NCBI GenBank assembly: GCA_040756055.1
Contig: JBFLZR010000001.1
Location: 189,849-253,848 of the forward strand
Origin: Candidatus Zixiibacteriota bacterium
Lineage (GTDB): Bacteria; Zixibacteria; MSB-5A5; GN15; FEB-12
DNA length: 64,000 nucleotides
Direction: 5' to 3'
Position 1 is the first letter of the stretch. Each line of letters starts with the position of its first letter. The position numbers and the translations under genes are program-made. The notes beneath the pieces were generated by a model that was not told the origin of the DNA, made no database searches, and was given only the letters and a program-made list of their open reading frames with translations. Below are positions 1-64,000 of this stretch, one piece after another.

Positions 1-276
1 GGGCCGCTCAAGGGTTACAGAGTTGTCTTGTGTAACAGAAGAAGACGAAGTTCCCGTTACTGAATCATTGACGCCGTTGATGTTGTATGACCACGCATAG
101 TGGTCCAGATTATCACCATAAGGAGGAGGCCCCCACCGAACCAACAGATGACCATCGCTATCGACGGATTGGGAGAGTAGTCTCCCGGGCATCAGGATTA
201 AAAGCAACAGGCCGAGCGGTATCAGGAATCTTCGGTGACGAGCTAATCTGTCTTTCAGGCAAAACGCAATATTCAT
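1..276 (-). CDS. Secreted protein with fibronectin-III-like start, partial (runs off left edge)
   Basis: An open minus-strand frame starts with ATG at 276 and is still open at base 1, so only the first 92 residues are visible. After a short basic stretch comes a clear signal peptide core (LIPLGLLLLILMPG, about residues 18-31). The sequence VRWGPPPYGDNLDHYAWSYN then resembles the beginning of a fibronectin type III module: a conserved Trp, a Pro-rich loop, then a Y-x-W/Y strand. An in-frame stop lies just upstream of the ATG (307-309). The style matches the secreted beta-helix/FnIII protein at 18333-20801, so I infer an exported, perhaps surface-anchored protein. The rest of the gene lies outside the window and its function is unknown. 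Confidence 0.6.
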   Translation of the reverse strand, partial: MNIAFCLKDRLARHRRFLIPLGLLLLILMPGRLLSQSVDSDGHLLVRWGPPPYGDNLDHYAWSYNINGVNDSVTGTSSSSVTQDNSVTLERP

Positions 277-609
277 AAGAAATGTATCGGTAGAATATGA
301 ATTGGCTCAGAGTAACTTCATACCCTGATTATACGTCCATGAGAGGAAAAAGGCGAGCCATTTTCTTGGCGGCTATTTTTCTACCCTTGGAAGGTCTTTC
401 TCCTCTGCGATTTGCACGGTTTTGGATGGGTCGAAAAGATGGACATAGTTTCTTCATCTATCCGTTTTTTACCCCAGAATAGGCTTGTTGTCGTGCGTAT
501 ATGCAATATATTGTATTATCATCGAGCCAGGTCCAGCGCGGCAATTGTGTCCGGCCGAATTGTCGCACCGACTGGCGTTCAAAGTGCGATTTGACGCAGG
601 GAGTTAATA
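277..609. other. Intergenic region between divergent genes, with a weak promoter candidate
   Basis: No frame here looks protein-coding; the short open frames lack a ribosome binding site and a plausible composition. The stretch separates the minus-strand secreted protein from the plus-strand DUF362 pair, so both promoters should lie in it. The best plus-strand candidate is TTGTTG (485-490), 16 bases, then TATATT (507-512), about 100 bases before the GTG at 610. The 16-base spacer equals that of the two tRNA promoters in this window, but the -35 match is poor. AGGGAG at 598-603 is the likely ribosome binding site for the GTG start. Confidence 0.3.
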
Positions 610-1950
610 GTGAGTCACATCACCCGGCGAAAATTCATTAAGAATGTAGCCAAAATATCGACCGGTACGGTCATTGGCGGCTATTTGCTGGATTCGTCAT
701 TGTTGTCGGTGCAGAAGGCACTTGGGGCCACAAAGGCCTACGTATATTTGGCGCGAAACGGATCGCCGGCTGAGAATGTCGCCAAGGTAATCGATATGCG
801 CTTTGGTGGTATTGAGAATTTTATCGGCTACGATGATGTTGTTGTCATTAACCCCAACGGCCAGTGGACCAACCAAGGAGGCTCGAATTGTGCTTGCTGC
901 ATGGGGCTTATTGACCTAATTCTGAACCGGCCCGGCGGATTTGACGGTGAGATTATCTTTGCTGAATGCACCCAGTTCTCGACGACCGGCTATTGGACCG
1001 CATCGGAGTCCTGGGAACTGCAGAGAAACGGCCCTTACGGATTCAACGACATGATTCTCTCTTATCAGAATCAGGGATATTCCAATGTGAGCGGCATAAG
1101 AATTCGCAGGAGCCTTGATGAGCCTTCGGAGTGGCCGGTGTTGTTGAGTCCTACGGACGGTCAGGGATGGATCCGGTCGGAGTGGGTCTCCCCCACAACC
1201 GGATGTCTGTTCTATCTGCCTCACCCCGTAATCAGGTCTCCGTATTCCAACAGGCTGGTAGATCTCAACAGCGGGGTGTATGAGGAAGGAGTACAGGCTC
1301 CTGTAAATTTGAGATTTATCAAAATACCTAATCTCAACAATCACGGGATCAATGCTCAGCAAGACTATGCTGGCATCACCAGCGCCACGAAGTCTTTTTT
1401 GGGAATAGCCGAGCTGGAGGGAGATGTTAGCGGACAGTTTCAGGACGGCCATCGTAATATGCACTGCTATTCCGACGGATGTCACGGTGGAACGCTGGCC
1501 CAGCGAGCGTTCGCGACCGGTGAGTCTGCCGGTGCATGGATGAAGCTCTGCCGCAAGCCGGATATATTCCTGACAACGGCTGAATGGGTGGGCTGGGGAG
1601 ACAGGACCTCCGATCAGGCTACTCAGGCCCGTACAGTCGGTCTGGCAGAAGACCCGGCATCATTGGACTACTATATGAGCAAGTATGTTGTCTGGCCCTG
1701 TTATCTTCCGCAACAGTATTTCAATCCGGACTATGATATTGCCAACAACATGACTCGCCAGACGATAGACGGCTGTGTCAGTCAGGGGTTCGGTACGGCC
1801 AGTGAGGACGAGCTCGCGGCCTATGTATACGATTTCAACGCCCCGGAGGTGTTTCGATTCGATATAGACCGGATGATTCAGAAGTTTCGCAGCGGCGAGG
1901 CAACGCAGCAGGATGTTCTGGACCTCATTGAACAGTACAACCAGGGTTGA
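610..1950 (+). CDS. DUF362 domain protein with twin-arginine signal and a Cys-x-Cys-Cys motif
   Basis: This 446-residue protein starts at GTG 610, behind AGGGAG. The N-terminus TRRKFIK (residues 5-11) fits the Tat consensus and is followed by a moderately hydrophobic segment, so export in folded form is expected. The DUF362 hallmark is the segment YDDVVVINPNGQW near residue 74, followed by a long conserved region that aligns throughout with the next gene. Just after it the protein has Cys94, Cys96 and Cys97 (NCACCMG), which the neighbour lacks; metal or cofactor binding is possible but unproven. DUF362 proteins have no firmly established general activity. The two genes are 3 bp apart and surely co-transcribed. 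Confidence 0.75.
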   Translation: MSHITRRKFIKNVAKISTGTVIGGYLLDSSLLSVQKALGATKAYVYLARNGSPAENVAKVIDMRFGGIENFIGYDDVVVINPNGQWTNQGGSNCACCMGLIDLILNRPGGFDGEIIFAECTQFSTTGYWTASESWELQRNGPYGFNDMILSYQNQGYSNVSGIRIRRSLDEPSEWPVLLSPTDGQGWIRSEWVSPTTGCLFYLPHPVIRSPYSNRLVDLNSGVYEEGVQAPVNLRFIKIPNLNNHGINAQQDYAGITSATKSFLGIAELEGDVSGQFQDGHRNMHCYSDGCHGGTLAQRAFATGESAGAWMKLCRKPDIFLTTAEWVGWGDRTSDQATQARTVGLAEDPASLDYYMSKYVVWPCYLPQQYFNPDYDIANNMTRQTIDGCVSQGFGTASEDELAAYVYDFNAPEVFRFDIDRMIQKFRSGEATQQDVLDLIEQYNQG

Positions 1951-1953
1951 CGG

Positions 1954-3249
1954 ATGACTGAACGCCGCACAGTTGTAAAATTACTTGGGTCGCTTCCGTT
2001 GGCGCTCTACATTGAATCGCTCTCAGGATGTTCGAGTCAGGAGGATGATCGCGTGGCTCTGCCTCATACGCCGGCAACAATATTCAAATCGACGGGACCG
2101 GACCCGGCGGCGATTACGCGCCGCCTGCTCGAATCCCTTGGGGGAATATCCGCTCTGATAGATAAGGATGATATCGTCGTCTTGAAACCGAACAGCCAGT
2201 GGTGGCACCAGGGCATGACGAATACCGATATTATGGCGGAATTCATCACCGCGGTACTCGAGATACCGGGATTCGCCGGAGAAATCATAATTGCCGATAA
2301 CCACCAATGCAAAGAGTTGAATTCGCGCGCCTGGACTACTCAGGACCGCAACGGCCGGTTCAACTATAACGAACTGGTCGAATATTTTAACAATCGGGGC
2401 TTTGCCAACGTAACGAAATATCACTGGAACCCCGCCGGGCCCAACCCGACGCCGCTTCAGATGGATGGTTTCGGCAACAGCGTGGTCAGCCACCCCTCAG
2501 AAGGTGACGGTTACATATGGCCGCGCGATCTGTACTACACCTGTCCTCATGGAAATCGCTGCCTCCTCGCCTATCCGGTGTTCACTTCCTCTTACAGCGG
2601 CGTCGCGATAGACCTGAAAAGCGGGGCGTTCAAAGATGGCGGTTATACGGGGCAACCCGTGAAGTTCATCAACTTTTCGGCCATGAACCATCACTCCGGC
2701 TACTCCGGAGTTACGGCATCGGTCAAAAACTTCATGGGCGTTGTTGATATGAGTTGTGGCTACCCCGGGCCTGAGCCGGACGGATTCTACAACACCCATC
2801 ACATAGGCGCCTCAGGGCTGTTCAAATTCATGTCCAGACACAGGCATGCTCTCAGAAAAATGCCTTACTTCAATGAGCTGTATCTTCATCCATCGGTCTT
2901 TCGTTTCCGCTACACCGGGGGAGTGCTGGGGAAATTCATGGCTTCGGTGCGAAGGGCGGACTTGAATATCATCACCGCTATTCGGATTGGCTGGGGTTCG
3001 CGGGTTGACAAGGCTATGGCGGCTCCGACCGATACGGTGCTGGCTTCGACCGATCCTGTCGCTCTGGACTGGTGGGCCGCAAAGAACATCCTGCTTCCGG
3101 CGACCTTCGCCGCCAACGCGGGAGAATGGCTTTTGGAAAAGAACGACCCTGAGTACCCCGAAGGCAATTTCAATCAGTTTCTCGAAGAATGCCGCCGAGA
3201 AATTGGCGGCACTACCGATCCGAATCTTATGACGGTACACGAAGGTTGA
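1954..3249 (+). CDS. DUF362 domain protein, Tat-type lipoprotein candidate
   Basis: This 431-residue paralog of the preceding gene lies 3 bp downstream. Its N-terminus has a twin arginine (residues 4-5) and a hydrophobic stretch ending in LSGC (Cys26), which reads as a lipobox. It may therefore be a Tat-exported lipoprotein, though the Tat motif is less perfect than in the neighbour. The DUF362 core (DDIVVLKPNSQWW) is present, and much of the length aligns by eye with the first copy (for example NRGFANVTKYHW against NQGYSNVSGIRI). The Cys cluster of the first copy is replaced by HQGMTNTD. I infer two diverged subunits or enzymes acting together in the periplasm; the substrate is unknown. Confidence 0.7.
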   Translation: MTERRTVVKLLGSLPLALYIESLSGCSSQEDDRVALPHTPATIFKSTGPDPAAITRRLLESLGGISALIDKDDIVVLKPNSQWWHQGMTNTDIMAEFITAVLEIPGFAGEIIIADNHQCKELNSRAWTTQDRNGRFNYNELVEYFNNRGFANVTKYHWNPAGPNPTPLQMDGFGNSVVSHPSEGDGYIWPRDLYYTCPHGNRCLLAYPVFTSSYSGVAIDLKSGAFKDGGYTGQPVKFINFSAMNHHSGYSGVTASVKNFMGVVDMSCGYPGPEPDGFYNTHHIGASGLFKFMSRHRHALRKMPYFNELYLHPSVFRFRYTGGVLGKFMASVRRADLNIITAIRIGWGSRVDKAMAAPTDTVLASTDPVALDWWAAKNILLPATFAANAGEWLLEKNDPEYPEGNFNQFLEECRREIGGTTDPNLMTVHEG

Positions 3250-3255
3250 TTCGGT

Positions 3256-4407
3256 TTACGCCGCTGGCCGATCTATTAGTCTGCGGACATAACGCACTGC
3301 CGCTCTCAGAAATGAAATCTGCCGAAGTTTTCTGCGCACAATCCTTGGAAAGTATCCCAACAAGAGAGGCACCGCTCTCTTGCGGTAGAACCACACATGA
3401 TGAAATTCTCTTTTCTGGACATTCCAGTTCTGAGCCCAGGGAGGGTCGCTAATCAGTTCCATTCGATCGATCTGTGGCGATTCGAACGCGTGCCTCAGAA
3501 CACACTCAAGAAGTATATTCCCTGGAGAGCATTTCGAATAGTTCTCGTCGTATCCCATCTTATGCCCGAAAAGAGATCTTCCGCATTTGATATCAAACGC
3601 ACCAGCAATTGTTTTGCCTTCGGCAACAAGGAAGTGTAACTGAAGCCAACCACGCCGTGAAAGCCGGTCCGCGAGAGCCATGTAGAACTCCACAAGGTCG
3701 GGTATTTTTGCGATTGCCGAACCTTCACGTCCTTTCCAGTTAGCATTCTCGACTTCTAAGAATCTCGATAGGCCGTCGACACCCGTCGATTGTACCTCAC
3801 CGCACTCGTAGCGAACATTTTCGTAAGAGCTCAACCGGTTGGAGTAATTGGTCAAATTACTTCTCCATTTTGGCTTGAGACTCTTTCGGTAATCCGCGTA
3901 TACGCCCACTGTCGGCAGAAACGCACCCAGGTTGGCGAGTTCATGGTAGCCCAGCCCATTGCCGCCACCGCTATAAAGACATTTTACCGCCGGAGACAAA
4001 ACGGGTATCCGTTCCATATAGAGCCAGGACCATTTGGGGTCGACCGCGTCGAGTGAAGAGATGATGGCCCTGACCACCTGAGCCTCGTTTTCCGGCGCTG
4101 CCAACAGGGCCACCGAACGCGTATGGCTGTCGCCGGGTGTACGAAGTTCCGTACAGGAAAAACCCATCAGCTTGCGATGGCTGATAATAACGGGCAGGAC
4201 CCCCACAAATTGTGTCCCCTGAAGAGCTATCAGACAGCACCATCTTTGCTCAGGTTTAAGACGATATTTCAAAAAAGTCGACACCCAGGCGTGAGAACTC
4301 TGCGGGAGTTGTTCAGGGCAACGGGCAGTCAGTTCATCCCACGCCGCTGCGTAAGTTTCGAGTTGATCAATATCCCGAACACACTTTACGCTTATTTCCT
4401 GATACAT
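3256..4407 (-). CDS. BioF2/FemAB-like acyltransferase (PF13480-type)
   Basis: This is a 383-residue protein if translation starts at ATG 4407, which has GAGG about ten bases upstream; an in-frame TTG at 4422 would add five residues. The sequence has the pattern of the GNAT-fold BioF2-like/CelD family: an N-terminal half around SSHAWVSTFLKYRL and a C-terminal core with LHFLVAEGKTIAGAFDIKCG, where the acyl-CoA or aminoacyl donor would bind. Such proteins commonly sit in exopolysaccharide and capsule clusters and are thought to acylate sugars or lipids. It ends the minus-strand arm of the polysaccharide locus and is a distant relative of the protein at 7864-8967. The precise donor and acceptor cannot be read from the sequence. 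Confidence 0.7.
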   Translation of the reverse strand: MYQEISVKCVRDIDQLETYAAAWDELTARCPEQLPQSSHAWVSTFLKYRLKPEQRWCCLIALQGTQFVGVLPVIISHRKLMGFSCTELRTPGDSHTRSVALLAAPENEAQVVRAIISSLDAVDPKWSWLYMERIPVLSPAVKCLYSGGGNGLGYHELANLGAFLPTVGVYADYRKSLKPKWRSNLTNYSNRLSSYENVRYECGEVQSTGVDGLSRFLEVENANWKGREGSAIAKIPDLVEFYMALADRLSRRGWLQLHFLVAEGKTIAGAFDIKCGRSLFGHKMGYDENYSKCSPGNILLECVLRHAFESPQIDRMELISDPPWAQNWNVQKREFHHVWFYRKRAVPLLLGYFPRIVRRKLRQISFLRAAVRYVRRLIDRPAA

Positions 4408-4490
4408 CTTATCTATCCTCAATCACCTTGATTCTTCCGGCCCTTCCCCGGCCTCACGCGGAAGAATATCCCTTGCCGTTTTTGACTCAT

Positions 4491-6008
4491 TTACCGGTTG
4501 GCTTGCCCTCTGGCAAATCTTTTTAGTAACCGCTCTCTCTGCTGTTGATTCATCAGTTTCCACCAGAATACCGTCATCACGGCGATAACCACCCCAGCAC
4601 TCTTAATCAGCAGACCCGGCCAACCGTCGACTGCGACAAACCTGTCGAGGAGTAAGGCCGGTGGTAAGGCCGTCAATACGCTTAACAAGACAACGCGACC
4701 GATATCATTATAGAAGATTTTGACATCAGATTCAATTATTCTATGGAACATAATCGGATAAACCAGAACGTATATAACAATCTGTGGGATGGCTGTACCC
4801 CAGGCGACACCATATATACCCCATCGCTGAACAAGAATTATACTCAAAACAATATTGCTGACCGCTTCTACCGCCAGCAGATAGAATAATTTCTTGTGTT
4901 TGCCAATGCCCAGCAGCACGGAACTGGCCGTCGACAATGGTAAACATACACACGTTGGCACGATGAGAATCCACAGTACCGTGACAGTGCTGCCGAATTC
5001 ATTTCCCATCCACAGGTATATAAAGGAGTCACCCAGCACCAGAATGGAAACGCCAATTGCTGCGTAGATATAGTAGAGCTGCCTGGCGGTGCTGTAAAAG
5101 AGCTTTTTTATTTCATCCATATCCGCTGTGGAGTCAAGGTGACTGACAAGCGGCACCAGAGGAATACTTACGGCATGGGCAATCACCCTGATATAGCCCA
5201 TGAGACTTCCGGCGATGCTGTAGAACGTAACGGCGGTAGTGGAGAGGTAAAGACCGATGACAATATTATCAGTGTTGAATATCACCAGATAGGCGGTCAT
5301 TATCAGAAAGCTGATTCCCCCGTAATTCAGCATTTCGGCGATTCTCAGTCTGGTAATATACTTTATCGAGTATCGAATCTGGGGAATAAGCCTGCTTCGG
5401 ATCATGGTCCTTATTTGTGAGGACAACAGGGTCATAACGACGGTGATTGTCGCCAAAGCCAACAGACCATGACCGGTCATAAGAAAATAGACTGTAACGG
5501 CGGCCCCTATAATATTTCTGCCTATTTCCACGGCATTGGTCAGCGCGTACCTGTGAAACGGACCCAAGGCAGAAGGAACTACATAGAAGAAGGAAATGGC
5601 CTGATTCAGACCTACGAGCAATATAACATGTCTTGATATATCGAGGTACCGCGGTTCGATATTGAAAAAATCGATCAGTAAAAACGCGACCACCGCACTT
5701 ACCGCCAGTACCAAGAGCCCGCTGATGCTGAATATGAGAAAGATGGAATTGACTACCTGATTGAGATTGAAATCATCTCCGGAAGCGTAATACTTCGGGG
5801 CGTAGCGTGACAGAGTCTGGTTCATCCCCGCGTTTATGAGAGCGGTATAGGATATTATCGAAAGAGCCAGAGCCCAGATGCCATACTGCTCCTTGCCAAG
5901 CGTGTGCACCAGAAAAGGACTCATGAAGAACGCAATGATTGCCGATGCAGCAGTCGCAACCCAACTGGAGAATATATTTGAACCAAGCCGTTCTCTGGGA
6001 GTTCTCAT
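4491..6008 (-). CDS. Wzx-type polysaccharide flippase (MATE/MOP superfamily)
   Basis: This 505-residue, very hydrophobic protein has about 12-14 predicted membrane segments and the typical N-terminus of oligosaccharide flippases: a loop NIFSSWVATAASAIIAFFMSP, then HTLGKEQYGIWAL. Members of this family move undecaprenyl-linked repeat units across the inner membrane. It is the natural partner of the Wzy/ligase-like protein at 10049-11434. It lies 3 bp downstream of the deacetylase gene on the same strand, so the two are co-transcribed. The specific repeat unit cannot be inferred, and no symbol is given because Wzx sequences diverge widely. Confidence 0.85.
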   Translation of the reverse strand: MRTPRERLGSNIFSSWVATAASAIIAFFMSPFLVHTLGKEQYGIWALALSIISYTALINAGMNQTLSRYAPKYYASGDDFNLNQVVNSIFLIFSISGLLVLAVSAVVAFLLIDFFNIEPRYLDISRHVILLVGLNQAISFFYVVPSALGPFHRYALTNAVEIGRNIIGAAVTVYFLMTGHGLLALATITVVMTLLSSQIRTMIRSRLIPQIRYSIKYITRLRIAEMLNYGGISFLIMTAYLVIFNTDNIVIGLYLSTTAVTFYSIAGSLMGYIRVIAHAVSIPLVPLVSHLDSTADMDEIKKLFYSTARQLYYIYAAIGVSILVLGDSFIYLWMGNEFGSTVTVLWILIVPTCVCLPLSTASSVLLGIGKHKKLFYLLAVEAVSNIVLSIILVQRWGIYGVAWGTAIPQIVIYVLVYPIMFHRIIESDVKIFYNDIGRVVLLSVLTALPPALLLDRFVAVDGWPGLLIKSAGVVIAVMTVFWWKLMNQQQRERLLKRFARGQANR

Positions 6009-6011
6009 ACT

Positions 6012-7064
6012 TTAACCGCGAAACAATAATTTTCCTATTTCGAAATCAATATTGGCTCTCTTATTCCCCGACAAGCTCATACGGGGCAATTTAAACAGGC
6101 CGAGGTCTTTCAAAGGATAATGAATCTTACCGAACCGGCTCGTGAATGCAACATCGTAACCGGCCTCACAAACAAGCTTCGGGGTCCTTTCATTGTATGA
6201 TCCTGCCGGATAGCAGAACGCTCTGACAGTCTTTTTCAAATTTCCCTCAATCGCAAAGCGAGAGTCGGTGAGTTCCGAGAACGCCTCTTTGTCCGAGAGA
6301 AATTCCAGCTTACGATGTGATACCGTATGTGATTCGATAGAAACGCCATTTTTTTCAAGTTCGCCCAATTGGGGCCAGTCCATGCACCTGACATCAAGAG
6401 AGTATTGTACCTCTACTATGGTTAGCAGTTTTTCGACGACTTCATTTATCTTATCGTCCGGAAGACCGCTCATACTGTAAATGACTTCCCGACCGATAGA
6501 CTGCCTTGCCGACTCGTCAAAAGTCTTATGTTTATCCAGCACGAACCTCAGTTCGGCCGGAAAGACCTGCTTGTTCGACTGCAGGTTCTGCCATTGGGAA
6601 TCATCAATTTTACTCATCATATCGGTCAGTTTCAGGTGCCAGAACCGGTTGTCTGTGCCTATATAAGCCGTAGGGGCGAAAATCACCGCAGGCCAGTTGT
6701 TCTGCACAAGAATTGGCACAGCGAATTCTACCAGATCATGGTCGGCGTCATCAAAGGTTAGCAGGGCGCAGTGCTTTGCTGGTTTCACCTCACCTTTCAC
6801 ATACCGTATGAAGTCGTCCAGACTGATGAAATCAAAGTAACGCTTGAGTTGTCGTAGTAGAGATTCATATTGTACGCTGTCCATCCCCCGGTCATAGTTG
6901 GTCATGAAGACTGTAGTTTTGCTCTGAGGGACTATGCGATGGAAAGTCATTACGATTAAAAGGCGCTTGCGACGGAAAACCGGATACAGGGCATACAGCA
7001 GCGGCCAGAGACGCAGGTAGTATGCTGCTGAAGCGAATATTTTTACAAAGAACTGTCTGTTCAC
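6012..7064 (-). CDS. Polysaccharide deacetylase (NodB homology domain)
   Basis: This 350-residue protein starts at GTG 7064. After a short N-terminal hydrophobic/basic stretch, the NodB domain carries motif 1 LLTFDDADHD (catalytic base and metal aspartates), motif 2 ESHTVSH (metal histidines) and motif 3 CYPAGSYNERT. The active site therefore appears intact. Carbohydrate esterase family 4 enzymes remove N- or O-acetyl groups from GlcNAc-type polymers or lipid-linked sugars. WecB in the same locus implies that HexNAc sugars are made here. The location, inner membrane or periplasm, depends on whether the N-terminal segment anchors it. Confidence 0.85.
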   Translation of the reverse strand: MNRQFFVKIFASAAYYLRLWPLLYALYPVFRRKRLLIVMTFHRIVPQSKTTVFMTNYDRGMDSVQYESLLRQLKRYFDFISLDDFIRYVKGEVKPAKHCALLTFDDADHDLVEFAVPILVQNNWPAVIFAPTAYIGTDNRFWHLKLTDMMSKIDDSQWQNLQSNKQVFPAELRFVLDKHKTFDESARQSIGREVIYSMSGLPDDKINEVVEKLLTIVEVQYSLDVRCMDWPQLGELEKNGVSIESHTVSHRKLEFLSDKEAFSELTDSRFAIEGNLKKTVRAFCYPAGSYNERTPKLVCEAGYDVAFTSRFGKIHYPLKDLGLFKLPRMSLSGNKRANIDFEIGKLLFRG

Positions 7065-7101
7065 AATCTCTGGTCTCCGGTGCGGAATGTCAGCTTATGC
7101 G

Positions 7102-7824
7102 TCAAATTACAGTAACGTCTCCCCGCGGCTCCCTCAAAAACAGTTTAAGGGACGATTTACCAGCCAGGATATCGTAGTCCGCGGTCAATCTCAGACAAAA
7201 TATCTTAAGGTACGTAATTTGGGACAGAGGTCTATAGCCGCACTTCAAATGAAAGTTAAGAGCATACCGATTGGTAAATTCCACTATTGAGAACAGGTCA
7301 CTGAATCCTTTCGCGTTAGCATGTTTCACGCTTTCTGAGAACAGGGCCATGTTGAGCCCCTTTTTTCGCGTCTCCGGCAGAGTGTACAAACCAAAAGTAT
7401 AGTGTCCGGTCGGTCCAAAATCACGGGCATATCCCAACCCTCTAACAAAACACTTATTGAAGGCCGACCAGGCAATTGACGAAAATGAACCATCCTCAAG
7501 CCTTCCCATATAACAGACGGCCCCGGATGCCATCATTTGTCGAATGTGATCTTTGCGCACACCGCTAATCCGATTAATTTCATCGATATCCGATGAGTCG
7601 GCCAGTTTTGTTCGTATGTCAGGGTTCAGTCGGCCGCTGAATTCAAAATGCCCGGTGTATAGAAGCGTCCCCTTATTAAATCGTAGCAACCATCTCGGCA
7701 GCACACCAGAGATAGCGTGCACTCCGAGCGCAAACTCCCCATTGAGAACGTGGCCTGCTACTGTTTTCCCAAAGCGCCACAGCTTTCTGAAGAACTCAAT
7801 TATCATATCATATACCTGCCGCAT
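7102..7824 (-). CDS. GNAT-fold acetyltransferase-like protein, copy 1
   Basis: This 240-residue protein uses ATG 7824, with an alternative ATG at 7806. Its N-terminal 60 residues form a helical region with LPRWLLRFN, and the rest has GNAT character: DSSDIDEINRISGV, then LYTLPETRKKGLNMALF, which matches the acetyl-CoA-binding R/Q-x-x-G-x-G/A motif. It is a paralog of the protein at 9062-9751; both share the arrangement of W-L-hydrophobic N-terminus, D-D-I-D, G-x-C-Y-M and L-Y-x-L-x-T/A-P. I infer acylation of a glycan or its lipid-linked precursor from the setting. No experimentally known member is recognised. Confidence 0.6.
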   Translation of the reverse strand: MRQVYDMIIEFFRKLWRFGKTVAGHVLNGEFALGVHAISGVLPRWLLRFNKGTLLYTGHFEFSGRLNPDIRTKLADSSDIDEINRISGVRKDHIRQMMASGAVCYMGRLEDGSFSSIAWSAFNKCFVRGLGYARDFGPTGHYTFGLYTLPETRKKGLNMALFSESVKHANAKGFSDLFSIVEFTNRYALNFHLKCGYRPLSQITYLKIFCLRLTADYDILAGKSSLKLFLREPRGDVTVI

Positions 7825-7863
7825 GATCGTTTGCGGCGACGGTCATGCCGTCGCGTTGAACCA

Positions 7864-8967
7864 TCACGACGCCGCGGTGTCATGCTTTACCGTTCTGGCG
7901 GACAAGGGCAATCTTTTGAAAAACATAATCAATTTACCCAAGAGGCCGGGCCGGCCGACAGTTACGTCAATGTGTTTTCGGATCTGTTCTGCCAGTCTTC
8001 CCTTATGCTCCGTCACCATCCCGCTCAAGTCATACTCCCATTTTTGTCCTGAGTCGATGGAGTCCTTGAGGCAGTAATTGTGCAGAACAATGCCGGGCAT
8101 GAAGTAAGCGTACTCTTCATCGTATTCCCACCGTATGCCCACCAGCCGGTTACGATGCCTGAGATAATAGGAGAAAGCCGCGAGCTTTTCCTTGATAACA
8201 AGCAGGTAGGCAACAAACAACCCACTCTCCGCAGTCAGAATGCTGAAGTCGCGGTAGAAATCAGCCACCTGCGGCATCGATTTCAAATCGGTCTTTTCCG
8301 CAAACTTCCAGCTTCGGCCCGAAACCTCGACAAGCGACTCAAACCACCGCTCGAAGTCTGAGGAGTTCTCGACTTTCAAAATCTTGTACTCGCCCTCATT
8401 TTGCAGACGATTGAGATAGTTGCGATAGTTCTTGCGGTAATTTTTCGATTTGCTTTTCAGATATGTCTCCCAATCGGTTTCATTTACTTCGAAAGGAGAC
8501 TGCAAGCCATCTTCCGTAACAAAATTGAGGTTCTTTTCGACGTAATCCATGAATTTTGCAGTTGCTGGAATCCCCGCCTCCATGGCTTTGAATTCGGCAA
8601 TGTCCCATCCCCCTATCGCGAAAAGGGAATCAAAAAAAGCGTTCGAGTCGATTGAGTTATCGATGATAAAGTTGCTCCTCGGTGTGATGCTGGATCTGAG
8701 AAATGAGAGTATCCTCAGTGGTATCTTTTTTCTGGACTGCCATACTATTTGAAGTGGGGCTACCGCGACCAGTCTATCGTTCTCCCAGGCTGTGTGAACT
8801 ACCAGCTTTCCCTCTGGCATCAGGTTTTTTATCCAGCACTCGAACCATTCGTGCTTCATGAACGCATGGTCAACATCTGTCGCCTCGACCAACCGGTTCC
8901 ATTGTTCCTTCAATAAGAGGAACTCTTCGAATGTCGTTAAAAGTTTGAAGCGCAATTTTTCAGTCAC
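7864..8967 (-). CDS. BioF2/FemAB-like acyltransferase (PF13480-type), second copy
   Basis: This 367-residue protein starts with GTG at 8967 and has no obvious Shine-Dalgarno sequence. It resembles the product of 3256-4407 in layout: FEEFLLLKEQWNRLVEATDVDHAFMKHEWFECW at the start (the W-x-x-L and F-x-x-x-x-W pattern of the family), WETYLKSKSKNYRKNYRNY in the middle, and a late core GLFVAYLLVIKEKLAAFSYYL. The basic K-S-K-x-Y-R-K segment is typical of PF13480 members from polysaccharide loci. Acyl transfer onto a surface glycan or lipid is inferred from context only. Confidence 0.7.
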   Translation of the reverse strand: MTEKLRFKLLTTFEEFLLLKEQWNRLVEATDVDHAFMKHEWFECWIKNLMPEGKLVVHTAWENDRLVAVAPLQIVWQSRKKIPLRILSFLRSSITPRSNFIIDNSIDSNAFFDSLFAIGGWDIAEFKAMEAGIPATAKFMDYVEKNLNFVTEDGLQSPFEVNETDWETYLKSKSKNYRKNYRNYLNRLQNEGEYKILKVENSSDFERWFESLVEVSGRSWKFAEKTDLKSMPQVADFYRDFSILTAESGLFVAYLLVIKEKLAAFSYYLRHRNRLVGIRWEYDEEYAYFMPGIVLHNYCLKDSIDSGQKWEYDLSGMVTEHKGRLAEQIRKHIDVTVGRPGLLGKLIMFFKRLPLSARTVKHDTAAS

Positions 8968-9061
8968 CGGTTTTGTCTATTCGAAGCGGTATTGTACTGC
9001 CGTGTATGCTGTTGAACCTAATGAAACCGTTGAGCTTACCCGGTCTTCGCCCTGCGTCGAT

Positions 9062-9751
9062 TCACACCCATTCAAAGCCCGCTGGAGGTACTTTGAGCAT
9101 TATTTCGAGTTTATTTCTTTTGTGGGGCCATTTTTTATAGTAGCAGACGGAAATCCCCAGCAGCCTCAAGTAGCATGTTTCGCCGGACACGACGAAATTC
9201 ATACTCTGATGAGTTTTTATTGAGGCGACGTTACCGAAATGGATGATCCCGATGGCGCGTTTCCGCCCTGCTTTAACATAGTGCTCATAATTTGCCTTGA
9301 GACAGGATACATGCAACCCCTTACCGCGCTCATCCGGCGCCGTGAACAGACCATACAGGAAATACGCATCATCGCCGGTATCAATGCGCGCGCCGGAGTC
9401 AACAGAGAACAGCTTTCCCACCCGCCCCCAACTGGTCGCAACCACCAGGCCGTTTTTTTTCACCATATAGCACGTATCTCCGGCCTCAAGTCGCGATACG
9501 ATTTTTTCTCTGCGAAACCCTTCAAGCCGGGCAATTGAATCAATATCATCGGCATCGGCGGCCTCGACGGTATAGTTTTTGTACTGTCTCGTGATCAATT
9601 TCGGTTGCACCGCTTCGGCCAATACGGAGTGGTTGTAATAGAACAGCCAGGAGGGAACGCGCCACATTATGGCATGAAGAACGTACCAGGAACCCTCTCT
9701 GCGGTATCCCTCCCTGAAATTTCTCACTTTGGTCTTTAATCTTTCGAACAT
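9062..9751 (-). CDS. GNAT-fold acetyltransferase-like protein, copy 2
   Basis: This 229-residue protein is related to the product of 7102-7824 over nearly its full length: VPSWLFYYN near the start, DADDIDSIARLEGF, AGDTCYM, then LYGLFTAPDERGKGLH. The last holds a good acetyl-CoA pyrophosphate-binding motif (ERGKGL). It is the first gene of the minus-strand arm, and its ATG at 9751 faces the divergent plus-strand polysaccharide genes across a 297-bp gap. Two diverged copies in one locus suggest modification at two positions or with two acyl groups; this is inference. Confidence 0.6.
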   Translation of the reverse strand: MFERLKTKVRNFREGYRREGSWYVLHAIMWRVPSWLFYYNHSVLAEAVQPKLITRQYKNYTVEAADADDIDSIARLEGFRREKIVSRLEAGDTCYMVKKNGLVVATSWGRVGKLFSVDSGARIDTGDDAYFLYGLFTAPDERGKGLHVSCLKANYEHYVKAGRKRAIGIIHFGNVASIKTHQSMNFVVSGETCYLRLLGISVCYYKKWPHKRNKLEIMLKVPPAGFEWV

Positions 9752-10048
9752 ACTGCGAACGACTCACCGATTACAATATGACTTTCGACTAATTACTGCT
9801 TTTTTTCACAAAAAGAGCTCACCCTTTTCAGAACCCATTATATAGTCAGGCTTTTGCCCTTTTTAGGTTTGTGCTCATAACAAGCTCAATCGGGCGACCT
9901 CTGTCAATAAATTTTCACGGCCCGAGGACGCCTTTCAGCGTTATCGACAACTGTCCTAACTGTCTGAACAACAGTATGGTTCCCGTTGTTCTCATAGCAG
10001 TAATTGAATAATTGACAATAACGGAAAATAGCGGCAAATTCCGAGTGG
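9752..10048. promoter_or_regulatory. Divergent intergenic region of the polysaccharide locus
   Basis: No gene is seen. It separates the two divergent arms of the glycan locus and should hold promoters for both. The clearest plus-strand candidate is TTGACA (10012-10017), 17 bases, then CAAATT (10035-10040), ending nine bases before the ATG at 10049. The same TTGACA-N17-CAAATT arrangement occurs before the epimerase gene at 25146. The -10 element is a poor sigma-70 match, and the initiation point would fall almost on the start codon. No convincing minus-strand promoter was found by eye. Confidence 0.35.
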
Positions 10049-11434
10049 ATGGCTAAGCTCACACAAAAAAGTTACATATCCTCAAAGGGGATTCAGTACT
10101 TTTTCTACTTTCTTGTCTGCCTTGTACTGACAGTGGGGCTGTTCCTGCCGGAACCGTTCAATATCGTACCGGTCGCCATACCGATTGGCGTAGCTCTCGT
10201 CGTTCTTGTCCTTAAAAAGCCGTTCGCCGGACTTCTTATATACCTCACTTTCTTTCTTATCCGGCCGCAGGAATTTGTCAGTGTTCTGATGAACATGCCA
10301 GTTCCGCTGGAAAGACTAACAGCCGTTCTTCTATTTATCGCGCTGTTTCTGAAATTTCGGCTCGAAGACAGACTCAAGCTGAGCTTTCAGCCTATCGATT
10401 ACGGGATAATCGCCTTTCTGGCGGTTGCTTTCATGTCAGTTCCGTTTGCCATCTGGATCGACAGGGCGTGGGAATCCTGGCAACTTGTTCTCAGACTGGT
10501 TATTGTGTACTGGTTTATAAGGTCATTGACTGAAACACAAAGACAGTTGGCCATCCTTATCGCCTTTGTGACCTTGTCCACGGTTTTTCACGCCGTCGCT
10601 TCCGTTGTAAACTATTACCGCGGCATCACTTCCTATGAAATGGGGATTGTCAGGGCGATCGGCCTCGATACCTCTTACGGAGCCCCAAACTCGCTGGCGG
10701 CGACAATCGTGTACACCCTGCCGTTCATGTACTATTTGTATAAAAAACACAGGACGCGTCTGATGCGTGTATCGCTGCTTATTGGTACCTGTATAATGTT
10801 ATGGTGTGTCATTCTTACCGGCTCCCGGACGGGCATGGCCGGCGTACTTTTTATGGCATTACTTATTATCTGGTACAATAGAAACAGGCTGGTCAATTTA
10901 CTCCTTTTGGTCCTGTTCAGCGCGTTTGCATGGGTCCTCATGCCGTCCGCGTATCAGGAACGATTTCTGAGCACAACCGACTTGGAATCGGACACCAGCG
11001 CGTCGGCATCGGCGCGAGGCAGAATAGAGGGGCTCGAGAAGGGGTTCGAGCTATTCATTAACCGTCCGATTCTCGGTTATGGGATAGGCTGTTATCAAGC
11101 CGCGGCGGCTATGGTTCTTAATCGTGGCTGGCTCCAGGCGCATTCGCTCTATGGTCAGCTCATCGCCGAGCTGGGATTGTTCGGTATCCTTGCCTTCATT
11201 CTATGGCTATATTACTTATTCAAGGGATTAGCGCAACTGAGTCGAGAAAGTATTGCCGATAAGGAGTTGGACCGTAATACCAAGTTTTTGGTTGTTTCGT
11301 TGAAAATGCAGGTTTTCCTTTTGCTGTTTTTTGGCCTGGCTGGCCATAATCTGCTCAGGTATAATTGGTACATTATTTCCGGCCTGACGGTGGTCATGGG
11401 GCTGATAGTCGCCCAAAAAAATGAGGATCGGTGA
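10049..11434 (+). CDS. O-antigen ligase/polymerase-like membrane protein (Wzy_C type)
   Basis: This 461-residue polytopic membrane protein has about 10-12 hydrophobic segments and the large periplasmic loop characteristic of O-antigen ligases and polymerases. The signature region runs through RGRIEGLEKGFELFINRP, ILGYGIGCYQ and AHSLYGQLIAELGLFG: the G-x-G-x pattern followed by H-S/N-x-Y-x-x-x-x-x-E-x-G. It is the first plus-strand gene of the locus and would polymerise or ligate the repeat units exported by the flippase at 4491-6008. Ligase and polymerase cannot be separated by sequence inspection. Confidence 0.8.
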   Translation: MAKLTQKSYISSKGIQYFFYFLVCLVLTVGLFLPEPFNIVPVAIPIGVALVVLVLKKPFAGLLIYLTFFLIRPQEFVSVLMNMPVPLERLTAVLLFIALFLKFRLEDRLKLSFQPIDYGIIAFLAVAFMSVPFAIWIDRAWESWQLVLRLVIVYWFIRSLTETQRQLAILIAFVTLSTVFHAVASVVNYYRGITSYEMGIVRAIGLDTSYGAPNSLAATIVYTLPFMYYLYKKHRTRLMRVSLLIGTCIMLWCVILTGSRTGMAGVLFMALLIIWYNRNRLVNLLLLVLFSAFAWVLMPSAYQERFLSTTDLESDTSASASARGRIEGLEKGFELFINRPILGYGIGCYQAAAAMVLNRGWLQAHSLYGQLIAELGLFGILAFILWLYYLFKGLAQLSRESIADKELDRNTKFLVVSLKMQVFLLLFFGLAGHNLLRYNWYIISGLTVVMGLIVAQKNEDR

Positions 11435-11441
11435 CTGAACA

Positions 11442-12797
11442 ATGGATCTGATTAAATATCTGTCCGCGACCGTCTTCACTCCTTTGTACGACCTCAAGGA
11501 GGGGCGCAGGGTGGGCCGCGAACTCAAACACCTTTACAAGAGTCAGCATTGGTCGGCCGAGCGAATTCGCGATCGGCAATTAGCCCAGTTGAGAGAGATG
11601 ATTGATTATGCAGTAGCACACTCGGCATTTTATAGAAGGGCTTACGGTAGCGCCGGCGTTGGGGCAACTGACATAACGTCCCTGAGCGACATCAGCAAAT
11701 TCCCGGTTCTAACAAAAGACGATATCAGGGCAAACCTGAATGACATGGTCTCCGACGAATACCCGCCCGCGACTCTCTTTGCCAAGCGCACCGGTGGCTC
11801 CACTGGAGTGCCACTGCGGCTGTACGTTGACAAGGAGGCGATGACACTTAAACTCGCCGCGACCAGAAGACATAACAGTTGGGCCAACTACCGAACCGGC
11901 GACAAACTCGCCGCCATCTGGGGTGATACCGACAAGAAATACTCATGGAAAGAGCGGTTGCTGAACAGTCTGATCTATCGGACTATTTACCTGGACACGC
12001 TCAAGCTGGACGAGGCTTACATGCTGGACTTTGTCGCAAGAGTAAAGAGATTTAAACCGTCGGTACTGATGGGACACGCCCATTCTCTGTATGTATTCTC
12101 GCTGTTTGCAGAGGAAAACGGTATTTCCGATCTGCCATTTCAAAGCATAATCTCGACATCGGAGGTTCTCTATGATTCCGAGCGCGCAAAGATCGAGGAG
12201 GTTTTTGGTCCAATAGTGTTCGATAGATATGGCTGTGAAGAACTGAGCATTGTTGCATCCGAGTGCGAAAAGCACGAGGGTCTTCACATAAACGCCGATG
12301 GGCTCTATGTCGAAGTGATAGGTGGCGATGAAGTTAACCCCGGAAAACTCGTAATAACGGATCTGTGGAATTATGGGATGCCGCTGATTAGATACGAGGT
12401 GGGGGATATGGCCACGACAATTCCAGCCCCGTGCCCCTGTGGACGAGGGTTGCCACGTCTGGGTAAAGTCTACGGACGCACCTCCGATTTTTTGATAACG
12501 CCAGAGGGCAAAATGATATCCGGAATCTCGATTCTGGACACGTTCACGATTCACGTCCCCGGCGTGAAACAAGTTCAGATAGTCCAGGACCAGATCGATG
12601 AACTCGTGTTCAAAGTTGTCAAAGGCCCCAATTTCGGCGATATTTCCATCCAGACGATCAGTGAGAAGGTCCCGACGTTTTTTGGTCGGCGGATGCGGCA
12701 CAAAATCGAAATTGTTGAAACGATTCCACAGACTGCACGGGGTAAATACAGGTTTTCGATATGCAATGTTCCGTTGCGCGGCAATCGCGGGAACTGA
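11442..12797 (+). CDS. CapK/PaaK-like adenylate-forming enzyme
   Basis: This 451-residue protein lies 7 bp after the preceding gene. It has the adenylate-forming signature of the phenylacetate-CoA ligase/CapK group: AKRTGGSTGVPLRLY (ATP loop), DRYGCEELSIVASEC (the Y-G-x-x-E motif) and GRTSDFLITPEGK (hinge). CapK-like enzymes are frequent in capsule and exopolysaccharide clusters, where they are thought to activate a small carboxylic acid for attachment to a sugar. The acyltransferases of the minus-strand arm are obvious candidates to use the activated acid. The substrate is unknown; a true catabolic phenylacetate-CoA ligase is unlikely in this setting. Confidence 0.75.
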   Translation: MDLIKYLSATVFTPLYDLKEGRRVGRELKHLYKSQHWSAERIRDRQLAQLREMIDYAVAHSAFYRRAYGSAGVGATDITSLSDISKFPVLTKDDIRANLNDMVSDEYPPATLFAKRTGGSTGVPLRLYVDKEAMTLKLAATRRHNSWANYRTGDKLAAIWGDTDKKYSWKERLLNSLIYRTIYLDTLKLDEAYMLDFVARVKRFKPSVLMGHAHSLYVFSLFAEENGISDLPFQSIISTSEVLYDSERAKIEEVFGPIVFDRYGCEELSIVASECEKHEGLHINADGLYVEVIGGDEVNPGKLVITDLWNYGMPLIRYEVGDMATTIPAPCPCGRGLPRLGKVYGRTSDFLITPEGKMISGISILDTFTIHVPGVKQVQIVQDQIDELVFKVVKGPNFGDISIQTISEKVPTFFGRRMRHKIEIVETIPQTARGKYRFSICNVPLRGNRGN

Positions 12798-12812
12798 GGA
12801 GCGAGGAGCTAG

Positions 12813-13964
12813 ATGAACAGTGAAGCGAAAAGTACCAAGGTGAATGTCCTTCATCTAATAGCCTCTGAATTCGTAGGCGGCCCTGAAAAGCAATTGCTAA
12901 CTCACTGCAGATATTACGACAAGTCTCAATTCACCATAACTGTGGGTTCATTCAAAGAGGGTAAACAAGACAACGATTTAATCAGGGAGTTGAACAAGAC
13001 CGATACTCCGGCGATAGAAATTAATCACAGGCATCTGTTAGACTTTTCGATCATCCCGCAGCTAAAACGTCAGCTTCTCGAAAAGGAAATTGACATTTTG
13101 ATTACTCACGGCTACAAATCAAACATAGTTGGATACTTCGCCTGTAAGAATACGCCTGTTGTTCAAGCAATGTACGTTCGGGGATGGACCTCTGAGAACT
13201 GGAAGGTTGCATTATACAATAAGTTGGATTTGTGCTTTCTCAAGAGGGCAAAGATAATAGTGACGGTAGCCGATAATAAGAGGCGTGAACTCACGCAGTT
13301 GCAAATTGCCCCGGAACGGATTAGATACATCGCCAATGCCGTCGAGATTCCAATGAATGAGAACCGTCGGCCGCTCAGAGAAAAGTACTCGCTTGGAGGC
13401 AATACACTCTTGATTATCGCCGCCGGACGGCTATCGCCGGAAAAGGGTCACAGGCAACTGCTACTGGCCTTGAAGGAACTCGAAACAGTACACCATGATT
13501 TTTTTTGCGTCATTTTCGGTGACGGCGTTATGAGCAATTCTCTAATCGAGCTGGCTGAGAGATTGAACCTGAGTGCGAAGGTCGTCCTGGCCGGATTCGA
13601 TAGAAGCTGGAGAGATTACTGTTATGATGCTGATCTACTCGTAAATCCGTCGCTGAGTGAAGTTATGCCAAACGTTGTCTTGGAGGGGATGGCCGCGCGA
13701 TGTCCCGTCGTTGCGACTGATGTGGGGGGGGTGTCCGAGCTTATAACGGACGGAGAAACTGGTTTTCTGGCAGAACCCGGTTCTCCGGGTTCACTGTGCA
13801 ACGCCATAAACAGGTTTCTAAAAGGCAGACACGCTATTGATTTACTGACCGCCAGAGCTTTTAAGCACGTATCCGAAAACTTCTCGTTCGCAAGCCAGAC
13901 CGCCAAACTGAACAATCTGTATGAGGAGCTAGCGAGAATGAAGTCTGAGAGCGGTAACAAATGA
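12813..13964 (+). CDS. Glycosyltransferase family 4 (GT-B fold)
   Basis: This 383-residue protein is preceded by GGAG motifs (GAGGAGC) before ATG 12813. The N-terminal domain carries the usual GT4 start, HLIASEFVGGPEKQLL (gly-rich acceptor loop). The C-terminal Rossmann domain holds IAAGRLSPEKGHRQLL and the E-x7-E nucleotide-sugar motif EVMPNVVLE, then VVATDVGGVSELI. It adds a sugar from a nucleotide-sugar donor to the lipid-linked repeat unit on the cytoplasmic face. It resembles the GT4 at 16320-17471 in general plan, but the two are well diverged. Confidence 0.9.
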   Translation: MNSEAKSTKVNVLHLIASEFVGGPEKQLLTHCRYYDKSQFTITVGSFKEGKQDNDLIRELNKTDTPAIEINHRHLLDFSIIPQLKRQLLEKEIDILITHGYKSNIVGYFACKNTPVVQAMYVRGWTSENWKVALYNKLDLCFLKRAKIIVTVADNKRRELTQLQIAPERIRYIANAVEIPMNENRRPLREKYSLGGNTLLIIAAGRLSPEKGHRQLLLALKELETVHHDFFCVIFGDGVMSNSLIELAERLNLSAKVVLAGFDRSWRDYCYDADLLVNPSLSEVMPNVVLEGMAARCPVVATDVGGVSELITDGETGFLAEPGSPGSLCNAINRFLKGRHAIDLLTARAFKHVSENFSFASQTAKLNNLYEELARMKSESGNK

Positions 13965-14011
13965 CAGACAACAACAACCATTATTTTGTCTAGGAGAATC
14001 GGCAATAGAAT

Positions 14012-15151
14012 ATGAAGACTGTGCTTTCCATAATGGGCACGAGACCCGAAATCATAAAGGTATCACCCGTCGTAAGGGCGTTTGCGGAGGATGGGGACTT
14101 CGAATCTTTGGTGCTATCGACCAGCCAGCATCGCGAGATGTCGGATCAGTTTCTGTCCGAATTCGGTATTGTCGCCAATTACGATCTGGACGTAATGATT
14201 CCGAATCAAACACTGTCCTACATCACATCAGAGATATCCGCCAGACTTGATAGAGTATTCGCCGACTTAAGACCGGACATAGTGCTGGTTCAGGGGGACA
14301 CAACCACCGCGTTTATCGGCGGACTCGTCGCGTTCTACCACAGGATTCCGGTGGGTCATATTGAGGCGGGTCTGAGAACGTTCAATCTGCATTTTCCGTT
14401 CCCCGAAGAGTTGAATCGCCAGATGATTAGTCGACTGGCCAGTTTCAATTTCGTGCCAACCATTCGGGCAAAGGAAAACCTTGTGCGAGAAAATATTCCC
14501 TGCGACACGATTTACTTTACCGGTAATACCGTTGTGGACGCCCTGCGGTATATGGTTGAGCGCAACCCCAGCTTGAAAGCATTAGAATCATCATCTTCCA
14601 ATGACAACACCATCCTTGTCACGGCACACCGGCGCGAGAATCTCGGCGAACCGATGAAGAACATTTGTGATGCTATTTTGCAGATTGTCGATTCACATAC
14701 AGATTGTAGGGTCGTGTTTCCGGTACATCCGAATCCCCGGGTCAGGGAAGTGGTCGACGGCAAGCTCCGCAATAATGTGCGTATCGACCTAATCGAACCG
14801 GTCGATTACCATCAACTGATTGCTTATATGCTGAGATCCAAGATAATTCTGACCGACTCGGGCGGTATCCAGGAAGAGAGCGCATGCCTGAGGAAACCTG
14901 TTCTGATCATGCGAGATGAAACCGAACGACCGGAGATTGTGGAAGTCGGCGGCGGGATATTAGTCGGCACAAATAAGGACCGGATATTTGAACAGGTCAG
15001 CAGACTCCTCACGGATGAAGTAGCGTATAGAACCATGACCAAGTGCAGGAACCCCTTTGGGGACGGAAGAGCAGCAAACCGCATAGTGGAGAGTATTCGC
15101 CGACATTTTGGTTTACCAGTTTCGAATCCGATTGGGCCACTGGAGGAATAG
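14012..15151 (+). CDS. wecB: UDP-N-acetylglucosamine 2-epimerase (non-hydrolysing)
   Basis: This 379-residue protein is of typical length for the family. Diagnostic segments are GTRPEIIK at the N-terminus, VQGDTTTA, GHIEAGLRTF, PFPEELNRQM, GNTVVDAL, TAHRREN and the UDP-binding SDSGGIQEES. The enzyme interconverts UDP-GlcNAc and UDP-ManNAc and so supplies ManNAc-type sugars to the glycan. GGAGG near its end (15142-15146) serves as ribosome binding site for the next gene, 8 bp downstream. No ManNAc dehydrogenase (wecC) lies beside it, although a UDP-glucose dehydrogenase-family gene is at 26108. Confidence 0.93.
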   Translation: MKTVLSIMGTRPEIIKVSPVVRAFAEDGDFESLVLSTSQHREMSDQFLSEFGIVANYDLDVMIPNQTLSYITSEISARLDRVFADLRPDIVLVQGDTTTAFIGGLVAFYHRIPVGHIEAGLRTFNLHFPFPEELNRQMISRLASFNFVPTIRAKENLVRENIPCDTIYFTGNTVVDALRYMVERNPSLKALESSSSNDNTILVTAHRRENLGEPMKNICDAILQIVDSHTDCRVVFPVHPNPRVREVVDGKLRNNVRIDLIEPVDYHQLIAYMLRSKIILTDSGGIQEESACLRKPVLIMRDETERPEIVEVGGGILVGTNKDRIFEQVSRLLTDEVAYRTMTKCRNPFGDGRAANRIVESIRRHFGLPVSNPIGPLEE

Positions 15152-15159
15152 AGACACCG

Positions 15160-16323
15160 ATGGATTTTATTGTATTTTCAGATGACTGGGACCGTCACCC
15201 ATCCAGTTCTGAACACCTCTTCCGACAGTTACTGAACGACAATCGTGTCGTGTGGGTCAACACGATTGGAGCCAGAGCCCCCAGGTTGACAGTCAATGAC
15301 ATGAAAAGAAGTGTGGAGAAGCTCATTTCCTGGGTCCCACTTAAGACACACGACACCCCGGGAGGCGGGCATTCGACAGACCCCAATCTTACAGTAATCT
15401 CACCTGTTATTCTTCCCTACTTCGGAAGCCGTGTTGTTCGCAAGCTTAACACGTTTGCTGTCGAGCGGAAAATATTGAATGTCGTTGGTGACGCGGCGAG
15501 GAAAGACGCGGTGCTTTTCAGCTCTCATCCGCATGTTGTAGACTTTTTCAGGGCGTTTCCCGAGTTCTTCAAGATTTATTACTGTGTTGATGACTATACA
15601 CTGATGCCGGGGACGAATAAAGACCTCATCAAGCGACTTGAATCGGAGCTTATAGCCGACTGTGATCTCATATTCTATACGGCTCGGTATCTTGAATCGA
15701 AATTCACCGGCTTTGAGAACAAAATCGAATATCTGCCTCACGGGGTGGATTACTCACACTTCGCGGCCCGCGCCAACGCAGATTTGCGGCGCAGAAATAC
15801 CAAACCTGTGATTGGTTTTTTCGGCCTGTTGGACGAATGGGTCGACACTGATATGATATATGATATCGCGTATGAGCGAACTGACTGGCATATAGTGCTC
15901 ATAGGTAGAGCGGAAGTAAACCTCGATAAACTGCTTTCGCTCAAAAACGTTGAAAGGATGAATGCGGTTCCTTACATCGAGCTTCCGAGCTATGCTAATC
16001 GTTTTGATGTTGGCATCATCCCATTCCGGATCAACGAACTGACGAAGGCTGTAAATCCCGTGAAGTTCTTGGAATATATGGCGATGGGGATTCCGGTTGT
16101 TTCCACCTCTCTGCCGGAGTTGCACAGGTTCGGTTCTGAGGTCTACTTCGGCGATACATCGGGGCAGTTCATCGCCCGGATAGAACAGGCGTTGAAGGAG
16201 GATTCGTCCGAGCGCAGGGATCGGCGAAAACAGATTGCGGCAGCGAATTCCTGGACTAACCAGAGTCGCAAACTTACGGAATCAATCCGCGCACGACAAA
16301 AGGTTTTGGCGAGCGATAGATGA
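15160..16323 (+). CDS. Glycosyltransferase, GT1/GT4-like
   Basis: I place the start at ATG 15160 because GGAGG lies at a suitable distance and it follows the wecB stop; a longer frame opens inside wecB but would overlap it by over 100 bases. The 387-residue product has FVIFSDDW-like beginnings (MDFIVFSDDWDRHPSSSEHL), YYCVDDYTLMPG and LPHGVDYSHF. A late donor-binding segment VNPVKFLEYMAMGIPVVST has the K-x-x-E pattern of GT-B enzymes. The layout recalls TuaH-like transferases of teichuronic acid loci. Sugar specificity is unknown. The stop overlaps the next start by ATGA. Confidence 0.85.
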   Translation: MDFIVFSDDWDRHPSSSEHLFRQLLNDNRVVWVNTIGARAPRLTVNDMKRSVEKLISWVPLKTHDTPGGGHSTDPNLTVISPVILPYFGSRVVRKLNTFAVERKILNVVGDAARKDAVLFSSHPHVVDFFRAFPEFFKIYYCVDDYTLMPGTNKDLIKRLESELIADCDLIFYTARYLESKFTGFENKIEYLPHGVDYSHFAARANADLRRRNTKPVIGFFGLLDEWVDTDMIYDIAYERTDWHIVLIGRAEVNLDKLLSLKNVERMNAVPYIELPSYANRFDVGIIPFRINELTKAVNPVKFLEYMAMGIPVVSTSLPELHRFGSEVYFGDTSGQFIARIEQALKEDSSERRDRRKQIAAANSWTNQSRKLTESIRARQKVLASDR

Positions 16324-17471
16324 CACCACGAATCACCATTGCTTACATAATAGATACCATTGCCACTTCTTCGGCCGGTACGGAAAAGCAACTGCTGCTG
16401 CTGCTTAATAATCTCGATCGCGGCAGGTTCAGTCCGCACCTGATCTGCCTGCGCGGTTCAAAGTGGCTCGATGAGAACAGACTCGGCGTGCCGGTTACCG
16501 TTCTGGGACTCAAAAGTCTCGCCTCATTCTCTGCAGTTAGGGCCTTTTTGCAATTGCGGAAATATGTCAGGAAGAATGAAATCGAGATAATACAGACGTT
16601 TTTCGTCGATGCTAACCTGTTTGGCACCGTGGCAGGTTTTTTTTCGCGGGTGCCGGTCATTGTATCCAGCCGGCGAAATGTCGGTATGGGCTACTGGCAC
16701 ACGCCCATGTGGCTCAGGATCCTGCGAGTGTTGCGGCGCATGACAACCTGCTATATCGCGAACTCGAAATTCACGGCCAATTACTCCATCGATGTCGAGC
16801 GGCTGGACCCGGCCAGGGTGCACGTTGTTTACAACGGCCTCGATTTTGAGAAATATGAGCGGCTGAATAAAGACTTTCGGCGGCAGTGCCGAGAAGAACT
16901 TGGGATCACGGACAAAGAAATACTTATCGGAATCGTAGCCAATCTGCGTAAGATAAAAAACCTTTCCCTCTTTGTGGAGGCAGCTCGTATTGTCCACGCC
17001 GGTCATCCGGACACCAGATTCGTCATGGTTGGCGAGGGTGAAGAAAGGGGCGCGCTGGAGAGTAAAATAGGAGACTACGGGCTGACCGAAGTTGTGAAAT
17101 TGACCGGTCAGGTGACCGACCCCCTGCCTGTACTGGCGGCTATGGATATCGCGGCGCTGTGTTCTAAAGGGGAAAGCCTTTCCAACTCGATAATCGAATA
17201 CATGGCCTGCGCGCTTGCGGTGGTGGCCTCGGATGTCGACGGAAATCGCGAGGCTCTCGGCGAAGGGAACGGGCTTTTATTCAAGAGCGGCGATGAAAAG
17301 GATTTTTCCGAAAAGATTGAACAGCTTATATTAGATCCTGAGATGAGGAAACAACTCGGGCAAAAGGCAAGAGTCCATGCTCACAAGACTTACGGGCGCG
17401 CCGCCGCGCTCAGGCGGCATCAGGAGCTGTATGAGCGCTATGCCTCCAGCGGGGCTTTTACGAAACGATGA
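16320..17471 (+). CDS. Glycosyltransferase family 4
   Basis: This 383-residue GT-B protein is translationally coupled on both sides through 4-bp ATGA overlaps. N-terminal glycine-type loop: SSAGTEKQLLLLLNNL. Donor domain: VANLRKIKNLSLFVEAA, VGEGEERGALE and the E-x7-E motif ESLSNSIIE, followed by VVASDVDGNREAL. It should act late in repeat-unit assembly with its two neighbours. It is the third of three glycosyltransferases in the locus, consistent with a repeat unit of about four sugars if an initiating transferase lies elsewhere; no initiating phosphoglycosyltransferase is visible in the window. Confidence 0.9.
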   Translation: MTPRITIAYIIDTIATSSAGTEKQLLLLLNNLDRGRFSPHLICLRGSKWLDENRLGVPVTVLGLKSLASFSAVRAFLQLRKYVRKNEIEIIQTFFVDANLFGTVAGFFSRVPVIVSSRRNVGMGYWHTPMWLRILRVLRRMTTCYIANSKFTANYSIDVERLDPARVHVVYNGLDFEKYERLNKDFRRQCREELGITDKEILIGIVANLRKIKNLSLFVEAARIVHAGHPDTRFVMVGEGEERGALESKIGDYGLTEVVKLTGQVTDPLPVLAAMDIAALCSKGESLSNSIIEYMACALAVVASDVDGNREALGEGNGLLFKSGDEKDFSEKIEQLILDPEMRKQLGQKARVHAHKTYGRAAALRRHQELYERYASSGAFTKR

Positions 17472-18049
17472 GAAAACTACTTAAGTTGATAAGCAAGGGG
17501 ATTGCCGTTATTCTGGTCTCGCCGTTAATTCTGGCAACCTGGGCAGGTTTATATCTTCTGCGGAGTGAAAGGATTTTTATTGGCTGCGCTCAGTTGGTGA
17601 GCCTGGTCCCTGATTATATCGGCACCTATCTCAGGGTTGCCTTTTACTCGTTTACCTTGAGTGAATGTTCGTTCACCGGCCACATCATGTTTGGCTCCTA
17701 TATTTCCAAACAACAGACGAGAATAGGCAGGAATTTCTACATTGGGGCGTACAACATTATCGGATTGGCCGATATCGGTGCGAATGTGGTGATTGCAAAC
17801 AACATCAGTATATTATCCGGCCGCAGGCAACACAACTTTGACGATCCATCAAGGGACATCATGGACGGACACGATAGTTTCAATCGTTTGCGCATAGGTA
17901 ACAACGTGTTTATCGGCGACCGCACCGTAATAATGGCCGATATTGGCGATCATTCGATTATTGGAGCCGGAAGTATTGTCGTCAAGGAGATTCCACAATA
18001 TTCGGTAGCAGTGGGCAATCCGGCCAGAGTTGTCAAAGAGCGGGGCTAA
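17468..18049 (+). CDS. Hexapeptide-repeat O-acetyltransferase (left-handed beta-helix)
   Basis: This 193-residue protein starts with an N-terminal hydrophobic helix (residues 10-30) that may anchor it to the membrane. Left-handed beta-helix repeats follow (IGRNFYIGAYNIIGLADIGANVVIANNISI), and the C-terminus is characteristic: NNVFIGDRTVIMADIGDHS, SIIGAGSIVVKEIP, VAVGNPARVV. This is the pattern of WcaF/maltose-O-acetyltransferase-like enzymes that use acetyl-CoA. The His in GRRQHNF is placed like the catalytic histidine of the family. It closes the plus-strand arm and probably O-acetylates a sugar of the glycan. Confidence 0.88.
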   Translation: MRKLLKLISKGIAVILVSPLILATWAGLYLLRSERIFIGCAQLVSLVPDYIGTYLRVAFYSFTLSECSFTGHIMFGSYISKQQTRIGRNFYIGAYNIIGLADIGANVVIANNISILSGRRQHNFDDPSRDIMDGHDSFNRLRIGNNVFIGDRTVIMADIGDHSIIGAGSIVVKEIPQYSVAVGNPARVVKERG

Positions 18050-18332
18050 TTACCGTCGATTGTATTTTGTTTTTGTGGTTTGTTCATTTAATGACCACTT
18101 GTCTTTCTCGATGTTTAGCCGGACGAGCTGGGCGAGATTGTAAGCTCTTGGCGTACAATGAGTATTCGGCCTCGATATATTGCCCCCGAAATGGCAGTAT
18201 AATTGCGTATGCTTTTTGTCGAAATATGAATATAAGCTATGGGATGTTCAGAACCCCAAACCGAATAATTTAGAGTGCGGGGTTGCTCTCTTGCCCGGGC
18301 TGCTAATTCTTAACCGCATGAGGTGACTAAAA
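18050..18332. other. Intergenic region, no gene seen
   Basis: This AT-richer stretch lies between the polysaccharide locus and the beta-helix protein gene. TATAAT occurs at 18198-18203 without a good -35 partner. No terminator with a T-tract follows the acetyltransferase gene. AGGTG at about 18321 is the ribosome binding site for ATG 18333. Confidence 0.3.
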
Positions 18333-20801
18333 ATGTTTACTGGGAAAATTAAGACGGGACGGTTATCGATACGAACTCTCGTTCTGACGGGGATCTTTAT
18401 TGGACTAGCCGTGCCGGCATCACTTGATGCCCGGCAGGTAGTAATAGGGTCAAGTGACCTTCCCTATACGGCATCGACCCCCTACGACACAATTACTTTT
18501 AACTCCAGCAGAATCAGCACGACAGGAAGTGGAATATATGTTACGGCCAATAATGTCACGATTGACCTTCAAGACGACACACTCGAATTTGGAACTGGTA
18601 ACGGTGACCGCGTCTACGGCGTCTACACTTCTTACCATAGGACCAACCTGAACATAATCGGGGACCCCGTAAATCATGGGCTGATACTACACGGTGGAGG
18701 AACAGTTCGGGCTGATTCGGTTTACAACTGTCGCAATGTCCTAACGCTTGGTGGTTTGACCAGGGATATTACGATTCAATTCGTCGACATGCAGATTAAT
18801 GGCTGGAACACTCACAACTATTCGCATGCGGATGGCACGATAAGCAATCTGACTATATCTGATTGCAGGATAATTAATCACGGTCATGGATTCACGAGCA
18901 GATGTTCGTTCGATGGGGCGGCAATTTATCTGCCGGCCAATTCCACTTTGGGGGCGACAATAACCAACTGCTATGTCGAATCGTATCATGCCGCTGTTTA
19001 TTTGTCGGGCAAAGCGGAAATCGCGTCATGCACCCTCATGGTGGATGCAAAGAATGACCTTTATTATCCTGGCGACCCGTGGGACCAGGTCTGCTATACA
19101 TCGGCTAATGCGATTGCCATATCTACGTGGATACTATCACCGGGCACGTCTTTTCACGATAACGTGATACTGTCGGGTGTGGAAAACGAGGGGTGCGATG
19201 GGGCATTTCTAATATGTTATGCAGCGGGTACGGAGGACAACCCCATATCAATCTACAATAACGAAGCAATCATCCATCGCGGAAGGGATGACCATTACGG
19301 GGCCTATCTTACCGCAAAGGGCTACAAGCAAAGGTGGAGCAACAAGCATGTAAAGATTTACAACAATCAGTTCACTGTGGTCGGTCATAGCAACCATCCT
19401 CTCTACCCCAACGCTTACAACGCAACCGTTGAGGGGATGGCCATGTTGTTCATTGACCAGTTCCACGGTTCTGAGGGACAATTCTGCGATAGCTTCGTAA
19501 CTGTTGAGAACAATCGAATTCTGGCAATTGACAGCGGAGGGGCTACCGCTTCTGGTTATAACATCTGTATCAGGGGCGAGAACACAGGTTATAATTGGCA
19601 AAGTGCCGGCAATATTTGGCGGAACAACTACTTCGAAGCATCCGACCTTGGCGGTAAGATTGGCTATCCTGATGGCGGTAAGTGTATCAATTTCCTGAGT
19701 CAGGGTGATACTCTGTTCGCGTTGTCGCAGGTATTTTACGCGTTTGATATCGGCGACTGGAATGGGCCCTGTACCGCTAACGTTATTAGGGACCTAGTCT
19801 ATTCGCGGGGCGCGCCGGAGGATGACCTCGACTGGGATATAAATGCCGCCGGAAGTGATATTTCTTTTGAGCGAACTCTTCGGGTCTTTGCCAGGGGTAC
19901 CAATGACCTCGGTGTGGCGGGAGCCGCTGTCTCGGTCTGGAATAACTACGGGAATCTTGTATATTCCGGCTTTACCAACTCATCCGGTTTGGATACGGCA
20001 TATATCAAATATGACCACGAATTCTACAGTATAGCCGACTCCACTTCGTTTAACGATTTCACAGTCAGGGTGTCCAAGGACGGCGATGACAGTACGATAG
20101 TGATGACGATTGACGGCCTGTCTTCGAAATCGCAGTTATCGCCAACGTTGGGACTGAATATGGATGGTACGGGCGACACAACCGTAATCTCTGACGACAC
20201 CACCCCTCCATCGGCGCCCGATTCGCTGAAGGCGGAGCAGGGGACTCTACAGGGGTCAGTTGAGCTTGACTGGCTGGCCCCCGGTGATGACGGTACAATC
20301 GGGACTGCCACCGGGTATCAACTGATGTGGTCATCGCAGCCGCTTAATGTGGCGCTCTGGAACGATGCCACCACGCTGTGGAATCCGAAGCCTTATGGGC
20401 AGCAGGAAGAATATACCATTGCCAGCTCACCGCCAATCGGGGAGCTTTATGTTTATCTTCGGGCTTTTGACGAAGTTCCCAATTATTCCGCGGTTACATC
20501 CATTGTTCCTTTCGGAAGCGGGGATATTGCCGATACGGGAGATGACGCCTTCATTGTTCACTACTCCCCCAACCCGGTGCACTTTACGCAGGGGGAGTAT
20601 GTTACTTTTACGCTGCCACAGCAACCGGTGGATTTGTTGATTCAGACGGTATCTGGTGAAACGGTGGTTCTGATGACCGGGGTCTCTGGCGAGTGGCGGT
20701 GGAACGGCACGAATGCTTCTGGAAACCGGGTGGCGACCGGAGTCTATTCGTGGTTCGTGCCGGGGACAGATCAAAACGGTAAAATAGTTGTAAAGCCTTA
20801 G
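18333..20801 (+). CDS. Secreted right-handed beta-helix protein with FnIII module and C-terminal sorting-like domain
   Basis: This 822-residue protein begins with a signal peptide (LVLTGIFIGLAVPASLDA, ending near residue 34). About residues 60-480 consist of parallel beta-helix-like coils rich in N, T and I, with phrases such as NVTIDLQDDTLEF, NLTISDCRIINH and TITNCYVESYHAAVYL. This is the pattern of pectate-lyase-type carbohydrate-binding or carbohydrate-cleaving proteins. A fibronectin-III-like segment (PPSAPDSLKAEQG to VYLRAFDEVP) follows. The last 90 residues (YSPNPVHFTQGEYVTFTLP, then WNGTNASGNRVATGVYSWF and GKIVVKP) match the style of T9SS type A or FlgD-like C-terminal domains. Its position behind the glycan locus suggests a surface protein that binds or processes that glycan. 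Confidence 0.75.
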   Translation: MFTGKIKTGRLSIRTLVLTGIFIGLAVPASLDARQVVIGSSDLPYTASTPYDTITFNSSRISTTGSGIYVTANNVTIDLQDDTLEFGTGNGDRVYGVYTSYHRTNLNIIGDPVNHGLILHGGGTVRADSVYNCRNVLTLGGLTRDITIQFVDMQINGWNTHNYSHADGTISNLTISDCRIINHGHGFTSRCSFDGAAIYLPANSTLGATITNCYVESYHAAVYLSGKAEIASCTLMVDAKNDLYYPGDPWDQVCYTSANAIAISTWILSPGTSFHDNVILSGVENEGCDGAFLICYAAGTEDNPISIYNNEAIIHRGRDDHYGAYLTAKGYKQRWSNKHVKIYNNQFTVVGHSNHPLYPNAYNATVEGMAMLFIDQFHGSEGQFCDSFVTVENNRILAIDSGGATASGYNICIRGENTGYNWQSAGNIWRNNYFEASDLGGKIGYPDGGKCINFLSQGDTLFALSQVFYAFDIGDWNGPCTANVIRDLVYSRGAPEDDLDWDINAAGSDISFERTLRVFARGTNDLGVAGAAVSVWNNYGNLVYSGFTNSSGLDTAYIKYDHEFYSIADSTSFNDFTVRVSKDGDDSTIVMTIDGLSSKSQLSPTLGLNMDGTGDTTVISDDTTPPSAPDSLKAEQGTLQGSVELDWLAPGDDGTIGTATGYQLMWSSQPLNVALWNDATTLWNPKPYGQQEEYTIASSPPIGELYVYLRAFDEVPNYSAVTSIVPFGSGDIADTGDDAFIVHYSPNPVHFTQGEYVTFTLPQQPVDLLIQTVSGETVVLMTGVSGEWRWNGTNASGNRVATGVYSWFVPGTDQNGKIVVKP

Positions 20802-21135
20802 CTTCACCGGTTGCAGCAGCTTGTTATTGGCGATATTTCTCATTCACCTTTGGTAAACAGCAAATTCTGTTTCGACCTGAGTTTGTGGGCACACTTTATT
20901 TGTTTGCGCCGAAAAGGTTTGGAACAAATCCGAGAAAACAGCGGTTTACGACAAGTAACACAGGAACTTGTTGTCAGGCTGTCGAGGGACGCCACCCAGC
21001 CGAAAACACGATTTGAATTAACGCAGTATAAAAACAAAGCTTTTTGATAATTGACTTTAGATATATTCCCATTTAATTGACTATTGTAAAGATAGTTAGC
21101 GCAGGGTATAACTGGATTTTTAAGGGGAATCTTCA
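20802..21135. other. Intergenic region upstream of the NadE-ACP-ligase module
   Basis: No gene is supported. A hairpin with arms CGACAAGT (20949-20956) and ACTTGTTG (20966-20973) lacks a T-tract, so it is not a standard terminator. A possible promoter for the following operon is TTGACT (21051-21056), 17 bases, then TAATTG (21074-21079); only the -35 is good. TAAGGGGAA just before the TTG start at 21136 is the likely ribosome binding site. Confidence 0.3.
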
Positions 21136-22098
21136 TTGAAATTTGATAAGAATAGTCTCAAAATCGATGCCGCTGCCGTAAGCGAACAGCTGGCAGAGAC
21201 CATTCGGACACAGATCCGTAGCACACTGCGCAAAGCGGGCGCGGTAGTAGGCATTTCTGGAGGTATCGATTCATCGGTCGTGCTGGCTCTGTGCGCCAAA
21301 GCGTTGGGCCCAAAACGAGTCCTGGGAATTATGATGCCCGAGACCGATTCATCGCCTGACTCCCTCACCCTGGCACGCCTTCTGGCTGACAAATTCGGCG
21401 TGGAAACCGTGGTCGAAAATATCTCGGCGGGTCTCGATGGACTCGGGTGCTACCGCCGCCGCGATGAAGCTATCCGTCAGGTCTTCCCGGAATACGACAA
21501 CCGCTACAAGAGTAAGATCGTGATTCCGACCAATATCCTGGAAAAAGAGACATTCAATTTCTTCAGCCTGACCGTGGAAACACCCGACGGAGAGGTTATG
21601 ACCCGACGCCTGCCCCTTGGAGCCTATCTCCAGATTGTGGCTGCTTCGAATCTCAAGCAACGGCTGAGAATGACCACCCTCTACTACCATGCCGAAAAGC
21701 GTAATTACGCAGTCGCCGGCACAGGCAACAAAGATGAACATCAGCAGGGATTCTTCGTCAAATACGGCGACGGCGGCGCCGATCTCAAACCTATCGCCCA
21801 TCTGTTTAAAATACAAGTTTACCAGCTGGCGGAAGCCCTGGGTGTCCCTGACGAGATACTAAAACGAATTCCTACAACTGACACATATAGTGCCGGGTGC
21901 ACGCAGGAAGAGTTCTTCTTTGGTCTGGACTTCTATCGCATGGATATGCTCTGGTACGCCATGGAACACAATGTGCCTGCCGAAGAAGCGGCGAAGGTGA
22001 TGGACCTGACCCCGGAGCAGGTAGAGAGGGCCTATGCGAATATTCAGCGCAAGATCGACGCAACTGAATATCTGCGCATGGCTCCGCTGGAAATCTAG
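21136..22098 (+). CDS. NadE-like ATP pyrophosphatase/amide synthetase, copy 1
   Basis: This 320-residue protein starts at TTG 21136, behind AAGGGGAA. It has the NAD synthetase fold motifs: PP-loop SGGIDSS (residues 41-47), ASNLKQRLRM, AGTGNKDE, and KYGDGGADLKPIAHLFKIQVYQLAE then IPTTD. It lacks the N-terminal glutaminase domain, so ammonia or another amine would be the nucleophile. Compared with bacterial NH3-dependent NadE as I recall it, there is a segment of roughly 40 extra residues around VFPEYDNRYKSKIVIPTN-ILEKETFNFF, and the loop after PTTD (YSAGCTQEEFFFGL) differs from the usual ADL...DE-LG pattern. The second copy at 24004 shares both features. Housekeeping NAD synthesis is possible, but the ACP and ligase next door suggest another acid substrate. 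Confidence 0.75.
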   Translation: MKFDKNSLKIDAAAVSEQLAETIRTQIRSTLRKAGAVVGISGGIDSSVVLALCAKALGPKRVLGIMMPETDSSPDSLTLARLLADKFGVETVVENISAGLDGLGCYRRRDEAIRQVFPEYDNRYKSKIVIPTNILEKETFNFFSLTVETPDGEVMTRRLPLGAYLQIVAASNLKQRLRMTTLYYHAEKRNYAVAGTGNKDEHQQGFFVKYGDGGADLKPIAHLFKIQVYQLAEALGVPDEILKRIPTTDTYSAGCTQEEFFFGLDFYRMDMLWYAMEHNVPAEEAAKVMDLTPEQVERAYANIQRKIDATEYLRMAPLEI

Positions 22099-22143
22099 TC
22101 TGACGATAACGATAATAATCGATATAAGAGGTTTGTATCAATT

Positions 22144-22401
22144 ATGGCAAGCACCGAAGATATCAAGAAATCCCTTAGAGAATTCATCACCGAAACCTTC
22201 ATGATCGGTGATGAGAGTGAAAAACTGGGTGACTCCGATTCCTTCATGCAAAATGGAATTATAGACTCAACCGGCGTTTTGGAACTGGCCTCATTCATTG
22301 AACAGCAGTACGGTTTCTCGATTGAAGATGACGAAATGACGCCGGGAAATCTGGATTCGCTGAATAATCTGGTAAGTTACGTTTCCAGGAAGCTGGGCTG
22401 A
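22144..22401 (+). CDS. Acyl carrier protein
   Basis: This 85-residue acidic protein has GAGG upstream of ATG 22144. The phosphopantetheine attachment motif is GIIDSTGVLEL, with Ser42 in the D-S-T/L position, and helix II is followed by SFIEQQYGFSIEDDEMTP, typical of discrete ACPs from non-ribosomal and glycan-associated pathways. It is not a fatty-acid-synthesis ACP by context, since no fab genes are near. It lies between a NadE-like enzyme and an AMP-forming ligase, which would load an acid onto its pantetheine arm. Confidence 0.9.
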   Translation: MASTEDIKKSLREFITETFMIGDESEKLGDSDSFMQNGIIDSTGVLELASFIEQQYGFSIEDDEMTPGNLDSLNNLVSYVSRKLG

Positions 22402-22444
22402 CGAATGCCGGCGCGGATTGCCGGCCTTTCAGCGGTTTGACGTC

Positions 22445-23974
22445 ATGAAAGTATTCGATCTTCTCAGGTCAAGCGCGGGGCAATATCCTGACAAAATAGC
22501 CGTGACTCATCACGAGCGACAAGCCACTTTTGGGGAAGTTTTTGACTCCTCCCTGTCCCTGGCCGCTCGTCTTAAGGAAATCCTGCCCGAAAAAGGGCAG
22601 CGGGTCGCTATCCTTATCGAGAACTCTGTTGAATATGTTCAGGCCTTTTTCGCGGTGTTTGCCGCCGGGCATGTCGCGGTTCCACTGGATACCTCCCTCG
22701 ACGCTCAGAGCCTGCGCTATATCACTACCGACTGTCAGGCGCGCGTACTTATCACCAGCGCCAAATTCAGGCGCACCATTCCCGATATCCTCGCGCAGGA
22801 CTCCCAGGTTAAGCTGGTCATCTGCGACAAACAGATTTCTGTTGGCCGCCATGATATCCCGGTAGAACTGCTAAGCGACATATTCTCATCGAAAAGACGA
22901 TATCAGGACAACACGGTCGAAATAGATGAAAACGAGCTGGCGGCCATTTTTTACACGTCAGGCTCGACGGGCAAATCAAAGGGCGTCATGTTGTCACACC
23001 GCAATTTGGTCTCAAATACAATAGCGACTATCGAATATCTAAAGCTGACCAACGATGACGCCGTGATGGTCATCCTGCCGTTTTACTACATCTATGGTAA
23101 TTCCCTGTTATTAACTCATATCGCCTGTGGTGGAAGGCTGGTTATCGACAATCGCTTCATGTACCCCGAGGTCGTGCTGGACACTATGGAACAGGAGAAG
23201 GTAACCGGCCTGTCGGGTGTACCATCCAATTTCATGATTCTGCTGGCCAATTCCACCTTCACCAAGCGCAAACTCGAATCACTTCGCTATTTCACCCAGG
23301 CGGGCGGCGCCATGGCGCCGGAGATTGTAAAGCGGCTGATGGACGCTTTCGGGCACAAAGAAATTTTCATCATGTACGGCCAGACTGAAGCCGCTCCACG
23401 AGTGTCGTATCTTCCTCCCGAGAGGCTTAAAGAAAAACTGGGGTCTATCGGCATCCCCGTCCCCGGCGTGCGGATGGCGGTGGTAGATGATGACGGCAAC
23501 GAACTGCCGGTTGGCGAAGTTGGCGAAATCATGGTCACCGGCCCAAACGTCATGCTCGGCTACTGGAATCAAACGGATGAGGAGAACGATGTTCTCCGCG
23601 ACGGTCGCCTGTTCACAGGGGATCTGGCACGAATGGACAAAGACGGATATTTCTACGTGGTTGGTCGCAAGAAGGAAATCATCAAGACCGGCGGCAACAG
23701 GGTAAGCGTTAAGGAAGTCGAAGAATGTATCCTCGAGTGCGAAAAAGTGCTCGAGGTAGCCGTATTCGGTGTCCCGGACCCTATTCTGGGTGAGGCTATA
23801 AAGGCAGTCATCGTCTTAAACAACGGACAACAAGCCGAGAGTAAAGAGATATCCGATCACTGTCGAATCAGGCTGGCCAGCCATAAGGTTCCGAAATTGA
23901 TCGAGTTTGCCGGTTCTCTTCCGAAGCAGAAATCCGGAAAGATAGATAAGATGAAACTCAAGAGCGCAAAATAG
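22445..23974 (+). CDS. AMP-forming acyl/aryl-ACP ligase
   Basis: This is an ANL-superfamily adenylating enzyme of 509 residues from ATG 22445; an in-frame TTG at 22418 would add nine. I prefer the ATG because KVFDLLRSSAGQYPDKIAV is the normal family start. Motifs: FYTSGSTGKSKGVMLSHRN (ATP loop), MYGQTEAAP (Y-G-x-T-E), TGDLARMDKDGYFYVVGRKKE (hinge region) and the C-terminal lysine in PKQKSGKIDKMKL. All catalytic elements seem intact. It closely follows the ACP gene, so I infer that it activates a carboxylic acid and loads this ACP. The acid cannot be deduced. Confidence 0.85.
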   Translation: MKVFDLLRSSAGQYPDKIAVTHHERQATFGEVFDSSLSLAARLKEILPEKGQRVAILIENSVEYVQAFFAVFAAGHVAVPLDTSLDAQSLRYITTDCQARVLITSAKFRRTIPDILAQDSQVKLVICDKQISVGRHDIPVELLSDIFSSKRRYQDNTVEIDENELAAIFYTSGSTGKSKGVMLSHRNLVSNTIATIEYLKLTNDDAVMVILPFYYIYGNSLLLTHIACGGRLVIDNRFMYPEVVLDTMEQEKVTGLSGVPSNFMILLANSTFTKRKLESLRYFTQAGGAMAPEIVKRLMDAFGHKEIFIMYGQTEAAPRVSYLPPERLKEKLGSIGIPVPGVRMAVVDDDGNELPVGEVGEIMVTGPNVMLGYWNQTDEENDVLRDGRLFTGDLARMDKDGYFYVVGRKKEIIKTGGNRVSVKEVEECILECEKVLEVAVFGVPDPILGEAIKAVIVLNNGQQAESKEISDHCRIRLASHKVPKLIEFAGSLPKQKSGKIDKMKLKSAK

Positions 23975-24003
23975 AAGAGTTACGAATATAGAAAGGAAGT
24001 CAC

Positions 24004-24996
24004 ATGAAGCCGATACGCGACCTTCTCAAAATAGACCCCAGGCTCGAAAGCGCCACCGTCGTGGATTTCATGGCAGCACAATTAAAGGGAACACCCAAGA
24101 GAGATGGAATTATTGTGGGCGTCAGCGGGGGTATCGATTCGGCCGTGGTTGCCTCGCTGGCTGTTGAGGCCATCGGCAGGGACAAAGTATATGGCCTGAT
24201 ACTGCCCGAAAAAGAGTCCAACCCGATTTCGGCCCAATACGCCCGCAAGATCATCGACAAACTTGGCATAAAGCACCACACGGTTGATCTGACCGAGGCA
24301 GTGGGCAGTTTCGCCGCTTACAAAACGCGCGATGATGTTATCAAGAGCATTTTCCCCGAATACAATGAAAGCTACAAATTCAACATCTATCTGCCGCAAA
24401 ATCTTCTAAATGTCGACCGTTACAATTTCTACACCCTGCGCATCGATGACGGCAAGGGCAATCACAAGGAGAAAAGGCTGACCAAACAGCAGTTTCTGGC
24501 CATCACCTCGGCGGCCAACGTCAAAATCCGCTCGCGCATGATAGCGCTTTATTTCTGGGGCGAGCAAATGAACTATCTGGTCGCGGGCACAACCAACAAG
24601 ACCGAGTTCCTGTTGGGTGATTTCTGCAAGTTCGGCGATGGCGGCACGGACGTGGAAGCTATATCGCATCTGTACAAGTTGCAGGTGTATCAGCTCGGCG
24701 AGTATTTCGGCGTCCCCAAAGAGATAATCGACAGAACGCCAAGCCCGGATACATTCAGCCTGCCGGTTTCCGATCAGGATTTCTATTTCTGTTTGCCTTT
24801 TGACGTTCTCGACCCGCTTCTGTACGCGTGGGAGTATAAGGTCGACATCAACCAAGTATCGAAAGAACTGGGCCTTACTCCCGATCAGATTAAGCGTGCT
24901 TATCGTGATTTCGAGTCCAAGCACACTTCCACCGAGCACATTCGCCAGTTGCCTTACGCCATCGAACGCGATTGGCCGGCCTACCTATCGAAATAA
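24004..24996 (+). CDS. NadE-like ATP pyrophosphatase/amide synthetase, copy 2
   Basis: This 330-residue protein has AAGGAAG before ATG 24004. The PP-loop SGGIDSA occupies residues 41-47. Further motifs are AANVKIRSRMIALYFWGEQ, GTTNKTE, KFGDGGTDVEAISHLYKLQVYQLGE and TPSPD. It shares with copy 1 the extra segment (IFPEYNESYKFNIYLPQN-LLNVDRYNFYTLRIDDG) and the altered loop after P-x-x-D (TFSLPVSDQDFYFCL), so both belong to one subfamily apart from textbook NadE. No glutaminase domain is present. It ends the module at a strong terminator. One of the two may still make NAD; the other may be specialised, or both may amidate ACP-borne acids. Confidence 0.75.
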   Translation: MKPIRDLLKIDPRLESATVVDFMAAQLKGTPKRDGIIVGVSGGIDSAVVASLAVEAIGRDKVYGLILPEKESNPISAQYARKIIDKLGIKHHTVDLTEAVGSFAAYKTRDDVIKSIFPEYNESYKFNIYLPQNLLNVDRYNFYTLRIDDGKGNHKEKRLTKQQFLAITSAANVKIRSRMIALYFWGEQMNYLVAGTTNKTEFLLGDFCKFGDGGTDVEAISHLYKLQVYQLGEYFGVPKEIIDRTPSPDTFSLPVSDQDFYFCLPFDVLDPLLYAWEYKVDINQVSKELGLTPDQIKRAYRDFESKHTSTEHIRQLPYAIERDWPAYLSK

Positions 24997-25026
24997 GCAC
25001 GCTATTGGCGGCGACACAGCCTTCTA

Positions 25027-25051
25027 GGCGGCCCTCGAGGCCGCCTTTTTT
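25027..25051 (+). terminator. Rho-independent terminator after the NadE-ACP-ligase module
   Basis: A perfect 7-bp GC stem, GGCGGCC (25027-25033) and GGCCGCC (25039-25045), encloses a 5-base loop and runs straight into six T residues (25046-25051). It lies 31 bases after the second NadE-like gene and separates the module from the nucleotide-sugar genes. Confidence 0.9.
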
Positions 25052-25091
25052 GTCACAAGTTCCTACCCCATCCAAACCTCCTCCATAGTAC

Positions 25092-25120
25092 TTGACAGGG
25101 CCGTCTCCGGCCGCCAAATT
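25092..25120 (+). promoter_or_regulatory. Candidate promoter of the epimerase-ugd operon
   Basis: TTGACA (25092-25097), 17 bases, then CAAATT (25115-25120), 25 bases before ATG 25146. The -35 is perfect but the -10 is weak. The identical arrangement TTGACA-N17-CAAATT precedes the Wzy-like gene at 10049. The position just past a terminator supports a promoter here. Confidence 0.4.
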
Positions 25121-25145
25121 GGGTGAAATTGTCTTAAGGGAGATT

Positions 25146-26111
25146 ATGCCGGAGTCGATTTTAGTTACGGGGGGATGCGGCTTTATCGGGTCGCACCTTG
25201 TCGATGCCCTGCTGGCCCAGGGGAAACGTGTCACCGTCATCGATAATTTCAACGACTTTTATGAACCATCTATCAAGCGCCGCAACTGCCGGCCGCACCT
25301 GGAATTTGACACATACCGGTTGGTAGAGGCCGACATCAGGGATTCTGAGGCAGTTTCCCGATGCTTTGCCGACGGGCAGTTCAGCGAGGTGATCCACCTC
25401 GCGGCCATGGCCGGGGTGAGACCATCGATCAAAAATCCGGTGCTCTACCAGCAGGTCAACCTGATAGGCACGATGAATCTGCTCGAGGCGTGCCGGCATC
25501 ATTCGGTAAAAAAGTTCATATTTGCTTCGTCATCGTCGGTCTACGGCAACAACAAGAAGGTCCCGTTCTCGGAGAGCGATCCGGTCGATAACCCCATCTC
25601 GCCTTATGCGTCAACCAAAAAGGCCGGTGAGCTGATGGCGTACACTTATCATCACCTCTACGGCATCAGGACCGCCTGTCTTAGGTTTTTCACGGTTTAT
25701 GGCCCGCGGCAGCGCCCGGAAATGGCCATCCACCTTTTCACTCGGAAAATACACAACGGCGAGGAAATCGAGCAGTTTGGCGACGGCGTCTCGCAGCGGG
25801 ACTACACCTTTGTGGAAGACATCGTCGGCGGCATCCTCAGCTGCCGACAGGCGGACTTCGGCTATGAGATAATAAATCTGGGACGTTCCGATACGATTGA
25901 GCTTCGAGAACTGATTTCGAAAATAGAAAAACTACTGAAAAAGACAGCAAAAATAAGAAAAATGCCTCATCAGCCGGGTGATGTTCAGCGCACATTCGCG
26001 GATATCTCCAAGGCTCAGCGCCTTTTGGCATACCAGCCAGAGGTGTCGATAGATGAAGGTCTGGAGAGATTCATAAACTGGTATCTGCGGCAGCAAGGGA
26101 ATAAAACATGA
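25146..26111 (+). CDS. NAD-dependent nucleotide-sugar epimerase (UDP-glucuronate 4-epimerase-like)
   Basis: I choose ATG 25146 because AAGGGAG sits just upstream; an upstream in-frame ATG at 25092 overlaps the probable -35 element. The 321-residue short-chain dehydrogenase has the NAD loop GGCGFIGSHL, IDNFNDFY, SSSSVYGN, the catalytic YASTK (Y-x3-K) and FFTVYGPRQRPEM, all typical of extended SDR epimerases such as UDP-glucuronate 4-epimerase. The next gene makes UDP-glucuronate, and the two overlap by ATGA, so together they would produce UDP-galacturonate for surface glycans. GalE or GalNAc-type epimerase activity is the main alternative. Confidence 0.85.
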   Translation: MPESILVTGGCGFIGSHLVDALLAQGKRVTVIDNFNDFYEPSIKRRNCRPHLEFDTYRLVEADIRDSEAVSRCFADGQFSEVIHLAAMAGVRPSIKNPVLYQQVNLIGTMNLLEACRHHSVKKFIFASSSSVYGNNKKVPFSESDPVDNPISPYASTKKAGELMAYTYHHLYGIRTACLRFFTVYGPRQRPEMAIHLFTRKIHNGEEIEQFGDGVSQRDYTFVEDIVGGILSCRQADFGYEIINLGRSDTIELRELISKIEKLLKKTAKIRKMPHQPGDVQRTFADISKAQRLLAYQPEVSIDEGLERFINWYLRQQGNKT

Positions 26112-27409
26112 ATATATGCGTTGTTGGAACGGGTTATGTAGGTCTGGTGGCCGGTGCTTGCATGTCGGACTTCGGAATGCACGTCATATGTGTCGATCGC
26201 GACGAATCCAAAATCAAAATGCTCAAGAATGGCAAAATGCCCATCTATGAGATAGGCCTCAGTGATCTTGTGCAGCGCAATGTCAAGCTCGGCCGTCTGG
26301 TGTTCTCCAGCGACCTCGAAAAGGCTGTGGACCGCTCCCTGGTCGTCTTTGTGGGAGTGGGGACCCCGGAAAACGACGATGGCAGCGCCAATCTTACGCA
26401 GGTGCGCGAAGTCGTGAGAACGGTGGCCCGAACCATGAACGATTACAAAGTCATTGTCATCAAAAGCACCGTACCGGTAGGCACCGCCCGCGAGCTAAAG
26501 AAACTGATACGGGATAATCTTACCCGTGAGGTGGAGTTCGATATAGTCTCAAACCCGGAATTCCTGCGTGAGGGAGCCGCCGTGAATGACTTTCTCAGAC
26601 CGGATCGAGTGGTAATCGGCGCCGACTCCGAAAGAGCGATGGCTATCATAAGAGACATCTATCGTCCTCTGTATCTTCTTGAAACCCCGATCGTAGGCAC
26701 CACCAACGAAACCGCGGAGATGATTAAGTACGCCTCCAATACCATGCTGGCGCTCAAAATCTCCTTCATCAACGAAATTGCCAATATTTGCGACCGGGTG
26801 GGCGCCGATGTATACAAAGTCGCCACCGGGGTCGGCATGGACAAGAGAATAGGCCCAAAATTTCTCCATCCGGGACCCGGATTCGGCGGATCCTGTTTTC
26901 CCAAGGACATCAGGTCGCTGGTCAACACCGCCGAATCGGTGGGCTATGATTTCCAGCTCGGCAAGTCGGTTCTGAGGGTAAATGAGCGTCAGAAGGAGTT
27001 GATTGTCGAAAAGAGTCGAAAGCTTCTTGACGGCCTTAAAGACAAGACAATCTGTCTGCTTGGTCTGGCGTTCAAGCCGGGGACGGACGATGTTCGTGAA
27101 TCCCCCCCGCTTCATATCGCCCGCAAGCTGCTCGCTGAAGGGGCCAGGGTGCAGGCATATGACCCGGCGGCCATGGATGAAGCCAAAAAAGAGCTGGCCG
27201 AATTGACATACTGCGATGATTACCTGACGGCCGCGAAAGAAGCCGACCTGATAATTATCGCTACCGAATGGCACGAGTTCAGGGATTTGGATTTCGATGC
27301 TCTGAAAAAGAACCTCAGGGGGCTCAATATCTTTGATACCCGCAATATTTATAGTCCGCAGGATGTCCGCAAGCGCGGCTTCACTTATATTTGTACCGGG
27401 CGGCAGTAG
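26108..27409 (+). CDS. ugd: UDP-glucose 6-dehydrogenase
   Basis: This 433-residue protein has the full architecture of the UDP-glucose/GDP-mannose dehydrogenase family: N-terminal Rossmann VGTGYVGLVAGACMSDFG, VGTPENDDGSANL, IKSTVPVGTA, SNPEFLREG, the catalytic Cys in GFGGSCFPKD, and the C-terminal domain with LLGLAFKPGTDDVRESP. It oxidises UDP-glucose to UDP-glucuronate with two NAD+. The ATGA overlap with the upstream epimerase indicates coupled translation. ManNAc dehydrogenase (WecC) is a less likely alternative. The operon ends at the terminator 27435-27470. Confidence 0.93.
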   Translation: MNICVVGTGYVGLVAGACMSDFGMHVICVDRDESKIKMLKNGKMPIYEIGLSDLVQRNVKLGRLVFSSDLEKAVDRSLVVFVGVGTPENDDGSANLTQVREVVRTVARTMNDYKVIVIKSTVPVGTARELKKLIRDNLTREVEFDIVSNPEFLREGAAVNDFLRPDRVVIGADSERAMAIIRDIYRPLYLLETPIVGTTNETAEMIKYASNTMLALKISFINEIANICDRVGADVYKVATGVGMDKRIGPKFLHPGPGFGGSCFPKDIRSLVNTAESVGYDFQLGKSVLRVNERQKELIVEKSRKLLDGLKDKTICLLGLAFKPGTDDVRESPPLHIARKLLAEGARVQAYDPAAMDEAKKELAELTYCDDYLTAAKEADLIIIATEWHEFRDLDFDALKKNLRGLNIFDTRNIYSPQDVRKRGFTYICTGRQ

Positions 27410-27434
27410 GCGCGGCGAGGGAAACAGATGCAAT

Positions 27435-27470
27435 AAAAAAGTCGGGTACTTTTGGTACCCGACTTTTTTT
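27435..27470. terminator. Bidirectional terminator between convergent operons
   Basis: Perfect arms GTCGGGTAC (27441-27449) and GTACCCGAC (27455-27463), flanked by A6 on the left and T7 on the right, with a 5-base loop. The symmetrical A/T tails let it stop both the ugd operon (plus) and the PorV-like operon (minus). Confidence 0.93.
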
Positions 27471-27487
27471 ATGGTTGTAAAACCAAA

Positions 27488-28477
27488 TTAGAAGTTGGCT
27501 TTCAACGTAAAGTACTGGTTGTCGTCGAATACTTCGGTCTCGTTCCAGGAGTATTCGAATGTCAGGTCAACGCCACCAAGCGGTACCGTCAACCCGGCGC
27601 CGAACGACGCACCGTAAATGTACGAATCCTGTTCGGAGAAGTTGTATCCGGCGCGCAGCGCGTACTTGCCGTCATAGACGTATTCCGCACCGCCCTGCCA
27701 GTAATCATCCGAGTAGTTGTTCGACCGGAAGTTACCGGAGAGGTTGGCCAGATTCTTGCCGTCATCGAGGAAGTCGTAGCCGATACCGACGTTGATCGAG
27801 CTGGGCAGATCGAACTTGGCGGCAACCTGTCTTGCCGGACGGTCATTGAGCTCGCGATCGAACCCGATGCCGTCAAACGCCATTTCAGGGCCATAGTTCT
27901 TGACTGCCAGACCGACCGACAATCCGTACCAGCGCGGCTTGTAGATGAAGCCCACATCGAAAGCTACGCCGGTGGCTTTGACATTGAAGATGTCCTCGTT
28001 GATGAACATCGCCGTCACACCGAACGCGACGTTGGCCGTGAACTCACGGGCATAGGTCACGTTCAACACCGACAGAGTCGGGCTGAATACGCGGCCCGTG
28101 CCATCCGGGAAGTCCTCGGTGGTTTCCTCGATATCACCAACGGAGACGACCTTGGCGCCGAATCCGATCGTACCAAAGCCTTCGATACCTTTGGCGATAC
28201 CGACGAAGTTGACATCGATATCAGCGATATACGGCAGGTATGTGAATGCTGCTTCCGTACCTTCCAGCGAGGCGAGCCCCGCCGGGTTCCAGTACATAGC
28301 TTCTATACCGGAAGTGGTCGAAAGCACGGCGCCACCCATAGCGGTGCCGCGGGAGCCAACTGGAATCAGAAGCTCCTGGGCGCCAGCGGTGCCTAATCTC
28401 AATGTGTTCCCCGCATAAGCCGGGCTCAGGCCTACTACAAGGAGAACCATTAACACTATGAAAAGTTTATACTTCAT
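27488..28477 (-). CDS. PorV/PorQ family outer-membrane beta-barrel protein
   Basis: I favour ATG 28477, since AAGGAG lies ten bases upstream; the in-frame GTG at 28486 is only one base from that site. The 329-residue product has a signal peptide (LFIVLMVLLVVGLSPAYA). The family start follows: LGTAGAQELLIPVGSRGTAMGGA, then IEAMYWNPAGLA. The remainder is alternating beta-strand sequence ending in an aromatic strand (YFTLKANF). PorV-type proteins are FadL-like barrels that, in Bacteroidetes, act with the type IX secretion system. It is the last gene of a three-gene minus-strand operon with a TonB receptor and a large secreted protein. Confidence 0.85.
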   Translation of the reverse strand: MKYKLFIVLMVLLVVGLSPAYAGNTLRLGTAGAQELLIPVGSRGTAMGGAVLSTTSGIEAMYWNPAGLASLEGTEAAFTYLPYIADIDVNFVGIAKGIEGFGTIGFGAKVVSVGDIEETTEDFPDGTGRVFSPTLSVLNVTYAREFTANVAFGVTAMFINEDIFNVKATGVAFDVGFIYKPRWYGLSVGLAVKNYGPEMAFDGIGFDRELNDRPARQVAAKFDLPSSINVGIGYDFLDDGKNLANLSGNFRSNNYSDDYWQGGAEYVYDGKYALRAGYNFSEQDSYIYGASFGAGLTVPLGGVDLTFEYSWNETEVFDDNQYFTLKANF

Positions 28478-28495
28478 TACTTTCACGCTCCTTGT

Positions 28496-31400
28496 TTAGT
28501 AAATGTCCAGAACTTCCTGCTCGACGAAGACTGCCATTTTGCCAATCTTCTGACCAAAGCCCGGAGCATCCACAACATAAATGTAGATACCCGAAGCCAC
28601 CGGCAAGCGGTTCTCGGTTAATACATCCCAGGTAACTTCGGCTGTTGAAGGATCGTTCTTCTCTATGGTCCGAATCAGATCACCACCGAGGTTGTAGATA
28701 GTTATAGTGCATTCCGCAGGCAGATGATGGAACTTGATGGCGTAGCTGCCCGGGTTCGGATCGTATCCGCCTGACAGATAGAACGGGTTCGGTACCGGCT
28801 TGATCAGGTCGAGGTCGTTTTCAGTAGAGGTCATCTGAGGAGAGGGAGCCGTGAAGAAGAACGTATCGGCCGGCAGATTAATCCGTCCCGGGAAAATCTG
28901 GAATTCATCTTCCCCAGTCCCGCCCGGTGAGAACGGTACATCGTGGCCTCTGCGATTCCATGTTGCCCAATACTGGATAGGAATCGCCGGATCCGACAGG
29001 GCGTTGGTAGCCCAATCCGGGTTGACGGTCTCACTGTACGGCTGATTGAAGATAAAGAGCCACTCCCGTGGGCCGCCGGAGCCAACGTTGTCGGTGGCCA
29101 ACGCCACGAGTGAATCACTCTCTGCCGGCCAGTATTTTCCATCTACCCGACCTAACGAGACGTTGTTCTCCATATAACCGAGAGCGAGCCTCGTAGGCGG
29201 ATCTGTGTCCATATTCCAGGCAGAAAGCGGGCAGGTTCTATCGAACTCCTGGAACACATAACTTGCGGACGGATTAACAATAAACGGCGCAAATTCCGGC
29301 TGGGCAGGTGGATTTTGCGCGTTTCTCAAGAAGCGATAGGCGTACGACACGTTTTCATCGTTTGGATCGAAGGTGCCGTCCTCGGCACTGACCGTAGCCA
29401 GTCGCAACACGACCTCCGTGAGTTCTCCCGGTCCCACTATTGATAAACCGTTGAAGTAGTGGGCCGGTGATTCCCAGCCAAGAGCGCCACGGAAGCCCTC
29501 AAAACCAAAGTCGCCTTCTGCCCATGTGAACCGTCGTGTGCCTGCGGGTATGTCCCAGCCCCAGGAGGACGGGTCATTCTCGCAATCAATTATGTCACAG
29601 CGCTTCACACCGGGTAACGGACCTTGAACCTTGAGTAGGATACCGTCAAACACAAAGTAATCATCATCACCTTCCTGGTTGACCTGATCCTGTAACACCC
29701 ATCGATTTGCGTCCGTGTCATATACGTGCCACAAAGTAACCACATCCACCAGAGTGTCAACGCCAGATCCTTCTTCGATTTCAACGACTATCGTGTCGAC
29801 ACAATATGTCACAATCGCCGTATCAGGATCGGCCGAAGTATCCCAGGCGAGGTCGCATGTATCAGTGGTGGTGTTAAAGTCAAAAGTGGTATCGGCAAAC
29901 TCCCACGGATGATACGTGGTGTCGTATCTGTGCGTGAAGGTCAAGCGGTAATCATGCCCCGTAAGAGCAAGCGGATCCATGATTATCGGCTCAATAACGC
30001 CGTCGGATATACCGGAACTGTGTGTTACGGGAAGCACCTCATACGATTCCGTAACAGGATGTATACCAGCTACGGGCGATTGCGGTGTTATCGAAAGAGT
30101 TCTCTCGCTTTCGAGAAACCGGTCTCCGTTCGGTACAGCATCACCGTTTTGCTTGAAATAGCCGAACGAGAAAGCGCTAACCTTAAAATAATATTCGGTT
30201 AGGTCTTTCAAGCTCGTGTTGGTCAGAGCGTCGCTCGTTGCCGTATAATGATAGCTGAGCCCGGTATTCTTCACCGAACGCATTACGACGGGGAGGTCCA
30301 AACCCGATTCCGTGTCGAACAGGGTGTCAACCAGAGGCTCACCAGCGTCCTCGCGCTCGTTGATAACGTCGTACGTACCGAGCAGCTTCCATGGTCCGGC
30401 AGGGGTCTCGCCCTGCCACACCGAATATCCTTCGAAGGGATATTCGCCCTGGTCAACTTCTGAGGTATCATCCCAGGAAAGGGTGATTTCCCCAGACAGC
30501 CGAGCCACTGTCACATTCGGCTTGGCCGGCGGCGCCGGAGGATTGAAGCCTTCTTCATAGAGTACCTGCGCGAATTTGTCAAGGTTCTTCACGACCGTTA
30601 CGGAACTAAGGTTGTCGGAACCCTGACCAACAATCATGGCGCAGATGATTTCAGTGGAGTCGCCGGGAGCGAATTCGGTCACCGGTCCCGTCGTCTGCAT
30701 CCAGCGGCGGTCGGCGGGAGCGATGTCAATGTCGCCTTCGCCGGTAACCGGGTCACCACTATGCACGAACTTCAAGACTTCGCCCTCGTAAGTGTAGGGG
30801 CTGCCGTCGCTATTGAAACCGCGCATATAATTGAATGTTTCCTGAGCTTCGTCCGGGTCGGTACCGTTGATATACTTGTTGAACGAATACAGGCCCATGT
30901 TGGTATAACCCACCCAGGTGGTGTCCCACATACGGGCGGTATCGGCTTCGTCACCGGTAAAGACCAGCGGCCCCTGGAAGAAGTCGCAGCCCATTGCCGG
31001 GGGCGCGGCTCCGTACTGACCGTCGTCGTTATCGGAGTTGTACACAAATCCAAGATCAATAGTCGTATCGCACCCGACAAGATCGTCGCCGGCGGTACCG
31101 AGGTCAGGGTCATACCAGATGGAGAAGTAGCAGTCCTGGATCGTGTTCACTCCTTTGTTGTAAATCTGGTATTTGACAAAGACCATATTGCCCAACGAGC
31201 CTATGCGGTCAAAAGAGAATACCGTCTGCTTCACCTCAATTCCAAGCGGATCGGTAAAGCCGGCGTCGTTGTCGTGATTGTTGGCGTAGGCGTCGTTATA
31301 TACGCACCAGAGCATCTGGTCGCCGATCATTTTCGGGGTACCATCTTCATTAACCGGGGCGCCCTGATCGACCGGCCAGTTGGTGTAGTCGCCACTGGGG

Positions 31401-31849
31401 TTGCCCGCCAGACTGTCACGGTAGAGTTTATAGACTCTGAAATCCGGGCTGTCCGGCGAGTAGGTCGAGTCGACCATCGGCCCGGGCGTGTATTCGCTGC
31501 TGTACACCGAAACCACGACTCTAATAGTATCATTGACGAGACCGCCGACCCAGAGACCAGCCGCGTAGTTCGGCGAGAAGTCACCCGCCTTACCGATGTT
31601 GCCAGCTATGAGCGCCGTGTCTCCGGCGTACGGGAACCAGGTACCATAGTCGTAACCGAATACACCAGCAAGGTCACGACCGAAATTGCCGTGATTGGTC
31701 ACGAACATCAGTATCCTGTTGGCGTCGATAAAAGTGGTGTTGTCGATAATTGCCGATGACGGCTCGGTGTCAAGCCCTTTCGGGGGTCTGGCCGCGAGCG
31801 GCACTGCCAACAGGAGCACCATCAAACAACATAAAAGTTTAATTCTCAT
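28496..31849 (-). CDS. Large secreted protein with FnIII-like and C-terminal FlgD/T9SS-type domain
   Basis: This 1117-residue protein has a signal peptide (LLCCLMVLLLAVPLAA) and a good ribosome binding site (GGAGAGGA). The N-terminal half describes no known enzyme but is rich in D, G, W and Y like surface adhesins or carbohydrate-binding proteins. A fibronectin-III segment starts near PPAPPAKPNVTVARLSGE and continues to the middle. The C-terminal about 90 residues (IKPVPNPFYLSGGYDPNPG, then ITIYNLGGDLIRTIEKND, VTWDVLTENRLPVASGIYIY) are a FlgD-like/T9SS type A sorting-type domain. It sits 24 bp after the TonB receptor and 18 bp before the PorV-like gene (ATG 28477), so the operon may export and display it. 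No catalytic motif is recognised. Confidence 0.7.
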   Translation of the reverse strand: MRIKLLCCLMVLLLAVPLAARPPKGLDTEPSSAIIDNTTFIDANRILMFVTNHGNFGRDLAGVFGYDYGTWFPYAGDTALIAGNIGKAGDFSPNYAAGLWVGGLVNDTIRVVVSVYSSEYTPGPMVDSTYSPDSPDFRVYKLYRDSLAGNPSGDYTNWPVDQGAPVNEDGTPKMIGDQMLWCVYNDAYANNHDNDAGFTDPLGIEVKQTVFSFDRIGSLGNMVFVKYQIYNKGVNTIQDCYFSIWYDPDLGTAGDDLVGCDTTIDLGFVYNSDNDDGQYGAAPPAMGCDFFQGPLVFTGDEADTARMWDTTWVGYTNMGLYSFNKYINGTDPDEAQETFNYMRGFNSDGSPYTYEGEVLKFVHSGDPVTGEGDIDIAPADRRWMQTTGPVTEFAPGDSTEIICAMIVGQGSDNLSSVTVVKNLDKFAQVLYEEGFNPPAPPAKPNVTVARLSGEITLSWDDTSEVDQGEYPFEGYSVWQGETPAGPWKLLGTYDVINEREDAGEPLVDTLFDTESGLDLPVVMRSVKNTGLSYHYTATSDALTNTSLKDLTEYYFKVSAFSFGYFKQNGDAVPNGDRFLESERTLSITPQSPVAGIHPVTESYEVLPVTHSSGISDGVIEPIIMDPLALTGHDYRLTFTHRYDTTYHPWEFADTTFDFNTTTDTCDLAWDTSADPDTAIVTYCVDTIVVEIEEGSGVDTLVDVVTLWHVYDTDANRWVLQDQVNQEGDDDYFVFDGILLKVQGPLPGVKRCDIIDCENDPSSWGWDIPAGTRRFTWAEGDFGFEGFRGALGWESPAHYFNGLSIVGPGELTEVVLRLATVSAEDGTFDPNDENVSYAYRFLRNAQNPPAQPEFAPFIVNPSASYVFQEFDRTCPLSAWNMDTDPPTRLALGYMENNVSLGRVDGKYWPAESDSLVALATDNVGSGGPREWLFIFNQPYSETVNPDWATNALSDPAIPIQYWATWNRRGHDVPFSPGGTGEDEFQIFPGRINLPADTFFFTAPSPQMTSTENDLDLIKPVPNPFYLSGGYDPNPGSYAIKFHHLPAECTITIYNLGGDLIRTIEKNDPSTAEVTWDVLTENRLPVASGIYIYVVDAPGFGQKIGKMAVFVEQEVLDIY

Positions 31850-31873
31850 CTTATAGTCCTCTCCTCATGTTCG

Positions 31874-34786
31874 TCAGAACGATAGACGCAACCCGGCGAA
31901 TACCATCCGCGGATTGGACCAGTTCTTCGGGTTGTTCTGCAGAGCGTCGTATCGGTAGGCAAATTCGGCGCCATCCTCGGGATCAGACGCGCGCACCACA
32001 CCTTCCGGAGATTCGAGATACCCGGAGGTATTGGGTTCGCCGGTGCCTTCATAGACAGCCACGATATTTTCCCTGTCGAGCAGGTTCTTGACCCAGATAT
32101 AAGGACGAATCTGGTAATTGCCTACCTGGAAGGTACGCTCCAGTTTGAGGTCGATGACAAAGGTCCACGGCATTCTGGCCGAGTTGATGCCACCGGTCGG
32201 CGTCTGCTGAACGGAGGCGTTCGGGCTGACGGCGTCATACACCTCCATAGGAGTGTACGGCAGACCGCTGGCCAACTGCGCCACTATATTGAGACCGAAG
32301 TTCTCGAGCGGACGGATGTTACCGACAAGCGGGCCTTCGCCCTTCATTGAGCGCAGGTCGAACATGGCAATGATGCTGTGGCGCTGGTCGTAGTCCAGCG
32401 GATTAGTCGACTTCGGCGTGCCACCCGGGTTCTTCCAGGCGATGTTGAACGTTGAATTGGCGTAGGAGCCGGTGCCGCTTGCGTAGCTCAGCGAATATTT
32501 CAACTGCATGGCAATATTGCGCGTGCGGCGCATATTGACGCTGAAATCAACACCCTTGATCGTACCGTAGTCGGTGTTGCCGTAATAGTCATAAGCGAAC
32601 GGAAAAGCAGGCGCCTGGTGGAAAATCTGAACCAGGTCCTGTACGTCCTTGTAATATGCGGTAAGGTCAAAAGCCGTGAACTCACCCAGCTGGTGCGTAA
32701 TACCAACTTCGTACTGGATGATTTTCTCCGGCTTAAGGTTCGGGTTCGGCTGGGCGTAGTATGAACCGGCGCCAATGCGGGCACCAAAGAAGTCATATCC
32801 GACGAACAGCCTGACCAGGTCGGGCCGCTGATAGAACTGACCGTAGTTGACGTGCAGCTGCGTGATGTCGCTGACCGGGAAGGAAACACCGAGACGAGGG
32901 GATACACGCGTGAACTTCTCGCTATCCTTAAGGTCCGTAGGATCGATTACCGAACCGAGGAGATCGCCAGCGTTGGTGGGATCGAGCGGGTAAGTGACGT
33001 TCTTCGTCTGCTTCGCTTTATAATCGAAGTAGTCGAAACGCAATCCCGCGTTGACTATCAATCCTCTCCAGTCAAGACGGTCGGTCAAATAGATACCCAG
33101 ATTGATGGGGTGCTTGGCACCGAACGCATAGACCGTATCAGTGGTTCCGTCCGCATTCAAAAGTATCCGCTCGATTTCCCAATCCTCGAGATCGGACTCG
33201 TTGCCGAAGATGTCGTAACCATAACGGTTCACGTTCTCCGTGCTGTAATCCACGGAAGCATCGAAGTTCTGGTAAAACCGAGTGGTGTGACGCTGGAAGT
33301 CAAAACCAAACTTCAGCGTCTGGCTGGCGCTGATCTGGCTGGTGATGTCTCCCTTGAAACCGATGTACGAGGATTTACGCTTGAGAATGGAGCCAGAGAC
33401 ATAATGCTCCAAAAACGTAACGAACTCGTCATCCGCAAAGATACTGTCGCCTTCGGCAAACAGATTGAAATCATCCCATTCAGGGTTGGGATAATCGCGC
33501 TGATAGGCCTCCACATTGTCAAAGAGAACGCCGTCGCCTCTCACTCTTTGCGTCATGAAGTAAGAACCGCTCAGGTTATAAAACGTATTCGCGTTCAGAG
33601 TGTGCGTAATCTTGGCGTTCAAGCCCATGTTGGTGTCTTCGTAGCGCGGTGAGTGCTTGACCTGGTCAGGGAAACGCGGATGATTATAAAAGTGGCTATA
33701 TTCCGACCATCTGTCAATCGACCCGTTGCCGTTCAGGGTCAGCTTGACAGTAGGCGAGAAGTTGTAATCCAATTTACCCTGATACGACCAGCCTTCGAGC
33801 CAGTTGTTGGGCATCGTGTTGCGCGATTCCCAGCCGAACTGCTCATAAATCTCCTTGGTCTTAATCGAGGGAGTGCGGTCTTCCTGATAACGGCGCTCTC
33901 CGGACAGATAGAAGTATCCGTTCTTCAGTCCGGGGATAGGACCGCTGACGTCGCCGGTGTAGAAATTGTGGTCGAATACCGGCTTGTTGTCGCTGTCGAG
34001 GAAGTTGTCAGTGACACCCTCAATCGCGACATGGTATTCATCGCTACCGGAGTTGGTAACGACGTTGACAATACCGGAAGCCACGTGGCCATACTCGGCC
34101 GAGAACGCGCCGGAGGTCACAGAAACTTCCTTAATGGCGTTATTGCTGACGTTGGCGGTTGAGATACCGGACAACGGATCCTGCTGTGAGAAACCGTCGA
34201 CATAGTACGCCACTTCGGAGGGACGACCACCGCGCAGGTTGAGCTCGGGAGATGCCGCCCGGGACTCACGACCGCCGCGCTGGCGGGTGTCAACGTTGGA
34301 ATTCATGCGAACTACGCTGTTTTGGATACCCACGACCTGTTCGAAACCACGGGTCGGCATGGCCTGAATTTCTTCGGACCGCACGATATTGACCGAGGTC
34401 GTTTTGTCGCGAGTAACCAGCTGCTGTTCGGCTCTCACCTCAATCACGGTGCCAAGCTCCGCGGCTTGAGGCGTCATAGCCTGATTAACATAAGCGGCGA
34501 GATCAGCATGGACAATCACGTTGGAGATTTCCACCGTTGCGTATCCCACGGCGGTCATGACCACGGTATAGTCTCCGACGGGAACATTCAAGATGGAGTA
34601 CCGACCATCCGGGTCAGTTATTGCACCCCAGGTTGTACCCTGCACCGACACGGTCACGCCTACGAGCGGCTGCTGCGTCTCAGCATCAGTGACCACGCCT
34701 GTAATCTTACCTACTACTGCACTAAAAACAGTACCTGTTAATAGAAGCAGCAGGGTACACGTGATACACAAGAGTTTTAGCTTCAT
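31874..34786 (-). CDS. TonB-dependent receptor with carboxypeptidase-regulatory-like N-terminal domain
   Basis: This 970-residue outer-membrane protein has a signal peptide (residues 1-22). A CarboxypepD_reg-like beta-sandwich follows (ITGVVTDAETQQPLVGVTV, then DPDGRYSILNVPVGDYTV). The plug domain is near residues 110-230 (SEEIQAMPTRGFEQVVGIQ, LNLRGGRPSEVAYYVDG, IVNVVTNSG), and a long 22-strand-type barrel ends in an aromatic residue (VFAGLRLSF). AAGGAG precedes the ATG. Such receptors import large ligands or take part in surface assembly in FCB bacteria. It is the first gene of an operon with the 1117-residue protein and the PorV-like barrel, so a role in that protein's surface complex is plausible. 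The ligand is unknown. Confidence 0.88.
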   Translation of the reverse strand: MKLKLLCITCTLLLLLTGTVFSAVVGKITGVVTDAETQQPLVGVTVSVQGTTWGAITDPDGRYSILNVPVGDYTVVMTAVGYATVEISNVIVHADLAAYVNQAMTPQAAELGTVIEVRAEQQLVTRDKTTSVNIVRSEEIQAMPTRGFEQVVGIQNSVVRMNSNVDTRQRGGRESRAASPELNLRGGRPSEVAYYVDGFSQQDPLSGISTANVSNNAIKEVSVTSGAFSAEYGHVASGIVNVVTNSGSDEYHVAIEGVTDNFLDSDNKPVFDHNFYTGDVSGPIPGLKNGYFYLSGERRYQEDRTPSIKTKEIYEQFGWESRNTMPNNWLEGWSYQGKLDYNFSPTVKLTLNGNGSIDRWSEYSHFYNHPRFPDQVKHSPRYEDTNMGLNAKITHTLNANTFYNLSGSYFMTQRVRGDGVLFDNVEAYQRDYPNPEWDDFNLFAEGDSIFADDEFVTFLEHYVSGSILKRKSSYIGFKGDITSQISASQTLKFGFDFQRHTTRFYQNFDASVDYSTENVNRYGYDIFGNESDLEDWEIERILLNADGTTDTVYAFGAKHPINLGIYLTDRLDWRGLIVNAGLRFDYFDYKAKQTKNVTYPLDPTNAGDLLGSVIDPTDLKDSEKFTRVSPRLGVSFPVSDITQLHVNYGQFYQRPDLVRLFVGYDFFGARIGAGSYYAQPNPNLKPEKIIQYEVGITHQLGEFTAFDLTAYYKDVQDLVQIFHQAPAFPFAYDYYGNTDYGTIKGVDFSVNMRRTRNIAMQLKYSLSYASGTGSYANSTFNIAWKNPGGTPKSTNPLDYDQRHSIIAMFDLRSMKGEGPLVGNIRPLENFGLNIVAQLASGLPYTPMEVYDAVSPNASVQQTPTGGINSARMPWTFVIDLKLERTFQVGNYQIRPYIWVKNLLDRENIVAVYEGTGEPNTSGYLESPEGVVRASDPEDGAEFAYRYDALQNNPKNWSNPRMVFAGLRLSF

Positions 34787-34923
34787 GCTTCACTTACTCC
34801 TTATCTTCTCTATTGAGTTAAAATTGGTGGTGAGGCAAAGAAATGACTTAACAACAATCGATACACTCCTCCTTTTGGGATTTCTTAAAGTTTAAGGTTA
34901 AAGGACCCTCTATTTTCCTAATA

Positions 34924-34954
34924 AGAATACGCCCTTTAGGGGCATTATTGTCAA
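34924..34954 (-). promoter_or_regulatory. Candidate promoter of the TonB receptor operon, long spacer with dyad
   Basis: On the minus strand, TTGACA (34954-34949) is followed by 19 bases and TATTCT (34929-34924), about 140 bases before the ATG. The 19-base spacer contains an inverted repeat with arms GCCC and GGGC. A 19-base spacer carrying a dyad is the arrangement used by MerR-type activators; here that is only a suggestion. Confidence 0.3.
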
Positions 34955-35517
34955 CAAAAAAATGGCTTTTGCAGTATGTTGCAGCAACTAAAATCAAGCC
35001 GTAAAACGCCGACTCACTGAATCCATTTCATTCCAACACAAATACTCGCATTCGACAACTTTCATTGGATGAAAATTTTTCCGTAATTATTTTCACACTC
35101 GACGGGATTTTGCGAGATGCAAGGGTTATCCACATTGCTCTCCTCAGCCGGGACACTATCGCCCATTCGAGAAATTAACAGACTGATAGAAAACTACTTA
35201 AGTGCCCAGTATGCGCCTCCCGCAGTGGTGCGACAGGCAGCATCTCGCTCACGCTCATCGTCATTTCTGGAGTTGAAGCCTCCATTTTCTGCGAGAGGCG
35301 GTCGGGTGCGAAGGTCTTCGTACGCCAGCCGAGAGTAATATCTTTTGTGGATGTTATCGATACAAATTCCCCCTTCGGGAGCCTCGCGGGTTTTTGGCGG
35401 TCCGGGCAGAAATTGCGCCGGACGGACGCTACGGGGTGGACATTGACAGCTGTTCCGGGTGCGTGATTGCCGCGTCGGCTTGAGTGATTGCGAGGCAGCG
35501 CGCCGCCATGAATTTTC
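34955..35517. other. Long non-coding stretch before tRNA-Glu
   Basis: I see no supported gene. The segment 35200-35340 is GC-rich with short open frames in both directions of Arg/Ser-rich, non-protein-like composition. A hairpin with arms GTCCGG and CCGGAC lies near 35400-35422, and a CCC-TTCG-GGG-like mini-hairpin near 35370-35380. Neither has a T-tract. The stretch could be a decayed gene or a dispersed repeat, which cannot be told from one copy. Confidence 0.3.
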
Positions 35518-35545
35518 TTGACAGTATGTCGAAAAAGAGTATAAT
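35518..35545 (+). promoter_or_regulatory. Promoter of tRNA-Glu
   Basis: Perfect TTGACA (35518-35523), a 16-base spacer and perfect TATAAT (35540-35545), 21 bases before the tRNA. It is the best sigma-70-type promoter in the window. Confidence 0.88.
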
Positions 35546-35566
35546 ACGACGCAATTTTGGCCCAAT

Positions 35567-35639
35567 GACCCCATCGTCTAGTGGCCTAGGACACCGCCCT
35601 TTCACGGCGGTAACACGGGTTCGACTCCCGTTGGGGTCA
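35567..35639 (+). tRNA. tRNA-Glu (anticodon TTC)
   Basis: A 73-base cloverleaf. The acceptor arms GACCCCA (35567-35573) and TGGGGTC (35632-35638) pair fully, with A as discriminator. The anticodon stem CCGCC/GGCGG encloses the 7-base loop CTTTCAC, giving TTC. The T-arm contains GGTTCGACTCC. CCA is not encoded; a T-run follows. The strong promoter at 35518 is its own. Confidence 0.97.
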
Positions 35640-35717
35640 TTTTTTTATGCCCGCTTTCCCGTTTGGCCTACTCCGTTTTGTATAACGCTCGTATCGCTCC
35701 CGTTGGCCACTAATCGC

Positions 35718-35746
35718 TTGCCCCGCGCCGAATTTCTATATAAAAT
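35718..35746 (+). promoter_or_regulatory. Candidate promoter of the P5C dehydrogenase gene
   Basis: TTGCCC (35718-35723), 17 bases, then TAAAAT (35741-35746), about 92 bases before the start codon. The -10 matches five of six consensus bases and the -35 four of six. Its place between the tRNA and the gene fits. Confidence 0.4.
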
Positions 35747-35838
35747 GATAGTCCTGAAAAACTGATTGTGAATAAAAGTTTTGAATGACTAAATAAACGG
35801 GTCGCTGGCCATCGCAGCCCGGACCCGTGGAGGTTCAA

Positions 35839-37458
35839 ATGGGAATTTATCGCGTACCACCACCAAAAAATGAGCCGATCCTTGCTTACGCTCCGGGTTC
35901 ACCCGAAAGAGCCAAACTCGTCAAGGAACTGGCCCAACTCAAGGCCAATCCGCTGGAAATCCCGCTCGTCATTAATGGCAGAGACGTTAAGACAGACAAG
36001 AAAATTGAGATAACATCTCCCCACAACCACAGTCTTAAACTCGGCTTCTATTATCAGGGTAGTGAAGCCGAAGTAAAAAAAGCGGTCGATGCCGCTATAG
36101 AGGCTCAGAAATCCTGGGAGCACATGCCCTGGGAACATAGGGCGGCTATCTTCTTGAAAGCGGCAGACTTACTGGCCGGCTCCTATCGCCATAAGATGAA
36201 TGCCGCCACCATGCTGGCCCATTCCAAAACCATCTTTCAGGCCGAAATTGACTGTGTATGCGAGTTAGTGGACTTCTGGCGCTTCAATGCCTATTACATG
36301 CAGCAAATTTATGAGATTCAACCGGAAAGCGCTCCGATGATCTGGGATAGACTGGACCATCGCCCGCTCGAGGGTTTCATTTTCGCCGTGACGCCGTTCA
36401 ATTTCGTGTCGATCAACGGCAATCTCCCGACCGCTCCGGCGATGCTGGGCAATGTTGTGGTCTGGAAACCGGCTTCAACGGCCGCCTACACCTCGCATAT
36501 TCTCATGCAGATATTGCGCGAAGCGGGGCTTCCCGATGGCGTCATCAACCTGATTTTCGCCCGCGGCGCGGCAATCGGAGACACCGTTCTTCGTAATATA
36601 CATCTGGCCGGTATTCACTTTACCGGTTCGACGGCGGTATTTCAGAACATGTGGAAAACGGTCGGCGAAAATATCGCCAACTATCGGGCCTATCCGCGCA
36701 TTGTCGGTGAAACCGGCGGTAAGGACTTTATTGTCGCGCATCCTTCCGCCGACCCGAAAGCGCTGGTGACGGCGATCGTGCGTGGGGCCTTTGAATATCA
36801 GGGGCAGAAATGTTCCGCGGCTTCACGCTGCTATATCCCCGAATCGATCTGGAAGATCATCAAGAATGACCTCGTGGCGCAGGTCAAGGGCCTCAAGATG
36901 GGCGATCCGGAAGATTTCACCAACTTTGTCAGTGCCGTTATCGATAAGAGCGCGTTTGAGTCTATCACCGAGTTTATCGATTTCGCCAAAGGAGCCAAAG
37001 ACGCTGAGATAATCGCCGGTGGCAAGTATGACAGCTCAAAAGGGTATTTCATCGAACCCACCGTCGTGGTGACAACCGATCCTCACTTCAGACTAATCGA
37101 GGAAGAAATTTTCGGCCCGGTGATCACTCTGTATATCTACAAAGATGATGAGTACGCCAAGACACTGCATCTGTGCGATCAGACTTCACCGTATGCTTTG
37201 ACGGGCGCTATTTTCTCCACCGATCGCAAGGCGATCGAATTGGCCGAGAGAACGCTTCGTCACGCGGCCGGCAATTTCTATATCAATGACAAACCGACCG
37301 GCGCTGTAGTCGGCCAGCAGCCGTTCGGCGGTGGTCGGGCATCGGGCACGAACGACAAGGCGGGCGGTATCCAGAATATGCTTCGCTGGGCCTCGCCGCG
37401 GTCGATTAAAGAGAATTTTGTGCCGCCGCACGATTACCGCTACCCATTCATGGGGTAA
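35839..37458 (+). CDS. pruA: L-glutamate gamma-semialdehyde (1-pyrroline-5-carboxylate) dehydrogenase
   Basis: I start at ATG 35839, which has GGAGG at 35829-35833; an in-frame GTG at 35827 overlaps that site. The 539-residue product is the usual length for the stand-alone ALDH4-type enzyme. It has the N-terminal YRVPPPKNEPILAYAPGS block of the family, VTPFNFVSINGN, the catalytic Glu in GETGGKDF (about residue 291) and the catalytic Cys in YQGQKCSAASR (about residue 324). It oxidises glutamate semialdehyde to glutamate with NAD+, the second step of proline breakdown. No proline dehydrogenase is in the window. Terminator at 37493. Confidence 0.95.
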   Translation: MGIYRVPPPKNEPILAYAPGSPERAKLVKELAQLKANPLEIPLVINGRDVKTDKKIEITSPHNHSLKLGFYYQGSEAEVKKAVDAAIEAQKSWEHMPWEHRAAIFLKAADLLAGSYRHKMNAATMLAHSKTIFQAEIDCVCELVDFWRFNAYYMQQIYEIQPESAPMIWDRLDHRPLEGFIFAVTPFNFVSINGNLPTAPAMLGNVVVWKPASTAAYTSHILMQILREAGLPDGVINLIFARGAAIGDTVLRNIHLAGIHFTGSTAVFQNMWKTVGENIANYRAYPRIVGETGGKDFIVAHPSADPKALVTAIVRGAFEYQGQKCSAASRCYIPESIWKIIKNDLVAQVKGLKMGDPEDFTNFVSAVIDKSAFESITEFIDFAKGAKDAEIIAGGKYDSSKGYFIEPTVVVTTDPHFRLIEEEIFGPVITLYIYKDDEYAKTLHLCDQTSPYALTGAIFSTDRKAIELAERTLRHAAGNFYINDKPTGAVVGQQPFGGGRASGTNDKAGGIQNMLRWASPRSIKENFVPPHDYRYPFMG

Positions 37459-37492
37459 GTGGCTGAGTTGTGTTGGCTGAGACGATCTGAAG

Positions 37493-37525
37493 GCCGTCGG
37501 GAATCGAAACCCGACGGCTTCTTCT
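37493..37525 (+). terminator. Terminator after P5C dehydrogenase
   Basis: Arms GCCGTCGGG (37493-37501) and CCCGACGGC (37510-37518) pair perfectly around an 8-base loop, followed by TTCTTCTC. The T-tract is interrupted but the 9-bp stem is strong. Confidence 0.75.
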
Positions 37526-37656
37526 CATGTTATTCAGTCTGTCAACATAACTGGCTTTTGGATAATGAATTAGAGGCACCATACATGTGCCGCGTCTGAG
37601 CGGATGGTCTCTTCGCTGGCCTCAAGTTATGCCGATGTTCTACCGTTAATAGATAT

Positions 37657-38589
37657 ATGGAAATACGTCAGATTCTCCACTACAATCTTTTCGAAAAAAT
37701 CGGCGAGGGAATCAGCGGCGAGGTTTATCGGGCCTGGGATAATGACCAGCAAAAACCGGCAGCCGTAAAAATCCTCAGGAGAACGCCCGCCTCGCAGCAT
37801 CTGACCGACCGCCTTTCGACGGCGAGGGCGCTGATTCACCAGGAACACCCGAATATCGGCCGGATATATCACGTGGTCGAGAAAGGCGACCTGACAGCTG
37901 TTGTCATGGAGCATGTGACAGGTCAGAGTCTGGCCGACATTATCAGCTGCGAGGACAAAACCGACTACAACATACTCGACATATTCGCCCAGGCGGCTCG
38001 GGGTCTCAAGGAAATTCACGCCATGAAACTTCTTCACGGCAATCTGAAACCGAGCAACATAATGGTCAGTTCGGAAGGGATCGTCAAGCTTATCGACGCC
38101 GGACTGTCATTGTTTGAAGATTATCAGCTCAACCCGGAGTTCGAGGCTCCAGCCGAGGCATACCATTATCTTTCACCCGAACAGGTCCTCAACCAGGACA
38201 TCACTGTCAAATCCGACCTTTTCTCGCTCGGGGGAATTTTCTATCGCTGCGTTGCCGGAGAATTGCCCTTTGACGGTGTTGACGCTAACGATATCTGCCG
38301 ATCCATTCTCGATTACCAGCCCAATTTCACGGCGCTTCGAAGCCGGGGAACCTCCGGAGACAAGATATTACTTCTGGAGAAACTTCTGGCAAAAGAACCC
38401 GAAGACCGCCTGACCAGCTCAAGTGAGCTCGAGATAACGCTAAGGGAAATGCGGTCGTTTCACGATGATTACCAGAAGCTTCAGGCTCTTATGAAGCCGC
38501 CGCCCAGTTCGCGCCGCTATGTTTCCATAGCCGTTTTGGTCGCTTTGCTTCTAATATTCTGGTACGTGGTGACTTCGGGCCGCCACTGA
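37657..38589 (+). CDS. Serine/threonine protein kinase-like protein, predicted pseudokinase, membrane-anchored
   Basis: This 310-residue protein has one kinase-like domain (residues 8-270) and a C-terminal membrane helix (about 288-306, VSIAVLVALLLIFWYVV). Present: the glycine-rich loop GEGISGEV (16-23), the ATP lysine AAVK38 and Asp147 in DAG (the DFG position). The catalytic loop, normally H-R-D-L-K-P-x-N, reads HGNLKPSN (127-134), so the catalytic base Asp is Asn129. By hand alignment the helix-C glutamate expected just before HPNI is also absent. The SPEQ and DLFSLGGIFY elements are kept. I infer an ATP- or partner-binding pseudokinase with the kinase domain in the cytoplasm. No sensor domain follows the membrane helix. 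It is monocistronic by spacing. Confidence 0.75.
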   Translation: MEIRQILHYNLFEKIGEGISGEVYRAWDNDQQKPAAVKILRRTPASQHLTDRLSTARALIHQEHPNIGRIYHVVEKGDLTAVVMEHVTGQSLADIISCEDKTDYNILDIFAQAARGLKEIHAMKLLHGNLKPSNIMVSSEGIVKLIDAGLSLFEDYQLNPEFEAPAEAYHYLSPEQVLNQDITVKSDLFSLGGIFYRCVAGELPFDGVDANDICRSILDYQPNFTALRSRGTSGDKILLLEKLLAKEPEDRLTSSSELEITLREMRSFHDDYQKLQALMKPPPSSRRYVSIAVLVALLLIFWYVVTSGRH

Positions 38590-38716
38590 GGCGGGAGCGC
38601 CCCTGCCCTGGTTATCGTGTTGGTAACCCTCCAAAAATCTGTTTACTAAGCCGAAAAAAAGCCTATTTTGTAAGGTTGCCGCCGTATGCCAGATGAGAGC
38701 AGGCGGCCGGAGGAAA

Positions 38717-41113
38717 ATGAAATTAAGGCATAATTCAGAAGAAATCGAAATCAAGTCCAGTCTTCCGCTGATACCGCTGCGTGACGTAGTCGTATTTCCC
38801 CACATGATATACCCGCTTCTGATTGGACGCAATTTCACAATCAATGCCCTTCAGCAGGCATTAAACGATGACAAACAGGTCCTGCTGGTGGCCCAGAGAC
38901 AGGCCGATGTCGACAGCCCGGAACTTGCCGATCTTTACCGGGTCGGTATTGTCGCAAGAGTGCTGCAGGTTATGAAGATGCCGAACGGCACTTTCAAGGT
39001 TCTGGTCGAGGGTCTGGTGAGGGCGAAAATAGAGCACATGAAAAAACAGGCGGGCTATTTCCAGACCGAGATAGAAGCCATCCCCCCCGACGAAAGGCCC
39101 GCCGATCGAGAAACCGAAGCGTTATCCCGCTCGGCCATTGAGCGGTTCTCCGAATATGTCAAACTGAACAAACGCATCCCCGAAGAGGTCCTGGTTTCGC
39201 TCTCGGCGATAGGCAGTTATCACCAGAAGGCCGACAGCATTGCCGCTCATATCCTTCATCGCATGGAAACCAAGCAGCAGATCCTGGAGACATACACGGT
39301 CAAAGAGCAGTTTCAACTCCTCGGCGAGATTCTTAAGGAAGAAATAGAAATCCAGAAGATAGAGCACAAAATCGACGGTTCGGTACGCGATTCAATGTCA
39401 CGCAGCCAGCGCGAGTTCTATCTGCAACAGCAGCTGAAAGCTATCAAAGATGAACTGGGGCAGTTCGATGAGCCGCCGGCCGAAGTCGACGACCTCTATG
39501 CCAAGCTGGAGAGCTACGATTATCCTGCACCCGTTAAGGCAAAAGCCGAGGATGAAATCAAGAAGCTGTCTAAAATGCACCCCTATTCGGCGGAATCAGG
39601 CGTGGTGCGCGCATATCTCGATTGGCTGCTTGATCTGCCGTGGAACCATCCCACCAAAGATCAGACCAACTTCAAGAAAGTAAAGGCGATTCTCGACGGT
39701 GACCATTTCGGATTGCAGAAACCCAAGAGCAGGATACTGGAGCACCTGGCCGTCATAAGATTGGCCGGTAAAGTCAGAGGCCCCATACTCTGCCTGGTGG
39801 GTCCTCCCGGCGTCGGCAAAACATCGGTCGGGCGTTCCATAGCGAGGGCGCTCGGACGGAATTTCGTGCGTATGTCGCTGGGCGGCGTGCACGACGAAGC
39901 AGAGATACGCGGACATCGCCGCACCTATATCGGAGCGCTTCCCGGAAGAATAATTCAGTCGATCAAAAAATCGGGATCGTCCAATCCGGTCTTTCTGCTC
40001 GACGAAATCGACAAAATCGGCAAAGATTTTCGCGGAGACCCGGCTTCGGCGCTGCTGGAAGTGCTCGATCCGGAACAGAATAACACCTTTACCGACAACT
40101 ACCTCGAAGTCGAGTATGATTTGTCCGACACCCTGTTTGTCACGACCGCCAACACCGTAGTCACGGTCCCGCCGGCGCTGAGAGACAGAATGGAAATTAT
40201 CCGGCTGCCCGGTTACCTGGATTTCGAGAAGGTCGCCATCGCAAAAGATTTCCTGCTTCCCAAATTGATCGAGGAGCTCGGTCTGGAGAAAGTCGCTATT
40301 GAGATCAAGGAGCCGGCCCTGCTTGATATAATCAACAGCTACACGCGTGAAGCGGGCGTACGCGAGCTGGAACGTCAGTTGAGCGCCATGCTCCGTAAGA
40401 TAGCCGTAGATATAGCATCAGGGAGAAAAATCCGTAAGGTTTCGCTGACCAAAGCCAGGGTCCGCAAACTGCTCGGTGTACCCAAATACCTGGATACCAA
40501 CGTCAAGGCCAACCCCACTATCGGCTATGCCGTCGGACTGGCATGGACGGAACTCGGCGGCGATGTCTTGCCGGTCGAGGTTGTCTTGATGAACGGCAAA
40601 GCCAAACTGACCCTGACCGGTTCGCTCGGCGATGTAATGCAGGAATCCGCCGTAGCCGCGTTGTCCTATATCCGAAGAAACGCAAATACGTTCGGTCTCA
40701 AGGCGAATTTCTTCGAGAACCTCGAGGTTCATGTTCACATTCCCGAAGGCGCGGTTCCAAAGGATGGCCCCTCGGCAGGCATTACGCTTCTCACCGCCCT
40801 GCTGTCGTCGTTAACCGGCATTCCGGTTCGAACCGATATAGCCATGACGGGCGAGATCACCCTTATCGGCGATGTTCTTCCCGTTGGTGGTCTGAACGAA
40901 AAACTTCTGGCGGCCAAACGCCTCGGCATCACTGAGATAATACTGCCCGAAAAGAACCGCAAGGATATCACCGAGATGCAAAAGGAGCTTCTCGATGGTC
41001 TCAAGCTCCATTTCGTACGGCGGGTACGCGATGTCTTGAATCTGGCCATGCTCGACACTCCATTCGTCAAAGCAAGGGCCGACCGCCGCATGGATTTTGG
41101 AATTCGCCTGTAG
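38717..41113 (+). CDS. lon: ATP-dependent protease Lon
   Basis: I use ATG 38717, eight residues inside a longer frame that opens at 38693. GGAGG is only three bases before 38717, so the upstream ATG is a real alternative. The product of about 798 residues has the LON substrate-binding domain (LPLIPLRDVVVFPHMIYPL), the AAA+ domain with Walker A GPPGVGKTS and Walker B PVFLLDEIDK, and the protease domain with the Ser-Lys dyad (PKDGPSAG; NEKLLAAK). It degrades misfolded and regulatory proteins in the cytoplasm. The domain order and length are normal. Confidence 0.97.
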   Translation: MKLRHNSEEIEIKSSLPLIPLRDVVVFPHMIYPLLIGRNFTINALQQALNDDKQVLLVAQRQADVDSPELADLYRVGIVARVLQVMKMPNGTFKVLVEGLVRAKIEHMKKQAGYFQTEIEAIPPDERPADRETEALSRSAIERFSEYVKLNKRIPEEVLVSLSAIGSYHQKADSIAAHILHRMETKQQILETYTVKEQFQLLGEILKEEIEIQKIEHKIDGSVRDSMSRSQREFYLQQQLKAIKDELGQFDEPPAEVDDLYAKLESYDYPAPVKAKAEDEIKKLSKMHPYSAESGVVRAYLDWLLDLPWNHPTKDQTNFKKVKAILDGDHFGLQKPKSRILEHLAVIRLAGKVRGPILCLVGPPGVGKTSVGRSIARALGRNFVRMSLGGVHDEAEIRGHRRTYIGALPGRIIQSIKKSGSSNPVFLLDEIDKIGKDFRGDPASALLEVLDPEQNNTFTDNYLEVEYDLSDTLFVTTANTVVTVPPALRDRMEIIRLPGYLDFEKVAIAKDFLLPKLIEELGLEKVAIEIKEPALLDIINSYTREAGVRELERQLSAMLRKIAVDIASGRKIRKVSLTKARVRKLLGVPKYLDTNVKANPTIGYAVGLAWTELGGDVLPVEVVLMNGKAKLTLTGSLGDVMQESAVAALSYIRRNANTFGLKANFFENLEVHVHIPEGAVPKDGPSAGITLLTALLSSLTGIPVRTDIAMTGEITLIGDVLPVGGLNEKLLAAKRLGITEIILPEKNRKDITEMQKELLDGLKLHFVRRVRDVLNLAMLDTPFVKARADRRMDFGIRL

Positions 41114-41157
41114 GGCAGGGTAATAAGATTATAACCTCAGAATATAGATAGTTTGTT

Positions 41158-41730
41158 TTGAAACAGATGAATTGCCGATTTGTGGGCTCTTTCTACAAGT
41201 ATGACCAGACTCCCCGCGATAAGCGGCCCCAGGTAGCATTTGCCGGACGATCAAACGTCGGTAAATCCTCTCTCTTGAACAAGCTCACGGGTCAGCGAAA
41301 ACTGGCCAAGGTCTCCAACACACCCGGTAAAACCCGATCGCTCAATTTCTTTCTCGTCAACGACAGATTCTATTTCGTGGATCTTCCCGGTTACGGCTAC
41401 GCCCGAGTCTCCAAAACAGAGCGGGCCGGGTGGGCAAAACTGCTCGAAGAATATTTGGAGAAAAGTGAAAATTTACGCGGCATTGTGATTCTCATGGATA
41501 GTCGCCGTGAACCCACCGACCTTGACCTGCAGCTTTTCGACTGGTTGTCCCGAAGACAACTTCCGGGAATAGTCGTCGTTACCAAGGCGGACAAATTGAA
41601 CCGCGACAGAATAAACCGCCGGGTCAGGCAGGTCGAGAGCGATTTCGGCTTGACAGCGATACCATTCTCCACTATAACCGGAGTTGGAAAAAACGAACTT
41701 CAAAGCGCCATTATGGAATTACTTGGATAA
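41158..41730 (+). CDS. engB: Ribosome biogenesis GTP-binding protein EngB/YihA
   Basis: This 190-residue protein is read from TTG 41158; ATG 41167 is equally possible because neither has a clear ribosome binding site. GTPase motifs: G1 GRSNVGKSS, G3 DLPGYGYA with the family-specific GYGYARV, and G4 TKADKL. EngB assists assembly of the large ribosomal subunit and is usually essential. It lies between lon and purA, with 44 bp and 26 bp spacings, in a housekeeping operon. Confidence 0.95.
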   Translation: MKQMNCRFVGSFYKYDQTPRDKRPQVAFAGRSNVGKSSLLNKLTGQRKLAKVSNTPGKTRSLNFFLVNDRFYFVDLPGYGYARVSKTERAGWAKLLEEYLEKSENLRGIVILMDSRREPTDLDLQLFDWLSRRQLPGIVVVTKADKLNRDRINRRVRQVESDFGLTAIPFSTITGVGKNELQSAIMELLG

Positions 41731-41756
41731 GCAACTAATTTACAGACAGAGAAAAT

Positions 41757-43037
41757 ATGAATAAGAACAAAGTAGTTATTGGATGCCAGTGGGGCGACGA
41801 GGGCAAGGGGAAGATTGTCGATCTGCTGGCGGCCGAGTCCGATATCACCGCCCGGTTTCAGGGTGGCGCCAACGCCGGACATACTATCTGTGTCGATGAT
41901 AAGAAATACATCCTGCACCTGATTCCTTCGGGAATCATCCACCCCGGCAAAGAATGTGTCATCGGTAATGGTGTCGTGCTGGATCCTTTCGGATTCAAAG
42001 AAGAACTGGAGTTTTTGAGCTCCCAGGGAATCTCTTATCACGGCCGTCTGTGGGTGTCGCCGGCGGCCAACCTGGTGCTGCCCTACCACAAGCTTATCGA
42101 TGCCGTCGAGGAAAAGAGCCGGGGGACAGCCAGCCTCGGAACGACCCAGCGCGGAATCGGCCCGGCTTATGTTGACAAGGTGGCACGGCACGGAATCCGT
42201 CTGGCCGACATCATGGTACCTGACAGGCTGAGAAAACGGTTGGAGTACCAGCGCGTCATCAAGAGCAAGTACCTGACCGGTTCCGATGATGAGCGCGCGG
42301 ATCTTGACCGGACGTACGAGGAACTGCTCAAACTGACCGACCTGTTCAAGCCGCTCATGATCGATGTGTCGTTGTTTCTGCACAAGGCGCATCGCGGCGG
42401 CAAAACGATTCTTTTCGAGGGAGCTCAGGGGGCGCTGCTCGATGTTGACCTCGGCACCTACCCCTTCGCTACATCATCGAACACCACTACCGGTGGCGCT
42501 CTAACCGGACTTGGAATCGGCGTGAAGATGATCGACGAGGTCGTAGGCGTGATTAAAGCCTATACCACGCGTGTGGGTGCGGGCCCGTTCCCGACTGAGC
42601 TGATAGATGAGACCGGAGAAGAACTTCGCCGCATCGGTGACGAGTTCGGCGCCACCACCGGTCGGCCGCGCCGCTGCGGCTGGCTGGACCTGGTATCGCT
42701 GCGACACGTGGTCCGTATCAACGGTGTCGACTCGATTGCCGTCACCAAGCTCGATGTTCTCGACAACATGTCAGAGATCAAGGTTTGCACGGCCTATGAA
42801 TTCAGGGGCGAGCAGATTACCGAAGTCCCTCTCGACCTGGCTGAACTTGCATACGCCAAACCGGTTTACACTACTCTGCCGGGCTGGGAAAAAGACACTA
42901 CGGGTACGACCCGCTTTGAAAATCTGCCGCAGAAGGCTCAGGACTACCTGAACTATATCGCGAAAGATCTCGGGGTCAGAATCTGTATCGTTTCGACCGG
43001 CGCAAAAAGAAAAGAGACCATTTCAATTCCAACCTAA
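41757..43037 (+). CDS. purA: Adenylosuccinate synthase
   Basis: This 426-residue protein has all hallmark blocks: GCQWGDEGKGKIVD (GTP loop with catalytic Asp), GGANAGHTI, TTQRGIGPAYVDK, FEGAQGALLDVDLGTYPF, RVGAGPFPTE and TGRPRRCGWLD. It joins IMP and aspartate with GTP to give adenylosuccinate, the first committed step to AMP. It is co-directional with engB and the FKBP gene; the operon ends at 43587-43610. Confidence 0.97.
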   Translation: MNKNKVVIGCQWGDEGKGKIVDLLAAESDITARFQGGANAGHTICVDDKKYILHLIPSGIIHPGKECVIGNGVVLDPFGFKEELEFLSSQGISYHGRLWVSPAANLVLPYHKLIDAVEEKSRGTASLGTTQRGIGPAYVDKVARHGIRLADIMVPDRLRKRLEYQRVIKSKYLTGSDDERADLDRTYEELLKLTDLFKPLMIDVSLFLHKAHRGGKTILFEGAQGALLDVDLGTYPFATSSNTTTGGALTGLGIGVKMIDEVVGVIKAYTTRVGAGPFPTELIDETGEELRRIGDEFGATTGRPRRCGWLDLVSLRHVVRINGVDSIAVTKLDVLDNMSEIKVCTAYEFRGEQITEVPLDLAELAYAKPVYTTLPGWEKDTTGTTRFENLPQKAQDYLNYIAKDLGVRICIVSTGAKRKETISIPT

Positions 43038-43054
43038 ATTAGGGAGTACATGCA

Positions 43055-43543
43055 GTGAAGAGAATTTTGATAGTGTTGCTTATGGTCCTGTTCGCCGCGG
43101 GAGTGACTCTCGGCGACTCAACCGAAGTCAACAAAGAGGCGGAGAAAGTGCAGCCAAAAGCTGATTCGACTGCGGAAAAAGGCAAACCTGAATTGATCAC
43201 CACCGAATCGGGCCTTAAGTATGCCGATCTGGTCGTCGGCACCGGCAAAGAGGCCGTCAACGGTATGAATGTTCAGTGTCATTATACTCTTTGGTTCGCC
43301 GATGAAAACGGCGAGAAGGGCCAGATGGTCCAAAGCTCCAAAGATATGAACGAGCCGTTCATATTTGAGGTCGGTTACAGAGGCCTGATCAAGGGCTGGA
43401 ATGAAGGTATGCTGGGCATGAAAGAAGGCGGCACCAGAATGTTGATCGTCCCTCCGGAACTGGGCTATGGCAACAATCCGCCTCCGGGGATTCCAAAAAA
43501 CCAGACCCTTATTTTTGAACTGGAGTTTTTGAAGGCTATGTAA
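43055..43543 (+). CDS. FKBP-type peptidyl-prolyl cis-trans isomerase, exported
   Basis: This 162-residue protein starts at GTG 43055, behind AGGGAG (an overlapping ATG at 43049 hits a stop at once). The signal peptide ILIVLLMVLFAAGVTLG is followed by a Lys/Glu-rich linker and one FKBP domain with the classical pattern GLIKGWNEGMLGMKEGGTR and LIVPPELGYGNNPPPGIP. It should speed proline isomerisation during folding of periplasmic or outer-membrane proteins. It is the last gene before the terminator at 43587. Confidence 0.92.
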   Translation: MKRILIVLLMVLFAAGVTLGDSTEVNKEAEKVQPKADSTAEKGKPELITTESGLKYADLVVGTGKEAVNGMNVQCHYTLWFADENGEKGQMVQSSKDMNEPFIFEVGYRGLIKGWNEGMLGMKEGGTRMLIVPPELGYGNNPPPGIPKNQTLIFELEFLKAM

Positions 43544-43586
43544 ACGGCCTGTGGCGAGAGGCTTGAGAGATAGCGAATATAAGGAA

Positions 43587-43610
43587 AGGCGCCCAGGTTG
43601 GGCGCCTTTT
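43587..43610 (+). terminator. Terminator after purA-FKBP
   Basis: Arms GGCGCCC (43588-43594) and GGGCGCC (43600-43606), a 5-base loop, then TTTT; flanking A residues extend the stem. Confidence 0.9.
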
Positions 43611-43774
43611 CTATAACTACAAAGAGGTATGAAGGCGTTTCAAGTACGTTGCCAAAATACCATAAACGAAAAACCTCTTTGTCACCCGAATGTCATTTTT
43701 CACGAAAATTCCGAGTTTTTTTGAATTGTGACTGGAGTTAAGGGCTATCCGCGCACCGTTCGACCAGAAATCGT

Positions 43775-43802
43775 TTGACAATCCTGCCTTAATTGGTATT
43801 TT
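43775..43802 (+). promoter_or_regulatory. Promoter of tRNA-Lys
   Basis: Perfect TTGACA (43775-43780), a 16-base spacer and TATTTT (43797-43802), 32 bases before the tRNA. It shares the 16-base spacer with the tRNA-Glu promoter. Confidence 0.75.
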
Positions 43803-43834
43803 AGCCTCACGTTACGCCGGAAAACCGGCGTTGC

Positions 43835-43906
43835 GGGGGTGTAGCTCAGTGGTAGAGCACCTGCCTTTTAAGCAGGGTGTCGATGGTTCGATCCCATCCA
43901 CCCTCA
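43835..43906 (+). tRNA. tRNA-Lys (anticodon TTT)
   Basis: A 72-base cloverleaf. Acceptor GGGGGTG (43835-43841) pairs with CACCCTC (43899-43905) with one G-U pair; A is the discriminator. The D-arm GCTCAGTGGTAGAGC is canonical. The anticodon loop CTTTTAA between CCTGC and GCAGG gives TTT. The T-arm has GGTTCGATCCC. CCA is not encoded, and T8 follows directly and probably ends transcription. Confidence 0.97.
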
Positions 43907-43938
43907 TTTTTTTTGCAGGCAATCTCCCCAAAAGGCAT

Positions 43939-43974
43939 AAAAAAAACTTCCGGTCACTCTCGAAGACCGGAAGT
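43939..43974 (-). terminator. Minus-oriented terminator-like hairpin with no minus-strand gene
   Basis: Perfect 10-bp arms ACTTCCGGTC (43946-43955) and GACCGGAAGT (43965-43974) with a 9-base loop. On the minus strand the stem is followed by a T8 tract (43946-43939). No minus-strand gene feeds into it; the next gene to the right, asnS, is plus-oriented. Confidence 0.6.
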
Positions 43975-44175
43975 CTATGTGATAGGTTGGGAACACACAT
44001 TTTGAAGCTGCGAGGCGCAATTTCACTAATTATACTTCCGAGCCGGCCGTTTGGTTTGAAAAAAATCAAAATGACGCCGCCCCGTGAGTTAATATCTTGC
44101 GCCGCAAAACCGATTCTGTTTTAATTGGAAAAACAACAACTGTCGGCAGGTTTTATCTAATTTCCGGAGTTTGCC

Positions 44176-45573
44176 ATGGATTACAGGACAAGAACAAAAA
44201 TCGCCAGAATACTCATAGATGACCGGGTAGCGCCCGATTCCAACGTAACCATTCTCGGCCTGGTCAGGACTGTTCGAAGAAGCAAAGACGTGGCTTTTGT
44301 CGATGTAAACGACGGGTCTTGCATGGGCAACCTTCAGGCAGTTTTCGCCAACCCGGAAAAATTTCCGGTTTTGGAGAAAATTCTCACCGGAGCCGCCGTC
44401 AGAGTAAGGGGCAGGCTGATAACCTCGCTCGGCAAAGGTCAGAAATACGAACTCGCGGCCGATTCCATAGATCTCGTTGGCGAGGCGGATTCGTCTTACC
44501 CGCTTCAAAAAAAACGCCACAGCTTTGAGTTTTTGCGCGAGGTCGCCCACCTTCGCCCACGCACCAATACATTTGGGGCCACCAACCGGATACGCTCAAA
44601 GCTCTCGTACGCCATTCACAAGTACTACCAGGAGCGGGGTTTTTACTATATTCACACGCCGCTTATTACGACCTCCGATGCCGAAGGAGCCGGGGAGCTT
44701 TTTAGAGTCTCCACTCTCGACTTTGAGAACATCCCGAAAAAAGACGGCCGGATCGATTGGTCTGAAGATTTCTTCGGATCTCCCGCATTTCTTGCCGTAT
44801 CGGGTCAGCTTGAAGGCGAGGCATTGGCCACCGCGCTTGGAGACATTTATACTTTTGGTCCGACTTTCCGCGCCGAAAATTCCAACACCAGCCGACACGC
44901 TTCGGAATTCTGGATGATCGAGCCGGAGATGGCCTGGGCGGAGCAGGAAGACAACTGGGACCTGGCCGAAGATTTCCTGAAATATCTTTTCCGCTTTGCT
45001 CTGGAAGAGTGCGCCGATGAAATGGAGTTCTTCGGACAGTGGGTCGATAAAGAAGTACGCCAGACTCTCGAATCCGTAATCAAGTCGAACTTCGAGCGCA
45101 TCTCCTATACCGAAGTCATAAAAATACTCGAAGCCTCGGGAGAGAAGTTTGAATATCCCGTCAAATGGGGCGTGAACCTTCAATCGGAGCACGAGCGCTA
45201 TCTCACCGAGAAAGCTCTGAAAAAACCGGCTATCGTTTTTGATTATCCGGAAGCGATCAAAGCTTTTTATATGTATGTCAACGATGATGGCCGGACGGTT
45301 CGCGGGATGGATGTTCTGGTGCCGCGCATCGGCGAGATTATCGGCGGCAGTCAGCGTGAACATAGGCTGGATGTTCTCACCGAACGTATCAAGAAGATGG
45401 CTCCGGAGAACATGGATGCTTACGCCTGGTATCTTGATCTGCGCCGCTGGGGCACGATGCCGCACGCCGGATTCGGTCTTGGCTTTGACAGGGCTATCAT
45501 GTATATCACCGGCATGGCGAACATTCGCGATGTAGCCACTTTCCCGCGTGTTCCGGGCTGGGCCAAATTCTAG
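44176..45573 (+). CDS. asnS: Asparaginyl-tRNA synthetase
   Basis: This 465-residue protein has CCGGAG before ATG 44176. It has an N-terminal OB-fold anticodon-binding domain ([24 protein letters not shown]) and a class II catalytic domain: [17 protein letters not shown] (motif 1 region), [25 protein letters not shown] (motif 2, AsnRS-type) and [15 protein letters not shown] (motif 3). AsnRS rather than AspRS is indicated by the shorter length and the SNTSRH signature. It charges tRNA-Asn directly. The gene is flanked on both sides by minus-oriented hairpins. Confidence 0.94.
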
Positions 45574-45594
45574 GCTAACATACCAATTTCCGGT

Positions 45595-45635
45595 CAAAAA
45601 AAAGCCCCGCACCGGGGGAGGGGAACGGTACGGGG
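45595..45635 (-). terminator. Second minus-oriented terminator-like hairpin, downstream of asnS
   Basis: Arms CCCCGCACCG (45605-45614) and CGGTACGGGG (45626-45635) pair with one C-A mismatch. An A8 run (45596-45603) precedes the stem, so the T-tract is on the minus strand. It lies about 30 bases after the asnS stop and could slow plus-strand polymerase only weakly. Confidence 0.45.
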
Positions 45636-45889
45636 TGATCAAGACGTCACTGTTGTCAGATCATGTGCTCGTTGATCCGGACGCCTTGTCTTTACATTTA
45701 TTTCATAAAACAATAACCTGCGTCTTCTGTTTCCAAGTAAACCGAAATTAGTGAAAATTTGCACAGAAATCAAGACAAAATTAAACCTAAAAGTGGATTT
45801 TAAGGTTGTTTTTGTAATGTAATCGCTTGTGGCCGTGAGACAAAAACCAAGAGCGAATTATTTGACTGCATTATTGAATCATTTTTCAG

Positions 45890-45895
45890 TATAAT
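45890..45895 (+). promoter_or_regulatory. -10 element at the sigma gene start
   Basis: A perfect TATAAT (45890-45895) lies eight bases before ATG 45904. No TTGACA-like -35 is at 15-19 bases; TTGACT at 45862 is 22 bases away. Transcription from it would begin at or beside the ATG, giving a nearly leaderless message, and no ribosome binding site is present. The rest of 45636-45889 shows no gene. Confidence 0.4.
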
Positions 45896-45903
45896 CCAGT
45901 CAC

Positions 45904-46497
45904 ATGAGTGAAAAAGAATTAGTTGCGAAGGCTCAGGCGGGCGATTTTCAAGCGTTCGAAGCTCTGATTAACGCCAACAAGGGGAAAATATATGCCCTGG
46001 CCCTCAAGATGACAGCGAACCCGCAGGATGCGGAGGATATAGTACAGGAAACGCTGATAAAAGCAATTGACAATATAGAGCAGTTTCGAGGCGAGTCTTC
46101 ATTCGGCACCTGGCTTTACTCAATCGCGCTCAACCAGTCGCGGGCGCATCTGGCAAAGCAAAAGCAAACGGACCTCAAGCCGATTGAAGATTACCTGCCG
46201 ACCCGTTCCGCCGATGAAATGCACAACCATGGCGGTCACAAGCTTTTTGACTGGAGAGACCCGCATAAAGTTTTGGAAGATGATGAACTTAGAAAGATGA
46301 TAGACGAAGCAATAGCCGCTCTTCCGGTTCAATATCGGGAAGCATTCTTGCTCAGATACTATGAAGAGTTGTCGATCAAAGAGATTGCGAAAATCATAAA
46401 TGAATCGGTGGCTTCGACAAAATCAAGAGTCCTTCGGGCGCGACTTGCCGTCCGCGACCAGTTATCCCGGACTCTGGAGGCACGCTATGGGACGTAA
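45904..46497 (+). CDS. ECF-type RNA polymerase sigma factor
   Basis: This 197-residue protein has region 2 (ALINANKGKIYALALKMTANPQDAEDIVQETLIKAI, with the D-A-E-D core-binding motif) and region 4 (ALPVQYREAFLLRYYEELSIKEIAKIINESVASTKSRVLRAR, helix-turn-helix). It is of normal ECF length. The following gene, overlapping by 11 bases, encodes a zinc-finger anti-sigma factor, so this is a sigma/anti-sigma pair. The exporter operon starting at 46970 is a natural target, but no shared promoter motif was identified. Confidence 0.93.
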   Translation: MSEKELVAKAQAGDFQAFEALINANKGKIYALALKMTANPQDAEDIVQETLIKAIDNIEQFRGESSFGTWLYSIALNQSRAHLAKQKQTDLKPIEDYLPTRSADEMHNHGGHKLFDWRDPHKVLEDDELRKMIDEAIAALPVQYREAFLLRYYEELSIKEIAKIINESVASTKSRVLRARLAVRDQLSRTLEARYGT

Positions 46498-46735
46498 ATG
46501 TCTGGACTACATAAAAGAGTTGAATGATTACATCGATGGCGACCTGGATCCTGCGCTCTGCGAAGAGATCGAGAAACATATCGGTCACTGCGAGAATTGC
46601 CGGATCATGGTAGATACCATGAAGCAATCGGTCAAGCTTTGCCGCGAGGGCCGTCCGGTAGAATTGCCAAAGTCGCTGGAGAGTAAGCTCAACAACCTTC
46701 TCAAAGATCGCTGGCAGATAAAGTTCGGGAAGTAG
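46487..46735 (+). CDS. Zinc-finger anti-sigma factor (zf-HC2)
   Basis: The start is ATG 46487, with GGAGG at 46476-46480; a longer frame opening at 46400 lies inside the sigma gene and is not credible. The 82-residue product contains H-x3-C-x2-C (HIGHCENC) preceded by a helical DLDPALCEEIEK region, the zinc-binding anti-sigma domain. No membrane segment is visible, so this is a soluble ZAS protein that would respond inside the cytoplasm, possibly to oxidative or thiol stress. It overlaps and is coupled to the sigma gene. Confidence 0.88.
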   Translation: MGRKCLDYIKELNDYIDGDLDPALCEEIEKHIGHCENCRIMVDTMKQSVKLCREGRPVELPKSLESKLNNLLKDRWQIKFGK

Positions 46736-46969
46736 GCTTTAACGGTTACTTCGGCCGCACTATTAATAACAACGCCTGTGTTTATCCATAATCTCTATTA
46801 AATTATATTTCCCGCCCGCCTGAAACCAAATCTCTTCCTGCTGCTATACAACAGCTTAGGCGGCCAAGAGGGCGCGTAGAGGAATTTCCGCTATTTTTCT
46901 GAATCATTTGGCACCCAGGCCTATCTAAAAGGCTAAAGGCAGAAAAATTCCCTGAAAGGAAAAGAGCAG

Positions 46970-49318
46970 ATGAGGCAGAAGATTACTGATTTTTCGATTA
47001 AACGTCCCTGGACTGTAATAGGCATAGCGGTCGTCATTACTGCTTTCTTTGCCACGCAATTTCCCAACATGAAGATTGACACCGATCCCCAGAACATGCT
47101 TGAGGCGGATGAACCCACCCGCCTGTTCCACCAGATGACCAAAGAAGATTTCAGTCTTCACGACTTTATAGCCGTTGGCGTGGTCAAGGAAACCGGCGCT
47201 TTCACGCCCGACATGCTCAACCGCGTCTACGATATCACCTACGAGATAGAGCAGCTCGACGGCGTCATCGTTGATGACATCATGGCCATCTCGACAGTCG
47301 ACGATATCAAACAGGGCGCCGGTGGCTCATTAATAATAGAACCGCTTATGTCCGACAAAATCGAAACCGAAGATCAGGCTCAATATATTCTTCAGCGCAT
47401 CAAAGACAGCCCCATTCTCAAAGGGAAATTGGCCTCCGATGACGGTAAGGCGATAGCCTTGTTCATCCCATTGGAATCCAAGGATGTTTCCCATCAGGTG
47501 GCCGGGCAGATCCGCGAGATCACCGACCGGCTGGGCGGCGACGCTACCTATCATATCGCCGGACTGCCGCTGGCTGAAGATTCATTCGGCTCGGAGATGT
47601 TCGTCCAGATGGCTTATTCGGCCCCGGCGGCGCTCCTGATTATCTTCCTGTTGCTTCTGATGTTCTTCCGTCAGGTGAAAATCATCCTGGCTCCGATGGT
47701 GGTAGCCCTGATGTCGGTGGTCTGGGCGATGGGTCTTTTGATTCTCACCGGAAACACCGTGCATATTATGTCGTCGATGATACCGATATTTTTGATTCCC
47801 ATATCGGTGCTGAACTCGATTCACATCATATCCGAATTTCACGACCATTACAAACGCTACAAACACAAAGATGCCACAATACGCCATTCCATTAACGAAC
47901 TGTTTGTGCCCATGCTCTTTACCTCTCTGACTACAGTGGCCGGCTTCATCTCGCTAGCTCTCACTCCGATTCCGCCGGTCCGCGTATTTGGCATCTTTGT
48001 GGCGTTTGGTATCGTGGTCGCCTGGTTTTTGTCACTGACAATCAACCCCGCTATCGGCATGCTGATATCGACCAAAGCTCTGCGCAATTTCGGCCAGGCC
48101 GATGACGCGCACGGTATTCTGTCAAGAGTCATGCACGCTTTCCGCAATCTCGCCCGTCGCCGCGCCAAGACGATAATCGCTGTTTCCGGAGCGGTTGCCG
48201 TTATTGCCGCGGTGGGTCTGTCACTCATCGAGGTCAACGACAACCCGGTCAAGTGGTTCAAAACATCGCACCCGATTCGTCAGGCCGACATGGTCATGAA
48301 TAACCATCTGGCCGGAACCTACATGAACTATCTTGTCTTTGAAGGCGAAGACGATGACGCCATGAAGCGCCCTGATGTGCTCAATTATATGCAGTCGCTT
48401 CAGCGCGACCTCGAGAAAGACCCTATCGTCGGCGGCACCACCGGTCTGACCGACATTGTCAAGAAGGTGCGTTACGAGCTGTTCAGCGCCGACTCATCCA
48501 AAGCGGCCATTCCCGACAGTCAGACCGAGGTCGCCCAGATGTTGTTTTTGTTCGAGATGTCGGGCGGCGACCCGGACGATCTATTCAAATTCGTCACCAA
48601 CGACTATCTGAAGTCCAACCTCTGGGTGCAGTTGCGAAACGGTGACAACCAGTCCGTGCAGCGCGTCGTTGACAGGGCAGACAATTTTATGGCGGCCAAC
48701 CCGATCCCCGAAGGAGTACAGGTACACTGGGCGGGCCTGCCTTACATAAATATCGAGTGGCAGAAACAGATGGTAACCGGCATGAGGTCATCTCTGCTCA
48801 GTTCCTATGTCGTCGTGTTTTTCATGATGATATTTCTGTTCCGTTCGCTCAGATGGGGCATCATCTCCATGCTCCCCTTAAGCATTACTATCATGGCTAT
48901 CTACGCCTTCATTGGCTACATAGGCAAACCGTACGACATGCCGGTGGCAGTGCTTTCATCGTTAACGCTGGGACTTTCTATCGACTTCGCCATTCACTTC
49001 ATCCAGCGTATAAGGATGATTTACGCCCGCACCCGCAGCTTCAACGACGCCTACCACGAGATATTCGAGGGGGCGGGACGCGCCATCAGCAGAAACGTAA
49101 TGGTAATCGCCATTGGTTTCATACCCATGATGTTCTCGACATTGGTTCCATACATCACCGTAGGTTCGTTCTTCCTTGCGATCATGGTGGTTTCCGGGCT
49201 GGTGACGATGCTGTTGCTGCCGGCTTTGTCGGTTACTATGAAAAAGTCGCTGTTCCCGGCCCTGGAGAAAGAAGCAAACCATGAGCCGCAGGCTTCTTCG
49301 AGCCGGGCCGCGGTTTAA
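46970..49318 (+). CDS. RND/MMPL-type exporter permease
   Basis: This 782-residue protein has AAAGGAAAAG before its ATG. It has two repeats of the RND plan: TM1 (TVIGIAVVITAFFA), a periplasmic domain, then a sterol-sensing-like bundle (SAPAALLIIFLLLLMFF, ILISVLNSIHIISEFHDHY-like) and the same again from about residue 400, ending with TVGSFFLAIMVVSGLVTMLLLPALS. HpnN/MMPL-type permeases of this size move lipids or hydrophobic molecules to the outer membrane. The next two genes encode a LolA-like carrier and an outer-membrane barrel, together a complete envelope route. The cargo is not known. Confidence 0.85.
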   Translation: MRQKITDFSIKRPWTVIGIAVVITAFFATQFPNMKIDTDPQNMLEADEPTRLFHQMTKEDFSLHDFIAVGVVKETGAFTPDMLNRVYDITYEIEQLDGVIVDDIMAISTVDDIKQGAGGSLIIEPLMSDKIETEDQAQYILQRIKDSPILKGKLASDDGKAIALFIPLESKDVSHQVAGQIREITDRLGGDATYHIAGLPLAEDSFGSEMFVQMAYSAPAALLIIFLLLLMFFRQVKIILAPMVVALMSVVWAMGLLILTGNTVHIMSSMIPIFLIPISVLNSIHIISEFHDHYKRYKHKDATIRHSINELFVPMLFTSLTTVAGFISLALTPIPPVRVFGIFVAFGIVVAWFLSLTINPAIGMLISTKALRNFGQADDAHGILSRVMHAFRNLARRRAKTIIAVSGAVAVIAAVGLSLIEVNDNPVKWFKTSHPIRQADMVMNNHLAGTYMNYLVFEGEDDDAMKRPDVLNYMQSLQRDLEKDPIVGGTTGLTDIVKKVRYELFSADSSKAAIPDSQTEVAQMLFLFEMSGGDPDDLFKFVTNDYLKSNLWVQLRNGDNQSVQRVVDRADNFMAANPIPEGVQVHWAGLPYINIEWQKQMVTGMRSSLLSSYVVVFFMMIFLFRSLRWGIISMLPLSITIMAIYAFIGYIGKPYDMPVAVLSSLTLGLSIDFAIHFIQRIRMIYARTRSFNDAYHEIFEGAGRAISRNVMVIAIGFIPMMFSTLVPYITVGSFFLAIMVVSGLVTMLLLPALSVTMKKSLFPALEKEANHEPQASSSRAAV

Positions 49319-49366
49319 AACGAAAAATGAGTAGAAAAGAAAATAGAAAGAGAAAGGACAAGTGAA

Positions 49367-50167
49367 ATGAGAAAGGCGAGCATTTATCTGGTACTGGCGC
49401 TGATGGCGGTTGTGGCCTCAAGCGCATCCGCTTCCGAACAGGACGCGAACGAAATAATGAAAAAATCGCACCTGGCGTATTACTACGCCGGTGACGACGG
49501 CATGGCCGATGTCACCATGACCCTTATCGACAAGAAGGGCAAAGAGCGCAACCGCGAGTTCGCCATGCTGCGTCTGGATCTGGAAGAGGGCGGCAATCAG
49601 GATTATTACACCTATTTCCGCAAACCGTCCGATGTGTCCCGGCTGACCTTCATGGTCCACAAAACCGCCGGAGGCAACGACCAGCGCTGGATTTATGTAC
49701 CGGCGGTAGACCTGGTCAAGCCGATTTCCGCGGACGACAAAAACTCCAGCTTCGTCGGCTCGGACTTCTCCTATGAAGACGTCTCCGGCCGTCACTGGAA
49801 CGAGGACAAACACACTTTTGTCAGAGAAGACCAGCTCGACGGCAAATCGGTGTTTGTCATTGAGTCGGCGCCCAAAGTCGAGTACCAGGGATTCGCCAAA
49901 AAGGTCTCCTACATCGACCAGTCCAACTACCTTCCCCTGAAGGAAGAGTACTACGACAACAAGGGTGAGCTGGCACGCGTATTCACCGCCGAGAAGATCG
50001 ACACCATAAGCGGCATCCCCACCGTCACCATCCGTTCGATGGAGAACGTGAAAAAGGGAAGCAAGACCATCGTCGATTTCTCCAAGATCAGCTATAACGT
50101 CGGTATCACCGATGACGTCTTCACCGAGCGCTACCTGAAAACGCCGCCGCGTGAGTACGTGAAGTAA
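49367..50167 (+). CDS. Outer-membrane lipoprotein-sorting (LolA-like) periplasmic protein
   Basis: This 266-residue protein has a signal peptide (LVLALMAVVASSASA). The rest matches the LolA-like family commonly found behind MMPL-type permeases: EIMKKSHLAYYYAGDDGMADVTMTL, YTYFRKPSDVSRLTFMV, DQRWIYVPAVDLVKPIS, SFVGSDFSYEDVSGR, and a half-barrel fold rich in charged strands. It should shuttle a hydrophobic molecule through the periplasm. It lies 48 bp after the permease and 18 bp before the barrel gene. Confidence 0.85.
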   Translation: MRKASIYLVLALMAVVASSASASEQDANEIMKKSHLAYYYAGDDGMADVTMTLIDKKGKERNREFAMLRLDLEEGGNQDYYTYFRKPSDVSRLTFMVHKTAGGNDQRWIYVPAVDLVKPISADDKNSSFVGSDFSYEDVSGRHWNEDKHTFVREDQLDGKSVFVIESAPKVEYQGFAKKVSYIDQSNYLPLKEEYYDNKGELARVFTAEKIDTISGIPTVTIRSMENVKKGSKTIVDFSKISYNVGITDDVFTERYLKTPPREYVK

Positions 50168-50185
50168 GAGAGCGAAGGTGAGAGT

Positions 50186-51442
50186 ATGAAGAAGATAGCA
50201 CTTCTGTCGATTGGACTGCTGCTGACAGCAGCGGTCCCTTCGCAGTCCGAAGTAAATATCGACGGCTTCCTGCAGGGATTGTATGGCGGCCGGCTCGATG
50301 AAACCAACCCGACCTCGACCGAGCAGACAGCTTCCGAGACACGATTCCAGCTACGGGCCGAGCACTACGGCGATAAAGCCGAGTTCTTCGGCCGGGTGGA
50401 TTTTGTCTGGGACGGCGCCGATAGTGTCGACTACAAGTGGGAGCTGCGTGAAGGATTCTTGAAATTCCGCGTCGGCTCCGGCTTCGACTTCAAGGTCGGA
50501 CGGCAGGTGCTGACCTGGGGAACCGGTGACCTGATATTCATCAATGATGTTTTCGCGAAGGATTACCGGTCGTTCTTTATCGGACGCGACGACCAGTATC
50601 TCAAGGCTCCGCAGAACGCCCTGCGCGCCGAATATTATCACAACATCGGGTCGTTCTCCCTGATATGGACACCCCGGTTCGAAGCCAACCGACTCCCGAC
50701 CGGACGTCGCCTGAGCTATTACAACCCGATGGTGCCCGGCATTGTGGGAACCGGTATAGACGACATGTATTATTTTGACCCGCCACTGCCGGAATCCAAA
50801 TTCGAAAACGGCGAAGTAGCCACCCGCTTCCAGCGACAGATCGGCAATTTCAACTCCGCTCTGTATTTCTACAAAGGATTCTATAAGAATCCGGTCGGGA
50901 TGGATCTGGTCAACATGACCGCCTACTACCCGAAACTCAATGTCTACGGCGCTTCGATTCGCGGCGCCATCTGGGGCGGTGTACTTTGGTTGGAGGGAGG
51001 ATACTTTGATTCGCGTGAAGACCAGTGCGGAGAAAAACCTAATATCCCCAACTCTTCAGTCACTGGAATGATAGGTTTCGAGCGCCAGGTCGCTACCAAT
51101 CTCACTATCAATGGACAGTGGCAAGCCGACTACATGCTCGACTACGACTACTTCGCCGCGCAACAAATGCCCGGAGTGTTTGTTCGCGACGAAGTCCGTC
51201 ACCTGCTTACCAGCCGCGTTACCAAGAAGTTGAAAATGGAGACTGTTACCCTTTCCGGCTTCGTATTCTATTCCCCCAGCGATGAAGACATGTACCTTCG
51301 TCTGTCAACCGAGTACAAGTATACCGATGAGGTTACTCTTATGGCCGGTGCCAACATATTCGACGGCAAACATGAGAATACCGACTTCGGTCAGTTCGCA
51401 AAAAACGATAACGTGTACATAAAACTAACTTATGGATTTTAA
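50186..51442 (+). CDS. DUF1302-like outer-membrane beta-barrel protein
   Basis: This 418-residue protein has signal peptide IALLSIGLLLTAAVPSQS. Strands follow in the pattern of DUF1302 or alginate-export-like barrels: TRFQLRAEHYGDKAEFFGRVDF, WELREGFLKFRVGSGFDFKVGRQVLTWG and FINDVFAKDYRSFF, with a C-terminal aromatic residue (YIKLTYGF). Such barrels are typical third members of RND plus LolA-like operons. It would be the outer-membrane endpoint of the export route. A hairpin with A/T flanks begins at the stop codon. Confidence 0.82.
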   Translation: MKKIALLSIGLLLTAAVPSQSEVNIDGFLQGLYGGRLDETNPTSTEQTASETRFQLRAEHYGDKAEFFGRVDFVWDGADSVDYKWELREGFLKFRVGSGFDFKVGRQVLTWGTGDLIFINDVFAKDYRSFFIGRDDQYLKAPQNALRAEYYHNIGSFSLIWTPRFEANRLPTGRRLSYYNPMVPGIVGTGIDDMYYFDPPLPESKFENGEVATRFQRQIGNFNSALYFYKGFYKNPVGMDLVNMTAYYPKLNVYGASIRGAIWGGVLWLEGGYFDSREDQCGEKPNIPNSSVTGMIGFERQVATNLTINGQWQADYMLDYDYFAAQQMPGVFVRDEVRHLLTSRVTKKLKMETVTLSGFVFYSPSDEDMYLRLSTEYKYTDEVTLMAGANIFDGKHENTDFGQFAKNDNVYIKLTYGF

Positions 51443-51464
51443 AAGGGGGCTTAACGCCCCTTTT
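51441..51464 (+). terminator. Terminator after the exporter operon
   Basis: Arms AAAAGGGG (51441-51448) and CCCCTTTT (51457-51464), loop of eight. The stem starts inside the stop codon of the DUF1302-like gene. It may be partly read through, since DUF2892 follows within 25 bases. Confidence 0.7.
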
Positions 51465-51487
51465 GGCCTCAGATAAGGAGCTCTGAA

Positions 51488-51685
51488 ATGAGTTTGGAGA
51501 ATTCAATCAGACTTCTGGCGGGCGCTTTGATAATGGGCTCGCTGGTTCTGTATTATTATGTTTCCCCCTACTGGCTGTTTTTGACGGCTTTCGTGGGCCT
51601 GAATCTGTTTCAATCGTCTTTTACCGGCCTGTGCCCGGCCGAAAAGATCATAAAGAGAGTATTCTACACGAAAAAAGCCGCCTGA
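51488..51685 (+). CDS. DUF2892-type small inner-membrane protein (YgaP-like)
   Basis: This 65-residue protein has AAGGAG before its ATG. It has two membrane helices (LAGALIMGSLVLYYY, WLFLTAFVGLNLFQSSF) and the family-typical FTGLCPAEKIIKRV (Cys in G-x-C-P) on the cytoplasmic side. Homologous domains are fused to rhodanese in YgaP. Its role is unclear. Its stop codon is part of the following terminator loop. Confidence 0.85.
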   Translation: MSLENSIRLLAGALIMGSLVLYYYVSPYWLFLTAFVGLNLFQSSFTGLCPAEKIIKRVFYTKKAA

Positions 51686-51697
51686 GGCGGCTTTTTT
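51671..51697 (+). terminator. Terminator containing the stop codon of the DUF2892 gene
   Basis: A6, then arms GCCGCC (51677-51682) and GGCGGC (51686-51691) and T6. The 3-base loop is exactly the TGA stop codon (51683-51685), so translation ends within the hairpin. Confidence 0.9.
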
Positions 51698-51819
51698 CGT
51701 GTCCTGCGCCGCCCCAAAAAACTCTATACTTTGGCCAAAAATAGTGTATAATTTAATACTGTGTATAAAGTTAACATTGGGTTAAAATTATGCGGGATTT
51801 GTGTCGATATAGACTAAGT

Positions 51820-52653
51820 ATGAAGGCTAATCTCCATCTTACAATCAAATCGCCGGGTATCTGCCTGATCCTCTTTGCTCTTGCCCTGATAAATGGCTGC
51901 GATAGCTCCGGGTCAGTCCGTACTTTGCCGCCAACCGAGACCTATCGTGTTGATGCGGTGCTGGTCAACGACCTGAACGCTGACCCCATTGCGGGTGATA
52001 CCTCCCGTGTAGCCGTGCTGACCAAACGCAACGATTCATTATTTTTCACCGCCACGGTTACGTTCGGTAATGATACTCTGCGGATCAGGGAAAACACGTT
52101 TGCTTTCGACTCCGTCTATTCTTTCGACTTCGGACCCTCTTCGCTCGTGGAAACCGGCGCCTACACCCTGGGTATGGTGGATTCATCACGCTTCGGCGAC
52201 ACCCTTATAGTCTTTATACCGGATACTTTCAGCGTCGACGCTTACACGCCCGACTCGCTTATACCCAACACCAACGGGCAGGAGATGCAGTTGAGCTGGA
52301 CTGCCTCGGCCAATTCCGATGGGTACATAATTGCCGTTGTTCTGGAAGACTCGGCATATACCGGTTATGGATACTCGCAGTACGTTACGTCACAGACTAC
52401 ATCGGCCACTATACCTCCGGACGCCTTCCGTCTCCCACCCGACACCGCCGGCGTGGCGCAACTCGATACCGGATGGTACAACATCTACGTGTACGGCTTC
52501 AGTGGACGGCCCGACAGCCTTATGTCTTGGCCGATGCTGCCGGTAAGAATTCCGTCTACCCTTTCCGATAACGTTGACGAGGGCGTGCTAACCGGCCGCA
52601 TTGGCTCGGTGACCGTCACCAGGCGCGTTCGCACTCACGTTGTCAGCCAGTAA
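51820..52653 (+). CDS. Lipoprotein of unknown function
   Basis: I favour ATG 51820 over 51790, because the resulting N-terminus is a normal lipoprotein signal (ICLILFALALINGC, lipobox LING-Cys). The 277-residue product is rich in Ser, Thr, Asp and beta-strand-forming residues. The segment from PDSLIPNTNGQEMQLSWTASANSDGYIIAVVL resembles an FnIII-like or Ig-like domain. No catalytic motif is seen. It is a single gene with a terminator at 52686. A TATAAT at 51747-51752 is the only promoter element visible. Confidence 0.6.
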   Translation: MKANLHLTIKSPGICLILFALALINGCDSSGSVRTLPPTETYRVDAVLVNDLNADPIAGDTSRVAVLTKRNDSLFFTATVTFGNDTLRIRENTFAFDSVYSFDFGPSSLVETGAYTLGMVDSSRFGDTLIVFIPDTFSVDAYTPDSLIPNTNGQEMQLSWTASANSDGYIIAVVLEDSAYTGYGYSQYVTSQTTSATIPPDAFRLPPDTAGVAQLDTGWYNIYVYGFSGRPDSLMSWPMLPVRIPSTLSDNVDEGVLTGRIGSVTVTRRVRTHVVSQ

Positions 52654-52685
52654 ATTTCGCGACCATCAATATTCTGTTTTCGTGC

Positions 52686-52704
52686 GGGGCTCGGCCCCTT
52701 TTTT
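52686..52704 (+). terminator. Terminator after the lipoprotein gene
   Basis: Short perfect hairpin GGGGC (52686-52690), loop TCG, GCCCC (52694-52698), then T6 (52699-52704). It lies 36 bases before the murQ start. Confidence 0.85.
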
Positions 52705-52740
52705 ATTGCCCGCTTCTGTCCATTTGTCTAACTTTCCTCC

Positions 52741-53661
52741 ATGTCCGACTACGATGAGCTTATAAAAGCCCTGGGGCGGCTTCAAACCGAACAGGTCAAT
52801 CGCAACACAATCAACATCGACCGGTTGCCGGCGCTGGAGATTGTGCGGAAAATAAGTGACGAGGACAAGAAAGTTGCTTCAGCCGTTGAGAAGCGTTTAG
52901 CCGAAATCGCCGCGGCTGCCGAAATTTTCGCGCAGACAATCGCGGGCGCAGGACGCGTCTTTTATATCGGGGCCGGAACTTCCGGACGGCTCGGTGTTCT
53001 CGACGCTGCCGAATGCCCGCCAACCTTCGGGACCGACCCGAAACAGATAATCGGCGTCATCTCGGGTGGGTACGACACTCTCGTACTGTCTAAGGAAGGA
53101 GTCGAGGACAGCCGCGAGGCCGCCGTAGCGGACTTGAAAAGCCATAATTTCGCATCACGCGACTTCCTGATAGGATTGGCCGCTTCGCGCAGAACCCCGT
53201 ACACAGTAGCGGGACTGCAATATGCCAAAGCAGTTGGCGCGAAAACTGCTTTTATAGTGTGCAACACCACCAGCCAGTTATCCGATAGAGAGCCGACACC
53301 GGATATTCTCATCGAACTCGAGGTTGGCCCCGAGGTGATCACCGGATCGACAAGGATGAAATCCGGCACGGCCCAGAAAATGACGCTCAACATGATTTCA
53401 ACCACCGCTATGGTGCTGCTGGGGAAGACTTACGGCAACCTGATGGTTGACCTTCAGGCACGCTCGGAAAAACTGGCGGCGCGGTCACGCAAAATCCTGA
53501 TGGACCTGTTCGAGATTACGTCGGATCGCGCCGACCAGGTCCTGCGACAGGCTGATGGCTTGGTGAAAGTGGCGGTCGTCATGCTAAAATATGAATGTGA
53601 TGCCGCTTCGGCTCGCGACAAACTGAACCGAGCAAACGGATTCATATCGAAAATAGAATAA
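52741..53661 (+). CDS. murQ: N-acetylmuramic acid 6-phosphate etherase
   Basis: This 306-residue SIS-domain protein is of normal length for MurQ. Signature segments: GAGTSGRLGVLDAAECPPTFG, GGYDTLVLSKEGVEDS, VGPEVITGSTRMKSGTAQKM and VALQ-like VMLKYECDAASA. It cleaves MurNAc-6-phosphate to GlcNAc-6-phosphate and lactate in peptidoglycan recycling. The ATG has no ribosome binding site (a CCTCC precedes it) and the gene lies just behind a terminator, so how it is expressed is unclear. Confidence 0.95.
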   Translation: MSDYDELIKALGRLQTEQVNRNTINIDRLPALEIVRKISDEDKKVASAVEKRLAEIAAAAEIFAQTIAGAGRVFYIGAGTSGRLGVLDAAECPPTFGTDPKQIIGVISGGYDTLVLSKEGVEDSREAAVADLKSHNFASRDFLIGLAASRRTPYTVAGLQYAKAVGAKTAFIVCNTTSQLSDREPTPDILIELEVGPEVITGSTRMKSGTAQKMTLNMISTTAMVLLGKTYGNLMVDLQARSEKLAARSRKILMDLFEITSDRADQVLRQADGLVKVAVVMLKYECDAASARDKLNRANGFISKIE

Positions 53662-53685
53662 TCATCCTAAAGAAATGGGGGTCAA

Positions 53686-54243
53686 ATGAGTACAGCCAAC
53701 ATTACCAGAATGATTATAGCCACGCTGATGGTGTTTCTGCTGACTGCGGCGGGAGCGCTGTGGGCCGACGCTGAGTCAGAGCAAACCACCAGCGCACCGG
53801 CGCCCGGGCAGGTAGATTCCATCAAAGACAGCGTCTTCAGCGATATCAACGCCGAGTATCTGACTATAAAGCCGATCTTTGAGAAAAGTTGTTTCGACTG
53901 CCACAGCCAGAATACAGAATATCCCTGGTACCACAGTCTACCTCTCATAGGTGGTATGATGGATGATCACATTAAAGAGGGACGAGAACATCTTGACCTC
54001 AGCAATGATTTTCCGTTCACGGGTAAAGAGAGTCTGCCGGAACTTCTCGATGACATCAAAAAGGAAATCGCCGAAGAAAAAATGCCACTCTGGAGTTATC
54101 GGCTGATGCACTGGGGAACGCTTATTGAAGGTGCACAGCAGGATTCAGTGTTCAGTTGGATCGAGCGGGCCAAAGCCGCGATCAGTCCGTTTTTTGGCGA
54201 TGAAAAAGCGGCGGAGACCTCTGAATCAAAGCAAGAACATTAG
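53686..54243 (+). CDS. Haem-binding domain protein (single CxxCH)
   Basis: This 185-residue protein has signal peptide IIATLMVFLLTAAGALWADA. The haem_bd-type domain follows: IFEKSCFDCHSQ (C-x2-C-H haem attachment), YPWYHSLPLIGGMMDDHIKEGREHLDLS, and WSYRLMHWGTLI, where the second segment typically supplies the other axial ligand region. It would be a periplasmic c-type haem protein. The partner is not evident. The last 20 residues are a Glu/Lys/Ser-rich tail. Confidence 0.88.
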   Translation: MSTANITRMIIATLMVFLLTAAGALWADAESEQTTSAPAPGQVDSIKDSVFSDINAEYLTIKPIFEKSCFDCHSQNTEYPWYHSLPLIGGMMDDHIKEGREHLDLSNDFPFTGKESLPELLDDIKKEIAEEKMPLWSYRLMHWGTLIEGAQQDSVFSWIERAKAAISPFFGDEKAAETSESKQEH

Positions 54244-54509
54244 GTCGGTCGCATTGTAGTTTTCGCATTCGACCGAAGGCTCAACTGGTATGAAGCGCAC
54301 CTGTTGCGACGGAATTTTCGTACCCCGGCGTTCAAACTCGTTCAAATGTACCGACAGGTACAATCACACCTGACTTTATCCTCTTTGCTAATATCACATA
54401 AGATATTGTTTATCCATAACTTAAGTTCTCCCGCTCAAAAACGGCACAGAAATTGTTGTGTTAAGGGCAGGCGGCAAAAACCTTAACCTTAATCAACGGA
54501 CTTTCTGAA

Positions 54510-55145
54510 ATGGTAAACAGCCTGATTGAAACGCCTCCAAGGGACCACTCGCACGGCGAGACGGTTTGGCCTCAAGCAGGCCAGCCTCGTGTGGATACCG
54601 TTGATGATTTTGCTGCTCCGATCCTTCGACAGACAGCCTCCGATTTTTCGACCGTCTACGAGGGATCGGTAAAATTTGAAAACGAGTTAGTGTGGGGTCG
54701 CCTATGTCTCGATACAGTAGTGAGCGTAGTACCTGACTTAAGCGGCTCATTTTCCAAAAACAGGGGCGCTGAAACCAACCACAGGGTGATACGTTTAGAG
54801 CCCAACTACATCTTTGACTTCATTCTTCCACTGACGGACCGACAGGGAGTAAAGTGGGCATCCAAGAGCACTGTCCCCATCGATAGTATTCGTGAGGATA
54901 CTATCTGTGAGCTTGACGGACTGGTTCTCGATACGGCCACCATACTCGAATCTTCCCCCGAAAGCGATACCGGTGTCAGCTTTGTAGGTCATGTAACGTA
55001 TCTACGACCGGAACCTGTAGCATCTTATCTTACAACTGGATTGCAGACTAGCACCTTTGTAGCACCTTTGCCCGCGGTAGGGTCAGCGCCTTTGGAAAAA
55101 ATTTATGTTCCAGTGTTCGAAGTGGGCCCGTTAGCCTTAAGCTGA
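54510..55145 (+). CDS. Hypothetical protein
   Basis: This open frame of 211 residues starts at ATG 54510, without a clear ribosome binding site and without an antisense competitor longer than itself. The sequence shows no signal peptide, no membrane segment and no motif I recognise; it is Asp/Val/Ser/Thr-rich with beta-strand character (VKFENELVWGRLCLDTVVSVV, YIFDFILPLTD). It stands alone between 266 bp and 299 bp of non-coding DNA and is followed by the structured segment 55163-55438. It is probably a real cytoplasmic protein; the function is unknown. Confidence 0.5.
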   Translation: MVNSLIETPPRDHSHGETVWPQAGQPRVDTVDDFAAPILRQTASDFSTVYEGSVKFENELVWGRLCLDTVVSVVPDLSGSFSKNRGAETNHRVIRLEPNYIFDFILPLTDRQGVKWASKSTVPIDSIREDTICELDGLVLDTATILESSPESDTGVSFVGHVTYLRPEPVASYLTTGLQTSTFVAPLPAVGSAPLEKIYVPVFEVGPLALS

Positions 55146-55162
55146 GGTCTACATTCGAATAA

Positions 55163-55438
55163 GCTCCAAACGGAATTGGAGCGGGGAAGAACTAAAGGAG
55201 AGTTTCTAAGTCCTTCATACCTTTGCCTTTACTGTAGAATCCCGGCGGCGCGAAAGCGCCGCCGGGGACGAAAAAAGGCATCTGACGGCAAGCGAAGGGC
55301 GACGGCGGGGTAAAAGCAGAACCTTTGCGAAGCAGATTTTGTTATAAAGATAGAGACCCACAGCAAACCCCCCTCTGTCTCTCTCAGAGACAGCCCTGCG
55401 TTGGGCAGGATTAGCGATAATCCTGCCCTAATTTTTTT
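55163..55438 (+). ncRNA. Candidate structured RNA or 3' leader, four hairpins and a terminator
   Basis: No ORF is supported. Four inverted repeats follow each other: GCTCCAA/TTGGAGC (55163-55182); an 11-bp perfect stem closed by a GAAA tetraloop (55241-55266); CTGTCTC/GAGACAG (55374-55392); and the terminator 55403-55438 with a GCGA tetraloop. Two GNRA tetraloops on perfect stems suggest RNA structure. It may be a small RNA, or just the long 3' region of the gene 54510-55145. It does not look like 6S, SRP, tmRNA or RNase P RNA by its conserved words. Confidence 0.35.
55403..55438 (+). terminator. Strong plus-strand terminator with GCGA tetraloop
   Basis: Perfect 11-bp arms GGGCAGGATTA (55403-55413) and TAATCCTGCCC (55418-55428), then TAATTTTTTT. 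The T-tract is on the plus strand only, so it ends a plus-strand transcript just before the convergent TPR gene. Confidence 0.9.
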
Positions 55439-55444
55439 CGCGAT

Positions 55445-56287
55445 TTACTGATTGAGCTGCTGTTGGAGAGCGTTCAGAATGGAATCCACTTTCATAGCCG
55501 GGTTGACCTTTCCAACCACCTGCTTGTACAGCTCGACAGCCTCAAGTTTCTTCTCACGCGGCCTTTGCATGGCCAGGGCAGCCGCGAGAGTGGCTCGATA
55601 TTGAAGTGAATTAGGGTCGATAGCTATCAATCGCCTGAGGATGAATTCAGCTTTCTCGAATTCTCCCATGGCGGTGTACAAAACACCCTTGATTTGCAGA
55701 AACTTCTCCTGCTCACCAAATCGGTCAATAGCCTGGTTTATGATCGAGAGGGCAAAAGCAAGTGAATCCGCCTGATGGGCAATAACAGCCATCTGGTAGT
55801 AACGATCCGGATTGTCCGGACTGCTCTCCAAAAGCTTTCGCATGTGGATAAAGGCGACGATGAAATTCCCCATTTTGACATTGAGATCTGCCAGTTTAAG
55901 GCGGTAGTGCTCCAGGGAATCTCCCGTTCCGATGAGTACGTTGACAGCTCGCGCGGCCGTCTCCCATTCTTTTAACTCAGCAGCTATTGGATAGATGGCC
56001 TGGTTGACCACGCGATCTTCCGGATGAAGCAAATCAGCGCGCTTGAGATAGAACAGGGCCGAATCCAGAATATACTCTCGCTGGTAGCTCATACCCATAA
56101 AGTACAAAACATCGCGATCGGAGGATTTCATCGCGACAGCCCTGCTCAGGTATGTTCGTGCTTTGGCAAAGTCCTCATTGAGATAAGCCTCCCGGCCTGC
56201 CTGCTCGTACTCGGCGAGGGTATTGGGTTCATTGCCGCAGGCAACCAGGGTCAAAAGCAGGACTACGAGATATCGGTATATTTTCAT
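55445..56287 (-). CDS. TPR-repeat lipoprotein
   Basis: I choose ATG 56287 because it gives a proper lipoprotein signal (YLVVLLLTLVAC, lipobox LVA-Cys); a TTG further out (56332) would add a charged 15-residue prefix. The 280-residue product consists of tetratricopeptide repeats from about residue 25: AEYEQAGREAYLNEDFAKARTYL, DVLYFMGMSYQREYILDSALFYL, DRYYQMAVIAHQADSLAFALSII, KFLQIKGVLYTAMGEFEKAEFIL and more. It is a periplasmic or outer-membrane-anchored scaffold of the kind that helps envelope complexes assemble. The partner is unknown. Confidence 0.85.
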   Translation of the reverse strand: MKIYRYLVVLLLTLVACGNEPNTLAEYEQAGREAYLNEDFAKARTYLSRAVAMKSSDRDVLYFMGMSYQREYILDSALFYLKRADLLHPEDRVVNQAIYPIAAELKEWETAARAVNVLIGTGDSLEHYRLKLADLNVKMGNFIVAFIHMRKLLESSPDNPDRYYQMAVIAHQADSLAFALSIINQAIDRFGEQEKFLQIKGVLYTAMGEFEKAEFILRRLIAIDPNSLQYRATLAAALAMQRPREKKLEAVELYKQVVGKVNPAMKVDSILNALQQQLNQ

Positions 56288-56461
56288 GAAACGTCGCTCG
56301 TCTTTCAATTTCTGTTTTCGCAAGATACTCAATTTGTATCGTCAATTCAAGACCGTATTAGACCGCCCACCACGGCGCGACACGAAGTTGATTGAAATTG
56401 ACTCGAAATCTGTTTATTCTTAACTAACAATCGCCGGAAGTCCTGTTAGGAGAGTTCGCAA

Positions 56462-57751
56462 TTGAATCAGAAGCAAAAAACGATACTGATCATGCTGCTG
56501 GCGGTGCATCTAGTTCTGCTCTACCTGGTTCTGTCACGTAATCTTGATTTCCTTTTCAACGATGCCTCTCACCGGATCGGTCCCGGCTCGGACTTTTGGG
56601 CTCTTTACAACGCTGGTAAGCACTGGCGGCTCGGTGACAACATTTATATGCGCGGTCCGGGCTATGGATTCAGATACCACCCTATTTTCGCGATGACGAT
56701 TCTCTCCTACCTCTCATATCTCGCCCACCAACCCGCATACTGGCTGTGGGTCGCGATCAACGAAATCTTCCTGGTAATGTTTCTGGTTGTCGCTCGCAGA
56801 ATGATTGTCAACACCGCCCATTTCCTCGTAGCCTGCGCGGTGATGGTTGGCTTTTCTCCGTATTACCTCGAAGTATACATGGGAAACGCCTCGTTCATAG
56901 CCGCTGCGGTACTTCTAATGGCTATCTACCTGCTCCAGCGCCGGGCACAACTCGGTGCTTATATCACCTATCTGGTCAGCATTTTGATAAAACCTGTCGG
57001 TCTGGCCTTACTTCCAATACTCCTGCTTCGCAGGCGGTTCGCGACGGTTTTTCTGACACTGGTAATCATCGCCGGGTTGGCACTGCCATACTTCATCGTT
57101 CATCCAAACGACTGGTATGATTTCGCCCGCGTCAATTTTGAAGGTTTCTCGACCACTCCCGGTTTCATGGTGCACGGAGGTAATCAGGGCTTTTACGGAC
57201 TGATGGTGATGATCAGCGCATTCGCCAATCATGTACCGACGCGCGAACTGTACAACCTGACGCAGTTTTCTGATTTCAGTCGAATCCTGATCCGCGTCAT
57301 ACCGTATTTCTTCATCGCAGTCTCAGGCCTGGCAACGTATCGCCTCCGCCGCACCGACAATCTGTACATACTCGTGTTCTTGTGGTCCGCCACTTATCTT
57401 CTGGGCTATAAAGATGTCTGGGAGCACAGTTATGCATTTCTGGTTTTGGGGCTGTTGATGCTGTATCTCTCCCGCGCTTTCGATCCGAGGCTTCTTTTGA
57501 TATTAAGCGGCGCAATCGCTCTGCCGACACTTTTCGCGTTTTATGACATACCGATGCGATCGCTCGGTATCAGCGATCCCGGCTGGTACTGGGATTTCAA
57601 AACCTCACTGCTTCATCATGCCACGAAGCCGGTGTTTCTTCTGGCTTTGTACCTTCTATCTCTCCGGAAAGCTTTCACCGGTCGAGTGCCGAATCTCCCC
57701 GAGTCGGGCTCAAGCCCAATGTCTATTGCGGGACAGCAACTTAGCGACTGA
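56462..57751 (+). CDS. GT87/DUF2029-like membrane glycosyltransferase
   Basis: This 429-residue protein starts at TTG 56462, with TAGGAGAG upstream. It has about ten membrane helices and an N-terminal periplasmic loop with GPGSDFWALYNAGKHWRLGDNIY, the D-F-x-x-x-Y pattern of GT-C enzymes of family 87, followed by RYHPIFAMTILSYLSYL. Family members use polyprenyl-phosphate-linked sugars to extend glycolipids or polysaccharides. Sugar specificity is unknown. The gene has no co-directional neighbour nearby and the next segment carries an independent promoter. Confidence 0.8.
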   Translation: MNQKQKTILIMLLAVHLVLLYLVLSRNLDFLFNDASHRIGPGSDFWALYNAGKHWRLGDNIYMRGPGYGFRYHPIFAMTILSYLSYLAHQPAYWLWVAINEIFLVMFLVVARRMIVNTAHFLVACAVMVGFSPYYLEVYMGNASFIAAAVLLMAIYLLQRRAQLGAYITYLVSILIKPVGLALLPILLLRRRFATVFLTLVIIAGLALPYFIVHPNDWYDFARVNFEGFSTTPGFMVHGGNQGFYGLMVMISAFANHVPTRELYNLTQFSDFSRILIRVIPYFFIAVSGLATYRLRRTDNLYILVFLWSATYLLGYKDVWEHSYAFLVLGLLMLYLSRAFDPRLLLILSGAIALPTLFAFYDIPMRSLGISDPGWYWDFKTSLLHHATKPVFLLALYLLSLRKAFTGRVPNLPESGSSPMSIAGQQLSD

Positions 57752-57793
57752 CGCCTTGACTTTTTCGGTCGGGGCGGATTCTACAATATTGAG

Positions 57794-57822
57794 TTGACAG
57801 AATGGTGGACGGCTTGTATCTT
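57794..57822 (+). promoter_or_regulatory. Promoter of the 57829-58072 transcript
   Basis: Perfect TTGACA (57794-57799), a 17-base spacer and TATCTT (57817-57822). Start of transcription is expected near 57829. No protein gene follows within 350 bases. Confidence 0.55.
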
Positions 57823-57828
57823 GAACCC

Positions 57829-58072
57829 AAGAGGTTGCCGGGTCATTCATCCATAGAAATTGCTAACTTTGAGACGCACGAGATCACATTCTTGGTCTCA
57901 GCCCGATGAACCGTAAAAACACATCGGGAAAGAACCAAAGCTTTGTCAGGCCAAAAGTGTGACGCCGGCAGGTGCCGGCGGGCGACAAAATGAGGTTACC
58001 CAAGTAGCCGAAGCATCTTAAATTCGTATCTTTATTTACGGTCATCTCAGGTCCCTGGGGTGACCGTTTTTT
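57829..58072 (+). ncRNA. Candidate non-coding RNA, about 244 nt
   Basis: A sigma-70-type promoter and a strong terminator enclose a segment without a credible ORF; the longest ATG frame is an 18-codon basic peptide at 57906-57962 with no ribosome binding site. Internal inverted repeats are TGAGAC/GTCTCA (57870-57900), CCCGATG/CATCGGG (57902-57928) and GCCGGCA/TGCCGGC (57964-57979). The words of known riboswitches and of 6S, SRP, tmRNA or RNase P RNA were not found. It could be a small RNA, or a regulatory leader for the transporter gene at 58181 if the terminator is conditional. Confidence 0.45.
58038..58072 (+). terminator. Terminator of the candidate RNA
   Basis: The arms ACGGTCATCTCAG (58038-58050) and CTGGGGTGACCGT (58055-58067) pair over 13 positions with two G-U pairs, loop GTCC, then T6. 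It is strong and plus-oriented. Confidence 0.88.
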
Positions 58073-58180
58073 GACAGCCTCAAGAATCTGTCTTGGAAAA
58101 TGGCCGTGATTTGATTACCTTTACGCCCACCATTGATAGCGATTTTTTAAACACTTTTAGAAGCAACAGCCCTTAGCACG

Positions 58181-59086
58181 ATGTCTGATTTCCTTCTCTC
58201 AATTCCATATCTGGGTGAATCGATGGCGCTATTGACCGCAATTGTCTGGGCCATCGCCGTTGTCCTGTTCAAAAAGAGCGGCGAGACCGTACACCCGGTC
58301 GGACTGAATTTGTTCAAGAACATGTTGGCGGCCGCGCTTTTTCTCCCCACTATTTGGCTCTGGGGAGGGAAACTGCTTCACGACGCTCCCGCGTGGGATT
58401 ACCTGTTGTTACTGCTGAGCGGCGCGCTTGGTATCGGGATCGCCGACACCCTGTTTTTCCATTGCCTCAACCGTCTGGGCGCCGGACTGACCGCCATCGT
58501 GGATTGCCTGTACAGTCCGTTTATAATCGGGCTGTCTATGATCTGGCTCGGCGACGTGCTTTCTGTATGGCAAATAGTGGGAGTCATGTTGATTATATCA
58601 GCCGTGCTTACGGCGGCCCGTCCTCGAGGGGAAAACGGTCCTGACCGGCGCAACCTGATGTTGGGACTCACCTATGGCGCTCTGGCTGTGGCTCTGATGG
58701 CCATCGGTGTGGTGATAGCCAAACCGGTTCTTGACCGGGCGCCGCTTCTGTGGGTCACGGAGATCCGACTCATCGGCGGCGTTGCCATTCTTTGGATAAA
58801 CCTTGCTTTCCATCCCGGGCGACGGCAGATAGTGAGATCCGTGTTTGCCTCAACCGGCCGCATATACACGGTAACCGGTTCATTGGTGGGCGGGTATCTG
58901 GCTATGGTCATGTGGCTGGCCGGAATGAAATTCACCCAGGTATCCACCGCGGCCGCTCTCAATCAGACTAACAATATCTTCATCTTTATCTTTGCCGCTC
59001 TCTTTCTGAAGGAAAGAATTGATCTGCCCCGTACCATTGGCATAATTCTCGCCGTCGGCGGCGCTTTTCTTGTTACCTTCGCCTGA
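58181..59086 (+). CDS. EamA/DMT-family membrane transporter
   Basis: This 301-residue protein has ten predicted membrane helices in two EamA repeats: residues 10-140 (ESMALLTAIVWAIAVVLFKKSG, ALGIGIADTLFFHCLNRLGAG, IVDCLYSPFIIGLSMIWLGD) and 155-300 (LGLTYGALAVALMAIGVVIAKP, SVFAS, GMKFTQVSTAAALNQTNNIFIFIFAALFLKERI). Members export amino acids or small metabolites. The ATG has no ribosome binding site. It is the first gene of a co-directional run of six and lies 108 bp after the terminator of the candidate RNA. Confidence 0.88.
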   Translation: MSDFLLSIPYLGESMALLTAIVWAIAVVLFKKSGETVHPVGLNLFKNMLAAALFLPTIWLWGGKLLHDAPAWDYLLLLLSGALGIGIADTLFFHCLNRLGAGLTAIVDCLYSPFIIGLSMIWLGDVLSVWQIVGVMLIISAVLTAARPRGENGPDRRNLMLGLTYGALAVALMAIGVVIAKPVLDRAPLLWVTEIRLIGGVAILWINLAFHPGRRQIVRSVFASTGRIYTVTGSLVGGYLAMVMWLAGMKFTQVSTAAALNQTNNIFIFIFAALFLKERIDLPRTIGIILAVGGAFLVTFA

Positions 59087-59138
59087 TTCCGCGTATCGAC
59101 TCTGGTTGACTTTCGACCGCAATACCGTAGATTAGAGA

Positions 59139-60044
59139 ATGACAAATCACGCAGACAACACCGAGATAATCCGCATCCTGGCGCTGAGCCATTTTTCATC
59201 CGTCCAACCCCGGCTTCTCGAGGTGCTGATAAGACACTATGGCAGCCTGGAGCGCATTATGGCCACCGATGCCGGTTCGCTGATGGCGGTCGCCGGCATG
59301 ACGGCGGAAATAGCCAATCGCGTAGCCGAAGCGCCTTCGAAAATGACGCAAGCGCGGCAATATTACGAATTGCTCAGGAGCAAGAACGTTAATTTCGTGT
59401 CGCGTTTCGACAGCGATTATCCCAAGCTCCTGTTCGAACTCAACGACCCGCCCACGCTTCTGTATTACCGCGGTACACTGCCGAACGAAAACAGCAAAAT
59501 CGTCGCGCTTGCCGGGGGTGACAGGGCAACAAGCGAAGGGATCGAGCTGACGGTCGAGGCTGCAAAGAAATTCGCGGAGGCGGGGGTGCAGGTCATTTCC
59601 TCGCTGGACAGAGGTATCGATTCCGCAACGCATCTGGGCGCAAAGGTCGGAGCAGGCAGGTCTTTCTCGGTTCTGGATAGTGGCGTGGACGAGATTTATC
59701 CCGACGAAAGCCGTCCGCTGGCTATCGATATTGTCAAGGACGGCGGCCTCATCAGCGAATATCCGCCCGACCAAAAATACCATACCGAGAATTTCAAAAG
59801 CTCTAACCGGATAATCGCCGGCCTGTCACAGGCGGTCGTGATGACAGAGTTCTATGACCATTCTATGCGCGCCCTTGATCTTCTCTCGTGCTGCAGCCAA
59901 ATAGGCAAATTGGTTTTTATCCTGATCGATCCGCGCCACGGGGCTCTCACCGACAAAAACAGCCTTGAAACCGCTTACTCATCCGGCGCCATACCTATGG
60001 TCGGACTTCACCAGATAGACGAGATTGTCAAATCTCTGGTGTGA
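59139..60044 (+). CDS. DprA/Smf-like DNA-processing protein, divergent
   Basis: This 301-residue protein has an N-terminal helix-hairpin-helix-like region (HFSSVQPRLLEVLIRHYGSLERIMATDAGSLMAVAGMTAEIA) and then a Rossmann-type DprA core: PPTLLYYRGTL, ISSLDRGIDSATHLGA, GVDEIYPDESRPL, GGLISEYPPD and FKSSNRIIAGLSQAVVMTEFYDHSMRALDLLSCCSQIGK. These align to the Smf pattern, but key words differ from the usual ones as I recall them: VALAGGDRAT instead of VAIVGSRRAT, SSLDRGID instead of SGLARGID, SSNRIIAGLS instead of RNRIIAGLS. The C-terminal DNA-binding winged helix of longer DprA is missing. It may not load RecA normally; a related nucleic-acid or nucleotide-binding role is possible. Confidence 0.75.
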   Translation: MTNHADNTEIIRILALSHFSSVQPRLLEVLIRHYGSLERIMATDAGSLMAVAGMTAEIANRVAEAPSKMTQARQYYELLRSKNVNFVSRFDSDYPKLLFELNDPPTLLYYRGTLPNENSKIVALAGGDRATSEGIELTVEAAKKFAEAGVQVISSLDRGIDSATHLGAKVGAGRSFSVLDSGVDEIYPDESRPLAIDIVKDGGLISEYPPDQKYHTENFKSSNRIIAGLSQAVVMTEFYDHSMRALDLLSCCSQIGKLVFILIDPRHGALTDKNSLETAYSSGAIPMVGLHQIDEIVKSLV

Positions 60045-60053
60045 GGTGGCTTC

Positions 60054-60668
60054 ATGGATGACCGCTACCTGACCATAGAGAAAACATCCACCGAAGAAAC
60101 AAAAGTCAAAGGTTCGCGATTCATCGCCCGCGCCATTCGCGTGGACTCGCTTGAGCTGGCGCATGCCGAACTGGAGCATATCCGCAAACGCGAATACGCC
60201 GCCACTCACAACTGCTACGCCTATATCGTGGGAACGCCACCTCACGATGTCGCTTTCAAATATTCGGACGATGGCGAACCCAGCGGCACCGCCGGCCGAC
60301 CGATTTACGATATCATCAGCGGCGCGGGTCTGACAAACATACTGATGGTTGTCACGCGTTATTTCGGTGGCACCAAACTCGGAACTGGAGGACTGGTCAA
60401 GGCCTATTCCGAGGCGGCCAGACTGGCCCTGGAAAGCGCCGGGGTCAGAGAAAATTTCGTTACCGATAAAATTAAAGTCGACATCGATTTTCCGTCATAC
60501 GATAGTCTCCTCAAGGCAATCCATCGAAACGGCGCCAGGGAGATCAAGGCCGATTTCTCCGACCGGGTGTCAATCGAGATAGAGATTCGCCGGAGCAGGA
60601 CCGATCAACTGGTAGGCGAAATAGTGGAGCTATCCAGGGGGAAGGCCGCGATTGAAAAAGTCGAATAA
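60054..60668 (+). CDS. YigZ/IMPACT family protein (UPF0029)
   Basis: This 204-residue protein has GAGGTGG before its ATG. The UPF0029 signature is intact: YAATHNCYAYIVG, FKYSDDGEPSGTAGRPIYDII and LTNILMVVTRYFGGTKLGTGGLVKAYSEAARLAL. The C-terminal 70 residues form the small YigZ-type domain with a ferredoxin-like fold. The E. coli homologue YigZ is poorly characterised; IMPACT proteins in eukaryotes bind GCN1. It lies 9 bp after the DprA-like gene, and its end overlaps the next gene by 17 bases. Confidence 0.92.
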   Translation: MDDRYLTIEKTSTEETKVKGSRFIARAIRVDSLELAHAELEHIRKREYAATHNCYAYIVGTPPHDVAFKYSDDGEPSGTAGRPIYDIISGAGLTNILMVVTRYFGGTKLGTGGLVKAYSEAARLALESAGVRENFVTDKIKVDIDFPSYDSLLKAIHRNGAREIKADFSDRVSIEIEIRRSRTDQLVGEIVELSRGKAAIEKVE

Positions 60669-61593
60669 ACCTGATACTATCGACTGTCTGGGGATGGGCA
60701 TAATCCCTTATGACCTGCTGTTCAGCATCGATCGCTATCCTCTGCCGGGAATGAAGATCGACGCTTGCGATTTCTTCATGCAAGGAGGCGGACCCGTACC
60801 CAATGTAGCAATCGGTCTGTCGCGGCTCGGATTCAAAACCGCACTCATCGCGGTCGTCGGCGATGACCCATTCGGGAAAATCTCGATCGACGAGTTGAAG
60901 CGAGACCGCGTCGATCACCGCTTTGTCATCATCAAAAAGCAGCCTTCCGCGCTCGCCGCAGGCTGGGTAGAAAAGGAAAGCGGACAGAGGACAATGGTGC
61001 TCTCACGGCGAATTTTCGTAACGCCGGCGGATATCAAGACATCGTCTTACCCGATCCCGAAGATACTGCATCTCGATGGGCGCGATATGCCCGCGACACT
61101 GAAACTGGCCCTGTGGGCCAAACGCGAAAAGATTATCGTGTCGTTTGATATCGGATCGATGCGTAACGATGTCTTGGCGGTATTCCCCTATGTCGACCAT
61201 CTGGTGGTAGCCGACAACTACGCTTTCCCCTTCACCAAAAGCGATTCGGCCAGAGTGGCGATCGACAGGCTGGCGAAGCTTTGCCCCGGTACAATCGTGG
61301 TTACCGAAGGCATCAAAGGTTCGACCGGTCGCGAGACGCTCAACGGCAGGACCGGAGAGTTCGTGTTCCAACCTGCTTTTAAAGTCAAGAATATCGATAC
61401 TACCGGCGCCGGTGACTGTTACCACACGGGCTATCTATATGGTCTTTTGAAAGGATATTCGTTGTCGGAGAGAATGAGATATGGTTCAGCCGCGGCGGCG
61501 CTAAAATGCACCAGGCCGGGGGCCCGAAGCGGTATTCCCACCGAACCTCAGTTGCTGGCGTTTTTGAAAAGTAAACCAACCATCTACAGGTAG
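60652..61593 (+). CDS. PfkB-family carbohydrate/nucleoside kinase
   Basis: This 313-residue protein starts at TTG 60652, inside the end of yigZ; AGGGGGAAGG at about 60636 is its ribosome binding site. Ribokinase-fold motifs are LGMGIIPYDLLFSIDRYPLPGM, GGGPVPNVAIGLSRLG (signature 1 region) and DTTGAGDCYHTGYLYGLLKG (signature 2, anion hole and catalytic Asp). It phosphorylates a sugar or nucleoside with ATP. The substrate is not predictable from the sequence. It is part of the co-directional run from 58181 to 62701. Confidence 0.9.
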   Translation: MKKSNKPDTIDCLGMGIIPYDLLFSIDRYPLPGMKIDACDFFMQGGGPVPNVAIGLSRLGFKTALIAVVGDDPFGKISIDELKRDRVDHRFVIIKKQPSALAAGWVEKESGQRTMVLSRRIFVTPADIKTSSYPIPKILHLDGRDMPATLKLALWAKREKIIVSFDIGSMRNDVLAVFPYVDHLVVADNYAFPFTKSDSARVAIDRLAKLCPGTIVVTEGIKGSTGRETLNGRTGEFVFQPAFKVKNIDTTGAGDCYHTGYLYGLLKGYSLSERMRYGSAAAALKCTRPGARSGIPTEPQLLAFLKSKPTIYR

Positions 61594-61599
61594 AGCAGT

Positions 61600-62163
61600 A
61601 TGCTGGAGAATTTGATCGGGTTAGACAACACTCTATTTTTCTTTATCAACTCGACACTGGCCAACCCGGTCACTGATTTTATCATGCCGATAATCACCAA
61701 CGATATGCTGCTCAGAGTGATTTACGGCGTGGCGATGGCGCTTATTCTCTGGAAGGGTAACGCGAAATTGCGCTGGCTGGTTCTTGTATCGGCGGCGACT
61801 CTGCTTTTGACCGATCAAGTCAGCGCCGGCCTGCTCAAGCCGATTCTTGCCCGCCCCCGGCCATGCCACGAGTTTTACGGTGTCCATCTGCTCGTCGGTT
61901 GTGGCGGGGGCTATTCTATGCCGTCGGCACACGCCGCGAACGCGTTCGGACAGGCCTGCCTGTTCACATTCTTTTACCGCAAATACGGATGGCACCTTTA
62001 TGGCTTTGCCGCGCTGATTGCACTGAGTCGTGTGTTCGTCGGCGTTCACTACCCGGGCGATATCTTTGTCGGAGCGGTAATCGGACGGGTGGCCGGTGTA
62101 TTGACAGCGACAATATTTAACGTAATCACGAGATTGATACGTCCCTGGCAATCAGGCGACTGA
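61600..62163 (+). CDS. PAP2-type membrane phosphatase
   Basis: This 187-residue integral membrane protein has about five helices. The three phosphatase motifs are present: KPILARPRP (K-x6-R-P), SMPSAHA (PSGH with G to A) and SRVFVGVHYPGD (S-R-x5-H-x3-D), so catalysis by the two histidines looks possible. Members dephosphorylate undecaprenyl pyrophosphate, phosphatidylglycerol phosphate or other lipid phosphates at the outer face of the membrane. Undecaprenyl-PP recycling would serve the polysaccharide locus but is not shown. Confidence 0.9.
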   Translation: MLENLIGLDNTLFFFINSTLANPVTDFIMPIITNDMLLRVIYGVAMALILWKGNAKLRWLVLVSAATLLLTDQVSAGLLKPILARPRPCHEFYGVHLLVGCGGGYSMPSAHAANAFGQACLFTFFYRKYGWHLYGFAALIALSRVFVGVHYPGDIFVGAVIGRVAGVLTATIFNVITRLIRPWQSGD

Positions 62164-62182
62164 TTCGCGATAGGAGGTTGCC

Positions 62183-62701
62183 GTGGCCTACAAAATTGAG
62201 ATCGTGCGAGGCGACATTACCCGGACCGATACCGAGGCCATCGTAAATGCCGCCAATAACCATTTCTGGATGGGTTCCGGAGTGGCCGGAGCTATCAAAG
62301 CGGCGGGCGGCGAAATAATCGAGAAAGAGGCCGTGAAAAAAGGCCCGGTAATGCCCGGCGAGGCTGTTCACTCGACGGCCGGGACATTGCCCTACAAGGT
62401 AGTGATTCACGCCGCGGTGATGGGACAGGACCTGCGCACCTCGGATAAATACATCAGGCAAGCCACCATAAGTTGCCTCAATATCGCCGAGAAACTGGAC
62501 ATCAAGTCCCTGGCTTTTCCCGCCTTCGGAACCGGCGTTGGCGGCTTTCCCATGAAAGCCTGCGCGCACATCATGATTGATGCCGTAATAGCCTATTCGG
62601 ACCTGTCACGGAAGATAGAAAGAGTGCAGTTCTGCCTTTTCGAGGAGCACGGTTACACCGTTTTCAAAGACATGCTTGCTAAGAAGGAAAACCCGAACTG
62701 A
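62183..62701 (+). CDS. Macro domain protein (ADP-ribose hydrolase-type)
   Basis: This 172-residue single macro domain starts at GTG 62183, with TAGGAGG upstream. It has IEIVRGDITRTDTEAIVNAANNHFWMGSGVAGAIKAAGG (adenine and distal ribose loop, with the catalytic N-A-A-N region) and KSLAFPAFGTGVGGFP (phosphate loop). MacroD-like proteins hydrolyse O-acetyl-ADP-ribose or mono-ADP-ribosylated proteins. It is the last gene of the run from 58181, 19 bp after the PAP2 gene. No ADP-ribosyltransferase is visible nearby. Confidence 0.93.
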   Translation: MAYKIEIVRGDITRTDTEAIVNAANNHFWMGSGVAGAIKAAGGEIIEKEAVKKGPVMPGEAVHSTAGTLPYKVVIHAAVMGQDLRTSDKYIRQATISCLNIAEKLDIKSLAFPAFGTGVGGFPMKACAHIMIDAVIAYSDLSRKIERVQFCLFEEHGYTVFKDMLAKKENPN

Positions 62702-62712
62702 TCGGGACCGGC

Positions 62713-63276
62713 TCACTCGGAGCTTCTTACCTTAAACTGGCCGGAAAACGCCAGAGCCCGATTATCACGATTCACATACCGGCCGTCAATTGTCATAAAC
62801 ACATGCTTCGAGGTAACTGAATCGACCGAGTAGGAGCCTTCCCTGGCAAGGAAGATTTTATCCTCTGCGGCAATATCGTACTGGCCGAGCACCTGGAAAT
62901 ACGACGCCTCGTTCAGGTCGGCTTTAACCGCCGTGACCGGCTGCGGCAGTTGAACGTAAAGTCGGCAGCGCCAGTATTGATCGAAACCCATAAGCTTGAA
63001 GTCGTCGCCGGCATCCTCGGGATTCCATCTGGTGCCAACAGTGACAACCGCCACGTTTCCCTCACCGGTAATCAGATTGTTGTTGTCGCTGAAGGGGTCG
63101 CTGATTACGGCGCTCTCGACATACTGCGTCTGTTCGACATCAACCTTCTTCGTTACGGCATCGTCCGAGACATAGAGATCCATACGGTACCGACTGGTGA
63201 TACCGCAGGATAGCAGAAAAGACACCGTGGTGACAAGGATAATGACCGCCGCGAGCGATTTTCTTAAGATAGCCAT
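62713..63276 (-). CDS. Lipoprotein of unknown function
   Basis: This 187-residue protein has a lipoprotein signal (LAAVIILVTTVSFLLSC, Cys24). The mature part is mostly beta-strand (NVAVVTVGTRWNPEDAGDDF, FDQYWRCRLYVQLPQPVTAVKADLN). No family was recognised. It is convergent with the macro-domain gene (11 bp apart); an 84-bp gap separates it from the upstream minus-strand acetyltransferase, so the two could share a transcript. Confidence 0.65.
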   Translation of the reverse strand: MAILRKSLAAVIILVTTVSFLLSCGITSRYRMDLYVSDDAVTKKVDVEQTQYVESAVISDPFSDNNNLITGEGNVAVVTVGTRWNPEDAGDDFKLMGFDQYWRCRLYVQLPQPVTAVKADLNEASYFQVLGQYDIAAEDKIFLAREGSYSVDSVTSKHVFMTIDGRYVNRDNRALAFSGQFKVRSSE

Positions 63277-63360
63277 ATCGAATTATATGCTTTCCTGAAA
63301 TTGATGTCAATCAACACTAAACCAGACGGCCGGCGGCGACGGGCTGTTTACGGAAATATC

Positions 63361-64000
63361 CTAAAGCGGGAGTTCTACGATGCGATACTTTTTATAAGGT
63401 TTTGCCCCCATTTGGGCGGCTGCCTTGAGCATCAGCTCATTTGTCTCGAGCATCCATGACAACTCGGCCCACTTATATCCCAACTCAATACCCCTGTTGT
63501 ATGTGAGCACGTACATGGCCATGTCGATCCCGCGCTTCTGGAATTGAGGCACGACGCCGAAGGTGATCATCCGCACGCAGTCGATCTTATTTCTGATTTT
63601 GGTATGCCACAGCAGTTTCAGCAGACCGAAAGGCAAAAGCCGACCTTTCAAGTGAATCAGTGCCTGATTGATGTCGGGAAGGGCAAGACTGAAGGCCACC
63701 GGCCGATCCTCATACTCCGCTATGAACACCAGCTCGGGTTCAACAATCTGCTTGAGGTTTTGCGCCGTGTAGAAGAACTCATCCTCGCCCATCGGGACAA
63801 AACCCCAGTTGTACTGCCAGGCCTCGTTATAGATTCTGTTGACTCTTTTTATCTCCCGGTCAAACTCCGACATCCTGAGAGTGCGGATTTTCACCTTGCT
63901 GCGCTCGGCCTGTTTGGCGACCACCCGCTGTACTCTTTCCGAAATGGGCTCCTCTTTCGTTATCCGCAAAGCCATCAGATCCATGACCTTCTTGAGCCCG
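63361..64000 (-). CDS. GNAT-type N-acetyltransferase, C-terminal part (continues past right edge)
   Basis: A minus-strand frame is open up to base 64000; an internal ATG at 63984 is probably not the start because the reading continues upstream and the family is about 370-390 residues long. The visible 213 residues fit the conserved C-terminal half: VNRIYNEAWQYNWGFVPMGEDEF, PELVFIAEYEDRPVAFSLALPDINQAL, RMITFGVVPQFQKRGIDMAMYVL (acetyl-CoA motif Q-K-R-G-I) and WAELSWMLETNELMLKAAAQMGAKPYKKYRIVE. The substrate is unknown. Confidence 0.85.
   Translation of the reverse strand, partial: GLKKVMDLMALRITKEEPISERVQRVVAKQAERSKVKIRTLRMSEFDREIKRVNRIYNEAWQYNWGFVPMGEDEFFYTAQNLKQIVEPELVFIAEYEDRPVAFSLALPDINQALIHLKGRLLPFGLLKLLWHTKIRNKIDCVRMITFGVVPQFQKRGIDMAMYVLTYNRGIELGYKWAELSWMLETNELMLKAAAQMGAKPYKKYRIVELPL

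Follow-up and report, generated by a model that had tools for sequence, protein, structure and literature searches.

A NadE-like, carrier protein and ligase module in a polysaccharide locus of Zixibacteria: a candidate carrier-linked nitrogen-transfer system

Introduction

The described systems closest to the locus studied here are of two kinds. In NadE, ATP adenylates a carboxylate and ammonia displaces AMP, single-domain enzymes using ammonia and not glutamine (PMC3376133). The acid substrate of NadE is able to change, as in the NMN synthetase of Francisella, a relative of NadE whose specificity has changed (PMC3376133). The second kind is the exosortase A-associated set, in which an AMP-forming ligase (TIGR03098) and an AsnB-like amidotransferase (TIGR03108) are encoded in a polysaccharide locus together with an exosortase. 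We found no published account of a NadE-like protein combined with an acyl carrier protein (ACP) and a ligase, and the literature on exosortases and amidotransferases likewise held nothing on point; the text of the 2006 exosortase paper names none of the module enzymes (PMC1569441). No paper naming the NF002048/PRK00876 model, to which the NadE-like proteins of the module belong by score, was found either.

Here we analyse four adjacent genes in a stretch of 64,000 nucleotides (the window) from the genome of a Candidatus Zixiibacteriota bacterium. An earlier note, made from the sequence alone, had described them as a possible module for carrier-linked amide formation.

Results

The module consists, in order and all on the forward strand, of genes for NadE-like A, an ACP, an AMP-forming ligase and NadE-like B, closed by a terminator-like hairpin. 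NadE-like A (positions 21136-22098, 320 aa) is an N-type ATP pyrophosphatase (PF02540) whose gene starts with TTG; its homologues begin at the same point (MKFDKDSL...). The carrier is an acyl or peptidyl carrier protein of 85 aa (22144-22401, PF00550). The AMP-forming acid ligase (22445-23974, PF00501 and PF13193) was taken to start at an ATG, homologues beginning with MKIFDIL..., and its mechanically predicted reading frame opens at a TTG at 22418. NadE-like B (24004-24996, 330 aa) seems to occupy the place of an AsnB-like protein. The coordinates and the intergenic gaps of 45, 43 and 29 bp agree with the earlier description of two NadE-like genes bracketing an ACP and a ligase on one strand. 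The terminator that had been proposed to close the module was also located by a sequence scan, after B, as a G-C-rich hairpin resembling an intrinsic terminator (about 25026-25051, forward strand), with a stem of 8 pairs, 7 of them G-C, followed by T5, stem and T run spanning 25026-25046. The region holds nine terminator-like sites, against a mean of 5.2 in shuffled sequences, and the hairpin after B is the most G-C-rich of them.

Both NadE-like proteins match Pfam NAD_synthase, and both pass TIGR00552 as well as the NCBIfam model NF002048/PRK00876 'NAD(+) synthase' (468.5 bits for A and 356.5 bits for B; cut-off 313). Neither has a glutaminase domain according to Pfam and NCBIfam profiles, as had been claimed. 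They share 40% identity over 320 residues that align without gaps, so the extra segment reported earlier is common to both. In a maximum-likelihood tree, built by quick search and with SH-aLRT support only, all A and B sequences form a single clade apart from canonical NadE (SH-aLRT 99), and the check on clustering with proven NAD synthetases thus placed both copies outside the ordinary NadE clade. A sequences (SH-aLRT 100) and Zixibacteria B sequences (SH-aLRT 100) form separate groups, and proteins from Aminicenantes, thaumarchaea and Methanosarcina diverge close to the base of the family. We rejected an origin of B by recent tandem duplication of A, since B groups there with Aminicenantes and archaeal sequences, away from Zixibacteria A.

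Aligned to E. coli NadE, A and B keep the SGGxDS motif and R140, T160, E165, K173, D180, K189 and S/T211, and the core and adenylation residues of N-type ATP pyrophosphatases are all present in the A and B rows. T172 is changed in both. K261 is a lysine in 13 out of 13 canonical rows, a leucine in 22 out of 23 A rows and an isoleucine in all 15 Zixibacteria B rows. The altered loop after P-T/S-x-D that had been noticed earlier is real and fixed within the family of each copy: the canonical PSAGLWxGQTDExxLG is rewritten as PTTDTYSxxxTQEEFFFG in A (21871-21924, forward strand) and as PSPDTFSLPVSDxDFYF in B. The alignment also places in both proteins an insert of about 50 residues that is absent from canonical NadE (approximately 21478-21630, or residues 115-165, in A and 24346-24498 in B; forward strand). 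In the AlphaFold models (mean pLDDT 93.3 and 92.4) it takes the form of the same three-stranded element in both, with strands at 125-129, 144-148 and 154-158 immediately ahead of a long helix (161-189). In a Foldseek search, NadE structures come out on top (2e18, TM 0.81 by target length), and the Francisella NMN synthetase 3fiu is fourth.

We take positions 140, 173, 180 and 260-261 of E. coli NadE to be deamido-NAD contacts. On that assumption, the check on whether the deamido-NAD pocket is kept gave a mixed answer: K261 is lost and the substrate loop is changed, whereas R140, K173 and D180 are retained. Judging by the aligned residues, the catalytic engine is retained in A and B and the acid-binding side is remodelled.

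A and B might simply be ordinary NAD (or NMN) synthetases, present as extra copies in a polysaccharide locus and correctly labelled in the databases. The name of NF002048, the scores with TIGR00552, the conserved catalytic residues and the nearest folds, those of NadE, agree with such a role. However, the genome of the window (3.3 Mb, 98% complete) encodes one more NadE on a different contig, a canonical one 269 aa long (TIGR00552, 246.5 bits), which answers the question of a separate nadE raised in the earlier note, and canonical NadE is likewise present in the genomes of 57 out of 61 relatives. A and B are therefore dispensable as the NAD synthetase of the cell. The separate clade, the loss of K261, the new loop, the insert and the constant neighbourhood of ACP, ligase and AsnB described below also argue against an ordinary synthetase, which we regard as very improbable. 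Duplication of a NAD synthetase was accordingly rejected as the leading view, given the canonical nadE and the conserved context of the module.

Linkage was examined at two distances. A member of the family is encoded in 37 of the 61 close genomes, and in those with B its distance from A is usually about 2.95 kb, spanning the ACP and the ligase. Distant relatives were retrieved from a scan of one genome per species over 84,980 species, genes in their loci being found by tblastn and profile searches. The bacterial relatives belong to Chloroflexota, Bacteroidota, Chlorobiota, Ignavibacteriota, Acidobacteriota, Pseudomonadota, Myxococcota, Thermodesulfobacteriota, Fibrobacterota, Aminicenantes and Nomurabacteria, and the same scan recovered archaeal ones, giving more than 10 phyla overall. 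Neighbours were counted within 8 kb with profiles made in this analysis. Among 88 family loci, 78 have the ligase, 70 the ACP and 49 an AsnB-like protein; these counts are lower bounds, many contigs being short, and a few loci represent the same contig fetched twice. None of the three was found near any of 22 control loci of other NadE proteins from the same scan. The co-occurrence of NadE-like protein, ACP and ligase in other genomes, which the earlier note had proposed to check, is thus conserved across phyla. Taken with the tree, the separate nadE and the partly changed pocket, this means that the reading given in the note withstood the refuting condition set there. Chance is excluded as an explanation of the arrangement by the same order in related genomes and by the recurrence of the association across phyla. 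Gene order is variable and gene content stable, which favours joint function over inherited order. The NadE-like protein is a near-constant and probably misannotated member of the module, and the NF002048 'NAD(+) synthase' subfamily, by its context, phylogeny and residue changes, is very probably a specialised enzyme of glycan loci. Named strains carrying the module include Marinilabilia salmonicolor, Gelidibacter japonicus, Ancylomarina euxinus and Methanosarcina spelaei.

In close genomes lacking B, a protein of about 660 aa is often encoded after or near the module. Its domains, class II glutaminase (PF13537/PF13522) and Asn_synthase, mark it as an AsnB-like glutamine amidotransferase, and AsnB-like proteins are the commonest fourth partner of the module across the 88 loci. 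The AsnB of a relative scores 513 bits with TIGR01536 and 450 bits with TIGR03108, and those of the relatives range from 395 to 452 bits with the latter model, below its cut-off of 817. No AsnB-like protein was found in the genome of the window itself, where the best match to TIGR03108 reaches 36 bits.

Across 132 Zixibacteria genomes, in which A was told from B by profile score (in fetched loci also by best match), AsnB is present in 46 out of 55 genomes with A and without B, in two out of 18 with B and in four out of 59 with neither. The two exceptions with B are a fragmented metagenome-assembled genome and a 5.4 Mb one with 9% contamination (G052 and G111). With kinship ignored, Fisher's exact test gives p = 4e-8 for B versus AsnB among genomes with A or B, and p = 6e-13 for A or B versus AsnB over all 132 genomes. 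A kinship-aware comparison within the order could draw on just three supported independent pairs, AsnB being opposite to B in two and not differing in one. Genomes with B are spread over several families, and one genome with three copies of A also holds three copies of AsnB. The AsnB gene lies away from the module in some draft genomes, and neither AsnB nor B is present in nine A-only genomes, which may reflect draft assemblies. In one Zixibacteria genome (G090) and one Aminicenantes genome (L084), B stands in a different, divergent arrangement with no AsnB nearby. This distribution suggests that B is likely to replace AsnB, both here and in some other lineages.

A or B could also act as an amide ligase that uses another amine in place of ammonia, attaching the activated acid to an amino sugar or an amino acid. 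The remodelled acid-binding region and the insert would suit such a role, and some AsnB relatives, lasso cyclases among them, need no ammonia to form C-N bonds; the AsnB of the module matches the lasso cyclase model with 265 bits, below its cut-off of 525. However, ammonia is the nitrogen source of those single-domain NadE enzymes that have been characterised (PMC3376133), and the AsnB that B appears to replace keeps its glutaminase domains, pointing to ammonia transfer. We therefore consider an amide ligase of this kind quite unlikely.

The carrier of the window matches PF00550 with 20.4 bits, just under the cut-off of 20.8, and the D-S motif with its phosphopantetheine serine is retained in 72 aligned ACPs. 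The ligase scores 413 bits with TIGR03098, the exosortase A-associated ligase (cut-off 592), and DltA is not among its best models. In amino-acid adenylation domains, an aspartate holds the alpha-amino group of the substrate. The ligase family shows PFxYxYG at this site, so the acid is less likely to be an amino acid; on this motif, a plain, hydroxy- or dicarboxylic acid is the more likely substrate.

The archaeal versions differ in their nitrogen-transferring enzymes. In the Methanosarcina loci, the ACP and ligase genes stand in a row with those for a WbuX-like ATP pyrophosphatase and for a B-like NadE, the latter scoring 479 bits with NF002048. A marine thaumarchaeal locus holds a B-like NadE, a small carrier-like reading frame, a ligase and a hexapeptide transferase. 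That reading frame has no Pfam match, but a phosphopantetheinyl transferase of the AcpS type (PF01648) adjoins it, which makes a working carrier protein its natural reading. Both Methanosarcina loci thus have two nitrogen-transferring enzymes, and one was seen in the thaumarchaeal locus.

The Methanosarcina loci bear on the proposal that A makes an amidine: AsnB or B would form a carboxamide, and A would adenylate the amide oxygen for attack by a second ammonia, as is thought for WbuX/PseA-type enzymes. Their WbuX-like enzyme, paired with a B-like NadE, an ACP and a ligase, may hold the role of A. However, the two archaeal proteins score 119 and 110 bits with TIGR03573, below the cut-off of 203, and their equivalence to A is presumed. 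Amidine formation by A is in our view rather improbable.

The module lies within a polysaccharide locus. Within its first 20 kb, the window encodes glycosyltransferases, a flippase, GNAT and hexapeptide transferases, a CapK/PaaK-type ligase and a Wzy/O-ligase-like protein (106 bits with the exosortase-associated TIGR03097). One hexapeptide acyltransferase (17468-18049, forward strand; PF00132), of the type also found beside the module in archaea, is a candidate for transferring the group from the ACP to a sugar. The window begins about 8 kb downstream of the only exosortase of the genome (PF09721, 229.8 bits), which has its DUF3485 partner alongside. No decarboxylase passes the exosortase-linked model TIGR03099. 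The analogy drawn earlier with the AsnB, ligase and ACP sets of exosortase loci therefore holds, AsnB being the usual fourth member and the exosortase lying nearby. The only MBOAT of the genome is encoded just upstream of the window, flanked by two SGNH-type proteins; these genes are more than 20 kb from the module. In several Bacteroidota loci, genes for a DltB-like MBOAT and for an SGNH-like protein lie close to that of the module ACP, and an MBOAT is close to the module in just six of the 88 family loci. Simple BLAST placed markers of glycan loci in the vicinity of 38 family loci out of 84, against none of 21 controls.

Directly downstream of the module, a UDP-sugar epimerase and a UDP-glucose dehydrogenase are encoded (25092-27409, forward strand). 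They fit a role of the NadE-like and AsnB-like proteins in amidating uronic acids, either on UDP-sugars or in the glycan, to give uronamides as proposed for WbpS/WbtH-type proteins, with the ACP and the ligase serving a separate acylation. AsnB-like proteins (wbpS) do occur in other polysaccharide loci (PMC3684757). However, a UDP-glucose dehydrogenase is encoded near only five of 84 family loci, against a nearly constant ACP and ligase. We judge uronamide formation unlikely. The same count weakens the part that the earlier note had given to the UDP-uronate genes: their linkage was rejected as a defining feature, and they are context local to this genome and not part of the conserved set.

Discussion

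On balance, we favour, with moderate confidence, a function of the module in carrier-linked nitrogen transfer for a surface-polysaccharide locus, rather than in the synthesis of NAD, in which two enzymes tailor a carrier-linked acid and B takes the step of AsnB. In this scheme, the ligase would adenylate a small carboxylic acid and load it onto the ACP, and two ATP-pyrophosphatase steps, preceding or following this loading, would insert nitrogen into the acid. An AsnB-like glutamine amidotransferase would in most lineages carry out one step and NadE-like A the other; in the genome studied here, the ammonia-type NadE-like B would act in place of AsnB. AsnB or B would form a carboxamide on the acid, and A would add a second nitrogen, either to that amide or to a different carboxyl. 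An acyltransferase of the locus, of the hexapeptide, GNAT or MBOAT type, would then transfer the resulting amide (or amidine) from the ACP to the glycan. The analysis established the genes present, their conserved linkage, the nearly exclusive distribution of B and AsnB, the retained adenylation residues, the altered acid-binding region and the exosortase and MBOAT surroundings; the chemistry and order of the steps, the transferase and the glycan as acceptor are what we infer.

A broader and more tentative proposal is that the module represents an undescribed carrier pathway of bacteria and archaea, in which one acid receives two successive nitrogen additions (giving a diamide, or an amide and then an amidine) before it reaches the glycan. 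NadE-, AsnB- and WbuX-like enzymes would be interchangeable in it, and most of NF002048 would be misnamed. We consider this doubtful as a whole.

Correct naming of NF002048 matters because its present label would lead metabolic models to include a spare NAD synthetase. That a NadE-like protein apparently takes the place of AsnB also offers a handle on the role of the exosortase-type ligase, ACP and amidotransferase genes: AsnB and B would be expected to give the same product, which a small in vitro system could find. Several named strains with genome records carry the module, and their glycan can be analysed.

Among known systems, the WbuX/PseA-type N-acetyl sugar amidotransferases (TIGR03573) are likewise ATP pyrophosphatases of glycan loci. 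In Methanosarcina a WbuX-like gene lies between the ligase and NadE genes, whereas the Zixibacteria set has no WbuX-like gene. The Dlt system of D-alanylation is similar on paper, with a ligase and a carrier and, in several Bacteroidota, a DltB-like MBOAT and an SGNH-like protein encoded in the vicinity. However, the module adds two nitrogen-transferring enzymes, its ligase is not DltA and an MBOAT is rarely close, and it is probably not a member of that system. A and B are members of NF002048/PRK00876 by score; the name of that model implies NAD synthesis, and context, tree and residues speak against it. With canonical NadE (TIGR00552) and the Francisella NMN synthetase they share the fold, the SGGxDS motif and the adenylation residues, but they differ in their separate clade, the insert, the changed loop and the loss of K261. 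The exosortase A-associated set resembles the module in its AMP-forming ligase and AsnB-like amidotransferase within a polysaccharide locus with an exosortase. The ligase of the window and the AsnB of its relative nevertheless fall below the cut-offs of the corresponding models, and the module adds a constant NadE-like A and, in this genome, a NadE-like B that probably replaces AsnB.

Genes flanking the module

The polysaccharide locus in the window that holds the module (NadE-like A, an ACP, an AMP-forming ligase and, here, NadE-like B; elsewhere the usual fourth member is an AsnB-like amidotransferase) encodes a second AMP-ligase-like protein, of the CapK/PaaK type (window 11442-12797), for which no Pfam match was found and all NCBIfam matches were below the cut-off. 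Immediately upstream of the module lies the gene for a secreted-looking protein of 822 aa (window 18333-20801), likewise with no Pfam match. Its C-terminal stretch resembles PorZ of type IX secretion (28 bits), and similar proteins are encoded close to the module in several relatives.

Other neighbours were found in loci retrieved from other genomes with NadE-like proteins (L-numbers). Two same-genus genomes encode a NodU-type carbamoyltransferase, absent from the window, a few kb upstream of NadE-like A (L061, 7553-9370; L062, 14226-16043). In Methanosarcina, a DUF362 ferredoxin-type protein is encoded immediately downstream of the module (L128, 10943-12079; L127, 4794-5927). In Bacteroidota, the neighbours of the ACP and a DltB-like MBOAT include a family of ~290-aa proteins that share an HHSTG motif and match no Pfam model (L129, 4761-5621; L101, 14911-15828; L095, 14902-15759); a second, GDSL-like family occupies a similar position in non-Bacteroidota phyla (L082, 7714-8541).

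Distribution of NadE-like proteins

The whole module was also retrieved from a contig filed under Bacillus subtilis SK6B4 (L116). A Brucellaceae MAG (L119) encodes an almost identical NadE-like A, and the B. subtilis contig is probably a contaminant or belongs to a mislabelled genome.

No ACP, ligase or AsnB was detected near the NadE-like genes of L130, L131, L132 and L143, from Caldisericota, one spirochaete and one Thermotogaceae genome. In the tree, their products branch between canonical NadE and the clade of NadE-like A and B, and may represent an intermediate form.
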